Below, one piece after another: positions 1-64,000 of a stretch of DNA of 64,000 nt (within the stretch, counting starts at the first letter, position 1; each line of letters begins with the position of its first letter). A model generated the notes under the pieces. It saw nothing but the letters and a program-made list of their open reading frames with translations. It searched no databases and had not been told where the DNA came from. The translations under genes were made by a program, and so were the position numbers. Source of the stretch: Bellilinea sp. (GTDB taxonomy: Bacteria; Chloroflexota; Anaerolineae; Anaerolineales; Anaerolineaceae); assembly GCA_026003615.1 (NCBI GenBank), contig BPHQ01000001.1, forward strand, positions 806,001 to 870,000, read 5' to 3'.

Positions 1-2
1 TT

Positions 3-767
3 GTTCTTCAGCAAGCCCTGGAATATGGTGTTAAGCGGTTTATTCACATTTCCAGTACAGCGGTTTATGGCGTGCCGGATCATCATCCATTGTTTGAAAC
101 CGATCCGCTCATTGGAGTTGGACCTTATGGAAAAGCCAAGATTCAGGCTGAAGAAATTTGTCTGGAATACCGCGAAAAGGGCATGTGTGTGCCGATCTTA
201 CGTCCCAAGTCTTTCATCGGGCCGGAGCGTCTGGGTGTTTTTGCCATCTTTTATGAATGGGCAAGCGAAGGTAAAAATTTTCCCATGATTGGATCGGGAA
301 ATAATCGTTACCAGTTGCTTGATGTGGAAGACCTGTGTGATGCTATTTACGCGTGCATGACGCTGGAAGAGGAACAGGTTAACGACACTTTTAATATCGG
401 TGCAGCTGAATTTACCACTATGAAGGAGGATTATCAAGCTGTGTTGGATGAAGCTGGCTTTGGTAAACGGATTATTCCTTTCCCTGCCGGTCCAGTGGTG
501 GTGGCGCTGAAGATTTTGGAGTTGTTGAAATTATCTCCTTTGTACCCATGGATTTATGAGACAGCCTCAAAGGATTCCTTTGTGTCCATTGAAAAGGCTC
601 AAAAAATCTTGAGTTTCCAACCGAAGTACTCCAATAAAGAGGCATTGCTGCGAAATTATCGTTGGTACCTGGCGAACAAAGACACCTTCAAAGAAGGGGA
701 AGGGGGAGTTACCCACCGTGTCCCCTGGAAGCAAAAAGCGTTAAAAGTTGCCAAAGTTTTCTTCTAA
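3..767 (+). CDS. NAD-dependent epimerase/dehydratase family protein (5' truncated by window edge)
   Basis: Frame 3 reads [42 protein letters not shown], an SDR-type epimerase core (SST...YGxAK); open at the window start. Confidence 0.85.
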
Positions 768-786
768 AAATTCCCTCTAAAGAATA

Positions 787-825
787 ACAAAACGCCTTCG
801 AAAAATTAAAACGAAGGCGTTTTGT
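787..825. terminator. Bidirectional intrinsic terminator between convergent genes
   Basis: Perfect inverted repeat ACAAAACGCCTTCG-aaaaattaaaa-CGAAGGCGTTTTGT. Confidence 0.85.
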
Positions 826-845
826 CAGCAATTTTTGGGGGTGGT

Positions 846-2054
846 TTATGGTTTTCGGGAACGGTATTTCAAGATAAATGGAAAAGTCAAGAGGGCAAGA
901 ATTTCTAGGCTAATGATCGCAACAAATAACCCTAACCGACTCTGGTCGTATAAATAACCCATCAAGACCCCGCTGACAAACCATGCTGCACCGTAAAGTG
1001 TGTTGAAAATTCCATAAGCAAAGGCTCGTTTACCGCCCGGAACAAGGTCGGCAATGGCAGCCCTCATAATCGTTTCGTGGACCGCCATAATAACTCCCCA
1101 AACAACAGCCGCAAATATGCTTAAGACATATGAAGTGGAAAACGCCAAAAATGGTAGCGGCAGAGAAATGACAGGCACGATAGCCAGGGAAGTTAATCCG
1201 ATTTTGTCGTAAGTCTTGCCGATAATCAGAGCTGCAAGGGCATCAACCCCCATTGCTATAGCGTAAAAAAGGGCAATTTGGGCAGCGGGTACTACACTTT
1301 GGGTGGCCCAGTGATAGGAGATAATTTGGAAGTTAGCAAATCCCGCTACGCTTAGAAAGGTGAAAGCGGAATAAAACCAAAAAATCTGAGGCAGGGTGGA
1401 ATTTTGAATACGAGCAGTCTTCGACGTTTGTGAGGCGGTTACCTCTAATTCTTCGGGTTTGGGAACACGCAATCTTGCCAGGAGCAAGACAAGCAAAGTA
1501 AGCAAGGCGGGAATCCAAAGGATGCTGAACCCATCCCGATAACTTTGTCGCTGTGCAAAAACAACCGCAAAAATTAACGGACCCAGGAAAGCCCCAACCT
1601 GATCCAGTGCTTCGTGAATACCAAAACCCCAGCCGCGTCCCACCTGATAACTGGCATGAGAGAGCATGGTATCTTTGGCTGGCGACCGGATTGCTTTCCC
1701 GATCCGTTCGAGAATAAGGAAAATGGCAGCGATTTCCCACCGATTCGTGTATGCAAGAAAAGGAATACTGATCAGAAGACCATACCCCAGAAAGGTTGCA
1801 AACCAGTACGCCCGAGTACGTGAAGCAAGATAACCGGAGACCAATCTCAAACCATAACCCAGAAATTCTCCTAAACCTGAAACCAATCCAACTGAAGTTG
1901 CGCTTGCTCCAAGAAATGCGAGATAAGCTCCACTCACTCCACGTCCAGTTTCGTAGGTAATATCACCTAATGCACTGACGAGACCGAACAACAGAATGAA
2001 TTGAATGGCGCGGGTGCGTTTTTCAGGTGTTTTTGAAGTTGATTCAAGGGTCAT
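846..2054 (-). CDS. MFS transporter
   Basis: About 400 aa polytopic protein; internal Met (MTLESTSK) preferred because the longer ORF start runs into the tRNA terminator. Confidence 0.8.
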   Translation of the reverse strand: MTLESTSKTPEKRTRAIQFILLFGLVSALGDITYETGRGVSGAYLAFLGASATSVGLVSGLGEFLGYGLRLVSGYLASRTRAYWFATFLGYGLLISIPFLAYTNRWEIAAIFLILERIGKAIRSPAKDTMLSHASYQVGRGWGFGIHEALDQVGAFLGPLIFAVVFAQRQSYRDGFSILWIPALLTLLVLLLARLRVPKPEELEVTASQTSKTARIQNSTLPQIFWFYSAFTFLSVAGFANFQIISYHWATQSVVPAAQIALFYAIAMGVDALAALIIGKTYDKIGLTSLAIVPVISLPLPFLAFSTSYVLSIFAAVVWGVIMAVHETIMRAAIADLVPGGKRAFAYGIFNTLYGAAWFVSGVLMGYLYDQSRLGLFVAIISLEILALLTFPFILKYRSRKP

Positions 2055-2108
2055 TGGGAGGATTCTCCTGAAAAAAGCAATGCTTCCTGATCTGATCCGT
2101 AGGGAAAA

Positions 2109-2135
2109 CAAAAAAGCCGCTAAGCGGCCTTTTTA
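2109..2135 (-). terminator. Intrinsic terminator downstream of tRNA-Asp
   Basis: Minus strand: GGCCGC-tta-GCGGCTTTTTT. Confidence 0.75.
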
Positions 2136-2144
2136 GGGTATTCG

Positions 2145-2220
2145 TGGCGGGAGCGACGGGATTCGAACCCGCGGTCTCGGCCTTGACAGGGCCGCATGTT
2201 AACCACTACACCACGCCCCC
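2145..2220 (-). tRNA. tRNA-Asp (GTC), CCA encoded
   Basis: Acceptor GGGGGCG/CGCTCCC, anticodon arm CGGCC-CTGTCAA-GGCCG, T-arm GCGGGTTCGAATCCCGT, GCCA 3' end. Confidence 0.97.
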
Positions 2221-2501
2221 CGAACGGGCAAATATTATCACACTCTCTCTTTCCCGTCAAGAAAAAAGGTGCTTTTGGAGGTGTGGAGCCATAAATTTGT
2301 CCCATCTCTCAATTGGACCTTGTCTTTGAATTATGATAGATGTATTTCGAAAGTATTGACCAGAATTGAGAGGGGATGAAAGGCATTTTGGATCAATTCC
2401 ATTTGTTCAGGATGATCATTTTTTTGCTAAAGGGATCAAAATTGCTCGTAAGTAATAATCATCGAGCATCCCAACGGTTGGCTATATGTTCGAATTGAAC
2501 G

Positions 2502-2537
2502 AAAAAACCTCTGACGATTATTTGGCATCGTCAGAGG
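2502..2537 (-). terminator. Intrinsic terminator downstream of ndk
   Basis: CCTCTGACGAT-8 nt-ATCGTCAGAGG, followed by T6 on the minus strand. Confidence 0.9.
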
Positions 2538-2609
2538 CAATCGGCTGATTCTGGCGGTTTGATTATTAACCAGCGCCCTCATCGCTTGAATAAAAATAGC
2601 ATACCATGC

Positions 2610-3077
2610 TTAATTACTGCCGCTGATCCACTCCTCATTGCTTTGTTTCCACTCAACAAGTTCATTTGGGTTAAACCAAAGCGCAATTTCAGCCTGGGCA
2701 TTTTCAGGGCTGTCTGAAGCATGGGTTAGGTTTCTGCCTACCTCAAGGCCAAAATCATGGCGAATAGTACCAGGTGCTGCTTCGGTTGGGCGGGTTGCTC
2801 CCATCGTTTGACGAACAGCGGTGACCGCCTGTGGGCCTTCCCACACCATGGCCATAACCGGTGCAGAACAAATATAGCGGATTAAGCCTTCATAAAAAGG
2901 TTTTCCTTTATGAATGGCATAATGTTGCTCTGCCAGATCGGTGGGAACCCGTAAAAATTTTGCAGCAACTAGTTTTAACCCGCGCTGTTCAAGACGCTTG
3001 ATAATCTCTCCAACCAAGCCCCTTTGCACGGCATCGGGTTTTGCAAGTACGAAAGTGCGTTCCACAATGTCCTCCAA
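2610..3077 (-). CDS. ndk: Nucleoside diphosphate kinase
   Basis: ERTFVLAKPDAVQRGLVGEIIKRLEQRG...GTIRHDFG...NLTHASDSPENAQAEIALWF. Confidence 0.97.
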   Translation of the reverse strand: MEDIVERTFVLAKPDAVQRGLVGEIIKRLEQRGLKLVAAKFLRVPTDLAEQHYAIHKGKPFYEGLIRYICSAPVMAMVWEGPQAVTAVRQTMGATRPTEAAPGTIRHDFGLEVGRNLTHASDSPENAQAEIALWFNPNELVEWKQSNEEWISGSN

Positions 3078-3089
3078 TGGGTTATTTTC

Positions 3090-5891
3090 TTATCGCAGCA
3101 ATTCCTCTGCTTTGGTGTAGGCCTCAAGGGCTTCTTGCAAGCGGTTGCTGCGTAAATAAGCGTCACCCAGTGCCTGCCAGATGGTGATATCTATCGGATA
3201 TCGGTAAAGAGCGTCTCTAAGATCATGGATGGTTTCTTCCAAATACTGCCCATCCTTGATCAATTGATTATAAGCCTGCAATGCTTTCTCAAGCTCGTGA
3301 GCTTGAAGGGCTGTTTGGGCAATGACTAATATCTCTGCCGGGTTGCTGGATTGAAGGGTGGGGGATGATGGTTGAGGTTGCTCCTTTTCAGTGGGCAGTG
3401 TTTCAGCACCTGGAGATTGAAATTCCGGTACCCAATCCGAGGGCACTGGAGGTTGTTCGGATTCGGTTTCCGCCTCCTCTAAATCTTTTAACCAAGAAGG
3501 CACTTCTTCCTCAATTTCCGTAATTGGTGTTTCTTGGGGCAACTCATCCACTGGTTCATTGATCGGTTGCGGGGTTGAAGGAGAGACTGCTTTGAGGTGA
3601 ACTGGTTGGGTATCTTCAACCGTTTCGGCTTCTTTTTCTTCAATCTCAAAGGATGGCAGGTCGGTTTCTGTTTCAGAGGAGGTCTCTGTCACAGATTCTT
3701 CTGTGATTTCCGTGTGCAATTCTTCTCTAACCCATTTTGGGAGATCTTCCTGACGCTCTTCAGGTTTTGTCAAAAGGGTTTCTTCTGCTGCTCCTTGTTT
3801 TGCGGCAAGACTTTCTAACCAAGCAAAGGTGTCATCTTCTGCTAATTCTTCCGTATCTGAGGAAGGAGATTGTTCTCCATCTTCCACTGGCAAAAGGGGC
3901 TTTATGATCTCCGATGAAGTTTCAAAGGAGGTTTCTTCTTCCTGCATGGACTCCATCAGCCAATCGGGTAACGGTTCAGGTGTTTGATCGGAGACGGCTT
4001 GTTCAATTAGGTTATCCTCGATGGCTTTACCCACTTCACCCTCTTCACCATGGTGAGTCTCCTCGGTAATTTCTTCTTCCTTTTCCACCAAATCCGGTTC
4101 AGGAAAGATGGTTTGAATTATCTCCGGAGTGGTTTGATCCGTGGGAGTGACCTCTTCCTCTTTGTGATCAAAAGCGGAAGTTTCTGGTGATTCTTCAACC
4201 AGTGATTGAATCCAATCCGGCGGGGTATCTTGACGTTCTTCAGGTGGGGTCAACAATGTGGCTTCATCAGCTCCCTGACGAGCTGCAAGGCTTTCCAACC
4301 ACGCCATGGTAGCATCCAAGTCTTCTAATTCAGGTGCCGCTTGAGATGATGGCTCATCCGGTTGAGGTGAGGAGGATTGTACCTCCAAAGATTCCAATGG
4401 GTTTTCCTCAATGTGGGGTGCTTCACCGGTGAATTCTTCGGTTTCGTTTTCGGACTGTTGAAATGTGCCGAGTTCTTTCAGCCAATCGGGTATTGTTTCA
4501 AAATTTTCTTCAATCCGGGTATCTTCTCCATGGATCTCTTCTTCCGAGGTAAATTGCGAATAGGGGGGCAAATCCGTTTCATTGCTTTCGAGGGATTCCT
4601 CAAGTGGGCTGGCGGCTTCTTCAGTGGATTGAACTTCTTCGTGAAGGGAAATCCCCGCTTCTTTTTCGAGAAGGTTTTCTTCTTGCGAGGGGAGAATTTG
4701 CTCTAACCACCCCAAATCTTCTTCTGTTTCTTGCTCCTCAACCGCTGTTTCCTCTGGTGCGATTTCTTGCAGCCATTCCGGAATTTCGCCAATTTCTAAA
4801 TCTTCTTCAGGAAGATTGAAACCGGCCTGAACAGATTCATCCACCTTTTCTGTTGGAGTCCAACCAGCTTCCTTCATCCAATCGGGAATGGTTTCTTCTT
4901 CAGAGGCTTCTGGAATTTGGGATTCAAAAATTGGGGAGGAGATTTCCTGGAAAGGCGCTGGAGTTTCAGGAGTGGTTGAAAGATCTGGTGTGGTTTCTTC
5001 CATTTCAGCAGAAGGTTTGATTTCGCTAAACCAGTCCGGAAGTGACTCTTCTTCTTCGTCGTTGAAATTTACACCGGCGGTTTGTGCCCACTCCGGCAGA
5101 GCAGCTTCTTCTTCGATAGTTTCAATTTCTAATCGGTCAAGTGTTACGGCATTGTCAGGTACATCCAGGCTGCTGATTGCATTGGGAGGCAGGTAAGCCA
5201 GATAAGGATCCATGGCGAAGACACGCTGTTGATAAATTTTTGCATCTTCTGCCCGGGATGTTTGAGGAAGTGTCTCAGCCAGGATGCGATTAGCTTCAAA
5301 ACAATAGGGAAGTTTAGAGATCAGCCGACTGCAAACCTCGATGGCTGCCACAGTTTGGCCAGAGAGGAAGTACATGCGGGCTAAAATGACTTCCAGATCA
5401 ACGCGCAATGGGTCTTCTGCAAGCGCGGCACGGATTTCTGCAATGGCTTGCTGGTATAACTCTCCCCGTGCATACATGCGAACCAACGCACCGCGGGTCA
5501 GTCGAATTTTTGGGGGTTCGACACCATCTCGTCTGCCGTATAGACGGCGGAGTTCATCTTGAACCGCTGTATTGGAAGGTTGGGCTTCAAAGGCTCTTTC
5601 CATGTGCCAGATGGCGGCATCCAGGTTGCCTTCGTCCTCACGGATAATGCTCATCCCAATTTGCGAAATGAAATCATCCGGCACGGCTGAAAGGATGCGC
5701 TGGAGCACGTCGGCGGCTTCAGCATACCGCTGAGATTCAAGAAAGGCTTTTCCAAGGAGGCGGTAGGTGTCTATGTGTTTTGGGTAATATTTGAGAATAT
5801 GACGGCAATGAGCAATTGCGGCAGAGGACTCGCCGCGATCAATCATCGCTTCAATTTCACGGTTATATGCACGTAATGGAATTTTAGCCAT
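3090..5891 (-). CDS. TPR-repeat protein with a long acidic, PDWL-motif-rich central region
   Basis: N-terminal and C-terminal TPR-like helices; RBS GGGAGGTGG upstream of ATG at 5891. Confidence 0.85.
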   Translation of the reverse strand: MAKIPLRAYNREIEAMIDRGESSAAIAHCRHILKYYPKHIDTYRLLGKAFLESQRYAEAADVLQRILSAVPDDFISQIGMSIIREDEGNLDAAIWHMERAFEAQPSNTAVQDELRRLYGRRDGVEPPKIRLTRGALVRMYARGELYQQAIAEIRAALAEDPLRVDLEVILARMYFLSGQTVAAIEVCSRLISKLPYCFEANRILAETLPQTSRAEDAKIYQQRVFAMDPYLAYLPPNAISSLDVPDNAVTLDRLEIETIEEEAALPEWAQTAGVNFNDEEEESLPDWFSEIKPSAEMEETTPDLSTTPETPAPFQEISSPIFESQIPEASEEETIPDWMKEAGWTPTEKVDESVQAGFNLPEEDLEIGEIPEWLQEIAPEETAVEEQETEEDLGWLEQILPSQEENLLEKEAGISLHEEVQSTEEAASPLEESLESNETDLPPYSQFTSEEEIHGEDTRIEENFETIPDWLKELGTFQQSENETEEFTGEAPHIEENPLESLEVQSSSPQPDEPSSQAAPELEDLDATMAWLESLAARQGADEATLLTPPEERQDTPPDWIQSLVEESPETSAFDHKEEEVTPTDQTTPEIIQTIFPEPDLVEKEEEITEETHHGEEGEVGKAIEDNLIEQAVSDQTPEPLPDWLMESMQEEETSFETSSEIIKPLLPVEDGEQSPSSDTEELAEDDTFAWLESLAAKQGAAEETLLTKPEERQEDLPKWVREELHTEITEESVTETSSETETDLPSFEIEEKEAETVEDTQPVHLKAVSPSTPQPINEPVDELPQETPITEIEEEVPSWLKDLEEAETESEQPPVPSDWVPEFQSPGAETLPTEKEQPQPSSPTLQSSNPAEILVIAQTALQAHELEKALQAYNQLIKDGQYLEETIHDLRDALYRYPIDITIWQALGDAYLRSNRLQEALEAYTKAEELLR

Positions 5892-5958
5892 AAGCCACCT
5901 CCCAATGGTTAGTATGCCCCAAGTTTTAGGATTCTGCAAGTCATTTGAAAGACGAGGT

Positions 5959-5995
5959 AAAAAAGGAACCGCATCGGGAAATCCGCGCGGCTCCT
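5959..5995 (-). terminator. Intrinsic terminator downstream of sigma factor gene
   Basis: Minus strand: AGGAGCCGC ... GCGGTTCCTTTTTT. Confidence 0.75.
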
Positions 5996-6018
5996 CTTAT
6001 GTAAAATTTGGAAGGGGG

Positions 6019-7311
6019 TTACTCACCCAAATAATCGCGCAATTTGCGTCGGATGGTTGGGTGGCGTAGCCGGCTGAGGGCTTGTGCCTCAATTTGTCTG
6101 ACTCGTTCACGGGTTACACCCATCTTTCGGCCAACTTCCTCCAGGGTGTATGCTTGTCCATCCAGCAAACCATAGCGAAGTTGAAGAATGCGCACTTCAC
6201 GTGGTGGAAGTGTGTTCAATACCTCCTCAAGATGCTCCCGCAATAAATTGTAGGTGGCAGTGTCATCGGGTGGTGGCGCTTCGTCATCTTCAATAAAATC
6301 ACCCAGCACAGAGTCTTCCTCATCATCGGTTGGGGTTTCCAGTGAAAGCGGCCGACGAGCTACTTGAATCATGTTCTCCACCTTTTTAGGGGGAACATCC
6401 AGTGCAATAGCCAGTTCATCCACGGAGGGCTCTCTACCAAGCCGCTGAGTCAGTTGGTGTTGAATACGCAGGAGTTTATTAATTTGATCACCCATGTGCA
6501 CCGGGACGCGAATAGTGCGGCCTTGGTCAGCGATGGCGCGAGTTACTGCCTGACGTATCCACCAGGTGGCGTAAGTGCTGAATTTGTGACCACGGCGGTA
6601 GTCAAATTTTTTGGTTGCGCGAATTAAACCGATGTTACCTTCCTGAATCAAATCCAAGAAAGGAACACCCCGCCCCATATATTTCTTGGCAACACTGATA
6701 ACCAGGCGGGAATTTGCGGTAATCAAATGTTCACGTGCTGCCCAGCCGTCTTCAATTAACTTCCGCAACTCGTGACGACGGCGACTGCCAACATTCCCGC
6801 GAGCCAGTTCCTCACGTGCCAATCGGCCACGCTCAATTCGTTGAGCCAGTTCTACTTCTTCTTCCGCGGTTAGAAGCGGAACTCGACTGACCTCCTTGAG
6901 GTACAAACCGATTGTGTCGTCGGTATCAATGTTTTGTAAATCATCGAAGACTATCTCGCTGGCTGCTTCCTCTGGTTCTTCGATTTCCTCATCCAGCGCC
7001 AATTCGTCTTCAGCTGGTTCAGGGATGAGAGATTCATCCTCGATGTAAGGAATACCAGCGCTCATCAAGGCAGCAAAAGCTTCCTCTAATTGTTCGACAT
7101 CCTGTTCGGCTTCCGGGAAAAAGTGAAGGATGTCATCAATTGTGACGTAGGACTTTTGCCGGCCCAACTCAATCAAACGAGCAATGGCTGGATATTCGTC
7201 TTCTTCTTCATCTATAACGTTAATCAGCGGATTGTCCATACGTTTCACAAACTTCCTTTTTCGAGAAAAGTATCTCAGTATTCTTTCTAATTTTTTATGT
7301 TTATCCAGCAT
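6019..7311 (-). CDS. rpoD: RNA polymerase primary sigma factor (sigma70/RpoD family)
   Basis: [54 protein letters not shown] and C-terminal [21 protein letters not shown]; start could be 7239. Confidence 0.95.
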
Positions 7312-7658
7312 GGTTTTATCTGCTCGTGTATTCTATTTATTCAGAATACACTTTTTTACATTGAAAATCAATACCTTGTACTACTCGGCGCTATCTGGCG
7401 CAGATCAAACCGCTGCCGGATCCTTACTCATACAACACCCTGACAAATAAACGAGCGGATATCCTATCCCGCCCGCCGCAGTTGGTGGTTTCAGTAATTA
7501 TGGCAGTAAGTAGCCGCATAACACTATATAACAAACCGAAAAGAATTTCAATAGGTTTTTGAAATTCTAATCAAACTTTAATCTACTCAGTAGTTGATGG
7601 GTTTTTTATTACTCCAAGAATCCTAATATTTGTCCTGAAAACGGGTGATTAAATTTGA

Positions 7659-7686
7659 TTGACATTTGCGCCAGTTGTTATACAAT
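7659..7686 (+). promoter_or_regulatory. sigma70-type promoter for hppA
   Basis: TTGACA - 16 nt - TACAAT (within TTATACAAT). Confidence 0.75.
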
Positions 7687-7764
7687 GATTTAGTGCGTCT
7701 TGATGATATTCAGACGCATTCATGGGTTAATCCCCCCAAATTCCCTTATCAACCTGGAGGCAAT

Positions 7765-10068
7765 ATGGATATTCTCGGTCTTTCCAGGCACGGCCTGCAA
7801 ACGCCGTTCGAGCAGATAGCCGTGCTCAGTGTACTTGTTGTTGCACTGCTTAGCCTTTTGTATGCCTGGCTGCTGCGCAACAATGTGTTAACCAAAGACA
7901 AAGGTACCGAAAAGATGCAGGAAGTGTGGGAGGCCATTCGTCAAGGTGCGGATGGTTATCTTCAGCGGCAATTGAAAACCATTTTGCCGGCAATTGCGCT
8001 TCTTACGATTGCTTTGTTCCTCAGTGTTGCCGTTGTGGAACCCAGTTTAGAGGCACAGGAAGAGTTTGGCCATCTTGGGGCAACCAATGTCACGTTGATT
8101 GTGGCGTTTGGGAGGACCATTGCGTTTATCATGGGGGCAACTTTTTCACTGATCGTTGGTCAATTGGGAATGCGAATGGCCATTCAAGCCAGTGTCCGGG
8201 CGGCTTCTGCTGCGCGGCGGTCTTTTAATGAGTCGCTTTCCATTGCGTATTACGCTGGCACGATTACCGGAATGCTAACTGATGGTTTGGGATTGATGGG
8301 GGGGACATTAATCTTTATTGTCTTTGGTCGGGCAGCACCCGATGCTTTACTTGGGTTTGGTTTTGGTGGTACTTTACTTGCTCTTTTTATGCGGGTTGGT
8401 GGTGGTATTTACACCAAAGCTGCTGATGTCGGAGCCGATCTGGTCGGCAAAGTTGAAAAGGACATCCCTGAAGATGATCCTCGTAATGCTGCTGTTGTGG
8501 CGGATTTGGTGGGAGACAATGTTGGTGACTGTGCCGGGATGGCGGCGGATATTTTCGAAAGCTACGAGGTAACCATCGTTTCAGCCCTCATTTTGGGGTT
8601 AGTGCTTTATCAGGCTACCGGGCAAATCCATTACATTGTGTATCCTCTGGTCATTCGTGCTATCGGGGTGATTAGCTCCATCATCGGTACCTTTACCGTA
8701 CCGATTTGGGAGCGTTTTCCAATTAAGTTTTTACGGGCGCATGATGCCGAAGAGGCCATGTTCCGATCCTACGAAGTTTCCAGCATCAATACTGTGATCT
8801 TCTCGTTTTTGCTGGCAATTTTGTATGCAGGTGACTGGCGGTTAGGTTTACTGACCACCATTGGCGTTGGTTTGGCAGTAGCTTTCAATCCGCTGACTTC
8901 CTACTTTACGGCAACACGCAAAGCTCCCGTCCAAGAGATTGTGAAATCTACTCGCACCGGCCCAGCCACCACTATACTTTCGGGGCTTTCGGTTGGGATG
9001 GAGTCGAGCGTTTGGGCGTTGATCGTGATTGCCATTTCATTTACACTGGCAAAATTGATCTATCAGGCAGATGGAGCGAATTTCGTTTTGTACGCCGTTG
9101 CGATGATTGGCATCGGGATGCTCAGCCATACGGGAAACAATGTGGCGATGGACTCCTATGGGCCGATTTCGGATAACGCCAATGGCATTGCCGAAATGGC
9201 CTGGCACGATATGAATGATCCCGAAACGTTAAAAGCCCGGCAGATCATGGCAGACCTGGATGCGGTTGGAAATACTACCAAGGCGATCACCAAAGGTATT
9301 GCAATTGCCTCAGCCGTCATTGCTGCGGTTAGTCTGTTTGCCTCTTATATTACCGATGTGAACCGCGCGAAGAGCGGGGTAATGGAGGCTATTCGCATAT
9401 CGGATACGACCGTTTTCATCGGTTTCTTGTTAGGTGGTGCGCTTCCCTGGTTATTCAGTTCTTTGTCAATCCGGGCTGTATCGCGAGCGGCCAGTGAAAT
9501 TGTAGAAGAGGTGCGCAAACAGTTCCGCGTACCGGGCATCATGGAGGGAACGGTCAAACCCGATTACGCCCGCGTGGTCTCCATTTCAACCCGTTCTGCT
9601 CAAAAGGAACTGATTCCTCTCGCTGTGATTTCGATAACAATGCCCTTGCTGGTTGGACTGGTTTTACAAGTGGAGGCGCTGGGTGGTTACCTGGCTGGGG
9701 TGATCTTAAGTGGTCAACTATTGGCTGTCTTTATGGCAAACGCAGGTGGCGCTTGGGATAATGCGAAAAAAGCCATTGAAGATGAGCCGCGCAATTTAGA
9801 GCAGAATACCGGAAAAGGCTCCGAGCGTCATAAGGCGGGTGTGGTAGGGGATACCGTTGGTGATCCGTTGAAAGATACTGCCGGCCCGGCATTGAACCCG
9901 ATGATTAAAGTGGTCAATCTGGTATCTCTGCTGGCTGCGCCGATCATTGTCAATTTCCAATTGAATTCCTTTGTTGGGATCGTAGTTGTGGTTATCCTGT
10001 TTGCTGGATTTATCTGGGCAATCTGGCAGAGCAAACGGCCTGTACCGGATGTAGATAAGCCCATTTAG
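7765..10068 (+). CDS. hppA: Membrane-bound ion-translocating pyrophosphatase
   Basis: DVGADLVGKVEKDIPEDDPRNAAVVADLVGDNVGDCAGMAADIFESYE; RBS GGAGG then ATG at 7765. Confidence 0.96.
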   Translation: MDILGLSRHGLQTPFEQIAVLSVLVVALLSLLYAWLLRNNVLTKDKGTEKMQEVWEAIRQGADGYLQRQLKTILPAIALLTIALFLSVAVVEPSLEAQEEFGHLGATNVTLIVAFGRTIAFIMGATFSLIVGQLGMRMAIQASVRAASAARRSFNESLSIAYYAGTITGMLTDGLGLMGGTLIFIVFGRAAPDALLGFGFGGTLLALFMRVGGGIYTKAADVGADLVGKVEKDIPEDDPRNAAVVADLVGDNVGDCAGMAADIFESYEVTIVSALILGLVLYQATGQIHYIVYPLVIRAIGVISSIIGTFTVPIWERFPIKFLRAHDAEEAMFRSYEVSSINTVIFSFLLAILYAGDWRLGLLTTIGVGLAVAFNPLTSYFTATRKAPVQEIVKSTRTGPATTILSGLSVGMESSVWALIVIAISFTLAKLIYQADGANFVLYAVAMIGIGMLSHTGNNVAMDSYGPISDNANGIAEMAWHDMNDPETLKARQIMADLDAVGNTTKAITKGIAIASAVIAAVSLFASYITDVNRAKSGVMEAIRISDTTVFIGFLLGGALPWLFSSLSIRAVSRAASEIVEEVRKQFRVPGIMEGTVKPDYARVVSISTRSAQKELIPLAVISITMPLLVGLVLQVEALGGYLAGVILSGQLLAVFMANAGGAWDNAKKAIEDEPRNLEQNTGKGSERHKAGVVGDTVGDPLKDTAGPALNPMIKVVNLVSLLAAPIIVNFQLNSFVGIVVVVILFAGFIWAIWQSKRPVPDVDKPI

Positions 10069-10088
10069 CAGAATTGATACAAAATAAA

Positions 10089-10123
10089 ACGAGAGCGGAA
10101 CTAAATTCCGCTCTCGTTTTTTA
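10089..10123. terminator. Bidirectional terminator between hppA and the convergent pseudouridine synthase gene
   Basis: ACGAGAGCGGAA-ctaaa-TTCCGCTCTCGT-TTTTT; overlaps the 3' end of the minus gene. Confidence 0.85.
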
Positions 10124-10844
10124 ATCGGTGTAGCGTCATTTTGAAATCTTCAGGATACGGGGCTAGAACTTGGAGGGGGCGCTGCAATGCAGGATGAAAA
10201 AACTCGATTTTGTAACTATGTAAGGCAATTCGCCGAACTGGAAGGTCTTGGCAAATTTCACGATAATGCGACGGTAAATGAGGCCGCGCCTCTTTATGAG
10301 AAGGGGGATTGTTCCATGGAAAGTAAAGCGGATCGTTTAGCAACCAGTATCCCGCAGCGGAAATGTGAGCGCGGATTTGATGCGTATAGCCAGATTGGGG
10401 TTCGGCCTCTATCAAAAGTATATTTTTGGGTAACAGTTGAATGACCCGAACAAGGGTTGAAGCGGATTTTCCCTTTTGAAAATCAATAACTGTTCGATGA
10501 GCGCGATCTCCATTGATGCGTAAAGGGAACTTAATTTCAACGGTATTTGTCAGTGGAGGGCCGATAGCGAACAAATGATACACTTTCTTAATCTGACGAT
10601 TTTGAAATTGTTGGTTAAGAAATCGGTGGGTGTGTGCATCTCGGGCAAACAGGTTTACACCACTGGTTTCTCGATCCAGACGATGGACAACCCACAATTT
10701 TCCAAATCTCTCCATCAAGAGGTGATGCAAATCGGGCAAATGTTTTTGATATCCATCAGGAATGACACGTAAACCGGCGGGTTTGTTTACAACCAACAAA
10801 TGTTCATCTATATAAAGAGTGTCTATCTTAATTTCCTGGAACAT
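10101..10844 (-). CDS. RluA-family pseudouridine synthase
   Basis: LLVVNKPAGLRVIPDG ... WVVHRLDRETSGVNLFARD ... SGYTHQIRAHISAAGYWLLNDPLY. Confidence 0.92.
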   Translation of the reverse strand: MFQEIKIDTLYIDEHLLVVNKPAGLRVIPDGYQKHLPDLHHLLMERFGKLWVVHRLDRETSGVNLFARDAHTHRFLNQQFQNRQIKKVYHLFAIGPPLTNTVEIKFPLRINGDRAHRTVIDFQKGKSASTLVRVIQLLPKNILLIEAEPQSGYTHQIRAHISAAGYWLLNDPLYFPWNNPPSHKEARPHLPSHYREICQDLPVRRIALHSYKIEFFHPALQRPLQVLAPYPEDFKMTLHRLKNESGI

Positions 10845-10941
10845 GGGTACTTTAGAACACAAAAACTGAACCTGATGAAGAAATGACAGGGCGTGGGTAT
10901 AATTTGATTATCCCAATCATACCATTTTGCGGAGGATGATG

Positions 10942-11247
10942 ATGCACATTGTTCTGGTTCATATTCATATCAAACCAGAATTTCGAGAGGCGTTCATTCA
11001 AGCAACCCTGGAGAACGCACGTAACAGCATTCAAGAAGAAGGCATTGCGCGCTTTGATTTTTTACAACAAAAAGAAGACCCCAACCGGTTTACGCTGGTT
11101 GAGGTTTATTACACCGAATCCGATCAGGAAAAACACCGCCAAACCGCTCACTATCAAGCGTGGCGAGAAACGGTGGCAGAGATGATGGCGGAGCCGCGCC
11201 AGGGAGTTCGCTATTCCAATATATTCCCTGAGGAGGGGGCGTGGTAA
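10942..11247 (+). CDS. Antibiotic biosynthesis monooxygenase (ABM)-domain protein, putative quinol monooxygenase
   Basis: VHIHIKPEFREAFIQATLENARNSIQEEGIARFDFLQQKEDPNRFTLVEVY. Confidence 0.85.
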   Translation: MHIVLVHIHIKPEFREAFIQATLENARNSIQEEGIARFDFLQQKEDPNRFTLVEVYYTESDQEKHRQTAHYQAWRETVAEMMAEPRQGVRYSNIFPEEGAW

Positions 11248-12410
11248 ACGAAAGGTTTGTTTTTGATTTTCAAACGGCACAGAGAATTTTGTTTGGAAGT
11301 GGTTCCGCAGAGCGTCTTGGCGCTTTAGCGTCTGAATTAGGTCGTCGGGCTTTGTGGATTTCAATCAGCCCGCGCAGGTTTCACCAAACTCTGGAACAAT
11401 CCTTAAGCGACGCTGCTATTTCGTTTCGCAGGGTGATTTTTCAGGGTGAGCCTATTCTAAGCCGAATTCTTGAGCTGGTTGAGCAGGTCAAAGAAGAGCG
11501 GCCAGAGGTAATTGTTGCCACTGGTGGGGGAAGTGTAATAGATTGTGCCAAGGCAGTGGCTGCCTTGGCAGTAAACCCGGGTGACCCTTTGGATTACCTC
11601 GAAGTGGTTGGAAATGGAAAACCATTATCAGTTAATCCGTTGCCGGTCATTGCCGTTCCGACCACGGCTGGCACCGGCAGCGAAGTAACCCGAAATGCAG
11701 TGATTTCGCTGCCTGAATATAAAGTCAAAGTCAGCCTGCGCAGCCCTAAAATGCTCCCTTTTATAGCCTTGATTGATCCATCATTGACGCTGGATCTTCC
11801 GCCGGCTGTAACGGCAAGTACCGGCATGGATGCCCTGACTCAAGTGATAGAACCGTATGTTTCTAACCGCGCAAATGCCTTTACGGACATTTTTTGTGAG
11901 GGAGGAATTCGGAAAATTGCCCGTTCCTTACGAACGGCTTTTTACGAAGGGCATAACCTTTTGGCACGGGAGGAGATGGCATTTGGTAGTTTAATGGGCG
12001 GGTTGGCTCTTGCTAATGCTGGTTTAGGCGCGGTACATGGTTTTGCCGCACCCCTGGGTGGGATGTTTGAAGCTCCACATGGCGCTATTTGTGCGCGTTT
12101 ATTGCCAGTGGTCTGTCGTGTAAATCTTCAAGCCTTGCAAGAGCGTAATCCGAATCACCCGGCGTTGGGACGATTTCAAACACTGGCAGGCTGGCTGGTG
12201 GGGCATCCTGAAGCGGATGTTTGGCAAGGTGTTGAGTGGTTAGAAGAGTTATGTAAGGATTTGGGTATTCCTCCTTTACGAGATTATGGCGTTCAGAAAC
12301 GTGATTTTGCGAGTATCATTGAAGGTGCCAAACGGGCAAGCAGCATGAAAGCCAACCCGATTGAATTGACTGATGATGAACTTTTTCAGATACTGGAGAA
12401 GGCCTATTGA
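11241..12410 (+). CDS. Iron-containing alcohol dehydrogenase
   Basis: VIVATGGGSVIDCAKAVA ... PTTAGTGSEVTRNAVI ... AVHGFAAPLGGMFEAPHG; GTG start overlaps upstream stop. Confidence 0.92.
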   Translation: MVNERFVFDFQTAQRILFGSGSAERLGALASELGRRALWISISPRRFHQTLEQSLSDAAISFRRVIFQGEPILSRILELVEQVKEERPEVIVATGGGSVIDCAKAVAALAVNPGDPLDYLEVVGNGKPLSVNPLPVIAVPTTAGTGSEVTRNAVISLPEYKVKVSLRSPKMLPFIALIDPSLTLDLPPAVTASTGMDALTQVIEPYVSNRANAFTDIFCEGGIRKIARSLRTAFYEGHNLLAREEMAFGSLMGGLALANAGLGAVHGFAAPLGGMFEAPHGAICARLLPVVCRVNLQALQERNPNHPALGRFQTLAGWLVGHPEADVWQGVEWLEELCKDLGIPPLRDYGVQKRDFASIIEGAKRASSMKANPIELTDDELFQILEKAY

Positions 12411-12419
12411 AATTAGAAT

Positions 12420-13265
12420 TTACGCTGCCTCAGTGAAGTAACTGACTGCAATGACACCAGGGCCAGCGTGGACAAGAATAGCAGGGGGCAGATCATAAAT
12501 ACGAACCGTTGAGATTCCCAATTGGTTCTTAAATTCTTCCGCCAAGCTTTCGGCTTCTTCCTCCGCGTCGCCATGCATGATGGTGAGTAAGGCGCCATCG
12601 TGGCGAGGACAGTCAGAGTAAACCAGTTCTTTCAATCGTGCCATGGCGCGCCGTTTGGTTCGCTGGCTCTCCACAGGTTCGGTTCGACCATTTTTGAATT
12701 GGAGAATGGGCTTTACCTGTAAAAGACTTCCTACCAGCATTTTTGCACCACCTATGCGCCCACCTTTGTAGAGATATTCAAGCGTGTCCACCACAAAATA
12801 GACCCTTTCCCGTTGGCTCATGTCTTTGACTTTGGCGATAATTGTGTCAGCATCCAGTCCTTCTTTTGCCCAGCGATGTGCTTCCAGAACAATTGAGGCC
12901 AGTCCCGAGCCAATGGTACGTGTATCCACTATTCGAATATCCCGTCCAGGAAACTCTGCGGCAGCAACTTCGGCGCTTCGGTAGGTTCCAGATACATCAG
13001 CAGAAGGGGTTAAGACAATGATTGTATTGCCATTCTGGGTGTATTTTTCATAAATGGGGTGATACAATGCCGGCGGTGGAGCGGCTGTTTTGGGCAAGGT
13101 GGTTGACTCACGCAACCTCTTCAAAAAAGTCTTGCTGTCCATTTCGGTGTCATCACGATAGGTTTCATTACCAAAAACAATGATTTGCGGGATATACGGT
13201 ATCCCCAATGCCTCGGCTTGGGCAACTGGAATGCTGGAAGTCGTATCTGCAACTATTGTGACCAT
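12420..13265 (-). CDS. DegV family fatty-acid-binding protein
   Basis: VTIVADTTSSIPVAQAEALGIPYIPQIIVFGNETYRD ... LTPSADVSGTYRSA. Confidence 0.93.
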   Translation of the reverse strand: MVTIVADTTSSIPVAQAEALGIPYIPQIIVFGNETYRDDTEMDSKTFLKRLRESTTLPKTAAPPPALYHPIYEKYTQNGNTIIVLTPSADVSGTYRSAEVAAAEFPGRDIRIVDTRTIGSGLASIVLEAHRWAKEGLDADTIIAKVKDMSQRERVYFVVDTLEYLYKGGRIGGAKMLVGSLLQVKPILQFKNGRTEPVESQRTKRRAMARLKELVYSDCPRHDGALLTIMHGDAEEEAESLAEEFKNQLGISTVRIYDLPPAILVHAGPGVIAVSYFTEAA

Positions 13266-13301
13266 GAATGATTAGTCCTTTCTCGATATTGATCAAAAGA
13301 T

Positions 13302-13334
13302 AAAAAAATAGCATCACATCCTTGTGATGCTATT
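13302..13334 (-). terminator. Intrinsic terminator downstream of the nitroreductase gene
   Basis: AATAGCATCACA-tcct-TGTGATGCTATT with T-run on the minus strand. Confidence 0.85.
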
Positions 13335-13356
13335 ATACAACGAGAAACCTGCCGGA

Positions 13357-13995
13357 TTACTCCTCAAAAAGAGGCTGCTCCCAATCGCCATAAAAAGCAA
13401 ATTGATTGATTGGTTTTCTGGTTCGTTCTTTTCGCTCTTTTTCCTGTACCTCGCCTGGTAAATCTTCCAGATTCCCGGGGTAACCCACTGCAATCATAAT
13501 CCGTGGGGTGTAACCTTGCGGGATGTTGAAAAGTTCCCGTGCTTTATCAGCATCAAATCCAGCCATAGGCCGGCAATTTAAACCCATTGCTGTGGCTTGC
13601 AACAACAGATTCTGATTGGCCATGCCTAAGTCGTGCAATGCTTTTGTGTTTTCTTTACCGTCCGGGCGCAAATCCTGACTGATTGCCATTAACAACAGCG
13701 GTGCATGGTTTGCCCAAATCTGATTATCGGGATTGAGGCAGGAACGTGCTTTTTCCAATTGTTCTGGATTTGAAGGTTCGAAAACCAGATACACCCATGG
13801 CTGGCGATTACCACTCGATGGGGCTGATCGAGCCGCTTCGAGTAAAAGAAAAATCTGTTTCCACGATAGCAACCGACTGGGATCGTAAACTCTGGAAGAT
13901 CGGCGGGATTGTATCAAGGGGTGGATTCCGGGGTGAGGAAATTCACTCAAGATGGTTGTTTGTTGTGAAGAAGAGGTATTATTTTGTGTTTTCAT
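13357..13995 (-). CDS. Nitroreductase family protein
   Basis: RRSSRVYDPSRLLSWKQIFLLLEAARSAPSSGNRQPWVYLV; RBS GGAAAGG before Met at 13995. Confidence 0.9.
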   Translation of the reverse strand: MKTQNNTSSSQQTTILSEFPHPGIHPLIQSRRSSRVYDPSRLLSWKQIFLLLEAARSAPSSGNRQPWVYLVFEPSNPEQLEKARSCLNPDNQIWANHAPLLLMAISQDLRPDGKENTKALHDLGMANQNLLLQATAMGLNCRPMAGFDADKARELFNIPQGYTPRIMIAVGYPGNLEDLPGEVQEKERKERTRKPINQFAFYGDWEQPLFEE

Positions 13996-14098
13996 AATCC
14001 TTTCCACAATTGTATGATTTTCTCTATATATTTTAATCGCCAGGTTGTAAAATTGATAGCAATTGTATGACGCCCTATAGAACCCATTCAAAGGACTA

Positions 14099-15607
14099 AT
14101 GGATATGGTTCCGAATAATTCTGAAATCAAGAGTGCTTCGCTTGCTATTGTGATTTTTGGGGTTACCGGGGATTTAACCCGAAGAAAACTGCTCCCGGCT
14201 TTATATGAATTAATGAAAGCCGATAAACTGCCCGAAAAACTGCATCTGATTGGTTTTGCCCGCAGAGATTGGAACGATGAGGTGCTTCGTGAAAAACTTC
14301 AAGCCGGTATTGAAGAACATGCGCGCAGTAAGCCGATTGATCCACAAATTCTGGAACGCTTGCTGGCCAGAACTCATTATGTTCAATCCACATTTGAGGA
14401 TTTTCAAGGTTACCAGAAACTAAACGAGCTGACCAAAAGCAATCGGATCCAAAATGTGTTATTGTATCTTGCAACACCGCCGGAAGAGTATCTTATCATT
14501 GTGGAACAATTGGGAAAAAGCGGCCTGAATAAACGAGAAAATGGCTGGACCAGAATTGTGATCGAAAAACCGTATGGAAGGGATATCGAATCCGCCACCG
14601 TATTGGAACAGGCTGTTCACCGTGTTTTTTCGGAAAAACAAGTATATCGCATTGACCACTACTTAGGAAAAGAAACCGTTCAAAATATTCTTGTATTTCG
14701 ATTTGCCAATGCGATTTTTGAACCCCTTTGGGATCGCCGTTACGTTGATCATGTTCAGATCACCGTTTCTGAAACTGTTGGTGTAGGTACACGAGCGGGT
14801 TATTATGATAACGCTGGCGTCATCCGCGATATGTTTCAAAATCACCTCTTGCAGCTGGTAACCTTGACGGCAATGGAAGCGCCTGTTGGATTCAATGCGG
14901 ATGCCGTGAGGGATGAGAAAGTAAAAGTTTTGAAAGCGTTGCGCCCCTTGAAAGGGAAAGACGCTATCCAAAATACCTATAGAGCTCAGTATGTTTCCGG
15001 TACAATTGAAGGAAAACGGGTGCCGGGTTATAAAGATGAAGCAGGCGTTCCGCCCGATTCTGTCACCGAAACTCTATTGGCTGCGCGTTTATACGTTGAT
15101 AACTGGCGTTGGGCGGGTGTGCCTTTTTATGTTCGCTCTGGTAAAAGACTGCCAAGCCGCCTGACCGAAATTGTCATTCGATTTCGCCAGGCACCTTTAT
15201 CCTTATTTGACTGGCATAATCTGGCGGGTGATGCTCCCAATACCCTGGTGCTTAGTCTTCAACCCGATGAAGGAATCCGATTGGAATTTGGTGCAAAAGC
15301 CCCGGGGCCTGTCAATCAAATTGCGCCTGTCAATATGGAATTCAATTATCAGGAAACTTTTGGTACGGAGCCGCCTGAAGCCTATGAGCGATTACTGCTG
15401 GATTGTATTCAAGGAGATGCGACTCTCTTTACTCGTTCGGATGAGGTGCTCAGTCAGTGGGCATTTACTTCCAATATTTTAGAAGCGTGGCAGCAATTTC
15501 CGGTACGAAATTTGCCCGTTTATGAGGCAGGCACCTGGGGACCGCCGGGTATGGATGATTTTATCCAGCAAGACGGTCGGCAATGGCGAAACCCGACCAG
15601 CGGTTAG
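14099..15607 (+). CDS. zwf: Glucose-6-phosphate 1-dehydrogenase
   Basis: VIFGVTGDLTRRKLLPALYEL ... RIDHYLGKETVQNILVFRFAN. Confidence 0.96.
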   Translation: MDMVPNNSEIKSASLAIVIFGVTGDLTRRKLLPALYELMKADKLPEKLHLIGFARRDWNDEVLREKLQAGIEEHARSKPIDPQILERLLARTHYVQSTFEDFQGYQKLNELTKSNRIQNVLLYLATPPEEYLIIVEQLGKSGLNKRENGWTRIVIEKPYGRDIESATVLEQAVHRVFSEKQVYRIDHYLGKETVQNILVFRFANAIFEPLWDRRYVDHVQITVSETVGVGTRAGYYDNAGVIRDMFQNHLLQLVTLTAMEAPVGFNADAVRDEKVKVLKALRPLKGKDAIQNTYRAQYVSGTIEGKRVPGYKDEAGVPPDSVTETLLAARLYVDNWRWAGVPFYVRSGKRLPSRLTEIVIRFRQAPLSLFDWHNLAGDAPNTLVLSLQPDEGIRLEFGAKAPGPVNQIAPVNMEFNYQETFGTEPPEAYERLLLDCIQGDATLFTRSDEVLSQWAFTSNILEAWQQFPVRNLPVYEAGTWGPPGMDDFIQQDGRQWRNPTSG

Positions 15608-15608
15608 G

Positions 15609-16226
15609 TTAAGCGGGTTTACCGCAGTTGGGGCATTTCTGCTCATTATCTTTTAGAACGAAACCGCAAAAAAGGCAGGTCTTCGGTTGAAGATTGCCTA
15701 ATGGTGCGCCGCAGGCAACACAATGAGGTTCCCCAACAGGGTTGGGAGTGTTGCAATATTCACACACCAGACGTCTGAGCCTTTCGGATAATTCTTGAGT
15801 GCTATTAAGGGAGCGGGCTGTTTGGTCAATTACCTGCCAGATTTGATCAATCAATTTAATTGATTCGATATCCTGAGCAAGGTCATCAATCCGGTGGAGT
15901 AAGTTTAAAGGGTTGCGCAAAGCAAACAGAGCGGTTTTCCCCAAACTGGCCGCGACTCCCCACCAGTTTTGTTGGCCAATCTGAACAATGATGCCATCCT
16001 GATGAGATTGAATCGAGACAGTGATAGCCGTTTGTCCACCGGAAGGGGCGTTGGGACGGGTACCAATTTGAACAATGATTTTATCGCCACTGCCAATTTG
16101 CTGGGCGCGAAAGTTGCCTCGGTTAAATGCCGCAAACAAACTGCGCGAAACATCCACTGGCGTGATCGTACCATGATAAATTCTTTGCAATGGATCAGAT
16201 CGGTTATAATCGGCAGGTATACTCAT
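15609..16226 (-). CDS. Zinc-ribbon protein of unknown function
   Basis: C-terminal zinc-ribbon motifs CEYCNTPNPVGEPHCVACGAPL and CLFCGFVLKDNEQKCPNCGKPA. Confidence 0.75.
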   Translation of the reverse strand: MSIPADYNRSDPLQRIYHGTITPVDVSRSLFAAFNRGNFRAQQIGSGDKIIVQIGTRPNAPSGGQTAITVSIQSHQDGIIVQIGQQNWWGVAASLGKTALFALRNPLNLLHRIDDLAQDIESIKLIDQIWQVIDQTARSLNSTQELSERLRRLVCEYCNTPNPVGEPHCVACGAPLGNLQPKTCLFCGFVLKDNEQKCPNCGKPA

Positions 16227-16256
16227 GACTCAGGCTTTCTAAGATCAGGTGAAATA

Positions 16257-16880
16257 ATGCGTTTGATCGTGCGACGTGGGTTTTTATTATTGTTTATTAT
16301 AACGATGATCGTGCTATTTGGGTTGCTGGGGGTTTCGGAATCCTCTGTACAGGCTCAGATTCCCACGGTTGACATTCCAACTGTCACCAGCACTCCCAGT
16401 GGGCCGATTGTATCGGTCAGGGCTGGCAGTAATGAACCATCCATTAACGTTCGCAGCGGGCCAAATGCCTTATATCCCCGCGTGGGAGTTTTATTGATCG
16501 GTCAGACGGCAGTGGCGAAGGGCCGCTCACCGGGTGGTGATTGGATTTTGATCGAATATCCCGGCGCACCGGGTAATGTAGGTTGGGTTTATAGTGCCTT
16601 TGTGAATATCACTCCTGGTGAATTGCCCATTGTAGAACCTCCACCAACCCCGACACGGGACATGACGGCGACGATAGACCCTACTCTTGCGGCTCAATTT
16701 ATTGTCACAGTTGCCCCAACGCGCTTACCAACCTTTACGCCGCCACCGCCGCTGGCGATTCCTACTTTTCAAAATCCGTCCGCGGTGGTTGTACCTGGAG
16801 TACCAATGGGGTTGATTATCGTTGTTTTATTCACAGTTGGTGTTTTGCTGGGAATATTCTCCTTTGTTCAGCGTCGCTAA
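16257..16880 (+). CDS. SH3-like domain membrane/secreted protein
   Basis: N-terminal TM/signal, SH3b-like INVRSGPNALYPRVGVLLIGQTAVAKGRSPGGDWILIEYPG, Pro-rich linker, C-terminal TM. Confidence 0.75.
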   Translation: MRLIVRRGFLLLFIITMIVLFGLLGVSESSVQAQIPTVDIPTVTSTPSGPIVSVRAGSNEPSINVRSGPNALYPRVGVLLIGQTAVAKGRSPGGDWILIEYPGAPGNVGWVYSAFVNITPGELPIVEPPPTPTRDMTATIDPTLAAQFIVTVAPTRLPTFTPPPPLAIPTFQNPSAVVVPGVPMGLIIVVLFTVGVLLGIFSFVQRR

Positions 16881-17542
16881 GAGGTAAAAAATTGAGTCAA
16901 TTCCCGGAAACAATTGGAACTAATCCGATGACCAACGGGCGAATGACAAAACTGCACCCTGGCGTTGGAATTTTTTAGAAATTGAACCACCTCGGTAGCT
17001 CGCTGAAGTGGCACAATGTCGTCCTCACTGCCGTGAGCCACAAAGAAATCAATGCTCATTAGACCAACCGGAGGTTGATAATTCTCCGGCAAGAAGGGTA
17101 GAAAACCGGAAAGCACCGCAACTTTGCGCACTTGAGCAGGATATTGTAAAGAATATGCAAGGGCAAGAGCAGCCCCTTGACTGAATCCCATCAGGTCAAT
17201 GGGTAGATGGCGGAGAGAATAATCGCGCCGAAGTTGTCTGACCAGTTCATATAAGGCTTGTGCTGGTTCAAGAAAAGCCTGTAAAGTCGCTTCTCTGCCT
17301 GGGCGGTGACCAATCCAGCCAAAACCACCTTCGGGGGTTGAAATCAATCCGCGGGGAGCGATTATCCAATATTCGGGAGGAATACCCCGCTGAAAGATCT
17401 GCATAGAATTTTCATCTCCTGTCCATCCGTGTAACATAAGAAGGATCCTGGCGGAGGATTGAATGGCGGCGGGGCGTACCCGAAGAACCCAATGTTTGTA
17501 GAGGATAATTTCAGAGTCAGTTATCTCGTTCACGTTTGACAA
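16877..17542 (-). CDS. Alpha/beta hydrolase (phospholipase/carboxylesterase-like)
   Basis: LMLHGWTGDENSM ... LPIDLMGFSQGAALALAYSLQYP ... VAHGSEDDIVPL. Confidence 0.88.
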   Translation of the reverse strand: MSNVNEITDSEIILYKHWVLRVRPAAIQSSARILLMLHGWTGDENSMQIFQRGIPPEYWIIAPRGLISTPEGGFGWIGHRPGREATLQAFLEPAQALYELVRQLRRDYSLRHLPIDLMGFSQGAALALAYSLQYPAQVRKVAVLSGFLPFLPENYQPPVGLMSIDFFVAHGSEDDIVPLQRATEVVQFLKNSNARVQFCHSPVGHRISSNCFRELTQFFTS

Positions 17543-17744
17543 TCCACTCCAATAAGCTCAGGATGAACACGATCAAGACAACCGGAGTTAAACCGGCAAG
17601 GAAACAAAGAAATCCCAAGGCAAGCGCTCCACTCCCATAAAAGTAAAGGATCAAGCCGCCACCGACAAGAAATATCAGCAAAATTCCGCCAACTATCAAG
17701 CGGACTGTGGTTTGACGGGAATAATGGCGCAGGTCATCGGGCAT
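17517..17744 (-). CDS. Small membrane protein, unknown
   Basis: Two hydrophobic segments; Met at 17744 follows the patatin stop. Confidence 0.55.
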   Translation of the reverse strand: MPDDLRHYSRQTTVRLIVGGILLIFLVGGGLILYFYGSGALALGFLCFLAGLTPVVLIVFILSLLEWIVKRERDN

Positions 17745-17754
17745 CGGCTGCTGA

Positions 17755-18675
17755 TTATTCGAGATCTTCTTCCAACAATTTACCAGGTGGGCGAGCCTCG
17801 CGAAAACGGCGGACAATTTGATGGTACCAGGCAAGTGATTCGTGCAGTCGGGGCAAAGTCTCTAAAACGCTTCTTTCGCCAGCTTCCAGTAATTCGCGGG
17901 GGTTGACTTGATCCAAAGGGGCAATATGATGGACATCAGGACGGATGATCACGTCCGGCTTTTCGACCTGTAAACGCAATTCAGTCACCATTCGGCTGGT
18001 TATATCCATGGAATTAACGAAAATCCGCAACGATTGGGCAAATCTGGATTGAGTAATTTGATGAAGAATGGGTCGCGGGAGAGGAGGTTCAATAGGTACA
18101 CTCAATTCTGGCATTTCGCGCCAGTCTTCGGGAGAAGGAGAGAGACAAACCGCCACAACGGGTAAATGAGGTGCCAGCCAGCGGGCAACAGCAACTGGCA
18201 CAGGATCGAGGACGCCCCCATCCACCAATTCCATGTCATTCATGAACACGGATGGAAAAACACCGGGAATGGCAACCGTAGCCAGTACAGATTGAATCAC
18301 ATTTCCTTTATTCAAAATGATTTCCTGCTTAGAGCGGATATCCACTGCCGTTAGTGCCAAAGGAATGGATAAATCGGAAAAGTGTTTCCCTTCCAGATAA
18401 GTATTGAGGAAGTTGACCAGTCCTGCTAAACCAAGCAACGAAGGAGGGTCATTTGGCTTGCGGGCGAAGAATTCTTTTTTATTGACCATCCCAAGTTCCT
18501 TGATAATCAAATCCAGGCTGACACCGGCCGCATAGACCGCACCGACAATCCCCCCTGCGCTGGTACCCGCAATAGCGCGAATCTTGAATCCTTCTTTTTC
18601 TAATTGTTTAATGACACCGATATGGGCTATTCCTTTGACCCCACCGCCGCCCAAAGCCAGTGCAATCTCAGTCAT
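17755..18675 (-). CDS. Patatin-like phospholipase
   Basis: LALGGGGVKGIAHIGV ... AGTSAGGIVGAVYAAG ... VDGGVLDPVPV. Confidence 0.93.
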   Translation of the reverse strand: MTEIALALGGGGVKGIAHIGVIKQLEKEGFKIRAIAGTSAGGIVGAVYAAGVSLDLIIKELGMVNKKEFFARKPNDPPSLLGLAGLVNFLNTYLEGKHFSDLSIPLALTAVDIRSKQEIILNKGNVIQSVLATVAIPGVFPSVFMNDMELVDGGVLDPVPVAVARWLAPHLPVVAVCLSPSPEDWREMPELSVPIEPPLPRPILHQITQSRFAQSLRIFVNSMDITSRMVTELRLQVEKPDVIIRPDVHHIAPLDQVNPRELLEAGERSVLETLPRLHESLAWYHQIVRRFREARPPGKLLEEDLE

Positions 18676-18703
18676 CGAAGTCTTCCTCCACGAAATTTTT
18701 TAA

Positions 18704-19882
18704 TCAAGCCTTGCAAAGTATAACAGAGAGGGCTTCTTTTAATGCGATAATGTCGTTTTCATCATTATAAATTTGAAGTGAAAAGCGGATTAAGTGCTGT
18801 CTCCGCCACCGAGTGATGGGAATTTCAATTTTAAATTCCTGATATAACCTGTTCTGAGTGGTCACTGGATCTATACCCTCAGGTAAAGGAACTGTACCCA
18901 TCTGTGAATACCATTGAGGATCGTCGGGGTATAGTGCAAATCGGCCAGTGACCTCTTCAACGACTTGCCGCATAAAAGATGCCAGTTCGTGGCACTTCCA
19001 CCTTAATTCTTCCCAACCGAGTTGTTTTTGGAATTGGATGGCATCTGGTGCTGTTAAGAAAGCAGCAATATCGCGGGTACCGCTCCACTCGAGGTAATCA
19101 ATAAAAGTGGATTCACCGGGAGTTTCACTTTCCCAACCCCACGAGACGATTAAGGGTTCAATCAGGTGTTGCACTTCAGGACGGGCATAAATGAAAGCAG
19201 ATCCTTTTGGTGCAAAGAGCCATTTGTGGAGATTGCCCACATAGAAATCAGCGCCGATTTCTTCAAGGTTAAGGTCAATTTGACCGGGAGCATGAGCACC
19301 ATCAACAATGGTGAGAATTCCTTTTTGTCGGGCAAGATTGCAAATTTTTTGAACCGGAAAAATCATAGCGGTGGGGGAAGTAATATGGCTGATGAAAATC
19401 ACTTTCGTATGATTAGAAACTCCAATCCACAAATCTGCGATCAATTGGTCCGGGTTTTTTGCTGGCAGATTTATTGGCTGATTGATATACTTGAAGCCGT
19501 GTTTTCGAGCAAGAAATCGCCATGTCCGATCCATTGCTCCATATTCATGGTCAGTACTGAGAATTTCGTCTTGACTGGTGAGATTCAAACTGCGGGCGAT
19601 AATGTTCAAGCCTGTAGTGGCATTGGTGACATAAACCAGATTGCCAGGCTGGGTGTGGAGATAATTACTCAAGGCAGCCCGTGACTGTGCCAGAAGAAAT
19701 TTTGCCCTCCGTCCAAGAAATTCGACGGGCTGAAGCTCCAGTTCCCTTTGCCAGTATTGATATCGTTCAAAAACGGGTATTGGGGTTGCTCCAAATGAGC
19801 CATGATTGAGAAAGGTGATATCCGGTCTCAGCAGGAATAAAGAGCGATAATTTGATTGGTGAAAGCTTGTTTGAGAATTCAT
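18704..19882 (-). CDS. Aminotransferase class V (isopenicillin-N-epimerase-like)
   Basis: FLNHGSFGATPIPVF ... DGAHAPGQIDLNLEEIGADFYVGNLHKWLFAPKGSAF. Confidence 0.9.
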   Translation of the reverse strand: MNSQTSFHQSNYRSLFLLRPDITFLNHGSFGATPIPVFERYQYWQRELELQPVEFLGRRAKFLLAQSRAALSNYLHTQPGNLVYVTNATTGLNIIARSLNLTSQDEILSTDHEYGAMDRTWRFLARKHGFKYINQPINLPAKNPDQLIADLWIGVSNHTKVIFISHITSPTAMIFPVQKICNLARQKGILTIVDGAHAPGQIDLNLEEIGADFYVGNLHKWLFAPKGSAFIYARPEVQHLIEPLIVSWGWESETPGESTFIDYLEWSGTRDIAAFLTAPDAIQFQKQLGWEELRWKCHELASFMRQVVEEVTGRFALYPDDPQWYSQMGTVPLPEGIDPVTTQNRLYQEFKIEIPITRWRRQHLIRFSLQIYNDENDIIALKEALSVILCKA

Positions 19883-19947
19883 TGGATTGATCTCCAACAA
19901 TGAAATTCCGTCTATTCTCTATCTTACCACCACAAACCCCTTCGCAA

Positions 19948-21189
19948 ATGAAACGCAACTATTCTCATTTCTATGCCGATGTAGTCTGGTTTGGGGTGTT
20001 AAATGGTAGTGCGCTTTCGTTTTTGAGCGTATATGCTACACGGATTGGGGCAAGCGCTCACCAAATTGGTTTAATCAATGCGGCTCCGGCGATTATGGCA
20101 CTGTTGTTCTCTTTACCATTTGGTGCTTGGATTGAGCCTCAGTCAAAACGCCGGGCAACATTAATTACTGCGTTTTTAATGCGAGTTTTTTATTTCCCTC
20201 TTTTCCTGATTCCTTCTCGTTTACCGACCGAGTTTCAAGTTCCAATCATCCTTGTGATGGTCTTCTTGATGTATATACCAGCCACTGGTCTGGGTGTGGC
20301 TTTCAATGCATTATTTGCCGAAGCAATTCCAATTCAAGACCGTGCCCAAATTGCGGGAATTCGCAATGTATTTTTCGCAATCGTTTCGATAATCACATCA
20401 TTAACTTGTGGTTATATTCTCAATCACTTTCCATTCCCAATGAATTACGAGGTGGTTTTTGCACTTGGCTTTATCAGTGCCATGTTATCAACCCTTCATC
20501 TCAGTTTGATTCGTTCATCCGATGACGAAAGATTCTCTCTTGAAAAAAAATTCCAAGCAAAGGGTAATGTAGTAAAGAAAGATTATCAGACCAATATTCA
20601 TCAAAAAAATGATGTTATCCCTTCAAATAGCCAACTCCACCTTGAAATTCTCAAAACTCCTTTTCAATCGGTATTATGGATGATGTTTTCTTTTCATTTT
20701 GCGCAATACCTTCCACTTTCTTTATTTCCTATCTTTGCGGTAAAAGTTTTGAAAGTGTCTGATCAAGTGATCAGTATAGCCAACGCGATCTTTTTCCTGG
20801 CGATGCTGATCATTTCCAGTCAGGTCTCTCGTTTAGCCTTGCGCTTTGGAAATCAAAAAATTACCGGGCTTGGATTGCTCTTTCTTTCGGGGTATCCATT
20901 TGTACTGAGTCTTTCCCATAGTGCATTTCCTTACTTGGCTGCACACCTGTTGGGTGGGACAGGCTGGGGTCTGGCAAGCAGTACCATGTTTAATTTTGTC
21001 TTGGAAAAGTCTCCTTCAGAAACCAGGTCTGCCCATCTTGCGTGGTTCAACGTATTTGCCAATGCGGGAATTTTATTGGGATCTCTAATTGGTCCATGGG
21101 TCAGTAGCCTTCTTGGAATCCGATGGGCTTTGTTGGTGTTTGCTATTTTCCGGTTTTGGTCGGGGTTGAACATAGTCCGCTGGAAGTAG
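19948..21189 (+). CDS. MFS transporter
   Basis: About 413 aa, 10-12 hydrophobic helices; MKRNYSHFYADVVWFGVLNG; ORF extends to 19900. Confidence 0.8.
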   Translation: MKRNYSHFYADVVWFGVLNGSALSFLSVYATRIGASAHQIGLINAAPAIMALLFSLPFGAWIEPQSKRRATLITAFLMRVFYFPLFLIPSRLPTEFQVPIILVMVFLMYIPATGLGVAFNALFAEAIPIQDRAQIAGIRNVFFAIVSIITSLTCGYILNHFPFPMNYEVVFALGFISAMLSTLHLSLIRSSDDERFSLEKKFQAKGNVVKKDYQTNIHQKNDVIPSNSQLHLEILKTPFQSVLWMMFSFHFAQYLPLSLFPIFAVKVLKVSDQVISIANAIFFLAMLIISSQVSRLALRFGNQKITGLGLLFLSGYPFVLSLSHSAFPYLAAHLLGGTGWGLASSTMFNFVLEKSPSETRSAHLAWFNVFANAGILLGSLIGPWVSSLLGIRWALLVFAIFRFWSGLNIVRWK

Positions 21190-21208
21190 ATGTGTTAAAA
21201 TCGCTGTT

Positions 21209-21661
21209 ATGTCTGTGAAAGTTGTTGCTACCAACCGAAAAGCGCGTTTTGAATATTTTTTGCTGGAAACCTATGAAGCCGGTATAGCCCTTCAGGGAAG
21301 TGAAATCAAATCAATTCGAGCCGGACAAATTAGTTTGGCGGAAGCCTATGTTCAGACCGATGGTAAAGAAGCCTGGCTGATCAATGCTCACATAGCACCC
21401 TATGAACAAGCCAATCGGTTCAACCACGATCCACGGCGCCCGAGAAAACTTCTTCTTCATAAGAGAGAAATCCGTGAGATTTGGAACGCTGTACGCCAAA
21501 AGGGGGTGACTATTGTGCCCGTGCAAGTGTACTTGAAAGAAGGCAAAGCAAAGGTGGAAATTGCTGTGGCAAAAGGGAAAAAGTTATATGATAAACGTCA
21601 CGAGATAGCCAAGCGCGATCAAAGCCGTGAGATTGAAAGGGAAAGAGGGCGTGATTATTGA
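21209..21661 (+). CDS. smpB: SsrA-binding protein
   Basis: NRKARFEYFLLETYEAGIALQGSEIKSIRAGQISLAEAYV ... KLYDKRHEIAKRD. Confidence 0.97.
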   Translation: MSVKVVATNRKARFEYFLLETYEAGIALQGSEIKSIRAGQISLAEAYVQTDGKEAWLINAHIAPYEQANRFNHDPRRPRKLLLHKREIREIWNAVRQKGVTIVPVQVYLKEGKAKVEIAVAKGKKLYDKRHEIAKRDQSREIERERGRDY

Positions 21662-21694
21662 GTTGCTCCTTATCCTGTTCATCAGGGTATTGAT

Positions 21695-22402
21695 ATGCTA
21701 GGAAATAATTTTCTGGCATTGGCAGTTACTTTTGTTTTGGCATTGCTATGGTTGCGCCTTAACGATTATCTTGCTCATCGAGGATGGATCAGTTCTCATC
21801 TAAGCAGGAAAATTATCCACGCCGGCACAGGCCCGATCTTTGTGTTGTGTTGGTTGTTCTTTACCAACCAACCATCTTCCCGCTGGCTAGCCGCATTGGT
21901 GCCATTTGCGATTACGGTTCAATTTTTTTTGGTTGGCATTGGTGTTATCCGTGATCAGGCAGCGGTAGATGGAATGTCGCGCAGCGGGGATCCGCGCGAA
22001 ATTTTGAAAGGCCCGCTTTTTTACGGAATTGTTTTTGTAATTCTAACGATTGTTTATTGGTATGACTCTCCAATTGGTATCACAGCCTTAATGATGATGT
22101 GCGGTGGAGATGGGTTGGCAGATGTGATTGGCAATAGGGTTGCCAGTAAATCACTTCCTTGGTCGCCCAGAAAAACCTGGTCAGGAACTGCCGCCATGTT
22201 TTTTGCCAGCTGGGTGTTTTCTTTCGCGATTCTTTCTGTGTTCATCATCGTTGGAAATCTACCTCAAACGTTGTCTTCCCTCATCGTACCGCTTACTGTA
22301 ATGGCTTTGCTTGCCACTCTGGTTGAATCCCTGCCGATGAAGGATATTGATAACCTCACCGTGCCGCTGGTTTGTATTGCTTGTGGGCATCTATTTTTCT
22401 AA
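21695..22402 (+). CDS. Phosphatidate cytidylyltransferase/dolichol kinase-like membrane protein
   Basis: SRKIIHAGTGPIFVL ... MMCGGDGLADVIGNRVASKSLPWSPRKTWSGTAAMF. Confidence 0.8.
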   Translation: MLGNNFLALAVTFVLALLWLRLNDYLAHRGWISSHLSRKIIHAGTGPIFVLCWLFFTNQPSSRWLAALVPFAITVQFFLVGIGVIRDQAAVDGMSRSGDPREILKGPLFYGIVFVILTIVYWYDSPIGITALMMMCGGDGLADVIGNRVASKSLPWSPRKTWSGTAAMFFASWVFSFAILSVFIIVGNLPQTLSSLIVPLTVMALLATLVESLPMKDIDNLTVPLVCIACGHLFF

Positions 22403-22417
22403 CCGAAGAGGGTCCTG

Positions 22418-23947
22418 ATGATTCAAATTGATGGAAATCACCTGGATATTCACGAGGTTGTTTCGGTTGCACGATATGGCGAAGAAGTGGGGATAGCCCC
22501 TTCGGGGATAGAAAACTTAAGGCGTTCCCGAAAAGTACTCGAAAGGATTATAAGATCCGATCAAGCTGTATATGGGATAAACACAGGCTTTGGAATATTT
22601 TCGGAAAAACGAATACCGCTTGAGGATAGCAATCGGCTCAGTCGAAACCTGATCCTAAGTCATGCTGTGGCGGTTGGAGAACCTATGCCGGGTGAGGTGG
22701 TTCGGGCTGCAATGTTAGTGCGAGCTAATACACTGGTCAAAGGGTACTCTGGAGTTCGGGAAGAGATTGCCCAAACATTAATCGAAATGCTTAACAAAAA
22801 AGTTACCCCGCTGGTTCCTCAACAGGGTTCGCTTGGCTCATCGGGAGATTTGAGCCCGTTATCTCATTTGGCGCTGGTGTTTACCACGGATGAAGCCGAT
22901 CGGGAGGAAGAATCGGGTTGGGCGGAGTATGAAGGAAAGATTCTAACTGGAAAAGAGGCGATGCAGCGGGCTGGAATTCCCCGCCTGATTCTGGGCCCGA
23001 AAGAAGGACTGGCAATAAATAATGGAGCAACCTTCAGTGCCGCGCTGGCAGCCCTGATTCTTCATGATGCCTATCAGTCTATCCGGATTGCAAATAAAAT
23101 CACGGCTTTAAGTTTGGAAGCATTATTGGGTTGTTCTGCTGCTTTTGATGAGCGGATCCATCAAGTCCGCGATCAGGACGGTCAAACGCGAATAGCCAAA
23201 GAAATTCGCGAGGAAATTATCGGAAGCACCTTTATTGATGCCGCCTGCCGGGTGCAGGATGCCTATTCTCTGCGATGCGCTCCTCAGGTTCATGGGATTA
23301 TTTTAGAAACCATCGAATTTGCGGAACGTATCATTCAAAAAGAGCTGAATGCGGCAACGGACAATCCACTCTTGTTTGAACCGGATGCAGCGCTCTCTGG
23401 AGGGAATTTTCACGGTGAGCCGATTGGATTGGCAATGGATTATGTGGGTATTGCCCTGGCGGAACTGGCTGCAATTTCTGAACGGAGAATTTTCCGACTG
23501 CTGGATGCCAAGCTGAATGGAGGTCTTCCTCCAATGCTGGTGGATTCACCTGAGGCAGCCGGGCTTAATTCGGGTTTAATGATGCCCCACTACACTGCTG
23601 TGTCTTTGGTTTTGGAAAACCAAACTCTGGCACATCCGGATAGTGTTCATTCGTTACCGACCTCTGGTGGACAAGAAGATCACAATGCGAATGCGATGAC
23701 CGCAGCCCGCCACTGCTGGCAAATTTTAAATAACACGCAACGAGTTTTAGCGATAGAATTGTACACGGCTGCTCGCGCAGTTGATTTACGCAAGCGACAA
23801 ATGCCTCATTACCGATTGGGAGAGGGTACTCACCGTTTGTGGTCTTTCTTGAGAGAAAAGGTGCCTTACCGGCATGGCGATACCTGGTGGGCACCTGAGA
23901 TTGAAATTGTCGAAAATCTGGTTAAAAGTGGAGAGTTGGCGAGATAA
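22418..23947 (+). CDS. hutH: Histidine ammonia-lyase family (HAL/PAL)
   Basis: YGINTGFGIFSEKRI ... VPQQGSLGSSGDLSPLSHLAL ... SLPTSGGQEDHNAN. Confidence 0.9.
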   Translation: MIQIDGNHLDIHEVVSVARYGEEVGIAPSGIENLRRSRKVLERIIRSDQAVYGINTGFGIFSEKRIPLEDSNRLSRNLILSHAVAVGEPMPGEVVRAAMLVRANTLVKGYSGVREEIAQTLIEMLNKKVTPLVPQQGSLGSSGDLSPLSHLALVFTTDEADREEESGWAEYEGKILTGKEAMQRAGIPRLILGPKEGLAINNGATFSAALAALILHDAYQSIRIANKITALSLEALLGCSAAFDERIHQVRDQDGQTRIAKEIREEIIGSTFIDAACRVQDAYSLRCAPQVHGIILETIEFAERIIQKELNAATDNPLLFEPDAALSGGNFHGEPIGLAMDYVGIALAELAAISERRIFRLLDAKLNGGLPPMLVDSPEAAGLNSGLMMPHYTAVSLVLENQTLAHPDSVHSLPTSGGQEDHNANAMTAARHCWQILNNTQRVLAIELYTAARAVDLRKRQMPHYRLGEGTHRLWSFLREKVPYRHGDTWWAPEIEIVENLVKSGELAR

Positions 23948-24012
23948 ACTCTTATATGCTTTTAATTCCCTATTGATTGACAAATTGGATTTTTCTGGTT
24001 ATCTTTTTGACT

Positions 24013-25125
24013 ATGAAATGGGCAGAAACTCGTTTTTCTAGAAGAGATTTCCTCAAAATGGGTCTTCTAGGGCTGGGCAGTCTGGCAATGCGGCCATGGA
24101 GGATTTGGGGAGAGATGCTCCAGCAATGGCCAGATGCTGAGCGACTGGGCAGAGTATGTGTTGGAAAAGTTAACCTTCGCAAAAAGCCTTCGGCTGAAGC
24201 AGACTCACTGGGTGAATTGTACGAAGATTCGGTTGTAATCTGGCTTCGTGAGGTCATTGGAGAAGCACCATTGGGAAGGCAAAATCGCCGCTGGGTCGAA
24301 ACGCCGGATGGTTTTATATACGCACCCAGCCTTCAACCGGTCAAGTATCAACCTAACCAGCCCGTAACCGAATTGCCAATCACCAGTATTGGGCGTGGCA
24401 TGTGGGTGGAGGTGACAATTCCTCACACCCAAATATTTTTAGAAAACCGCGAACCGGCTTCGCCATGGTTGAAATACACAATTGAATACAACACCGTTCC
24501 GCGATTGTATTACAGCCAAATCTTATGGGTGGATGATATTCGCACAAACTCGCAGGGTCAGGTTCTTTATCGGGTGAATGAACGGTTTGGTTCTTATGGA
24601 GATGTATTTTGGGCTGCGGCGGAAGCATTCCGCCCACTTGAACCGGAAGAACTTGAACCGATTCATCCTGATGTTGAGAATAAACGAATTGTAGTGGATG
24701 TAACCCCAACTCGTCAGATTTTATCCTGTTATGAGGGGACCCATGAGGTGTATTCCTGTCTAATTTCTTCGGGGGCGATCTGGAATGCTTCTGGAGAGGT
24801 TGTGGAGGCATGGCGGACGCCCATTGGTGCCCATCCAATCTGGCGGAAGTCGGTATCTATTCACATGAGTGGTGGGCAAACCGGAACAGGATACGATTTA
24901 CCGGGAGTTGCCTGGACCACCCTCTTCACCGGGGAGGGTGTTGCCATTCACTCGACATTTTGGCATAACGATTTCGGAACACCCCGCTCGCGAGGTTGTA
25001 TTAATTGCTCACCGGATGATGCTCGCTTTATTTTTCGATGGACCTTGCCAGTTGTTCCCCTTGACCCCGGGGATGTGCAGGTAGGTATGCCAGGCGGTAC
25101 CATCGTTGATGTAATTGAAAAATGA
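24013..25125 (+). CDS. Tat-exported L,D-transpeptidase (YkuD)
   Basis: Tat-like signal FSRRDFLKMGLLGLGSLAM; catalytic motif IHSTFWHNDFGTPRSRGCINCSPDDARFIF. Confidence 0.9.
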   Translation: MKWAETRFSRRDFLKMGLLGLGSLAMRPWRIWGEMLQQWPDAERLGRVCVGKVNLRKKPSAEADSLGELYEDSVVIWLREVIGEAPLGRQNRRWVETPDGFIYAPSLQPVKYQPNQPVTELPITSIGRGMWVEVTIPHTQIFLENREPASPWLKYTIEYNTVPRLYYSQILWVDDIRTNSQGQVLYRVNERFGSYGDVFWAAAEAFRPLEPEELEPIHPDVENKRIVVDVTPTRQILSCYEGTHEVYSCLISSGAIWNASGEVVEAWRTPIGAHPIWRKSVSIHMSGGQTGTGYDLPGVAWTTLFTGEGVAIHSTFWHNDFGTPRSRGCINCSPDDARFIFRWTLPVVPLDPGDVQVGMPGGTIVDVIEK

Positions 25126-25138
25126 GTATGGAGAGGAT

Positions 25139-25867
25139 ATGGTGACCCTTAATGTTTCGGCAGGTTTAGCTTTTTTAGCCGGATTGGCTTCTTTTCTCTC
25201 ACCCTGTGTATTTGCATTGATTCCTGCTTACATAGGATATTTGAGCGGCCGTTCCGTAGCTGCTGCCCAAACCAATTCAGGCCGGGTGAATTCTTTGTAT
25301 ACACTTTTGCATGGATTTGCCTTTATCCTCGGATTTAGTGCAGTATTCTTAACACTCGGTCTGACAATGTCAGTGGTGGGGAGCTTGTTGTACGACTTTC
25401 GTTCGGTTTTGGCAAAGCTAGGCGGTATCATTGTGATCATTTTTGGTCTTCACATGACCGGGTTATTACGCCTGACCTTTCTGGAATATGACCTGCGCCC
25501 GCAGAGTAAAATTCACCAGAATCGTAGTTTACTTTCCTCTGCTTTTCTGGGGGTTACATTTTCTGCTGGCTGGTCCCCCTGTATCGGGCCTGTTTTGGGG
25601 ATGATCCTTACTCTGGCGATAAATAGTGGTTCAGTGAACCAGGGATTGGTTTTGTTAGGTTTTTATTCCGCTGGCCTGGCAATCCCATTTCTACTTGCTG
25701 CACTGGGAATTGGCTGGGTAACCGACCTGATTCGTAAACACGGTAAAGCCATGTTTTATATTGAAAAAGCCATGGGCGTGTTGATGATCGTTGTTGGAAT
25801 CATGTTGTTTTTGGGTGTCTTCAATCAATTAGCCCAATTTGGTACATTTATTGATTTTGGACTTTGA
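25139..25867 (+). CDS. ccdA: Cytochrome c biogenesis protein CcdA family
   Basis: ASFLSPCVFALIPAYIGYLSG and FSAGWSPCIGPVLGMIL. Confidence 0.93.
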   Translation: MVTLNVSAGLAFLAGLASFLSPCVFALIPAYIGYLSGRSVAAAQTNSGRVNSLYTLLHGFAFILGFSAVFLTLGLTMSVVGSLLYDFRSVLAKLGGIIVIIFGLHMTGLLRLTFLEYDLRPQSKIHQNRSLLSSAFLGVTFSAGWSPCIGPVLGMILTLAINSGSVNQGLVLLGFYSAGLAIPFLLAALGIGWVTDLIRKHGKAMFYIEKAMGVLMIVVGIMLFLGVFNQLAQFGTFIDFGL

Positions 25868-26415
25868 GGCGCAATCGGGTGAACTGGAAAACAGTAATTT
25901 TGCTCATGGGTGGTTTATTGTTTGGTGGTCTGATTGGAGTATTAATTTTTTGGGGCGGAAATCCACCAATCAATACTCAGCGGGAAAGGCAAGTTCCACA
26001 AACCGGTCAACCGTTTCCAGATTTTTCGATCGAGTCCCTCGACGGGGAAAAATTAACTTTTTCTGAATTTATTGGAAAACCCATCATTATCAATTTCTGG
26101 GCGACGTGGTGTGATCCCTGTAAGGCGGAGATGCCTCTCTTTGAAGCAATTTACCGCCAAAACTCTGGGTTGGTTGTCTTGGGGGTAAACTATAATGAAC
26201 CTGTTAATGTCATTCGGCGATTTGTTGAAGAACAAGAGATCACATTTCCAATTCTGCTGGACGTAGAGGGTAAAATTGCCCAGAAGTTTCAGGTCTTTGG
26301 TTTTCCAACCACCTATTTTGTGGATCGGGATGGTATCCTTAGGGGTGTGCAGGTGGGACAATTGGATGAGAATTTGCTTTCTTCCTACCTGGAAAAAATA
26401 GGAGCAGTCCCATGA
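25864..26415 (+). CDS. TlpA/ResA-type membrane-anchored thioredoxin
   Basis: INFWATWCDPCKAEMPLFEAIY; N-terminal TM. Confidence 0.93.
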   Translation: MRRNRVNWKTVILLMGGLLFGGLIGVLIFWGGNPPINTQRERQVPQTGQPFPDFSIESLDGEKLTFSEFIGKPIIINFWATWCDPCKAEMPLFEAIYRQNSGLVVLGVNYNEPVNVIRRFVEEQEITFPILLDVEGKIAQKFQVFGFPTTYFVDRDGILRGVQVGQLDENLLSSYLEKIGAVP

Positions 26416-27428
26416 TGGTGGTTACTGTTTTTATTAAGCAAGGCGACCCGGCCGCAGAACGGGTTGTGGGTATGTTGAATCGCCTTAAAGATGAATATTC
26501 ATACCAGTTGGCGGTGGTACCGATTGACCAGGATGAAGGATTGAGAGCGGCTTACGAAAAAGATTCACCAGTAGTTCAGGCTGGACCGTACCGCCTTGGC
26601 TCTCCTTTTGATGAACAGGATTTACGGGTAACCTTGGGAGCTGCACTGGATCGTGCCAGACATTTGAATGCAATTGGCGACAATACCTACGCCAGACGCA
26701 TACAACGAGGCCGAAAAGTCAGCATGGCCGATCGAGTTTCGTTGTGGTTAAGCAACCGCTATATGCTATTGATAAATTTTTTTCTCTTTCTTTATGTTGG
26801 ATTGCCTTTTCTTGCGCCGGTGCTGGCACTAAATGGAATTCAATCTCCGGCGAGGGTACTTTATACAATTTACAGCCCCTTATGTCATCAATTGACTTTT
26901 CGTTCGTGGTTTCTTTTTGGAATGCAGCCTTACTACCCGCGCAGTCTTGCTCAGGTAGAAAATTTGGCTTCTTACGAGCAGTTGTTTAATGTATCTCCGG
27001 CAGATTTAGCATTTGCCCGTCAGTTTACGGGTATGGAAGAAATTGGATTTGGAGCAGGCAGGATTGGCTACAAAGTTGCCCTTTGTCAGCGGGATGTTGC
27101 CATCTATGCCTCATTATTGGGTTTCGGGTTGGTTTTTTCCCTCTCTGGCAGGAAAATCAAGTCGTTGCCCTGGTATCTTTGGATTATTTTTGGTTTGTTA
27201 CCGATTGGTTTGGATGGATTTTCTCAATTACCCAGCCTGCTTTCTTTTTTGGCCGAATTGCCGGTTCTTCGGGAGAGTACACCATTGTTAAGAACCATAA
27301 CAGGAGTCTTGTTTGGTTCTACGACTGGCTGGTATCTCTTTCCGATGATTGAAGAGAGTATGCGGGAAACGAGAGCATTATTAACCCAAAAACAAACCGT
27401 CGTTTCTCAAATTCAATCGCAGGGGTAG
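26412..27428 (+). CDS. Cys-less glutaredoxin/thioredoxin-like domain fused to DUF2085 membrane domain
   Basis: N-terminal VTVFIKQGDPAAERVVGMLNRLKDEY; C-terminal YSPLCHQLTFRSWFLFG ... CQRDVAIYASLLG ... PIGLDGFSQL. Confidence 0.75.
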   Translation: MMVVTVFIKQGDPAAERVVGMLNRLKDEYSYQLAVVPIDQDEGLRAAYEKDSPVVQAGPYRLGSPFDEQDLRVTLGAALDRARHLNAIGDNTYARRIQRGRKVSMADRVSLWLSNRYMLLINFFLFLYVGLPFLAPVLALNGIQSPARVLYTIYSPLCHQLTFRSWFLFGMQPYYPRSLAQVENLASYEQLFNVSPADLAFARQFTGMEEIGFGAGRIGYKVALCQRDVAIYASLLGFGLVFSLSGRKIKSLPWYLWIIFGLLPIGLDGFSQLPSLLSFLAELPVLRESTPLLRTITGVLFGSTTGWYLFPMIEESMRETRALLTQKQTVVSQIQSQG

Positions 27429-27435
27429 AGACGGA

Positions 27436-28221
27436 ATGCCCTTTGTTGAAATCAACGGCTTGGAGTATTATCGGTTTGATTTATTGGGGAATGAGGTCAT
27501 TCAGGCTGTTTTTACTCGAAAAGGTGGGGTCAGTCCTCAACCGTGGGCATCGCTCAATTTGGGTGGGACTGTGGGAGATAGTCGGGAGAATGTGATTGAA
27601 AATCGCCGGCGCATCTTTGATGCCTTGGGAATTGAGGTTGAATCGATTTTTGACGTATGGCAGGTTCATTCGGATAAGATTTTGTTGTCGGAAAAACCGC
27701 GTCCACTTGATCACCCTCATGAAAAGGCTGATGCTATTGTGACAAATAATCCTTCGATTACATTATTTATGCGCTTTGCAGACTGTGTGCCGATATTGTT
27801 GTTTGATCCGGTTCATCAGGTTATCGGTTTAATTCATGCTGGTTGGAAGGGTACAGTACAGAAGATTGCAGCCAAAACCGTTCAGTTCATGGCTCAGCAA
27901 TTCAATTCAAGTCCGGCTGATATATTAGCCGGGATAGGACCTTCGATTGGTGTTGATCATTACATCATCGGCGATGACGTTGTTCAAGAAGTCAATAAGT
28001 CCTTCGGATCACAGGGGAAGATAGTTCTCCATCCTGTCAATGGCTCCATTCATTTTGATTTGTGGTCAGCAAATGAAATCCTCTTGAGGGAAGTTGGGGT
28101 AAAATCCATTCAGGTTGCGCAGGTATGTACCGCCTGTGACCTTGAGCGTTGGTTTTCTCATCGAGCCGAGCAAGGTAAAACAGGTCGTTTTGCAGCGTTA
28201 ATCAAATTACGAAAATCCTAA
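27436..28221 (+). CDS. pgeF: Multicopper polyphenol oxidase/laccase-domain protein PgeF (purine nucleoside phosphorylase)
   Basis: FTRKGGVSPQPWASLNLG ... RFADCVPILLFDPVHQVIGLIHAGWKGTVQKI ... CTACDLERWFSHRAE. Confidence 0.94.
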   Translation: MPFVEINGLEYYRFDLLGNEVIQAVFTRKGGVSPQPWASLNLGGTVGDSRENVIENRRRIFDALGIEVESIFDVWQVHSDKILLSEKPRPLDHPHEKADAIVTNNPSITLFMRFADCVPILLFDPVHQVIGLIHAGWKGTVQKIAAKTVQFMAQQFNSSPADILAGIGPSIGVDHYIIGDDVVQEVNKSFGSQGKIVLHPVNGSIHFDLWSANEILLREVGVKSIQVAQVCTACDLERWFSHRAEQGKTGRFAALIKLRKS

Positions 28222-28237
28222 AGGGTAACCTGACAAA

Positions 28238-28972
28238 ATGCCGCTGAGTGCAGAGCAAATACAAATCAATTACCTGAGAATTCAGGAAAAAATTCATCAA
28301 ACGGCATTGAAGTGCGGCCGAAAACCGGACGAAATTCGAATTGTGGTTGTTACTAAAAGCCAGCCATTGGAGGTCATTAAAGCCGCCATAGAAGCCGGCA
28401 TCCGAAGTTTCGGCGAGAATTATCCAGAAGAAGCTGTAGGAAAAATCAATGCAATTCGAGATGTTGAAGGTGTCGAATGGCACATGATTGGCCATTTGCA
28501 GAGCCGAAAAGCGAAGCTGGTTTCAACTTATTTTGACTGGATGCACTCTCTGGATAGTGTGAGGATCGCGGAAAAGCTAGAGCGACTGCTTGCGGAACAA
28601 AATAGGTCATTAAAGGTTTTATTGGAGTTCAATATTGGTGGAGAGATTTCCAAATATGGTTGGTCAGCCAGTAATCCAAGCCGTTGGTTTGAGTTACTAC
28701 CTGAAATCGAACAAATTCAACGTTGTCCCCATTTGCAGATCTGTGGTTTGATGACAATGCCTCCCTTAAGTACTACCCTGGAAGAGGCGCAAGGTTATTT
28801 CCGTAAATTGCGTTTACTCCGCGATTTTTTACAGGAAAGACTGAGTTCTCTAAACCTGACTGAGTTATCCATGGGAACCAGTGCGGATTTTCCGGCGGCA
28901 ATCCTTGAAGGGGCAACAATGGTTAGAATTGGTCAGGCGATTTTAGGGCCAAGAGATTATTCGAGAGGTTGA
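28238..28972 (+). CDS. yggS: YggS family PLP-dependent enzyme
   Basis: VVVTKSQPLEVIKAAIEAGIRSFGENYPEE ... WHMIGHLQSRKAKLV ... LSMGTSADFPAAILEGATMVRIG. Confidence 0.95.
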   Translation: MPLSAEQIQINYLRIQEKIHQTALKCGRKPDEIRIVVVTKSQPLEVIKAAIEAGIRSFGENYPEEAVGKINAIRDVEGVEWHMIGHLQSRKAKLVSTYFDWMHSLDSVRIAEKLERLLAEQNRSLKVLLEFNIGGEISKYGWSASNPSRWFELLPEIEQIQRCPHLQICGLMTMPPLSTTLEEAQGYFRKLRLLRDFLQERLSSLNLTELSMGTSADFPAAILEGATMVRIGQAILGPRDYSRG

Positions 28973-28975
28973 ACG

Positions 28976-29239
28976 ATGATTGATTTATTAATTACTTTGA
29001 TTCAAGCCATTGGCAGCGTTTTATTTATTCTGGTAATTGTTAGCGTTGTGCTTTCTTACTTTATGTCACCGTATCATCCTATTCGTGCAAATCTGGATCG
29101 GATTGTAGAGCCGTTGCTCAGCCCAATTCGTCGGGTTGTGCCGCCTGTAGGCATGATTGATTTCAGCCCTTTGATTTTGATTATTTTGATTCAAGTTGTG
29201 GAGACTTTATTAATTTCCCTCCTGGCTTCGTTGAGGTAA
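28976..29239 (+). CDS. YggT family membrane protein
   Basis: SPYHPIRANLDRIVEPLLSPIRRVVPPVGMIDFSPLILIILIQ. Confidence 0.92.
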   Translation: MIDLLITLIQAIGSVLFILVIVSVVLSYFMSPYHPIRANLDRIVEPLLSPIRRVVPPVGMIDFSPLILIILIQVVETLLISLLASLR

Positions 29240-29243
29240 GGTT

Positions 29244-29567
29244 ATGCCAGACCTGAAAAGAAATCGTTTTCATGATGCAAAATCGGGCTCAGCTATCACC
29301 GTCAGTATACGACTGAACGCAAAGAGCAATAAGATCGAAAAAGTGTTGCCCGATGGAACATTGCAAATTGGATTAGTCAATCCAAAAGATGACTCGCCTG
29401 TTGATACGGTTTTGATTGAGTTTTTGTCTGAATTGTTTGAGATACCCCCACAACGATTTGAAATTATTGGCGGGAAAAATTCCCCCAATAAATTGATCAG
29501 CATCATTGGTGTGAGTGTAGATCAGGTTCAGCAAATTGTCAGGCGAGTGGCGAAGATTCCATCTTGA
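29244..29567 (+). CDS. DUF167 (YggU) family protein
   Basis: ITVSIRLNAKSNKIEKVLPDGTLQIGL ... AKIPS; typical position after yggT. Confidence 0.75.
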   Translation: MPDLKRNRFHDAKSGSAITVSIRLNAKSNKIEKVLPDGTLQIGLVNPKDDSPVDTVLIEFLSELFEIPPQRFEIIGGKNSPNKLISIIGVSVDQVQQIVRRVAKIPS

Positions 29568-29574
29568 AAATTCT

Positions 29575-32061
29575 TCAATTTTCACAGATAGACATAAACC
29601 AGAGAGCATAGTTGGCGGTGTCTCGCAGTTCAATTTGGTGAGAATACAGCAAAGGGTAAATCTGATTGACTACAGCCTCTTGACGATGATGTCGTAAAAA
29701 CCACATCGCAGCAATCTTCTCGTCTTCACTGCCATTTGCCAAAGCATCCAGAAGAAAGGGAATAGCTGGATCGCCTTTCGAGATGCCCACTCCACGTTTT
29801 GCGGCAAATGCTATCAGCCAGGCAGTATCGGCGGCTTCCTTTTGGCGCGGCGGAATGTAGGGATTGGCTTTTTGACGGTTTTCTAATGCCTGGCCGGCGG
29901 CATTGCGTACAACCCATTGACTATCCTCTACGGCGATTTTTTCTAATAAATCTACGACCCAATCGTCTTGAATCAAGGATAACCCAAAAACTGCTGAACG
30001 TCTGACCAACAAATCTTCCGATTGGGTTAATTCTTTCAGGCGGGCATGACCCTTGCGGATATCCATCGTCAACGTTTCCGCCGCTGCCAATCGTAAGGAT
30101 TCATCTGCAAAATGGATACAATCCAGAATTGCTTTTTCTGCCTCGGAATTGTCAAAACAAGCCAATGCAAAACAGGCAGCAATTCGAGTTTCGGGCTGAG
30201 CATCATTTAGCAGGGAAATTAAGTTGGGAATTGTTTTGGTATCTTGTAAGGCACCACATCCCAGGGCAGCCAGGGATCGCATAGTTGAAGATGTATTATC
30301 AATTAATTGCTTGAATAGTATCGTCAGCGTTGAATCGTTGGAGGATGCACAACCGGCTAATATGCGCACTCGTAGTGAATCTGGAAGCATTTCATTTTGA
30401 AGAAAAGAAATTCCTTTTTTCAGTACCAGCGATCGAGCCGGATGATTGGATGGTGTATCCTTAATCCAACGCAAGCTATTAAGAAGATTGGTATAGAATG
30501 GCGATTCATCTCTTTGCAGGTAATTTTCCAGCCAATTCTCTGGATGAAAAATGGTTAGGTAATGATAATACTCTTCTTCAATGGATGAGTGCATCCGTTG
30601 CGGGGGTGAGATTTGACTGGCTTTCGCTTGATAGCCTGCAAGGTAACCCACCCATATCGGGGAGGAAAATCTGAGCCGATCTCCCTGATGTTCGGTTAGA
30701 ATACTGGCATCGAGCAGAATGGATAATATTCGGCCACCAGATGTTACAGCCTTTGCTCCTATTTCTTTTTGTAAAGAGGGTGAATTTGTAGTTTTTTCTT
30801 CATCCATCAGTCTGGTCTCTTCTTCGTGTTCGAGCCGAAAGCCAGATAATAATTTTTCGGCATCCGAATAATCCAAACTTGAGGATTGTTCCTGAATCAT
30901 TTGATTTGCAATGACGCTCATTGCCGCAAGGGGGACTCGGTAGTGAGTCGCTCGGTTAAGAAATGCTGTTATGGCAGCATATTCTTCCACTCCTTGCAGG
31001 TCGCCCGTGAATGCTCCCCACACCTTAATTGTCCATTGGAAGGGTGTGTAGAATAGTGGATCATAACCAAGCCAATTTGTAACCAGCAGATTGTCTAAAA
31101 TTTCCAGATTTTGTTGTTGGGAAGCAGTAGCTCCAATAAGATTGTTCCATAAAACTCCCCAGCGATTAATAAAACTGGTTAATTCATCTTTTGTCCAGCC
31201 TGCTATTACAAAAGGTTCAAAGCCGATTAGATTCAATCCGTCTATGTATTGATTGCTTGCAGAAACAACCAGTCGAATAGATGGGTATTGAGAGACCAGA
31301 TCGTTTAAGTATGACTTTATAGATAGAAATTGTTCCTTGTTTAATTCATCCAGACCATCGAAAATACAAATTACTCTACCCTCCTGAAAGACGCTACGAA
31401 TGAAACCGGGGATCTGAGGTAGAGAAGTAACGGGTGCGGTTGAAGAAAGTGCTTTGATAACAGGTTCTATTAAATCTTTTTTGTTGATGTTATGATATTC
31501 GAGATCGAGGATGTGAAGATAGATTGGAAAATAATCCCCCCAGCTGGCTGCTTTTGGGTCTTGGCGGGCAATAAGAGAGGTCAGATAGGCTAGCGCAGTT
31601 GATTTACCTGAACCTGCATTGCCAAGCAGCGCCAGATGACTGCCTCCCTGAAGGGCTTCAAACAGAGTCAAACGTGGCCAACCGAATCGCGTAGCAAAAT
31701 CTGGAAATTCTGGCAAAAAAGGGAGAATACGAGAAACATATCGTTCGACGGAGATGGGAGTTTGTGGATCAATTGCGGGAGGTGGTGCCAGTAAGTGAGG
31801 TTCGACCACAATTTCGTCCAGAGAAAATAAAGAAGCGCTCAGATGGTTTCGTTGAGCCCGACGAAGAGCATCCTGCCGGAGTGCACTTTCGACCCCCGAC
31901 ATCCTTTTCTTTCGATTGGCTTCAATAAGTTGCTGGATGGTCTGTCGGATGAATGGTAGACCTTTCCATAACCGGTTGATTAACAGCCAAAAAAGTGTAC
32001 CGCCGATGAAGCCCAACCAAAAAGAAAGGCGATCCAGTGCGAAGTTATCAAAACCAAACAT
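29575..32061 (-). CDS. Membrane-anchored NACHT NTPase with C-terminal HEAT repeats
   Basis: Walker A LALLGNAGSGKSTALAYL, Walker B RVICIFDGLDEL; HEAT-like repeats after residue ~590; N-terminal TM LGFIGGTLFWLLIN. Confidence 0.85.
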   Translation of the reverse strand: MFGFDNFALDRLSFWLGFIGGTLFWLLINRLWKGLPFIRQTIQQLIEANRKKRMSGVESALRQDALRRAQRNHLSASLFSLDEIVVEPHLLAPPPAIDPQTPISVERYVSRILPFLPEFPDFATRFGWPRLTLFEALQGGSHLALLGNAGSGKSTALAYLTSLIARQDPKAASWGDYFPIYLHILDLEYHNINKKDLIEPVIKALSSTAPVTSLPQIPGFIRSVFQEGRVICIFDGLDELNKEQFLSIKSYLNDLVSQYPSIRLVVSASNQYIDGLNLIGFEPFVIAGWTKDELTSFINRWGVLWNNLIGATASQQQNLEILDNLLVTNWLGYDPLFYTPFQWTIKVWGAFTGDLQGVEEYAAITAFLNRATHYRVPLAAMSVIANQMIQEQSSSLDYSDAEKLLSGFRLEHEEETRLMDEEKTTNSPSLQKEIGAKAVTSGGRILSILLDASILTEHQGDRLRFSSPIWVGYLAGYQAKASQISPPQRMHSSIEEEYYHYLTIFHPENWLENYLQRDESPFYTNLLNSLRWIKDTPSNHPARSLVLKKGISFLQNEMLPDSLRVRILAGCASSNDSTLTILFKQLIDNTSSTMRSLAALGCGALQDTKTIPNLISLLNDAQPETRIAACFALACFDNSEAEKAILDCIHFADESLRLAAAETLTMDIRKGHARLKELTQSEDLLVRRSAVFGLSLIQDDWVVDLLEKIAVEDSQWVVRNAAGQALENRQKANPYIPPRQKEAADTAWLIAFAAKRGVGISKGDPAIPFLLDALANGSEDEKIAAMWFLRHHRQEAVVNQIYPLLYSHQIELRDTANYALWFMSICEN

Positions 32062-32067
32062 AATGGT

Positions 32068-32769
32068 TTACCCTGCGTAGATAATTCTGCCGCATGAAGG
32101 GCAGTAAAAAATGGTTGAGGGAGATCGGGCAGACTGGCATTGGGCAGGGGTTAAACCTGCGCCACAAGCGCTGCAAGATGAATCTTCGACTGACGCCACA
32201 GCAATGCCTTGTTTTTTCTCGCGTAGCTTTTCATATTCGGCAAGTAAATTGGGTGAAACCTGAGAAAGGATCGCCTGTTTTTCGATCAACAACCTTTGTT
32301 GATCGTTTTCAAGGCGGCTTTTTTCGCCGATCAATCCAGCGTGGCTTTGAGCAACTTCGGCTTCCACCTGTAACAGCACTTTTTGAAGCTGGTCTTGTTC
32401 ACTTTTTGCCTCTTCCAATCGAATCATGATTTCAAGTTGCTGATCTTCCAAGTTGGCAATACTGCGTTTCAGGGAAGCCACCTCGCTTTGTAAATCTTGT
32501 AATTCTTTCGGAACCTTAATTCTTCCGGAATACAGGTTAGATTCACTCTGTTCCAGTTTTAACCGACGGGAGTTGACTTCATGTTCAATTTTTTTCAACT
32601 CCTGTTGGATTTGTTTAAGTCTTTCTGCAGCCTGATGGTGCTGTTCTTGAGTGATTTTTAGGCGGATGTCGTTTTCAATCTCTTGCAAGATTGAATTGAT
32701 GCGTTGCTGAATTTGATCCAGCCTGGAATCCACTTTTTGAAGTTGAAATAAATGGAAGGATTGACTCAT
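32068..32769 (-). CDS. Coiled-coil C4-type zinc-ribbon regulatory protein (CT398/DUF164-like)
   Basis: Long heptad coiled coil; CSACGAGLTPAQCQSARSPSTIFYCPSCGRIIY. Confidence 0.85.
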   Translation of the reverse strand: MSQSFHLFQLQKVDSRLDQIQQRINSILQEIENDIRLKITQEQHHQAAERLKQIQQELKKIEHEVNSRRLKLEQSESNLYSGRIKVPKELQDLQSEVASLKRSIANLEDQQLEIMIRLEEAKSEQDQLQKVLLQVEAEVAQSHAGLIGEKSRLENDQQRLLIEKQAILSQVSPNLLAEYEKLREKKQGIAVASVEDSSCSACGAGLTPAQCQSARSPSTIFYCPSCGRIIYAG

Positions 32770-32815
32770 AAGCCTGTTGGGGATGCTGGTGTTAATTGTA
32801 GTCATTCATAATGAA

Positions 32816-32844
32816 TTGCAGAGACTTTTCTTCTCAAGTATACT
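32816..32844 (+). promoter_or_regulatory. sigma70-type promoter for the membrane-protein operon
   Basis: TTGCAG - 17 nt - TATACT, short leader to ATG at 32862. Confidence 0.65.
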
Positions 32845-32861
32845 TCAAATCAAGTTCCCCT

Positions 32862-34391
32862 ATGTCTCAAAAGTCGTTGCGATTTATCATCCTTTTTGCT
32901 GTAATTTTAAGCGGGCTGCCGTTTCTGGCAGGTTCGCTTTTCCAAAACGATGATTATCTCTACACTGGTTTGTTGTTAAATCCGATAGACGGATTCAGTT
33001 ACCTGGCGAAAATGCAAATCGGCATGCGCGGGGAGTGGCAGTTTCACCTGCCTTACACTGCCAATGAAGGACACGGGGCATTCCTGTTCATGTTTTATAT
33101 CCTGCTCGGACATATCGCAAGGATTTTTTCAATTGAACCGATCATAGTATTTCATCTCGCCCGTCTGGCAGCAGGATTCGTTTTATGTTGGGGAATTGTG
33201 TCATTTCTTCGGTCAATTCGGGTCAAGTGGATTGAAATTACGTTAAACTATCTCTTGTTGATGATTCTATTCGGTTCGGGAATGGGGTGGTTGGCAGGTC
33301 CATTGGGCGTTTTTACAATGGACTTCTGGGTTGCCGAAGCCTATCCCTTTTTGAGTATGTTGGCCAATCCACATTTTCCATTGGGGATTGGATTATTGTT
33401 GTTTTTTTTCTCGGGAATACAAAACAGCCGAGGGATTAAGTGGTTTGACCCGTTTTTGGGAGTAATCCTTGCGATTGTAATGCCATTTGGCGTCGTGGTG
33501 GGTGTAGCGGTAAGTGCGGTCTTTAATTTGCTAAGATTGATCCAGCGTGAGGAAATCTTCTGGAAGTTGCCTGTGGCTTATGGGTTGCCTGCTGGGTTGA
33601 TGTTGATTTATCAATACATTGCAATTTTATCCGATCCTTTATTGAGGGAGTGGAATGCACAAAATCAAACACCCACACCATCGCCTTTTGTATTTCTTAT
33701 TTCATTTGCCCCGCTGATTTTTTTTGCTCTGATTGGATTCGGATTCTGGTTGATACGGGATCGTAATTCAAATCTAACCTTAAGCGCGGCCTGGTTATTG
33801 GGCGGGATTGTTTTGGCTTATATTCCATTTGCCCTTCAAAGGCGATTTTTATTGGGGTTCTTTATTCCTGTTGGAGTATTTGCCTTGCTCGGTCTGGGCA
33901 GGATTGCCGGGGAACAGGCAAATAAATTTCTGAGATGGTTCTGGCTGATTTTCCCGCTTACTTTCCTTACAAACCTTTTTTTCTTATTAGGTGCTTTTCA
34001 GGCATTTTCTCAGCATCAGTATCCTTTATACCTGACCAAAAATGATCAAGCGATGTTGGAATGGATGCAACGAGAGGTTTGTCCTACAAAAGCTGTCTTT
34101 CTGACACCTGCCGAATTTGGACTCCTCATTCCGGCTTATACCGATTGCCGGGTAGTCTATGGTCATCCTTTTGAAACGGTGAATGCGAAAAAAATCGAGA
34201 CCTGGCTTGCAGAATTTTACGGCGGCAAAATCAATTTGGAAGAATTGAACCGGTTTATCATTCAATATCAGGTGGATTATATTGTTTGGGATCAAAGTAG
34301 TTCCACCCAAACTCCAAATATGATCGAAGACATGCCTGTTATCTATCAAAATAATCAATACCTCATCCTTCGAGCAAGGGGTAATTCTTGA
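32862..34391 (+). CDS. Large polytopic membrane protein (type A copy 1; glycosyltransferase-like)
   Basis: MSQKSLRFIILFAVIL; homologous by eye to 36477..38069 (DGFSYLAKMQIGMRGEWQFHLPYTA). Confidence 0.75.
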   Translation: MSQKSLRFIILFAVILSGLPFLAGSLFQNDDYLYTGLLLNPIDGFSYLAKMQIGMRGEWQFHLPYTANEGHGAFLFMFYILLGHIARIFSIEPIIVFHLARLAAGFVLCWGIVSFLRSIRVKWIEITLNYLLLMILFGSGMGWLAGPLGVFTMDFWVAEAYPFLSMLANPHFPLGIGLLLFFFSGIQNSRGIKWFDPFLGVILAIVMPFGVVVGVAVSAVFNLLRLIQREEIFWKLPVAYGLPAGLMLIYQYIAILSDPLLREWNAQNQTPTPSPFVFLISFAPLIFFALIGFGFWLIRDRNSNLTLSAAWLLGGIVLAYIPFALQRRFLLGFFIPVGVFALLGLGRIAGEQANKFLRWFWLIFPLTFLTNLFFLLGAFQAFSQHQYPLYLTKNDQAMLEWMQREVCPTKAVFLTPAEFGLLIPAYTDCRVVYGHPFETVNAKKIETWLAEFYGGKINLEELNRFIIQYQVDYIVWDQSSSTQTPNMIEDMPVIYQNNQYLILRARGNS

Positions 34392-36499
34392 TGCTTAGTA
34401 AGTGGCGGTGGTTGGTTTTGCTCCTTCCCCTATTACCCTGGTTAATTGTTTCCGTGAATTTTTTCTTTCCGAGATATTCGGAATTTTCAGATATGACTAT
34501 AACACACCTGCCAAATGCTCTTTATCTGCTGCAAAGCATCCGGGATTACGGAACAATTCCATATTGGTCTGATTTGATTTTCAGCGGTTATCCATTCGCG
34601 GCCAATCCCTTAGCGGGTTTGTGGTATCCTCCAGCCTGGTTAGCATATCTTCTTCCTTTGCCTTTCGGTTTTAATGTGATGGTGATTCTTCACCTGCTAT
34701 GGGGGGCGGTTGGTTTGGAACGTTTTCTGAATAATTTCAAACTGCGAAAAGAAGCCAGTTTGCTGGGAGCATTAGCTTTTTTGTTAATGCCTAAAATGTT
34801 TGCTCATTTTGCAGCCGGGCATATCACGCTGATTTATGCAATCTGCTGGACGCCATGGCTATTATTCAATCACACTGCAAATCAGCAAAAATCCCGCTGG
34901 CTTATCTCTGCGGCTATACTGGGGCTGATTATGCTTGCAGACGTGCGCTGGTTGGCTTACGCAGTAATTTTTTGGGGTGGATGGGTGGTATATACGTTGT
35001 TTGAACAGGTAAAAAGTGCTACTTTCAAAAGGCAAATCAAGAAAGTCTTTGAAATTCCACTGGTGCTGGTTACAGCCCTTCTACTGGCAGCCGTTTTGTT
35101 GTTGCCATTGATTGAATATACCCGACTTTCCACGCGATCTCTTATGAATCAAAGTGATATTGCGGTGTATTCATTACCCCTTGAAGAGATATTAGGTTTG
35201 TGGATACCGGACTTTGGTGGTTTCGCAGAGTGGATCCTGTACCCCGGTTCTGTTGTTTTTTGCCTTGCAATTTACTCAATATCCATCCCTGGCGTTCGTA
35301 AGAAAACCGTATACTGGTGGCTGGCGATTCTTCTCAGCCTACTGCTTTCCTTTGGTAAATCGTTACCCTTCTTTTCAATCCTGTCAAATTTACCCGGTCT
35401 AGATTTATTGCGAGTACCTACTCGTTTTTACTTTTTAGGTGGAATGGGATTTGCCGTCCTGGCGGCATGGGGTCTCAATGACTTGCTCGAAAGAGAGAAT
35501 CTGTTTCGACCTGATCCGGTCTTTTTTATGACACCTTTTGCTGCCTTTTCGGTTTTCTTTGGAATGGGGTTCCTTGTAATGGGGCAGAAAATACCTCCTA
35601 ACTTAATCTGGGGATTTTTTAACCTGTTGAGCGTTATTCTTCTAATTGCTTTGTTGGAGCGAAATAGAAACTTGATCGTTCAGGGCATAAAAATATTGGT
35701 CTTGCTCATAATTGTGGATTTATCGTTGGTTAATCAACAAAGCATTCAAATAAGAAACAGGGTGGAGGTTTTTTCCGAAAATCAGTCGGTGGTTGAATTC
35801 TTGAAATCGCATCCTGGGGAATTTAGAATTTACACACCTTCTTACAGTATTCCTCAACACATTGCGGCATTCCAAAATATCAAAATGGTCAACGGTGCCG
35901 ATCCCTTGATCCTGAACTCCTACCAGGAATTTTTTATCCGGGCAAGTGGCGTATCTCTTGATCGTTATAGCGTGACACTCCCGCCTTACCCGAATGATGA
36001 TCCAAAAACGGACAATCGAAATTACACACCTGATCTGGAATTAATGAGCCTGCTTGGGGTACGATTTATTGTGTCGGAGTTTGAAATTCCGACATTACAA
36101 AACCATCAAGTTGCTCAGTTTTCAGAAAGCCGGGTGTATGATAATCCCTATTTCTTTGGATTGGGATGGGTAGAGCGTGAAGGGCAAAGGCTGCCCATAA
36201 ATCAGCTCAAAATTCAGCCGAACAGGCTTGAAATAACTGCCCAAGGGCCGGGCAGGATGTTCATTTCTCAAGTTATTTATCCCGGCTGGATAGCAGTAAT
36301 GGATGGTCAACCGATATCATTCACTTTGAAGGAAAATCTATTCCCCATTATTAATTTGCCTGATGGAGAACACACCATACAATTAGAATTCAACCCGAGG
36401 CTGGTATATATTGGAATAGGAATAAGTGTTTTGGCATGGTTTAGTTTAATTATTTATTTTTTCTGTAAGTGTTTCCATGAGAAAAGGCGAAAGGATTAA
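34388..36499 (+). CDS. YfhO-like polytopic membrane protein (type B copy 1)
   Basis: Multiple TMs; C-terminal SQVIYPGWIAVMDGQPISFTLKENLFPIINLPDGEHTIQLEFNP typical of YfhO-like proteins. Confidence 0.75.
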   Translation: MMLSKWRWLVLLLPLLPWLIVSVNFFFPRYSEFSDMTITHLPNALYLLQSIRDYGTIPYWSDLIFSGYPFAANPLAGLWYPPAWLAYLLPLPFGFNVMVILHLLWGAVGLERFLNNFKLRKEASLLGALAFLLMPKMFAHFAAGHITLIYAICWTPWLLFNHTANQQKSRWLISAAILGLIMLADVRWLAYAVIFWGGWVVYTLFEQVKSATFKRQIKKVFEIPLVLVTALLLAAVLLLPLIEYTRLSTRSLMNQSDIAVYSLPLEEILGLWIPDFGGFAEWILYPGSVVFCLAIYSISIPGVRKKTVYWWLAILLSLLLSFGKSLPFFSILSNLPGLDLLRVPTRFYFLGGMGFAVLAAWGLNDLLERENLFRPDPVFFMTPFAAFSVFFGMGFLVMGQKIPPNLIWGFFNLLSVILLIALLERNRNLIVQGIKILVLLIIVDLSLVNQQSIQIRNRVEVFSENQSVVEFLKSHPGEFRIYTPSYSIPQHIAAFQNIKMVNGADPLILNSYQEFFIRASGVSLDRYSVTLPPYPNDDPKTDNRNYTPDLELMSLLGVRFIVSEFEIPTLQNHQVAQFSESRVYDNPYFFGLGWVEREGQRLPINQLKIQPNRLEITAQGPGRMFISQVIYPGWIAVMDGQPISFTLKENLFPIINLPDGEHTIQLEFNPRLVYIGIGISVLAWFSLIIYFFCKCFHEKRRKD

Positions 36500-38069
36500 C
36501 CTCTTTTTATTTTGGTTAATAACAACCACAATTACATCTCTACCCTATATTGTTGGTTGGCTTACTTCTAATGGCAATTTTGATTTCACAGGATTACTAA
36601 TTGGTGTAGAAGATGGAAATTCATATTTAGCAAAAATGTTGGCCGGTGCTAAGGGAGCATGGTTATTTAAGACACCTTATACTGCTTTTCCGCAACAAGG
36701 GTTTTTAGCATTCCTCCCATATCTTCTGTTAGGAAAATTATCAGGTCCGGATGGAGATTATCAAACAAGAATTATTCTTTTCCATTTGTTTCGCATCATG
36801 GGGGTTGGTTTTTGTAGTTATTCAATTTATAGGTTTATCGGAATATTTACTCAAGAGGAACGAAGCCGAATATTTGCATTGATTTTATCTGTGTTAGGAG
36901 GGGGATTCGGATTTTTGTATTTTTTGGGTTTCAAGGAATTGTGGTCATATCTGCCATTAGAATTTTATTCTCCTGAGACCTTTGGTTTTTTATCTTTCCT
37001 TTCAATTCCTTATTTGATTTGGGCAAGGGGTTTCTTGTTTTTAGGTTTAGCAAAATATTTAGAAAATAGATCAAACAATTTTCTGAAAGAAGGTTTAATC
37101 ATTGGGATTTTGTGGAATCTACTCGCTTTAATGCAACCCCTTACTGTACCAATTGGTTGGTTAATTCTCACAGTTTATTGTCTGATTGAACTAATCTTAG
37201 CCAAATGGAGAGGAAATATAGATATCAGAAAGTCTTTATTTGCTGACTTAATGAAGTTGATCGTGATCGTTTTGATTTCTTCTCCTCTTGTAATTTATAC
37301 TTTCTTTGCCTTTCAAATTGATCCATTTTTGAAATTGTGGCAATCTCAAAATATCATCCTTTCTCCATCGTTTATTGAGTATATGCTGGCTTATGGTTTA
37401 CTGATTCCATTTGCTTTTCTCGGTATGCTCAATAACAGAAGACGTTCAGAATTTCGTTTCTTGATCGTATGGGTTTGTATTCTCCCATTACTCATTTACA
37501 CTCCCTATCAATTACAGAGACGCTTAGCTGAGGGAGGGATTGTTGTATTAAGTATCCTTGCAATAGATGGTTTATCCAGAGTTCGAGACAGGATCGGTAA
37601 ATTTGAAATTTTCTGGTACTCAATGAATTTTATTACCACTTTTATCCTTTTATCAGGATTGATGATTGCAATTTTTTCAAAGGCATTTCCACTTTACTTG
37701 GATAAGGAAGATGTTCAATTATTTCAAAATGTACGAAAATTAATACCAGACCAGTCGGTTGTTCTTGCAGATTGGGAAATTTCAACGTTACTTCCAGCGC
37801 ATGCTCCAGTTCGGGTGATCATAGGACACGGTCCGGAGAGTATTCGAGCGAAACAGATTAAAGATCAACTAGATTTCCTTTACATTCAAGGTGACATGTT
37901 TGAATTCTATACCTTCTTGATAGATGAAGAAGTGGACTATTGGATTATTCGGAAATCGAAAATTCCTGAGTTTATGAAAGTCGGTTCAAATAATGTGGAG
38001 TTTCTCCATGAAATTGCTCAAAACAATAAATACATCATATATAAGGTCAATCCACTGGTTATGAAGTAA
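36477..38069 (+). CDS. Large polytopic membrane protein (type A copy 2)
   Basis: DGNSYLAKMLAGAKGAWLFKTPYTAFPQQGFLAFLPYLLLG, parallel to copy 1. Confidence 0.75.
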   Translation: MRKGERINLFLFWLITTTITSLPYIVGWLTSNGNFDFTGLLIGVEDGNSYLAKMLAGAKGAWLFKTPYTAFPQQGFLAFLPYLLLGKLSGPDGDYQTRIILFHLFRIMGVGFCSYSIYRFIGIFTQEERSRIFALILSVLGGGFGFLYFLGFKELWSYLPLEFYSPETFGFLSFLSIPYLIWARGFLFLGLAKYLENRSNNFLKEGLIIGILWNLLALMQPLTVPIGWLILTVYCLIELILAKWRGNIDIRKSLFADLMKLIVIVLISSPLVIYTFFAFQIDPFLKLWQSQNIILSPSFIEYMLAYGLLIPFAFLGMLNNRRRSEFRFLIVWVCILPLLIYTPYQLQRRLAEGGIVVLSILAIDGLSRVRDRIGKFEIFWYSMNFITTFILLSGLMIAIFSKAFPLYLDKEDVQLFQNVRKLIPDQSVVLADWEISTLLPAHAPVRVIIGHGPESIRAKQIKDQLDFLYIQGDMFEFYTFLIDEEVDYWIIRKSKIPEFMKVGSNNVEFLHEIAQNNKYIIYKVNPLVMK

Positions 38070-38072
38070 GGT

Positions 38073-40439
38073 ATGTATCGAATGAGATTCTTACCACAAA
38101 GGATAAATCACATTATTGTATTTGTTTTTTTTGCTCCGTTTGCTCTTTATTTAATTCCCTTGCTTGAGGGTAAGGTGATTTTCTGGGGGACTGCGGGATT
38201 GCAATTTATCCCGTGGCGGGCTTATGGGTTTGCATTAATAAGCCAGGGTGTTTTTCCCTTTTGGAATCCCCTTAATGGAATGGGAGCGCCCCTGTTTGCC
38301 AATTATCAAACTGCTTTTCTATATCCTCTCTCATGGATTTTATACCCGTTTTATTTATTTGGAGGAACGCCAGCGTTGGCATGGGGATTTACATTATTGG
38401 TGCCGGTTCATTTGGGCATTGCCGGAATAGGTATGGCTTTATTTCTTAGAAAAATCGGTGTCAACCCGCGTGGGCAGATAATAGGTGCATTGGCTTTCAG
38501 TCTTTGCGGCTATTTTGTTGCGCGTGCCTCCTTTTTCAGTATGATTTGGGCAGGTGTCTGGTTGCCCTGGTTGCTTTTGGCAATAGAAGGAGTGGTAAGT
38601 TCCGAACAATTCCTTCAAAAATGGCGATGGATGATTGGGATTGGGCTAATAGGCGTCAATCAATTATTGGCGGGGCATGCCCAATTGACCTGGTATTCAT
38701 TTGTTTTTTCTGGATTATGGGTAATACTTCGTGTAGCCAAATTTCGAAATTGGAAAGTTAAACTTGAAAACGCAACTTTAATATTTATGGGATTCGTGTT
38801 GGCATTTTTGTTGGCAAGCGTTCAACTGGTTCCAACTTTAGAGTATTTATCCCAATCGCAGCGTTCAAGTGCTGTGAATTATGAATATGCCGTAAATTAT
38901 TCCCTGTGGCCGTGGCGTCTGCTTGGTTTCTTTTTACCAGATTTATTTGGAAATCCCGGAACCGGAAACTATTGGGGATTTGGGGCTTATTGGGAGGATG
39001 CAATTTACATTGGCCTGCTCCCGGTATTATTGGCTCTGAATTCCATCATTTCACATTTCCGTGTAAAACCAACCACTGATTTTGAATTTGAAAAACGAAG
39101 GTTGGTGGTGTTTTTATGGGCGGTGATTATAGTTGTATTAATCTTGAGTTTAGGAAAAAACACTCCGGTATTTCCGTGGCTTTATCACAATATTCCAACA
39201 TTTGATATGTTTCAAGCCCCAACCCGCTGGATGTTTTTAGCCGTTTTTGCATTGGCGATACTGGCTGGTCTTGAAGCCCATTCGTGGTGTTATCCATCGG
39301 CTGCGGGTATCAAGAGATTTCGATTAATGATTGCTGCAAGTATTGCAATTGGAGTAGGGGCGGTTGCTGCCGGTTTCTTGCTGCCGCAAATTGAAAAGAC
39401 TTTTATTCGCTCTTTTCTCACCTTTGGAGCCTTATTGTTTTTGTTTTCTGTCTTAGCGCTTTACACTCCTAGGGATGGCGCACCCACCTTTAGAAAACAA
39501 ACCTTATGGAATAGTTTGGTAGTTGGGATTGTGATGGTGGATTTATGGCTGGCAGGTGCTTTCACCAATCCATTTATTGATGCGCAATTCTTTGAGGATC
39601 CTTCACCTTCTTCTAAATCCTTGGAGAGATTTGAGCGGACATATATACCATCTTCAGTAGAAAACCGCTTGAAATTTGAAAAATACTTAATTTTTCGTGA
39701 TTTTAATGCCAACTTGAATTGGGATGAAGTTAAGTTACTTCCCTTGCCAAATATCAATATGTTGGCTGGTATCCCAATGGTAAACAATTTTGACCCGCTG
39801 GTGCCCTCTCGCTTTGACCAATGGATGAATTGGATGGACAACCTTTCCTATGAAGAGTTAAAAGGTTACCTTGAAAGAAACGCAGTGGGGAATATTATTG
39901 TACTGAGGGAAAATCTTGATTGGGGTATTGTAACTCTAAATCCTCGCGCGAGAATCTCGTGGAGTGGATGCCAAAGGGTGGATAATTTTAATGAAGATAT
40001 TCAAAAGTTAATGGTTCTACAACCGTTGGTATATTCGAATAGCGGGGAGTGTATAATTGTTGAGGCAGAAGATCAATGTAATGTAAAACCTGAAATTATA
40101 GAAAAAAGTGCTACGATTGAGGTTCAACGTGATGAGGTTAATTTGATCGAAGTCGCTGTAAACGCCGTTTCCACCGGCTGGGTACGCATTGCAGACAGCT
40201 GGTATCCGGGATGGAAGGCTACCATTGATGGACATCGTGCTTCGGTTGAACGCGTTGATTATCTTTTTAAAGGCGTATGTGTACCGGCAGGGAAGCACAC
40301 ATTAATTCTTCAATATCAACCAACTGCGTTTCCTCACGTTGTTTGGATCAGTTTGGGGACATTGCTGTTTTGCTTGGTCTCCTTGGTATTTCCAATTAAG
40401 GTGAGAGAAATGCAGTCAGTCCAGAGGAGTCATAAATGA
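38073..40439 (+). CDS. YfhO-like polytopic membrane protein (type B copy 2)
   Basis: Multiple TMs; C-terminal [46 protein letters not shown]. Confidence 0.8.
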
Positions 40440-41413
40440 ATCACAATATTGAAAAGGTCCAATCCTTTTCCACTCGGGTATTGGAAAATCTTGAAAAAGT
40501 GATTGTGGGTAAAACCCACACCCTTGAGTTGGTCATAATCAGCTTGCTTTGTCAGGGACATCTTTTGATTGACGATGTCCCCGGTGTTGGAAAAACGATT
40601 TTAGCCCGAAGTTTGGCAAAGAGTTTGGGAGTAAAGTTCAGCCGTATTCAGTTTACCCCGGATATGCTCCCAAGCGATGTTACCGGTGTGTCTATCTTTA
40701 ACCAGATCACCCGCGAGTTTGAATTTCGGCCGGGCCCGATTATGGCGCAAATTGTCCTTGCGGATGAAATTAACCGTGCCACTCCGAAAACGCAATCCGC
40801 ATTACTGGAGGCTATGGAGGAGCGTCAGGTTACTGTTGATGGAGTTACCTATCCATTACCGGTTCCCTTTCTGGTATTGGCCACTCAAAATCCAATTGAA
40901 TATGAAGGTACATTCCCTTTACCAGAAGCACAATTAGACCGATTTTTAATGCGGATTAAGGTTGGCTATCCCTCGCTAAGTGATGAGATGAAAATTCTTG
41001 AGCTGCAACAATTGCGTCATCCAATTGAGGAATTGGAAGCCGTTGTTGAAGTTGATGAGTTGTTGGAGGTTCAGCAGATTGTACGAACGGTTTATGTATC
41101 CCGCTCTCTGCGGCAGTACATTGTGGAATTGACCCGAGCCACGCGTGAAAATCAGGATGTTTACCTTGGCTCAAGCCCAAGAGGCAGTTTGGGTTTGTTT
41201 CGCGCAGGTCAGGCGAGAGCTGCTATTCATGGAAGAGACTATGTATTACCAGACGATATAAAGGTTTTGGCAGAAAACATCCTTTCTCATCGAATGGTCA
41301 TTCAGCCTTCTGCAAGATTGAGGAACTTAAGTGCTGATCAAATCGTTCACGAACTGATCACATTAGTGCCAGTTCCAGGTGGAGATCTTGCTTTCCAGCC
41401 AACCAAGGCATGA
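40436..41413 (+). CDS. MoxR-family AAA ATPase
   Basis: [45 protein letters not shown] ... [29 protein letters not shown]. Confidence 0.96.
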
Positions 41414-42690
41414 AAATCCGTCCGCCTTTTTTAGTGTTTATCATCCTGCTCGGCGGGGCTTTTGTTGGGGCTTATCTGACCCAGCAACCAACCGTTTTTG
41501 TGTACTATCGAATTATCTACCTTTTACTTACTTTGATAACAATTTCTTTTTTATGGGCAGTACTGGCTTTACGGGGGTTGAGCGTGACACGAGGTGCGCG
41601 CGTACTCAGGCTGCCAGTAGGGCAAATTTTTGAGGAAAGATTTGAAGTTCGCAATGAGTCATGGTACGGTCGCTTATGGATTGAGGTTAAAGACTTATCT
41701 CCCTTGCCTGGAAAACAGGGTTCCAGAGTAATATCGGGAATTGGCTCCAGGCAAAGCCGTTCCTATTTTTCCAGAACATTGCTGATCCAGAGAGGGGCAT
41801 TTCGATTAGGACCGACGATCCTGATTTCAGGAGATCCTTTTGGATTTTTTGGAGTGAATAAAGTCATCCCATCAGAAAAAACTCTTTTAGTTTTTCCGTA
41901 CATGGTGAATTTACAAAAGTTTCCTGAACCAGGGGGAGAATTACCCGGTGGACGGGCTTTGAGGCGGAAGAGCTTGGAAGTCACTCCTTATGCGGCTGGT
42001 GTCAGAGAATATGCCCCCGGCGATCCTTTGAACAGAATCCATTGGAAAACAACCGCACGGAAGGATCGTTTGATGGTGAAAGAGTTTGAGCAGGATCCTC
42101 AGGCAGATGTTTGGATTTTGTTAGATGCCCAGGCTGACACTCATTCAGCACTTGCCGACACCCAACGAATTGATAAAAGCAATCATTTCTGGGTAATTCC
42201 TCAAAAACTGATCATCCCTTTACCTCCAAATTCATTTGAATATGGGGTTTCCTGCGCGGCTTCAATTGCAGATTACTACCTGAGGAGGGGCCGATCGGTA
42301 GGATTTGCCTGTGCTGCCCAGACCATGAGTGTTTTACCTGCCGAGAAAGGTATCCGGCAAATGGGTAAATTGCTGGAGACGCTTGCATTTCTTCAACCGG
42401 AGGGAATTCTACCCCTAACCGGTCTCATTGAAGGTCAGGCAACACAAATTCCCAAGGGGAGTACCGTCGTTCTAATTACGGCCAATTGCTCCGAAATCCT
42501 GCAATTGGCTATTGAGATCCTTTTGCGCAAGGATTTAAGACCAGTAGTCATAGGGATAGACCCGGTAAGTTTTGGGTCACATGCCAATGAATGTGGAGTT
42601 TTCGAGAGGTTGAGAGTCTTCGGAATCCCCACCCGCATCATCCGAAATGGTGATGATCTTCAAAAAGTCCTGGAAAATGATCGTTTATAA
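41410..42690 (+). CDS. DUF58 domain protein
   Basis: [42 protein letters not shown]; two N-terminal TMs. Confidence 0.93.
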
Positions 42691-42711
42691 AAGACTTACT
42701 AAAAAGACTTA

Positions 42712-42903
42712 CTATTTTTCTGCTGGTTTGGGAGCCTGGACGATTACAGGACCAACCTCGCTTTCCAAAGTTTTATGAGTGCCATCGCAAAAGGGAAATT
42801 CTTTTGACTGAAAGCAACGGCAAAGAGCAACACTTTCGCCTGCTTCTAACTTAACCGTAGTGCGTTTATGTCCATTGCGCAATTCGGTATTGTGTTCTGC
42901 CAT
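42712..42903 (-). CDS. CDGSH iron-sulfur domain protein
   Basis: LCRCFQSKEFPFCDGTHKTL. Confidence 0.92.
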   Translation of the reverse strand: MAEHNTELRNGHKRTTVKLEAGESVALCRCFQSKEFPFCDGTHKTLESEVGPVIVQAPKPAEK

Positions 42904-42917
42904 TGTTTTCCTCCGTA

Positions 42918-43418
42918 TTATTTTTGTTGATGTCCTTTCTCTGCTGAAGGATCCTCCCGCAGCAATTCGATGGCATGGGGCAGAACCGGTAAAACATATT
43001 CGAGGTTTTCTACTGCCCCTTTAGGACTACCGGGTAAATTGATGATCAGGGTTTTTTTACGAATGCCGGCTTGCTGACGGGAGAGCATGGCATGGGGTGT
43101 GATTTTCATACTATATCCCCTCATTGCTTCAGCAATGCCGGGTGCGGTTTTATCTAAAACTGCCAAGGTAGCTTCGGGGGTCACATCGCGAGGAGCAAAA
43201 CCTGTTCCACCAGTTGTTAGAATTAAGTCAAAATTACCAGAGTCGCACCATTTGATCAGGTAAGACTTGATTTCATCAAATTCATCGGGAATAATCGCAG
43301 TAGAGATGACATGGAAACCAGCGTCCGTGACCCTCTCAATAAGAGCCGGTCCGGAGAGGTCTTCACGTTCGCCGCGGTAACTTCGGTCAGAAATGGTGAT
43401 AATACCAACCCGGATCAT
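42918..43418 (-). CDS. MogA/MoaB family molybdenum cofactor biosynthesis protein
   Basis: VGIITISDRSYRGEREDLSGPAL ... LILTTGGTGFAPRDVTPEAT ... LIINLPGSPKGAVENLEYVLPVLPHAI. Confidence 0.94.
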   Translation of the reverse strand: MIRVGIITISDRSYRGEREDLSGPALIERVTDAGFHVISTAIIPDEFDEIKSYLIKWCDSGNFDLILTTGGTGFAPRDVTPEATLAVLDKTAPGIAEAMRGYSMKITPHAMLSRQQAGIRKKTLIINLPGSPKGAVENLEYVLPVLPHAIELLREDPSAEKGHQQK

Positions 43419-45157
43419 CTTTCTCCATCATCCACACCGGTGAGTTTGCGCCATTGGCCGTGAATTCCATCCTCAGTGACTCCAAAGAAGTAGCGATACC
43501 CCTGAGGTGTCCGAAGGATGAGATCAAAGCGGGTGATGTTTCCCTGCTTGTGCTTCCTCAATAATCCATAATCCCCCAACCACTTAATTTTCGCGGGTTC
43601 AAAGGTCTTAACGGTTTCACTGTAACGATCAATTGCATAGTGCCAGAGCTTGCGTGCTGATGCGCGGGTAACATTCTTGACTACGTTACCGTTGCGAAGG
43701 TCGCGCATCGTAAAGTAAAGTTTACCCTGCCGTTCTTCAGGCGGCAGAACCTCAACTCCGGTGCGGGGCTCTACCCCCAACTCTCCGCGGATAGTTTCTG
43801 GGGATTGGATGGAAACGGTTGAGTTAATATCATTGGATGCAGGTTGAATTGCGGTTTTGTTGCGTAATACGAGGTTGACGATTTCATCTCTGACTGCCAA
43901 TCCTGTATCGGCCTCATCCCGAATATAGATTTTATTGTCATCCACTGCATAAGGTGGTTCTTCGCCTCGTGGAATTAAAATCCGAATAATTTTCTTCCCT
44001 TTATAATCCAGGGCATCAATCGAACAGTGTAAAGGTGGGCTAATACGGTTGTTGATTTCTTTTTCCAGAGTATGGATGCTTTGTTCCACGTCCTGAATGC
44101 CTGCCGGTGGTTTTTTAGGGTCTGCGCTGATTCCAATATAAAGCGTTCCGCCATTTGTATTAGCGAATGCGCACACATCCGCTAAAATTGCATATAACTT
44201 ACCCCCTCGCACGGTCATGCTTTCGTGGAAGTCCTGAATGATATTCGGGCCTTGTTCCTGAGCATTTTGAACGAAATCAAACCGTGTTTCCTCTTTATGT
44301 TGGTGGGGGCGCGTACGAGAAAAATCGTTGCTTTTGAAGAGGTCCAACAGTGCTTCAAATGTACACTCTGGCAAAAGGACATCGGTTGCTCTTTCGCCAA
44401 CCCCCAAATTTTTTTTCCGAGTTGGGTCAGAGGTAAGACGATGAGCATCAGAACCCTGAATGCAGTGCATTCGGCGTGGATATTCTGGTTTCGTACCGTT
44501 GAAAAAGGCCGCGGTTGTGCGTGGTCCTTTTTGTTCAAGGTCGGTTACTTCAAGGGCGTGAAGGTTAGGGTCTTGAGTGAATGCGATTTTGGTTTGCCCG
44601 CCAAAGTTGAACCCCCGCATGGCCACCCCATTGCTCGAATTGGCATGGGCTGCAATCACCAAACCTCCACTTTCGTTGATTACTCGATAGACCGTGAGAA
44701 CATCCTCCGTGGCACCTACGGTTTGAGAACCTTCATCAATTTGATCTGGTGGAATATTAAGCGTAAGAAGCAAATGTTCCAGTTCTCGAATGGACTTATC
44801 CGGCGGGAAAATGCAAAGAATGTGAAATCCGAATGTGGCTGTAAATTCAAAACCGGGTAATACCTGGATTTTTGCCAGTAAGCGGTGATATTCTTCTAGC
44901 CGCTGTTTTTCGGCGGGCAGGAGCCGCCCCAACTTGTCGAGGAATTCAAGTGAGCGGATTTCCTCTACCATCTTGCGATAGCCAGCAACGGTATTATGAT
45001 CGGTGATCGCGATCATATCCAAGCCGCGGGCTTCAGCTTTTTGTAAAATATCCAAGAAAGATACTTCGGGTTGTTGATAATCACTCGAAGCAGGGGTGTG
45101 AATGTGAAGATCAACGGTAAACCATTGAGAGTTATTTAGGGATTGTTTTTTAGCCAA
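43415..45157 (-). CDS. PHP-domain phosphoesterase fused to AlbA_2/Schlafen-like domain
   Basis: N-terminal [15 protein letters not shown]...[11 protein letters not shown]...[10 protein letters not shown]-terminal [26 protein letters not shown]...[28 protein letters not shown]. Confidence 0.82.
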
Positions 45158-45182
45158 ACATATTCTCCTGTTTGGAAAAAGA

Positions 45183-45542
45183 TTAAGAGGAGGATTTTAA
45201 TTTTTGAATCAAGTCTGCTGGCATATAAGGCTTGAGTAAAAATTCATCTGCACCAGCAATCAGGCATTCTTGTTTTCGGTCTTCACCTGAGGTCATGATT
45301 ACGCGGAACTTTCTGTGTTGAGCACCACCCTGGTGAATACGTCTCAGTATCGTCAATCCATCGGTGTTTTTAAGGTTTATATCCATCAATACGATATCAG
45401 CGTCGGATTTATGGATTTGAGAAACCAGGTCGTCTTCATTGTTGACTTCTAAAACATTTACCTGAAATTTCTCAATTTCGAGTAAGGTTTTCAACAAGGA
45501 ACGCATCGAGAGATCGTCTTCAATGATCAGTACTTTTGTCAT
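45183..45542 (-). CDS. Stand-alone response-regulator receiver protein
   Basis: KVLIIEDDLSMRSLLKTLL ... DIVLMDINLKNTDG ... RVIMTSGEDR ... FLLKPY. Confidence 0.92.
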   Translation of the reverse strand: MTKVLIIEDDLSMRSLLKTLLEIEKFQVNVLEVNNEDDLVSQIHKSDADIVLMDINLKNTDGLTILRRIHQGGAQHRKFRVIMTSGEDRKQECLIAGADEFLLKPYMPADLIQKLKSSS

Positions 45543-45556
45543 GGATCTGTCTTTCT

Positions 45557-48112
45557 TTAAATTTGGGCAGGCTGCTCAATTTTTTGTTCTAGAGCATGTT
45601 CCAAAACTTCATCTACTCTCTCAACAAGAATAAACTGGATGGCGTTATGCACTTCTTCGGGCAGGTCTTCTAAATCTGCCTCATTACCTTTGGGGAGGAT
45701 GATGGTCTTTAAACCAGCGCGGTGGGCAGCGAGCACTTTTTCTTTTATGCCTCCAACCGGTAACACCTGTCCGCGGAGCGTAATTTCACCCGTCATGCCA
45801 ACATCTGAACGAACTAATCTACCGGTAAGCAAAGATACAAGGGCGGTAGCCATAGTAACCCCTGCTGAGGGGCCATCTTTTGGTTGTGCACCGGCTGGAA
45901 TGTGAAGGTGAATGTCGGATTTTTCGAAAATATTTGGATCAATACCCAATTGAACGGCTCGCGATCGTACATATGAAAGGGCAGCCTGAGCCGATTCCTG
46001 CATGACTTTTCCTACTGAACCGGTTGTAATGAAACCTTTGCTACCCGGCATAATGGTAGCTTCAATAAACAACACATCTCCACCAACCGGTGTCCACGCC
46101 AGACCTGTCGCCACACCCGGGACTTCAGTGCGACGTTGAATTTCCTCAGTGCCCAGGTATTTGGGACGACCCAGTAACTCGCGTACGGTATTTTCATCCA
46201 CAACCTGCCGTGTGATTTTCCCTTCGGTGATTTTTGTGGCTATCTTGCGGCAAATTGAGCCGATTTCCCGTTCCAGGTTGCGTACCCCGGCTTCACGGGT
46301 GTAATGTCGGATGATGGTCATCAGTGCTTTGGGCGTAAATTCGATTTCGTCTTGGCGAAGGCTGTTTTCCTTTAGCTGGCGAGGGATGAGGTAACGTTTT
46401 GCGATTTCGAATTTTTCGCTATCGGTGTAACCGGAAAGTTGAATAATCTCCATGCGGTCCAGCAATGGACCAGGAATGGTTTCCATCTGATTGGCGGTGG
46501 TGATAAACATCACTTGGGAGAGGTCAAAAGCCACTTCAATGTAATTATCACGAAATTCCTGGTTCTGTTCCGGGTCGAGCACTTCCAATAAGGCGGATGC
46601 CGGGTCGCCTCGAAAATCGAAACTGAGTTTGTCAATTTCGTCCAGCATGAAAACAGGGTTACGAGTTTCGACCCGACGCAATGCTTGAATAATACGCCCT
46701 GGCATTGCGCCAATGTAGGTGCGACGGTGGCCACGGATTTCTGCTTCGTCTCGAACACCTCCTAAGGAAATACGAACAAATTTACGTCCCATTGCCCGGC
46801 TAATAGATTGCCCCAGGGAGGTTTTACCAACGCCGGGAGGGCCGATAAAGCATAATATCACTCCCTCACGTTGACGGCGAATTACATCCGTTGTGGTTTC
46901 CTGCGCAAATTCCGATGCTCGGTCTAATCGCAATTTTCGTATAGCCAAGTATTCAAGGATTCTTTCTTTGATGTCCTCTAAACCATAATGGTCCTGATCC
47001 AAAACCTCTCTGGCGTGAGCAATGTCCAGATTATCCTGGGTGGTTTTGGACCATGGCAATGAAACAAGCCAATCCAGAAATGTGCGAATGACACCGTATT
47101 CCGCCGCTGCGGTGGGCAGGCGAGAAAGGCGGTCTAATTCACGTTGAGCCAATTTTCGGGCTTCCTCAGACATGCCGGCTTCTTCGATTTTCTTGCGAAA
47201 TTCTTCCACGTCGGCAGCCTGTTCATCCGTTTCACCCAATTCCCGCTGGATTGCTTTTAATTGTTCCCGTAAAAAATACTCGCGTTGGACTTTGTCAATT
47301 TCGGAGCGGGCTTCTTTTTGAATTTTTTGACTTAACTCCAACACTTCGCTTTCGCGGGTTAAAAGCGTGACCAGTTTATGCAGTTTTTCGGTAATTGAAT
47401 CCAATTCGAGGATTTCCTGGGCATCCTCAATATCCATTCGCTGAAGGTTGGCAATCGTATAGACAGTTTGCAGCGGATCCGTAATTGAAGTTACAGTTGC
47501 CACCAATTCACGCGGCATGGAGGGAATCATTTCGGCGATGTGGGCAAATTGATCACGGACATTGCGAGCCAGGGCTTCGACTTCTAACCCGGTTTCCTGT
47601 TTTTCGGGAATGACCTCTATGCGTGCTTTGAGGTATGGTTCGGTAGCCACAAACTCAATAATTCGAAAACGAAACAGACCCTGTACCAGTAAACGGATTG
47701 TCCCGTCTGGGGCTCTGAACATTCGATGAATTAAACCAGCAGTCCCAACTGTGTAGAGATGCTCCGGGTCAGGGCTTTCAATTTCGGGGTGTTTTGATGC
47801 GACCAATCCCATAAAACGATCGCCTGTGACCACGTCATCCACCAACCGAATAGAACGCGGTTGTCCAATTGTCAGGGGAACCCCGGTTTGGGGATAAACA
47901 ACCAGACCCCTCAGTGGGAGGATGGGTAAAATCTCTGGTATTTTGATGATTTCTTCGGGTTGATTATTTTCTGATTGTTTATTGATCGGTTCCTCTGTGA
48001 AAACTTCTTCTCCCCCTTCGTCCGAACTCAGGAGGACTTCTTCGTAACCTTCTTCAGTGTCAAATTGAAAATAAAATTGATTTAAGTCAATGTTCCATCT
48101 TGATGCTGGCAT
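45557..48112 (-). CDS. lon: ATP-dependent protease Lon (LonA)
   Basis: [18 protein letters not shown] ... [28 protein letters not shown] ... [21 protein letters not shown]. Confidence 0.97.
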
Positions 48113-48121
48113 ACCAAATGT

Positions 48122-48553
48122 TTAATCCTTGATGATGTGGATTTGCTTAGGACGGGCTTTGGGAAGTTCTATTCTCAATAATCCCTGCTCATAGACGGCT
48201 TCAATTTGAGAGTCATCTACTGGAATGTTGATGTGTAATTCTATGTTGAATTCACCATAGGGAATTTCCATTTGATGAATGGCACGAGGTGACTCATAAG
48301 AAAAGCGACGAATCCCCTGGACGATTAGCGTATCTTGATGGAGCAAGATAGCTAAGTCTTCTTCTTTTATCCCAGCGATTTCCATGAGAATGATGATCTT
48401 GTCCTCGGTTTCATATACATCAGTGGCTGGTTGCCATTTGTGAGGATGGTTATTGTTCCAGTTATTCAGGTATTTTCCAAAAGCGGGAGTTGCTTCGTCT
48501 AATCCGCTAAAACTGGTTTGAGATTTTCTTGACTTGAAATAAATGGTCACCAT
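48122..48553 (-). CDS. Hsp20/alpha-crystallin small heat shock protein
   Basis: WQPATDVYETEDKIIILMEIAGIKEEDLAILLHQDTLIVQGIR; RBS GGAGG before ATG at 48553. Confidence 0.92.
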   Translation of the reverse strand: MVTIYFKSRKSQTSFSGLDEATPAFGKYLNNWNNNHPHKWQPATDVYETEDKIIILMEIAGIKEEDLAILLHQDTLIVQGIRRFSYESPRAIHQMEIPYGEFNIELHINIPVDDSQIEAVYEQGLLRIELPKARPKQIHIIKD

Positions 48554-48581
48554 CGAACCTCCACTAAATAAAAAACAACTA

Positions 48582-49106
48582 TTACAATGCTTGCTTTGCA
48601 GCATTAATTACAGCATCGTAATCAGGTTCTGCCCCGATGGTAGGCATGTATGCAGCATAGATAATGCGATTATCGCGATTTACAACAAAAACAGCCCGCC
48701 TCAATATTCGCAACTCCTTGAGTAGAACACCATATTTTTTACCGAAATCAACATCCATATGATCGGAAAGAACCATAACCTGATCAATGCCAGCTGCACC
48801 GCACCACCGTTTTTGGGTGTAAGGGAGATCCGTACTGATAACAAGGATCGCAATATCTTTGCTTAGATTGGCAGCATCCTGATTGAAACGTCTGGTTTCG
48901 CGATCACAAACTGATGTTTCCAACGAGGGTACAGAAGCGATGATACGAACTTTCCCATCGGTCGCACTTAACCCCGAAATGGTTGACCAATCTTGAGCGT
49001 GGACAGTAAATTCAGGTGCGACATCACCCGCTTGAAGGTCTGGTCCTACAACCGTCACATCTTTACCGGCAAAACTGATTAGTCCATTCCTTTCAAGAAA
49101 AGTCAT
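48582..49106 (-). CDS. tpx: Thiol peroxidase (Tpx-type peroxiredoxin)
   Basis: GLISFAGKDVTVVGPDLQAGDVAPEFTV ... IASVPSLETSVCDRETRRFNQDAANLSKDIAILVISTDLPYTQKRWC. Confidence 0.93.
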   Translation of the reverse strand: MTFLERNGLISFAGKDVTVVGPDLQAGDVAPEFTVHAQDWSTISGLSATDGKVRIIASVPSLETSVCDRETRRFNQDAANLSKDIAILVISTDLPYTQKRWCGAAGIDQVMVLSDHMDVDFGKKYGVLLKELRILRRAVFVVNRDNRIIYAAYMPTIGAEPDYDAVINAAKQAL

Positions 49107-49131
49107 CTATTACCTCCTTTGGCATTTTGAG

Positions 49132-49204
49132 CGCCCCTGGTGAGACTCGAACTCACAACCAACGGATTAGAAGTCCGGTGCTCTATCCATTGAGCTACAG
49201 GGGC
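49132..49204 (-). tRNA. tRNA-Arg (TCT), CCA not encoded
   Basis: Acceptor GCCCCTG/CAGGGGC, anticodon loop CTTCTAA, T-arm GTGAGTTCGAGTCTCAC. Confidence 0.96.
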
Positions 49205-49323
49205 AGTTCGTGGAAGCGGAACCGTGAGGTAGTCACCCAGAAAAATTGGAGATGTCAAATTATTTCTTTCAATTATAGCACAGCCAGTAAAAACACCCCA
49301 AAGGTTGTATCTCAGCTGACCGA

Positions 49324-49761
49324 TTATCCCCTCTGAACAGGTCGAATTCCCTGATAAACGGTGGTGCCGGAGAAGGTTTGCAATATTTTATCCGCCGGTC
49401 TGCCGATGATTTCGGCTAGCTCAACAGGAGTTAACGGTATATTTCCATTTGAAAGAAAAACCCGAAAAACAGCATTTACGAGGGATGTATTTTGAGATAA
49501 AAAGCCGGGTAATTTTGCACAATGTACCATTAAGGTATGCTGAAGGCCATCCACTTGGGTTACTTCTGCGGTTTGGGGATTTACCCAGTCTATCCAGCTT
49601 TCTTCACCCATCTTTTCAAAAACGCTCTGATGTTCGGGGCATAAGAAGCTCAAAAGGAAAACCCGCCAGTTTTGATCATGGCTTTTCCACCACTCAAAGT
49701 CTATATGAAAAGGAGTTTGAAGGGTTGGTTTTATGAGGCTGAAGCGACTGGAAATGCTCAT
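49324..49761 (-). CDS. Uncharacterised protein with C-terminal winged-helix-like segment
   Basis: ORF adjacent to and co-directional with 49766..51352; LVNAVFRVFLSNGNIPLTPVELAEIIGRPADKILQTFSG. Confidence 0.65.
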   Translation of the reverse strand: MSISSRFSLIKPTLQTPFHIDFEWWKSHDQNWRVFLLSFLCPEHQSVFEKMGEESWIDWVNPQTAEVTQVDGLQHTLMVHCAKLPGFLSQNTSLVNAVFRVFLSNGNIPLTPVELAEIIGRPADKILQTFSGTTVYQGIRPVQRG

Positions 49762-49765
49762 TTTA

Positions 49766-51352
49766 TCAGACCTCTGAGTCTTGGTCGCTTAGGCGGTAGT
49801 ACAAATCGCCGAGATGGAGGATATTTCGCTGATTTGCCAAAATTGAAACCAGTACACCCGGCGGACAGCGCCGAACCAGATTGACTGCCGCGTAAAGTTC
49901 TTGGGCATGAACATGACCCTGAGGAGATAGTTTGACCATTTCCCGCATCATGCTGAGAATTGTTTTTTCCAGAGGGGTTTTATATCGTGAGCCAGTTTCC
50001 CAAACCTGGTCAAGAGCCGCCACGTCAGGAATGGCGATAGCCATTCGCTCATCGTATTCATTACCAGTCTGTTGCTTTAGCATGGTCAATACCACTCCAC
50101 CATCCGTACCTACTAAAACAGTACGTAGCCACTCTTTGGTTGATTTTTTCTTTAATGCCCTGACGATGACTTTACCCGGCTCTTTACCTTGCTTAATGAC
50201 AAACAAAGAGCCTGGGATCAATTCTTTTTCTTCGATCCATTCCCTCAAGCCAAAAACATAACGATTGGGACGCACTACCCAACCAGGAAATTCTTTACCG
50301 GTTTCTTCATCCACAAAAAGGAAACGAACCCGAGGCGCTTCATACGCCGTTGGGAACAGTCGAGCAATACTTCTGGAGAGCGGAATTGTTCCAGATCTCC
50401 AGTGAGGGAATATTAAACTGACTTCAATTTCTTCGGCTTTGCGGGGTAAATCCCCTTCGGGTTCCAGTTCATCAAAAACCAGACGGTTCAGCGCTTCAAT
50501 CTCTGGTCGGGCGAGGCTGGTATCTACTGATACAGGTTGATAGCGTAAATAGAGGGGTATGTTTTGTACTCCTTCTGGTTCCAATCGGCGTAAGAACCAG
50601 AGGGTCTTACCAGCGGGTCCTACTTCATCGAAGCGGCTATCTTCTTGTAAAGCCAGGTTCATGGAGAATTCGGTCAGTTTCCGATTCACATCGGTTGGAA
50701 GTTCGATCTGGTCTAAGATCACCTCTGTTGGAAGAGGGCCTCCTCCAGCCATCTCCAGTACAGCCTCGGCCAAGTTGAGATGCCCAACGCTCACATCTAC
50801 CAACAGAGAACGGGGAAACCACGCTCCTGCAATTTGAACAAGGTCGGGAACGGTTTCAAAGGTGCGGGTTAGGAGACTGGCAATCTGATCCGTATATTTC
50901 TCCAAAATCAAATTGGCGTTTAGAGCTGGTTCGGTGATTTCGCTTTGAATGGATTGATTGAGAGAATGATCAGGTAATGAGGCAGCAAACTCCTTTATGC
51001 TCCCATCTTCCATCTCAACTTTGATCACCTCAAAGGGGGGTAGGTTGGGATTAAACCCCGCGCGCAAGGAAAGTACTTGCCCTTTTGCCCAATTGAGTGC
51101 AGGAAATTGAAGCCGCTCACCCGGCTGATATGTATTTTGAGGTTGATAAATTTCACCTCGGGCAGACTGGAGCTCCAACAGGCGCTTTGTTTCACGACGA
51201 ATTCGTTCTCGAATTAAGACTTCGGCTAATTCTCTTGCTGTGAGAGGAGTTTCGATTTCCAGAAGGTGGTTATAAAGAAATTCGAGATCTTCTTCTTGAA
51301 TTTCAAATTTTTCCCAATATGTCTCTTGCAGGTTTTCTATCTGAACTGGCAT
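49766..51352 (-). CDS. Uncharacterised protein with several winged-helix-like segments
   Basis: 528 aa, soluble; DLEFLYNHLLEIETPLTARELAEVLI and LNLAEAVLEMAGGGPLPTEVILDQIEL. Confidence 0.7.
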   Translation of the reverse strand: MPVQIENLQETYWEKFEIQEEDLEFLYNHLLEIETPLTARELAEVLIRERIRRETKRLLELQSARGEIYQPQNTYQPGERLQFPALNWAKGQVLSLRAGFNPNLPPFEVIKVEMEDGSIKEFAASLPDHSLNQSIQSEITEPALNANLILEKYTDQIASLLTRTFETVPDLVQIAGAWFPRSLLVDVSVGHLNLAEAVLEMAGGGPLPTEVILDQIELPTDVNRKLTEFSMNLALQEDSRFDEVGPAGKTLWFLRRLEPEGVQNIPLYLRYQPVSVDTSLARPEIEALNRLVFDELEPEGDLPRKAEEIEVSLIFPHWRSGTIPLSRSIARLFPTAYEAPRVRFLFVDEETGKEFPGWVVRPNRYVFGLREWIEEKELIPGSLFVIKQGKEPGKVIVRALKKKSTKEWLRTVLVGTDGGVVLTMLKQQTGNEYDERMAIAIPDVAALDQVWETGSRYKTPLEKTILSMMREMVKLSPQGHVHAQELYAAVNLVRRCPPGVLVSILANQRNILHLGDLYYRLSDQDSEV

Positions 51353-51438
51353 GTTCCTGTTGCTCGATGGATTAAAATTAGTGCATCACAAATTCATGTT
51401 TATTAATTATACCCTGTTAATTATAAATGATAACAATT

Positions 51439-52833
51439 TTATGGGTAATCCTTTTCCAGCCAATCCAAGGGTTCTACCTGAACCCCATTTGCCCAAACTT
51501 CCCAGTGAAGGTGAGGACCGGTGGCTCGCCCCGTTCCACCAATTTCTCCAATTAATTGGCCAGTTTCTACAAAATCTCCAACATTTACTTTTGTTGCGTT
51601 CTGATGCCAAAAACCACTATAAACCCCCCAGCCGTGATCAATAATCGTTGAAATACCTCGTACAGTTAATTCTCCAACATAGACTACCCTGCCGGGTGCC
51701 GGGGCATAAATATTAAGATTGTTTGCGCACACACCATAATCCACCCCGGTATGAAAATAGATATAACCGCTATTGTTGTAAGAACGGCGGCTGCCAAACC
51801 ATGAACGTATGCATGGTTCATCTACCGGTACACGAAATTTATCGTTCCAGTAGCGTTGCGGGGTAGCCGATTTTGTAATGGTTCGAATCAATTCATCTTC
51901 GGGTTGGGTGATTTCTGGGTCCAATGTCGAGGGATCCACAGTTAGAGGGACATCCTGGGGGTAATAACCTGGCTCCAGCAAGATGGGCTGTTCGAATTCG
52001 AGTACGGATTGATCATCATCCTGTGCTTTCAGGGATAATGAAGCCAAGCCCGGTTTTGCCATGGCATGAATCCCCTGAATTGCCACATACTGATTTTCCT
52101 CTTCCTGAAAAAAAGACAAGGCAACGTTGTTCAATGAACCCGAAAGAATTAGCGGTCTTGTGGTGTAAACCCTTACGATTTGTGTTTTTCCCTGACGCAA
52201 CGGCAGAGGAGTAATTTCAATATTTTTTATTAACGGGGAGCCGAATAATCCACCATTCTCACCGGGCAAATCACTGAATATCACTTCATGACTCAGGAAG
52301 CGGGCAGTAGTTTCTTTTTGATTGTAGATGAGTAGTTTCCAGGGGTTGGATAAAAATCGAGCGGCAGTTTCAAGGGGTGTCTTTCCCTCGCCAAGGGTGC
52401 TCAATGGTCTTAATTCGGATGGTTGCCCTTGCTCAGGCAAGATCAGGGTTGACCCGACGTAAATTTGCGAAGGACTGGTCAATTGATTCAACCGGATGAT
52501 TACCTCTTCCTCTACTTTGTACTGACGACTGACCGTTCGTAGATTTGCTCCCAAAGGGGCGGCCGTAAGCCTTAATGTCCCCGTAATCCCTTCGTAACCG
52601 GGAATTTTGATTGGGGTGCCTACTGGTATTAAGTCCGGATTGGAAATTTGGTTTGCCGCGATCAAATCTTGAGGGGAGATTCCGAATCGTAAAGCAATTG
52701 TGTTAATCGTATCGCCGGTTTGAACAATATAAACCGGTAACTCCGCCGATGATTGTGCCTCAACCTTTGGAATGGGAACGATGAGGATGGAAAGAATAAC
52801 AAATATTCGAATGAGTTGAAGAGGTTTAATCAT
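51439..52833 (-). CDS. LysM-domain M23 family peptidase
   Basis: YIVQTGDTINTIALRFGISPQDLIAANQI (LysM) ... HTGVDYGVCANN ... GRATGPHLHWEVWANGVQVEPLDWL (M23). Confidence 0.93.
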   Translation of the reverse strand: MIKPLQLIRIFVILSILIVPIPKVEAQSSAELPVYIVQTGDTINTIALRFGISPQDLIAANQISNPDLIPVGTPIKIPGYEGITGTLRLTAAPLGANLRTVSRQYKVEEEVIIRLNQLTSPSQIYVGSTLILPEQGQPSELRPLSTLGEGKTPLETAARFLSNPWKLLIYNQKETTARFLSHEVIFSDLPGENGGLFGSPLIKNIEITPLPLRQGKTQIVRVYTTRPLILSGSLNNVALSFFQEEENQYVAIQGIHAMAKPGLASLSLKAQDDDQSVLEFEQPILLEPGYYPQDVPLTVDPSTLDPEITQPEDELIRTITKSATPQRYWNDKFRVPVDEPCIRSWFGSRRSYNNSGYIYFHTGVDYGVCANNLNIYAPAPGRVVYVGELTVRGISTIIDHGWGVYSGFWHQNATKVNVGDFVETGQLIGEIGGTGRATGPHLHWEVWANGVQVEPLDWLEKDYP

Positions 52834-53197
52834 GCACCAATTTTACCCGATCACCCGGTCGGAAGTCGAGAAGGCGGTTGGGATGAGTTTCCAAAACATA
52901 GCGCGCGGGCTGAGCAGGGGCATAAAAGGGAGCCCATGGACGGGCGAGTTTCGCATCCACAATTTCAAAATTCGAATTAATCCAGATGGCGGCGATGGTA
53001 AAGTGCATGAAAAACATGTGAATGGATGAATTGGTTATCCCATCTCTGAATTCGTCAATTAGGATACCTTCATTTTCCCCCAAAAATTTTTGAAACATCA
53101 AGCCGCGTAACTTTGACCAAAATGAATCACAAATACGGGCTTTGATGGGGGACACCTCGGAGTGATTTAGATTTTGGATCTTAACCCACCTGGTCAT
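52826..53197 (-). CDS. DUF192 family protein
   Basis: SFWSKLRGLMFQKF ... SSIHMFFMHFTIAAIWINSNFEIVDAKLARPWAPFYAPAQPARYVLE. Confidence 0.88.
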   Translation of the reverse strand: MTRWVKIQNLNHSEVSPIKARICDSFWSKLRGLMFQKFLGENEGILIDEFRDGITNSSIHMFFMHFTIAAIWINSNFEIVDAKLARPWAPFYAPAQPARYVLETHPNRLLDFRPGDRVKLVHD

Positions 53198-53208
53198 CGA
53201 AATTAGCG

Positions 53209-53646
53209 TTAACTATTTTTACTTTCTGCTTTTGCAAGCACTTTTTCAATGCTTTCCAGTAATTCTTGAGGTCGAAATGGTTTACTAATATAGTCATCCA
53301 CGTGGGCGATATGTAAACCAAGGACACGGTCAATGGCCTGTGCTTTTGCGGTAATCACAATAACGGGAATGTTTTTCGTTTTCTCATCTGATTTGAGATT
53401 TTGATAGACCTCCCAACCGTCCATATCCGGCATCATCAAATCCAACAAGATTAGATTGGGTGGATCCTGTCGCACCATTTCAAGGCCAATCTTTCCCCCC
53501 TGCGCACCTTGAACTGTGTAGCCGCGTCGGCTCAAGATCATGGAAACAAGGTCAATCATCTCCTGATCGTCTTCAATATAAATGACCGTGCGGTTGAGAC
53601 TTGAATTCATCATTTTTCTGGCTGATCTTCTTGAAATATTCATCAT
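53209..53646 (-). CDS. Stand-alone response-regulator receiver protein
   Basis: TVIYIEDDQEMIDLVSMIL ... NLILLDLMMPDMDGWEVYQNL ... DDYISKPFRPQELLESI. Confidence 0.92.
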   Translation of the reverse strand: MMNISRRSARKMMNSSLNRTVIYIEDDQEMIDLVSMILSRRGYTVQGAQGGKIGLEMVRQDPPNLILLDLMMPDMDGWEVYQNLKSDEKTKNIPVIVITAKAQAIDRVLGLHIAHVDDYISKPFRPQELLESIEKVLAKAESKNS

Positions 53647-53774
53647 GAGCGAATTTATTTTTCCGCCCTTATTTTAGTTTACCACACCCAATCCAGAATT
53701 CCAAATTAAAAAGATTAGAAATTGTACAGAAATGAAATGATCAAAAATCTTATTACGTTTGATCATCTTTTCAC

Positions 53775-53803
53775 TTGCCATAGATGAGATAATTCGCTAT
53801 ACT
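53775..53803 (+). promoter_or_regulatory. sigma70-type promoter for the LuxR-type response regulator
   Basis: TTGCCA - 17 nt - TATACT, short leader with GGAGG. Confidence 0.65.
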
Positions 53804-53820
53804 TTCGCGTGGAGGCAATT

Positions 53821-54474
53821 ATGAGCAAACAACGCATCGTGCTGGTTGATGATCACGAAGTGGTGCGCCTTGGCTTAAAAGCTTTACTGGAACATCATCC
53901 CCAGTTTGAAGTGGTGGGAGAAGCAGGTACCGCCAAAGAGGCTTTAGAAAAAGTGGCTCAACTTCGACCGGATGTTGTCCTGCTGGATATTCGCTTGCCG
54001 GGGGCTTCGGGGATTGAGGCTTGTGAAGAAATTACCCAAAAATATCCGGAGACCAAAGTGATCATGCTGACCTCCTATGCGGAGGATGAGATGCTGTTTT
54101 CTGCGATTCGAGCGGGTGCTTCTGGTTATGTATTAAAACAAATTGGTGGAGAAGATTTGATTCGCGCAATTGAAGCAGTTGGCCGTGGCGAGGCATTATT
54201 AGATCCTGCTGTGACGCAGCGTGTGTTTCAAGAAGTGCGTCGTGCCGTCAAAGAAGAAGAAGCCTCTGCTTTTGCCAATCTAAGCCAGCAAGAAAAGCAC
54301 GTGTTATTGCTGGTTTCCGAAGGAAAAACCAATCGAGAAATTGCAAAAGTGTTGTTTTTGGGAGAAGGTACGGTAAGGAACTATGTAAGCAGTATCCTCT
54401 CAAAATTGGGCGTCAGCAATCGAGCCGAAGCGGCTGCCTATGCTGTGGAACATAACTTGAAGGAGTATTTATAA
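53821..54474 (+). CDS. NarL/LuxR-family response regulator
   Basis: [31 protein letters not shown] ... [51 protein letters not shown]. Confidence 0.95.
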
Positions 54475-55305
54475 CTCTTCCCAAACCTGTTTCATGTACA
54501 GAGCATCTTCTTCTAAAACGGGGCTTTCGCAAAGTATTCTGCCAGAGCAATTCATTTCTCTGAGTGCCAGAAATAAGTCTTTCAAAGAAAAATCGGACTC
54601 ACGCAAAGGTAAATGATTTTTTTCTCCTTTTGCGCTGTACTCAATTCCAGAAAGGTGAATATGAAGTCTTTGAAGGGCAGGGGCCCCAAGGGCATTTTGA
54701 TAATCCTTGAGTACCCCAATCCACTCTTGATAGCTGTTCATTGACCCATCACCTGCCCGAGCATGAAGATGAGCAAAATCCAAACAGGGTTCAACATGTT
54801 CCACCTGCCGACTCATGATTAATGTGTCCTCTAAAGAACCTAACATGGCAGGTTTTCCCATCGTTTCTGGGCGTAATATTACGAAAATATTTTTTGCTTT
54901 AAGCTCCTCTACGCAACCGGAAAGACGTTCAATTGCCTTTTCACGAACCACCTGAGCGGGCTGATTGAAATAAGAACCGGGGTGAAATACGATATCCGTT
55001 GCACCAGCTAAAAAACCATAATATGCCGCATCCATCAATCTTTGGCGTGATTTCGGCCATTCCTCGTCGTCTGCGTTCAAATTGATGTAATAGGGAGCAT
55101 GAACGCTGATGGCGATATCAAGTTGGGCGGCCGTATCTCGAATTTGACGGCAGGTATCCTCAGAAACTCGTACCGATTGCACCCAACCCAATTCAAGAGC
55201 AGACAGCCCTAATGAACAAGTCTGTTGAACGGCTCCAATGCTGCCCCCCGGCTTTTTGGGAGTTGAAAGAGGAGAACCTACTGTACCAAAGCGAAATTGT
55301 GACAT
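54469..55305 (-). CDS. Xylose-isomerase-like TIM barrel / endonuclease IV-like protein
   Basis: [38 protein letters not shown] ... [28 protein letters not shown]. Confidence 0.85.
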
Positions 55306-55323
55306 TGCATCTCCTGCTCAAAT

Positions 55324-55719
55324 TTATGGATTCGGGATGATTTTGGATAGCCACCGAAGGAAATGTGGCAGGAATACAATAAAGCCTAACAACATGGCTA
55401 CACAAGAAGCCATTAAAACTGCTGCTGCTCCAGTGTCTTTGGCGACCTTAGCAAGTGGATGATACTGAGGGGTAACGAGATCAACAAGGGCTTCAAGCGC
55501 GGTGTTGATAATCTCGGTAATCCAAACCAGGCCAATAGCGATAATGAGAATAGCCCATTCCAAAGTGTCCAGCCTGAAGAGGAGTGCTGAAATTATGACG
55601 AGGATGGTTGCAACCAAATGGAGGCGGGCATTCAATTGGGTGAGCAGCACATGTTTCAGGCCTTGAAAAGCGTGTCCGAAGGCGGGCCGCCTTCCAGCGA
55701 TAAAGCGTAACATGGTCAT
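55324..55719 (-). CDS. dgkA: Diacylglycerol kinase/undecaprenol kinase family
   Basis: FGHAFQGLKHVLLTQLNARLHLVATI ... WITEIINTALEALVDLVTPQYHPLAKVAKDTGAAAVLMAS. Confidence 0.92.
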   Translation of the reverse strand: MTMLRFIAGRRPAFGHAFQGLKHVLLTQLNARLHLVATILVIISALLFRLDTLEWAILIIAIGLVWITEIINTALEALVDLVTPQYHPLAKVAKDTGAAAVLMASCVAMLLGFIVFLPHFLRWLSKIIPNP

Positions 55720-56174
55720 TCGGGAAGTTGGTTGATGTGAATTCCGAGATTGGTGAGAATTTCGGCTTGTTTTTTCCACATGACAGCCTTTCGTTCCTCG
55801 TTGTCATGATCATAACCCAGTAGATGTAAAATGCCGTGTACAATCAACAGGCTGATTTCATTTTCAAGAGGATGGCTTGCGACTCTGGCTTGTTCTTTTG
55901 CCCGGGGAATAGAAATGATTACATCCCCAATATAAGTCATTTGCTCATCAGGATCAAATTCCTCCGCAGGGAAGGATAAGACATCGGTGGGAGCATCAAT
56001 TCCAAGGTGCAGAGAATTGAGTTCGCGGAGAGTCTCATCCCCAGCCAGGACGATGGTGGTCTCTACTTCTTTTTTAACCTGGGTTTGGTCCAATACCGCC
56101 CGGCTGACTTTGGCGACCAGCTCTTCAGGAACTTCGTTCTCATAAGGAGACTCAAATTGGATGTTAATTATCAT
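55716..56174 (-). CDS. ybeY: Endoribonuclease YbeY (rRNA maturation)
   Basis: LRELNSLHLGIDAPTDVLSFPAEE ... EISLLIVHGILHLLGYDHDNEE. Confidence 0.96.
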   Translation of the reverse strand: MIINIQFESPYENEVPEELVAKVSRAVLDQTQVKKEVETTIVLAGDETLRELNSLHLGIDAPTDVLSFPAEEFDPDEQMTYIGDVIISIPRAKEQARVASHPLENEISLLIVHGILHLLGYDHDNEERKAVMWKKQAEILTNLGIHINQLPE

Positions 56175-58338
56175 CTTTATTCTTGAGAGGTTCGGTTGGT
56201 TGATTGAGGGGGGTGGGGACAGGCAAGGAGTGTTTTTCGGTTGAATCTGTTGTTTGGGGTGGTTTAATTTCTGGATATTTGATCCGGGGATGATAGGTAT
56301 TTCGCAGGGTTTTCACGAACGACTCGGTGATCATACTCAGATCACGGAGGGTAAGATTGGTATTATCCAGCTGGCCTTCTTTTTGGCAGTATTCGATCAC
56401 GCTACGGATGATTTTTCGAAGCTCTTCGTCATCTTTGGGCAATTCAGCCCGGGCGCGGGCTTCTACTCCATCGGCAAGCATGAGAATGGCCGTTTCTTTG
56501 GATTGAGGAGGAGGACCGGGGTAACGAAATTTATTAATGTCTACTTTGGAAGGGTCTCCTCCTGCTGCTTTGAGTGCCTGAGAATATTGATAGCGGGTAA
56601 TCAATGTGCCATGATGTTCAAGAATGAAATCTTGAATTCGGCGAGGGAGGCGGTATTTTTGGGCTAAGGCAACGCCATCCGTAATATGGCGGATAATAAT
56701 TTGTGCGGCTTCTTCAGGGTCCAGATCGTCATGCGAGTCTATCTTGTTCCCGATCTGGTTTTCGATGAAGAAGGAAGGGTTCAATGATTTTCCGATGTCG
56801 TGATAAATTGCTCCGGCGCGGGTGAGGAGTGCGTCAGCCCCAATGGCTTCGGCTGCCTGCTCTGCTAAATTGGATACCTGGAGGGAGTGCTGGTATGAGC
56901 CCGGCATCGTCCGTAAAACATGTTGTAATAATGGATGATCTGGTCGTAAAAGATCCATCAATTGAAGGGCTGTGGTGATACCTAATAATTGGGCAAATAG
57001 AAACTGGAAGAGGAGAGTCAGACTGGCGGATGCCAAACCATTCAAGAAAGCTGCTCCACTGAGTGTGGCGATGCCCAATAAATCAGTTATCGTGTCTGGC
57101 AACCGATACGCCAGAATTATGGCTGTACCAGTCAAGCCAATGGCAATACCAGCCCAAAAATAATTGGCAATGCGACGCCCGCGCCCCATCACCAGCACAC
57201 CAACCATGCTGGTCATTATGTAATACAGCGTAAGATCGAGACTGTTGGGTAAACCATAAGCAGCCAGAATTGAAAGAATCATCGGAAAAATTAAACCTGC
57301 TTCCAGACTGAATAGACTTGCCAGTGATAGGGCAAAAGCAGGAATGGGGTAAATATATGGCAAAACAGTGCGGTTGGGGATGACAATTTTGGCACCGTAC
57401 AAAAATATTAAAAAGGTTATTGAAAGGAGCAACAGTCCTTTCAGGTTTTCTACCAAAGGCATCTTTCGGCGATTAAAGTAGAGACCGGTGAAAACCGTTA
57501 TAAGGCCAACTAGAGAAAAAGCCGCAAGCAAATTTTCCTGTTGACTTTGCGGTTGGATGAGGTTGTATGCGGCCAATGCCTCCCACGCCAGGGGTGTGAT
57601 GATTTGTCCACGGCGGATGATCGTTTCTCCGGCAAGATAAGTTTTGACGACTGGTTCAACCTTGCGCGCTTCCTCTTCTCTTGCCCGTTCGGTCAATTCC
57701 TGACTGTAAAGGCTGTTGGGTACTACAAAAGGAGTTACCAGCTCAGCAACAATTTTGGCCTGATCTTCTGGCAGGGAGAAACTGATTAAAGTCGGTACAC
57801 TGCGACGCGCATCTTCTAGCTGGTCTTCACGAATTGTTCGCCGCATTACCTGTTCCAAAACCGATAAAGATTCTTGTTGGATGGTTTGCCAACGGGAGTC
57901 ACTCAGTTCTAAAATGGCTTCGGCTGTTTCGGGCGGAATTTGGATGTCTTGAATAGCAGAAAGGTCGGATAATTTTTGTTCGGGTGAAGCAAATGTATCA
58001 AAACGGATGTTTGTGATGAAGTTGAGTGTAAGCCGTAATTTTTCAATTTGCCGTCTGGCAATGGCAGGATCCGCAGGCAGGTAAACGGGTGCAACCCGAT
58101 TACGAGCATCCTGACGGGCTTGGTCGGTTAATATTTCGCTGATGTAGGAAAGATCATAAGGGGCCTGAATATCCTGAGAGGCGACATCGCCAATTTGTAA
58201 AGGTGCCAGGGGTTGGCGGATTGCAATTGGCAATACCATTGCTCCCCAGGACAAAATGCTGGTGAGAATCAGTAAAATTAACCGAAAAAGATTTCGATTG
58301 ATCCGCCTCGCAAATATCCATCCTTGATGATTATTCAT
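56164..58338 (-). CDS. 7TM-HD family metal-dependent phosphohydrolase (PgpH-like)
   Basis: N-terminal extracellular region, multi-TM, HD domain GSYQHSLQVSNLAEQAAEAIGADALLTRAGAIYHDIGKSLNPSFFIENQ. Confidence 0.93.
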   Translation of the reverse strand: MNNHQGWIFARRINRNLFRLILLILTSILSWGAMVLPIAIRQPLAPLQIGDVASQDIQAPYDLSYISEILTDQARQDARNRVAPVYLPADPAIARRQIEKLRLTLNFITNIRFDTFASPEQKLSDLSAIQDIQIPPETAEAILELSDSRWQTIQQESLSVLEQVMRRTIREDQLEDARRSVPTLISFSLPEDQAKIVAELVTPFVVPNSLYSQELTERAREEEARKVEPVVKTYLAGETIIRRGQIITPLAWEALAAYNLIQPQSQQENLLAAFSLVGLITVFTGLYFNRRKMPLVENLKGLLLLSITFLIFLYGAKIVIPNRTVLPYIYPIPAFALSLASLFSLEAGLIFPMILSILAAYGLPNSLDLTLYYIMTSMVGVLVMGRGRRIANYFWAGIAIGLTGTAIILAYRLPDTITDLLGIATLSGAAFLNGLASASLTLLFQFLFAQLLGITTALQLMDLLRPDHPLLQHVLRTMPGSYQHSLQVSNLAEQAAEAIGADALLTRAGAIYHDIGKSLNPSFFIENQIGNKIDSHDDLDPEEAAQIIIRHITDGVALAQKYRLPRRIQDFILEHHGTLITRYQYSQALKAAGGDPSKVDINKFRYPGPPPQSKETAILMLADGVEARARAELPKDDEELRKIIRSVIEYCQKEGQLDNTNLTLRDLSMITESFVKTLRNTYHPRIKYPEIKPPQTTDSTEKHSLPVPTPLNQPTEPLKNKDDN

Positions 58339-58344
58339 CGCCTG

Positions 58345-58791
58345 TTATTGGGATAAAAATTCCCTCACCAGTCTGCTTACCTGATCCCCGGATGCGCGTC
58401 CTTGCACTTTTGGCATGAGGAATTTCATTACCTTGCCTGTATCACCAGGGCTTTTTGCCTGAGTTTCTTCGATTGCGACTTTGATTAATTGTCTCAATTC
58501 CGATTCGTCGAGCGGTTTGGGTAAAAATTCCTCAAGTATCTTAATTTCGGCCAACGTCATTTCCTTCAAATCTTCACGGTTAGCCTGTTCTGCGCCTTCC
58601 AGTGCCTCTTTGCGAATCTTTACTTCTTTGTGAATGATTCCCATAATCCCTGAATCATCCAGAGCAGAGCCTTTCTCAATTTCTGCATTTTTGATAGAGG
58701 CAATGATCAAACGTAACGTTCGTTTACGAGTTTCATCGCCAGATCGCATGGCATCTTTCAGGGAATTCTCAATGTGTTTCTTAAGTTCCAT
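58345..58791 (-). CDS. yqeY: GatB/YqeY domain protein
   Basis: LKDAMRSGDETRKRTLRLIIASIKNAEIEKG ... SPGDTGKVMKFLMPKVQGRASGDQVSRLV. Confidence 0.94.
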   Translation of the reverse strand: MELKKHIENSLKDAMRSGDETRKRTLRLIIASIKNAEIEKGSALDDSGIMGIIHKEVKIRKEALEGAEQANREDLKEMTLAEIKILEEFLPKPLDESELRQLIKVAIEETQAKSPGDTGKVMKFLMPKVQGRASGDQVSRLVREFLSQ

Positions 58792-58803
58792 TTTTCCCTC
58801 AAT

Positions 58804-59385
58804 TCATGGTGCATTGGAAACCGTTATGTAGGGTTTGATTTTTTCAAACAAGGAAGGTCCAATGCCGGGTACATTCTTGATTTCTTCAATTGTAACAAAT
58901 CTGCCAATTTTTTGGCGGTATGCGATGATTTCACTGGCTTTGGTTGGTCCAATACCCGGGATATCTTCCAATTGTTGTTGGGTAGCTAAATTGAGGTCAA
59001 TGATGCTTGGTGAGTTTTCATTTTCGTAAGTTGGTATCCAGAGGGGATCCACACTGTTGAAAGGCAAAACTTCCCCTTTGATTGGCACATACAATTTTTG
59101 CCCATCGCTCAAACGAGCTGCCAGGTTGAGCTGATTTTCATCGGCTTCCCCGGTAAGTCCTCCAGCGGCGAGGAGAGCATCCTCTACTCGACTGCCTATC
59201 GGAAGGCGATAGACCCCCGGTTGTATTACCTGTCCGGTTACATGAACAACAATATTGGATGGAGTTGAGGTGGGCAAAATCATGATCGGTGTATTTAGTG
59301 ATGGTGCAGAGACTAGTAAAATCAATCCAGCGGCCAGTAGTCCGATTAGAATCCCAAAAACTATCGTGTAGAGTGTTTTTCCCAT
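58804..59385 (-). CDS. ComEA-like SLBB + helix-hairpin-helix protein
   Basis: VHVTGQVIQPGVYRLPIGSRVEDALLAAGG ... IDLNLATQQQLEDIPGIGPTKASEIIAYRQKIGRFVTIEEIKNVPGIG. Confidence 0.93.
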   Translation of the reverse strand: MGKTLYTIVFGILIGLLAAGLILLVSAPSLNTPIMILPTSTPSNIVVHVTGQVIQPGVYRLPIGSRVEDALLAAGGLTGEADENQLNLAARLSDGQKLYVPIKGEVLPFNSVDPLWIPTYENENSPSIIDLNLATQQQLEDIPGIGPTKASEIIAYRQKIGRFVTIEEIKNVPGIGPSLFEKIKPYITVSNAP

Positions 59386-59492
59386 AAGGTTGCTGCCAAA
59401 CCTGAATTCTTGAATATCAGTATAATGAGGTTCGACATGGGGTCAAGTAGTTTTTGGTTGGTTTCCGCAATTTTTATAATAGGGAGAAAATA

Positions 59493-59912
59493 ATGAAAAT
59501 TTATGCAAAGGAAATTGAAATTGATACTCGTGGAAACACAGACATCATTGATATTACTGGCAAGGTGGAAGAAATTGTCAGAGAAACCCAAGTGCTTTCG
59601 GGAATTTGTGTGCTTTTTACACCCTCCAGCACCAGTGGTTTAACGACCATTGAGTATGAACCGGGTTGTTTGCAGGATTTGAAGAGGGTTTTTGAAAGAA
59701 TTGTTCCCTCTGAAGAAAGTTATGCTCATAATTATAGATGGGGTGATGGAAATGGTCACAGTCATATCCGGGCAGCGTTGCTCGGAGCGTCTGTGACCAT
59801 TCCCATCCGCAATCATCAATTGATGCTTGGGACGTGGCAACAAATCATTCTGGTGGATTTTGATATTCGCCCGCGCCGAAGACGACTAATGATTCAGGTT
59901 TTGGGAGAATAA
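59493..59912 (+). CDS. YjbQ family (secondary thiamine-phosphate synthase-like) protein
   Basis: ITGKVEEIVRETQVLSGICVLFTPSSTSGLTTIEYEPG ... NGHSHIRAALLGASVTIPIRNHQLMLGTWQQIILVDFD. Confidence 0.94.
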   Translation: MKIYAKEIEIDTRGNTDIIDITGKVEEIVRETQVLSGICVLFTPSSTSGLTTIEYEPGCLQDLKRVFERIVPSEESYAHNYRWGDGNGHSHIRAALLGASVTIPIRNHQLMLGTWQQIILVDFDIRPRRRRLMIQVLGE

Positions 59913-60804
59913 TCTTTTCTTTCAATTTCATTTCCAATTCAAGCATTGCATTGAATGAGGCAATACTGACTTCCAGCATCGCTTCATCTGGTTCGCGGGT
60001 GGTCAGCGATTGGAGTGCCAGATTTGGGCGAATCATCCATCGAATTAGCGGGTGATCCAGATGATTTGCAGTAAAACGAATATATTCATATGCCAGCATT
60101 GCCAAGACAGGAATAAGCAGCACTCTTGAAAGCAAGAGTATTCCAAAGGGTTGATTCCCCACCACTGAAAAAATGAACACAGAAAGTACCATCAAAGTTA
60201 AAAGAAATGAGGTTCCGCAGCGTGGGTGTTCAAGTGGGAATTTTTTGACCGTTTCGGGTCTTAAATCGGCTCCAGATTCAAAGGCGTTGATGGTTTTATG
60301 CTCCGCGCCGTGATAGGCAAAAACCCGCTGGATGTCCGGAATTCGACCGATTGCCCAAATATAAACAATGACACCACCAAGCCGTAAGATTCCTTCAATC
60401 AAGTTCATCGCAAGAGAAGAAATACCGGTCAGATTTTGTATTGCCTTGCCAATTGCAGCAGGAGTAAGGAAAAACAGACCAATCGCAATTGCTAGAGAGA
60501 CGGCAAGGGTCAGATATAAAGAAGCACCTTCGATTTTCTCCTCTTCATCGCCTTGTAAGTTTGCTGACCGTGTCAGGTAACGCGTCCCTAATCCTAAAGC
60601 ATCCCAGAGAAGAATCAATCCACGGAGAAACGGTATTTTGCTTAAAGAAGATTGATAAATTCCCTTTAACTCTTCGGTTTCGATGATGATTTGACCATCG
60701 GGAGAACGCATTGCTGCGGCTAAAGCGTACTTACCGCGCATGAGAACCCCTTCAATTAAAGCCTGTCCTCCATAAGAGGGTAATTTTAGTTTTTCAGTGC
60801 TCAT
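59845..60804 (-). CDS. DUF1385 family membrane protein
   Basis: YGGQALIEGVLMRGKYALAAAMRSPDG ... YHGAEHKTINAFE ... HPRCGTSFLLTLMVLSVFIFS. Confidence 0.93.
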   Translation of the reverse strand: MSTEKLKLPSYGGQALIEGVLMRGKYALAAAMRSPDGQIIIETEELKGIYQSSLSKIPFLRGLILLWDALGLGTRYLTRSANLQGDEEEKIEGASLYLTLAVSLAIAIGLFFLTPAAIGKAIQNLTGISSLAMNLIEGILRLGGVIVYIWAIGRIPDIQRVFAYHGAEHKTINAFESGADLRPETVKKFPLEHPRCGTSFLLTLMVLSVFIFSVVGNQPFGILLLSRVLLIPVLAMLAYEYIRFTANHLDHPLIRWMIRPNLALQSLTTREPDEAMLEVSIASFNAMLELEMKLKEKIILPKPESLVVFGAGEYQNPPE

Positions 60805-60822
60805 GCCTTATCCGAAGGGTGG

Positions 60823-62205
60823 TTAATTTACATCGCCATAATTGTAAAAGAAATGGATTAAAGTTTGAATCCCTTTGTACCATGTGGGGAGATGTAATTT
60901 TTCATTGGGGGCATGGATGTTGTCATCGGATAAACCAAAACCGGTCAGTACTGACTCTACACCCAGAATTCGCTGCATATTACCAACGACCGGGATACTA
61001 CCTCCCTCTCTTTTGTACAGGGGGGATTTGCCCCACACGGAAACAAAAGCATTGGCCAGTGCCTGAGTAGCAGGATGATGAATATCCGAGATCGAAGCAG
61101 CCCCATAGGACATCTGGATTAATTCCCAGCGGACGGTTTTAGGCGCTTTTTCCATGAGATATTGTTTGAGCTGATCAAACACAGCCGCGGGGTCTTGATC
61201 CGGCACCAAACGAGTGGAGATTTTTGCCATGGCCCACGAGGGAATGACGGTTTTTTGTCCCGGGCCGGTAAAACCAGAATAAATGCCGTTAACGTCTAAG
61301 GAAGGACGAGCTCCAATCCGTTCAACGGGAGTAAAACCCTTTTCTCCGTAAAGAGCGGGTACACCGGTTTGGCGCTTGTAATATTCTTCGTCCATTGGTA
61401 ATTTCGATAATTCGGCTCTTTCTTCATCGGAGAGGGGACGAACGCGCTCATAAAAACCGGGCAGAGTAATTCTCCCGTCTTGATCGTGCATACCGGCAAT
61501 AAGTTCACAAATGACCTGGGCGGGATTATGAATAATCCCTCCAAACAAACCGGAATGGAGATCATGCTCCGGGCCGTATACTCGCAATTCAAAGTAAGCC
61601 AGACCACGCAGGGCATAGGTGATGGTTGGCAAATCGGCTGCAATCATCCCGGAGTCGGGATTGAGGGCAACATCACATGCCAGTAATTCTTTGTGGCTTT
61701 CCATAAATGAACTCAAATTGGGCGATCCAATCTCCTCTTCACCTTCAATCATAAACTTTACATTCACCGGCATTTTGCCATTTTTTAAAATAGACTCAAC
61801 CGCAAAAATTGTGGCGGCCACCTGTCCCTTCATATCAGATGCCCCTCGCCCGTAGAGGTTTTCACCTCGTACGGTTGCTTCAAACGGAGGACTTTCCCAG
61901 AGATTATCCGGTTCAGAAGGCTGTACATCAAAGTGACCATATATCAAGACGGTCGGTGCATCTGGGCGGTCGGCACAGGGACATTCACCATAGACGACGG
62001 GATGACCCGCGGTTGGGAAAATCGTCACTTTGCTCAATCCAAGTTTATTTAACTTTTCGAAGATCCATTCGGCCGCTGCCTGAATATCGGCTTTTTTTTC
62101 GGGGTCGGTAGAAACGGATGGGATACGAACGAACGCTTTCAACTGATCTAAAAATGTTTCTTGCATTGAAACGGCGAATTCAAGTGCCTTTTGGCGGTTG
62201 TTCAT
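60823..62205 (-). CDS. M20 family dipeptidase
   Basis: VLIYGHFDVQPSEPDNLWESPPFEATVRGENLYGRGASDMKGQVAATIFA ... MIEGEEEIGSPNL. Confidence 0.95.
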   Translation of the reverse strand: MNNRQKALEFAVSMQETFLDQLKAFVRIPSVSTDPEKKADIQAAAEWIFEKLNKLGLSKVTIFPTAGHPVVYGECPCADRPDAPTVLIYGHFDVQPSEPDNLWESPPFEATVRGENLYGRGASDMKGQVAATIFAVESILKNGKMPVNVKFMIEGEEEIGSPNLSSFMESHKELLACDVALNPDSGMIAADLPTITYALRGLAYFELRVYGPEHDLHSGLFGGIIHNPAQVICELIAGMHDQDGRITLPGFYERVRPLSDEERAELSKLPMDEEYYKRQTGVPALYGEKGFTPVERIGARPSLDVNGIYSGFTGPGQKTVIPSWAMAKISTRLVPDQDPAAVFDQLKQYLMEKAPKTVRWELIQMSYGAASISDIHHPATQALANAFVSVWGKSPLYKREGGSIPVVGNMQRILGVESVLTGFGLSDDNIHAPNEKLHLPTWYKGIQTLIHFFYNYGDVN

Positions 62206-62269
62206 AAAAAATGCTCCTGACAGAAGATGGTTTGATTATATGATAAAAGTCATAATCCAGAAAGAATTA

Positions 62270-62297
62270 TTGATTCAAACGGAAATTCTGCTAAAAT
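62270..62297 (+). promoter_or_regulatory. sigma70-type promoter of the ssnA leader RNA
   Basis: TTGATT - 16 nt - TAAAAT. Confidence 0.6.
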
Positions 62298-62308
62298 AAA
62301 AAAGTAAA

Positions 62309-62503
62309 GGTTCGGTGGTCAGTTCAAGAAAATCTTGACTGGCGTCGGGTAAATCTGTTTAGCCCGTCGAAAAGTGCCGCCTTCCTCCTCCACCGATCCT
62401 ATGAAAAACTCCAATTTGCTATCTTTCTCAAAATCGAACAATGGCCGGTACCAATTCCGGTACAAATTCTAAACAAGCCGAAAGGGATTCCTTTCGGTTT
62501 TTT
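62309..62503 (+). ncRNA. Structured leader RNA/riboswitch candidate of unknown class
   Basis: Closing stem GGTTCGGTGG(62309-62318)/CCACCGATCC(62390-62399), internal hairpins 62320-62341 and 62343-62369, ends in an intrinsic terminator. Confidence 0.65.
62478..62503 (+). terminator. Intrinsic terminator upstream of ssnA
   Basis: CCGAAAGG-gatt-CCTTTCGG-TTTTTT. Confidence 0.92.
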
Positions 62504-62540
62504 AAATTTCATTCTCCTGATCCCAGAGAGTGAGGTGGAT

Positions 62541-63896
62541 ATGATTATCAAGAATGGCAAAATTATTACCTGGCAAAACCCCAATCAAATTTTGCACGAT
62601 AAGGCTTTGTTGATTGAAAATGGGGTGATTACGAAAATAGGTAGATTTGAAGACTTGAAACAAACCCATCCCATGGAAGTAGTGGTTGATGCTGCTGGTC
62701 AGTATGTAATGCCGGGCAATATTTGCGCACATACTCACTTTTATGGAGCATTTGCGCGGGGAATGGCGATTCCCGGCATGCCGGCGAAAGATTTCCCCGA
62801 GATTTTGGAAAAATTATGGTGGTCATTGGATAAATCGCTCAGTTTGGAGGATGTTCGCTATTCGGCTTTGGTGTGTCTTATAGATGCTATCAAGCATGGC
62901 ACAACAACCTTGATAGATCATCATGCTTCGCCGAGTGCCATCAGCGGATCGCTGGATGAGATTGCACAAGCCGTTGCTCAAAGCGGTGTGAGGGCTTCCT
63001 TATGTTATGAGGTAACCGATCGCGAGGGCGAGAAAGGCGCTGTTGAGGGCATTCGAGAGAATTTGCGGTTTATCGAACTGGTGCAGAGAAATAATCCTTT
63101 ACCCGGTAAGCTGGCAGCAATGTTTGGATTGCATGCCAGTTTGACTCTATCTGAAGATACCTTGAAAAAATGTCGTGAATCAGTCCCTGAGGATATCGGT
63201 TTTCATATTCACGTTGCTGAAGACCCGGCTGACCAATATGACAGTTTATACAAATGCGGCGAACGAGTAGTGGATAGACTTTACCGTCACGGTATTTTGG
63301 GTGAACGGAGTATTGCAGTACATGCGATCCACGTGGATGTTCGAGAAGTTGAGTTACTGGCAAAGACCAAAACTTGGGTTACCCATCAACCTCGTTCGAA
63401 TATGAACAATGCAGTAGGAATGGCTCAACCAGAGGGGATGTTGCGAGCTGGCGTAAGAGTGTGCTTGGGAAATGACGGCTTTTCGAACGCGATGTGGGAG
63501 GAATGGAAAACGGCTTATCTTGCGCATAAGTTGTGGAATCGCGATCCCCGCCGCATGCCGGCTACTGCTGTTGTCGAGATGGCTGTTTATAACAATCGTT
63601 CTCTTGCTGAGCAGCAATTTAATGTGGGCCCGCTGGGAATGGTCTGCGAAGGAGCGCAAGCCGACCTGATTTTTGTGGATTACCATCCTTTCACTGATTT
63701 GAATGAGGAAAATTTGCCCTGGCATATCATTTTCGGTTTTCATGAGAGCATGGTTACTTCAACAATGGTGGCGGGCGAGTTCCTGATGCGAAATCGTGAG
63801 CTGTTATCGTTGGATGAAGAAAAAATTGCATTTGAGGCTCGTCGCTATTCTGCTCAAACCTGGCAACGGTTTCAGAAACTCTTTCAAGTATCCTGA
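62541..63896 (+). CDS. ssnA: Putative aminohydrolase SsnA (amidohydrolase superfamily)
   Basis: MIIKNGKIITWQN ... DAAGQYVMPGNICAHTHFYGAFARGMAIPG ... CLGNDGFSNAMWEEWKTAYLAHKLWNRDPRRMPA ... HESMVTSTMVAGEFLMRNREL; RBS GAGGTGG. Confidence 0.85.
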   Translation: MIIKNGKIITWQNPNQILHDKALLIENGVITKIGRFEDLKQTHPMEVVVDAAGQYVMPGNICAHTHFYGAFARGMAIPGMPAKDFPEILEKLWWSLDKSLSLEDVRYSALVCLIDAIKHGTTTLIDHHASPSAISGSLDEIAQAVAQSGVRASLCYEVTDREGEKGAVEGIRENLRFIELVQRNNPLPGKLAAMFGLHASLTLSEDTLKKCRESVPEDIGFHIHVAEDPADQYDSLYKCGERVVDRLYRHGILGERSIAVHAIHVDVREVELLAKTKTWVTHQPRSNMNNAVGMAQPEGMLRAGVRVCLGNDGFSNAMWEEWKTAYLAHKLWNRDPRRMPATAVVEMAVYNNRSLAEQQFNVGPLGMVCEGAQADLIFVDYHPFTDLNEENLPWHIIFGFHESMVTSTMVAGEFLMRNRELLSLDEEKIAFEARRYSAQTWQRFQKLFQVS

Positions 63897-63920
63897 AAAA
63901 GTCCAAGGAGTAAAAAAGCA

Positions 63921-64000
63921 ATGTCGCCACAAAAAGCGTACACTATCGGAATCATTGGAGGTACTGGCAAAGAAGGGAAGGGGTTGGCCTACCGATGGGC
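63921..64000 (+). CDS. NADPH-dependent F420 reductase-like Rossmann protein (3' truncated by window edge)
   Basis: MSPQKAYTIGIIGGTGKEGKGLAYRW, NpdG-type GGTGxxGxGLA motif. Confidence 0.65.
   Translation, partial: MSPQKAYTIGIIGGTGKEGKGLAYRW

Follow-up and report, generated by a model that had tools for sequence, protein, structure and literature searches.

The 580-residue product of one gene in the window (the whole 64,000-nucleotide stretch of Bellilinea sp. DNA that was analyzed) carries a PHP domain at its N-terminus, an AlbA_2/Schlafen domain in its middle and a C-terminal domain that could not be assigned to any fold, and it represents a new, unnamed family assembled from known parts and inherited vertically in many Chloroflexota. 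The metal site of the PHP domain is intact as judged from aligned homologs and a predicted structure, and our favored, though tentative, reading is that the protein is a phosphoesterase that depends on Mn or Fe, its probable substrates being the ends of nucleic acids or else nucleotides.

The reading frame given in a preliminary description of this DNA was recovered as claimed, with all four PHP motifs quoted there, and the fusion of PHP and AlbA_2 proposed on that basis was borne out (Table 1). Both Pfam domains scored above their curated cut-offs (PHP, 5.2e-07 at residues 16-106; SLFN_AlbA_2, 1.8e-19 at residues 320-417, 70.8 bits against a cut-off of 25.3), while the last 160 residues had no Pfam match. 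An AlphaFold2 model of the full protein, built with 75 orthologs, reached a mean pLDDT of 81, with values below 50 in the linker region (residues 417-460). When this model was used as a Foldseek query, it retrieved the PHP enzymes 2anu (5e-8), 3o0f and DNA polymerase III alpha, as well as the AlbA_2-type proteins 2kyy (3.5e-4) and 3lmm (7.8e-4), so that structure prediction did yield the AlbA_2 fold on which the preliminary description had staked its domain assignment. Purifying selection was strong among the three nearest homologs (dN of about 0.05 against saturated dS) except in the linker, where dN was raised. No named family in the libraries searched has this PHP, AlbA_2 and C-terminal domain build. 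Searches of open-licence papers turned up none that treats PHP together with AlbA_2 and Schlafen, none that links PHP to Anaerolineae or to TrlF, and none that combines Schlafen, histidinol phosphatase and phage; the sole match for PHP, Chloroflexi and nuclease concerned mismatch repair.

Table 1 Positions in the window of the PHP-AlbA_2 gene, the parts of its product and the neighboring genes.
Feature	Coordinates	Strand	Basis or remarks
PHP-AlbA_2-CTD gene	43415..45157	-	580 aa, TTG start, no internal stops
PHP domain, residues 1-285	44303..45157	-	Pfam PHP, ligand columns, Foldseek
AlbA_2/Schlafen domain, residues 286-435	43853..44302	-	Pfam PF04326, column counts, Foldseek
Variable linker, residues 436-463, predicted disordered	43769..43852	-	Low pLDDT, raised dN
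C-terminal domain, residues 464-578	43424..43768	-	AlphaFold model
mogA/MoaB-type molybdopterin adenylyltransferase	42918..43418	-	Pfam PF00994, 1.2e-35
Stand-alone receiver domain	45183..45542	-	Pfam PF00072, 3.7e-23
Lon protease (presumed), 851 aa	45557..48112	-	Named from sequence
Hsp20 small heat-shock protein	48122..48604	-	Pfam PF00011, 1.2e-13

The PHP domain carries the HxH, D/H, E, H, H and DxH ligand motifs of the superfamily together with its fold. In an alignment of 98 homologs at 38-92% identity, H18, H20, D53, H54, E104, H112, H171, D237 and H239 were invariant and D26 was kept in 97. A helical hairpin (residues 58-96) lies between motif II and E104 in the AlphaFold2 model. The same metal-site motifs are found in RNase AM/YciV and CV1693 (PMC9410882), which differ in their weak sequence similarity (22-26 bits against the model of RNase AM) and in their accessory domains. 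RNase AM is a PHP 5'-3' exoribonuclease with three Mn ions, and its activity is disrupted by the D20A, E72A and D255/H257A mutations (PMC9410882); our D26 is equated with D20 of that enzyme by motif, not by structure.

Among the NCBIfam models, TrlF was the top PHP match for all six proteins tested, the window protein included (95-111 bits), followed mostly by Ppl or Spaf_1101, with the RNase AM model far behind. The PHP domain stands at the N-terminus of the TrlF family AAA-like ATPase (NF045780) too, and the window's domain and that of a plasmid TrlF have every ligand and the HTPAS-x-D spacing in common. Q188, Q195, Y226 and R228, which are invariant in the 98 homologs, differ in that plasmid TrlF. 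The TrlF likeness suggested by the preliminary description stands for the PHP domain but not for the rest of the protein, which has AlbA_2 and a unique C-terminal domain where TrlF has an ATPase: the window protein scored 103 bits against a TrlF cut-off of 350, over profile positions 3-241 of 944. Likewise, only the N-terminal part of the 836-894-position Ppl and Spaf_1101 profiles was matched (Ppl, NF042955: 80.7 bits against a cut-off of 1000, positions 2-210 of 882; PADLOC Ppl: positions 5-225 of 894; Spaf_1101: 71 against a cut-off of 475). Because of this relationship of its PHP domain to TrlF and Ppl, we favor a phosphoesterase acting on nucleic acids.

The main rival is a phosphatase of nucleotides or small molecules (nucleoside bisphosphates or signaling nucleotides, for example), in which AlbA_2 and the C-terminal domain would serve ligand sensing or oligomerization. 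We consider it a real but less probable possibility. Weak matches to 3',5'-nucleoside bisphosphate phosphatase and to CehA/McbA-type hydrolases point this way, the top structural matches of the PHP domain (2anu and 3o0f) are small uncharacterized phosphoesterases, AlbA_2 is acidic, and the receiver and GNAT genes of the cluster described below would suit signaling. However, the PHP domains of TrlF, Ppl and Spaf_1101 outscore the small-molecule families by far, a comparison that concerns scores only.

Some DNA polymerase PHP domains are inactive and structural, and the domain studied here might similarly be a catalytically dead scaffold within a conserved protein. This is improbable, as none of the metal ligands is missing from more than one of the 98 homologs across their whole range of identity.

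The window comes from an assembly of 1.65 Mb that is 71.5% complete, and the nearest named relative found was Bellilinea caldifistulae (91-92% protein identity). Full-length relatives of the protein (E < 1e-150) occurred in 34 of 61 related genomes, comprising all eight of the genus, six of 29 others in the family and 20 of 24 others in the order. A scan of the named genomes in genome_contigs gave 361 related stretches, the best 80 of which were nearly all titled Chloroflexota and mostly Anaerolineae. Across the phylum, 60 of 400 genomes had the gene, other Chloroflexota classes included, at identities down to 38%. Full-length copies were mostly single in a genome, and the pairwise distances of the protein tracked those of Lon (Mantel r 0.88 over 65 loci, a value reached by none of 999 permutations).

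The gene lies in a cluster whose order in Anaerolineales is hsp20-lon-receiver-(PHP-AlbA_2 gene)-(GNAT)-mogA. The mogA overlap (4 bp at the stop of the PHP-AlbA_2 gene) and the adjacent receiver and lon were as the preliminary description had placed them; the lon product is presumed to be Lon from its sequence, as in that description. Upstream, 57 loci had enough DNA to be judged, and lon was present in 53, hsp20 in 44 and the receiver in 38; downstream, mogA followed in 50 and a GNAT acetyltransferase in 32 of the 69 loci with enough genes. The conservation of the lon linkage supports the housekeeping or stress-type neighborhood proposed earlier. In some more distant genomes, lon directly adjoins the PHP-AlbA_2 gene (L117, L122 and L123). 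An obligate tie to Lon is ruled out by several genomes that have the lon cluster and lack the gene. Six such genomes retain an operon-type lon, arranged as lon-receiver-mogA (L156 and L157), lon-receiver-GNAT-mogA (L160), lon-GNAT-mogA with an unlabeled ORF between (L159), lon-mogA without a labeled receiver (L161) or lon-receiver without mogA (L158), with no trace of the gene remaining where these clusters are tightly spaced; in another four genomes without the gene, only a more distant lon was found. Since the gene is absent beside some lon clusters and its long form has no lon linkage, the tie to proteolysis is not obligatory.

Several other features of these loci were recorded. Six genomes (G026, G018, G010, G047, G045 and G169) have two Lon genes each, the operon-type one being 62-73% identical to the window's Lon and the second 49-51%. 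Two proteins of 528 and 145 aa (49766-51352 and 49324-49761, minus strand), neither with a Pfam match above cut-off, recur near the lon cluster at many Anaerolineales loci, and a second stand-alone receiver-type protein of 145 aa is encoded nearby (53209-53646, minus strand). Three large membrane-type proteins (703, 530 and 788 aa; 34388-40439, plus strand), the last labeled YfhO-like by eye, stand beside MoxR-like and DUF58 genes, in a block that flanks the lon cluster in several Anaerolineales.

A role in anti-phage defense of the TrlF/Ppl kind, which the preliminary description had raised, fared poorly. TrlF and Ppl are the closest relatives of the PHP domain, and in the one plasmid TrlF region inspected, helicase and N-6 DNA methylase genes are the neighbors. 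Against this, the ATPase domain was not found, the gene follows Lon in its distances and is mostly single in full-length form, its neighborhood is of the housekeeping type, and nothing in the plasmid and phage collections matched over 80% of the query; carriage on mobile elements, which is typical of defense systems without strictly defining them, was thus not seen. On inheritance, neighborhood and the lack of full-length plasmid or phage matches, we judge a defense role very unlikely.

By profile score and fold, the AlbA_2 domain belongs to the AlbA_2/SLFN family (PF04326), and it retains the N-x-x-GG...G signature (N333, G336, G337 and G342) that it has in common, along with the fold, with SLFN11, SLFN12, CbCash 9ylu, DIP2311 3lmm and 2kyy. 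These proteins match the AlbA_2 part only, and they differ in that the Schlafen RNase acids are not conserved in the window's family. At the positions that presumably correspond to the Schlafen site (E-x4-E...D; placed with a Schlafen alignment), the columns of the 98 homologs were not conserved as acidic, position 304 being mostly P, A or S, position 309 D in 67 and E in eight, and position 344 mostly S, N, G or P. A Schlafen-type endoribonuclease with a catalytic AlbA_2 and an auxiliary PHP domain is therefore the least probable reading despite the fold match to SLFN11, SLFN12 and CbCash 9ylu, since these column counts speak against a Schlafen RNase active site and it is the PHP site that is nearly invariant instead. 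As the Schlafen RNase acids are not kept, AlbA_2 probably assists the PHP site without being catalytic itself, most likely as a module of recognition or assembly. It is acidic on average (mean net charge -4.7, 75 sequences), whereas the C-terminal domain is basic (+4.8), which, together with the missing Schlafen acids, weakens the earlier proposal that the AlbA domain guides the enzyme.

The C-terminal region, which the preliminary description could not assign, indeed gave nothing significant in Pfam (71 members searched), a PDB profile search, Foldseek against PDB and viral structures, or PHROGs. Modeled alone, residues 464-578 formed a confident fold (pLDDT 90.2) made of a half-module A (β-β-β-α) and a half-module B (β-β-β-β-α); in long homologs (770-862 aa) an HMM showed the halves repeated as A-B-B-A-B, the middle B being weak in one of seven. 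The A3 profile of the domain matched in 23 of 151 Chloroflexota genomes, always in ORFs of 588-884 aa that are consistent with the PHP-AlbA_2 family, so in this search the domain was found only there. The PUR repeat is likewise a β-β-β-β-α unit (PMC2954813), and half-module B resembles the PUR-domain (Pur-alpha) and SsgA/SsgB folds in topology; this is a topology hint only, as the Foldseek matches were weak, with TM-scores of at most 0.31 and none significant. A PUR/Whirly-like identity was not borne out, with no match at E <= 0.001 (8cht, TMq 0.20; 3k44, TMq 0.27).

In the phosphoesterase reading that we favor, the PHP site would hydrolyze phosphoester bonds with Mn or Fe as its metal, and AlbA_2 and the C-terminal domain would recruit or gate the substrate, for which the end of an RNA or DNA molecule is the likeliest candidate and a nucleotide a close second. 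The retained PHP ligands, the AlbA_2 fold, the basic C-terminal domain and the conserved lon cluster argue for it; the presence of small-molecule phosphatases in the PHP superfamily counts against it, and the net acidity of AlbA_2 in the family against nucleic acid binding. The close same-strand spacing of hsp20, lon, the receiver and the PHP-AlbA_2 gene suggests co-transcription, and if they are co-transcribed, the protein may serve a stress or quality-control cluster as an accessory enzyme that can be dispensed with. More speculatively, and rather unlikely as a whole, it could be a nuclease or phosphatase of Chloroflexota that binds its substrate through a new C-terminal fold and would place RNA or nucleotide turnover and Lon/Hsp20 quality control under one receiver. 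These results single out an uncharacterized enzyme family of Anaerolineae and further classes of Chloroflexota, a phylum whose molecular biology is little developed, and show a TrlF/Ppl-type PHP domain away from its ATPase and defense setting; they also offer for testing a small, foldable domain without an assigned fold and a cluster in which the linkage to lon is conserved.
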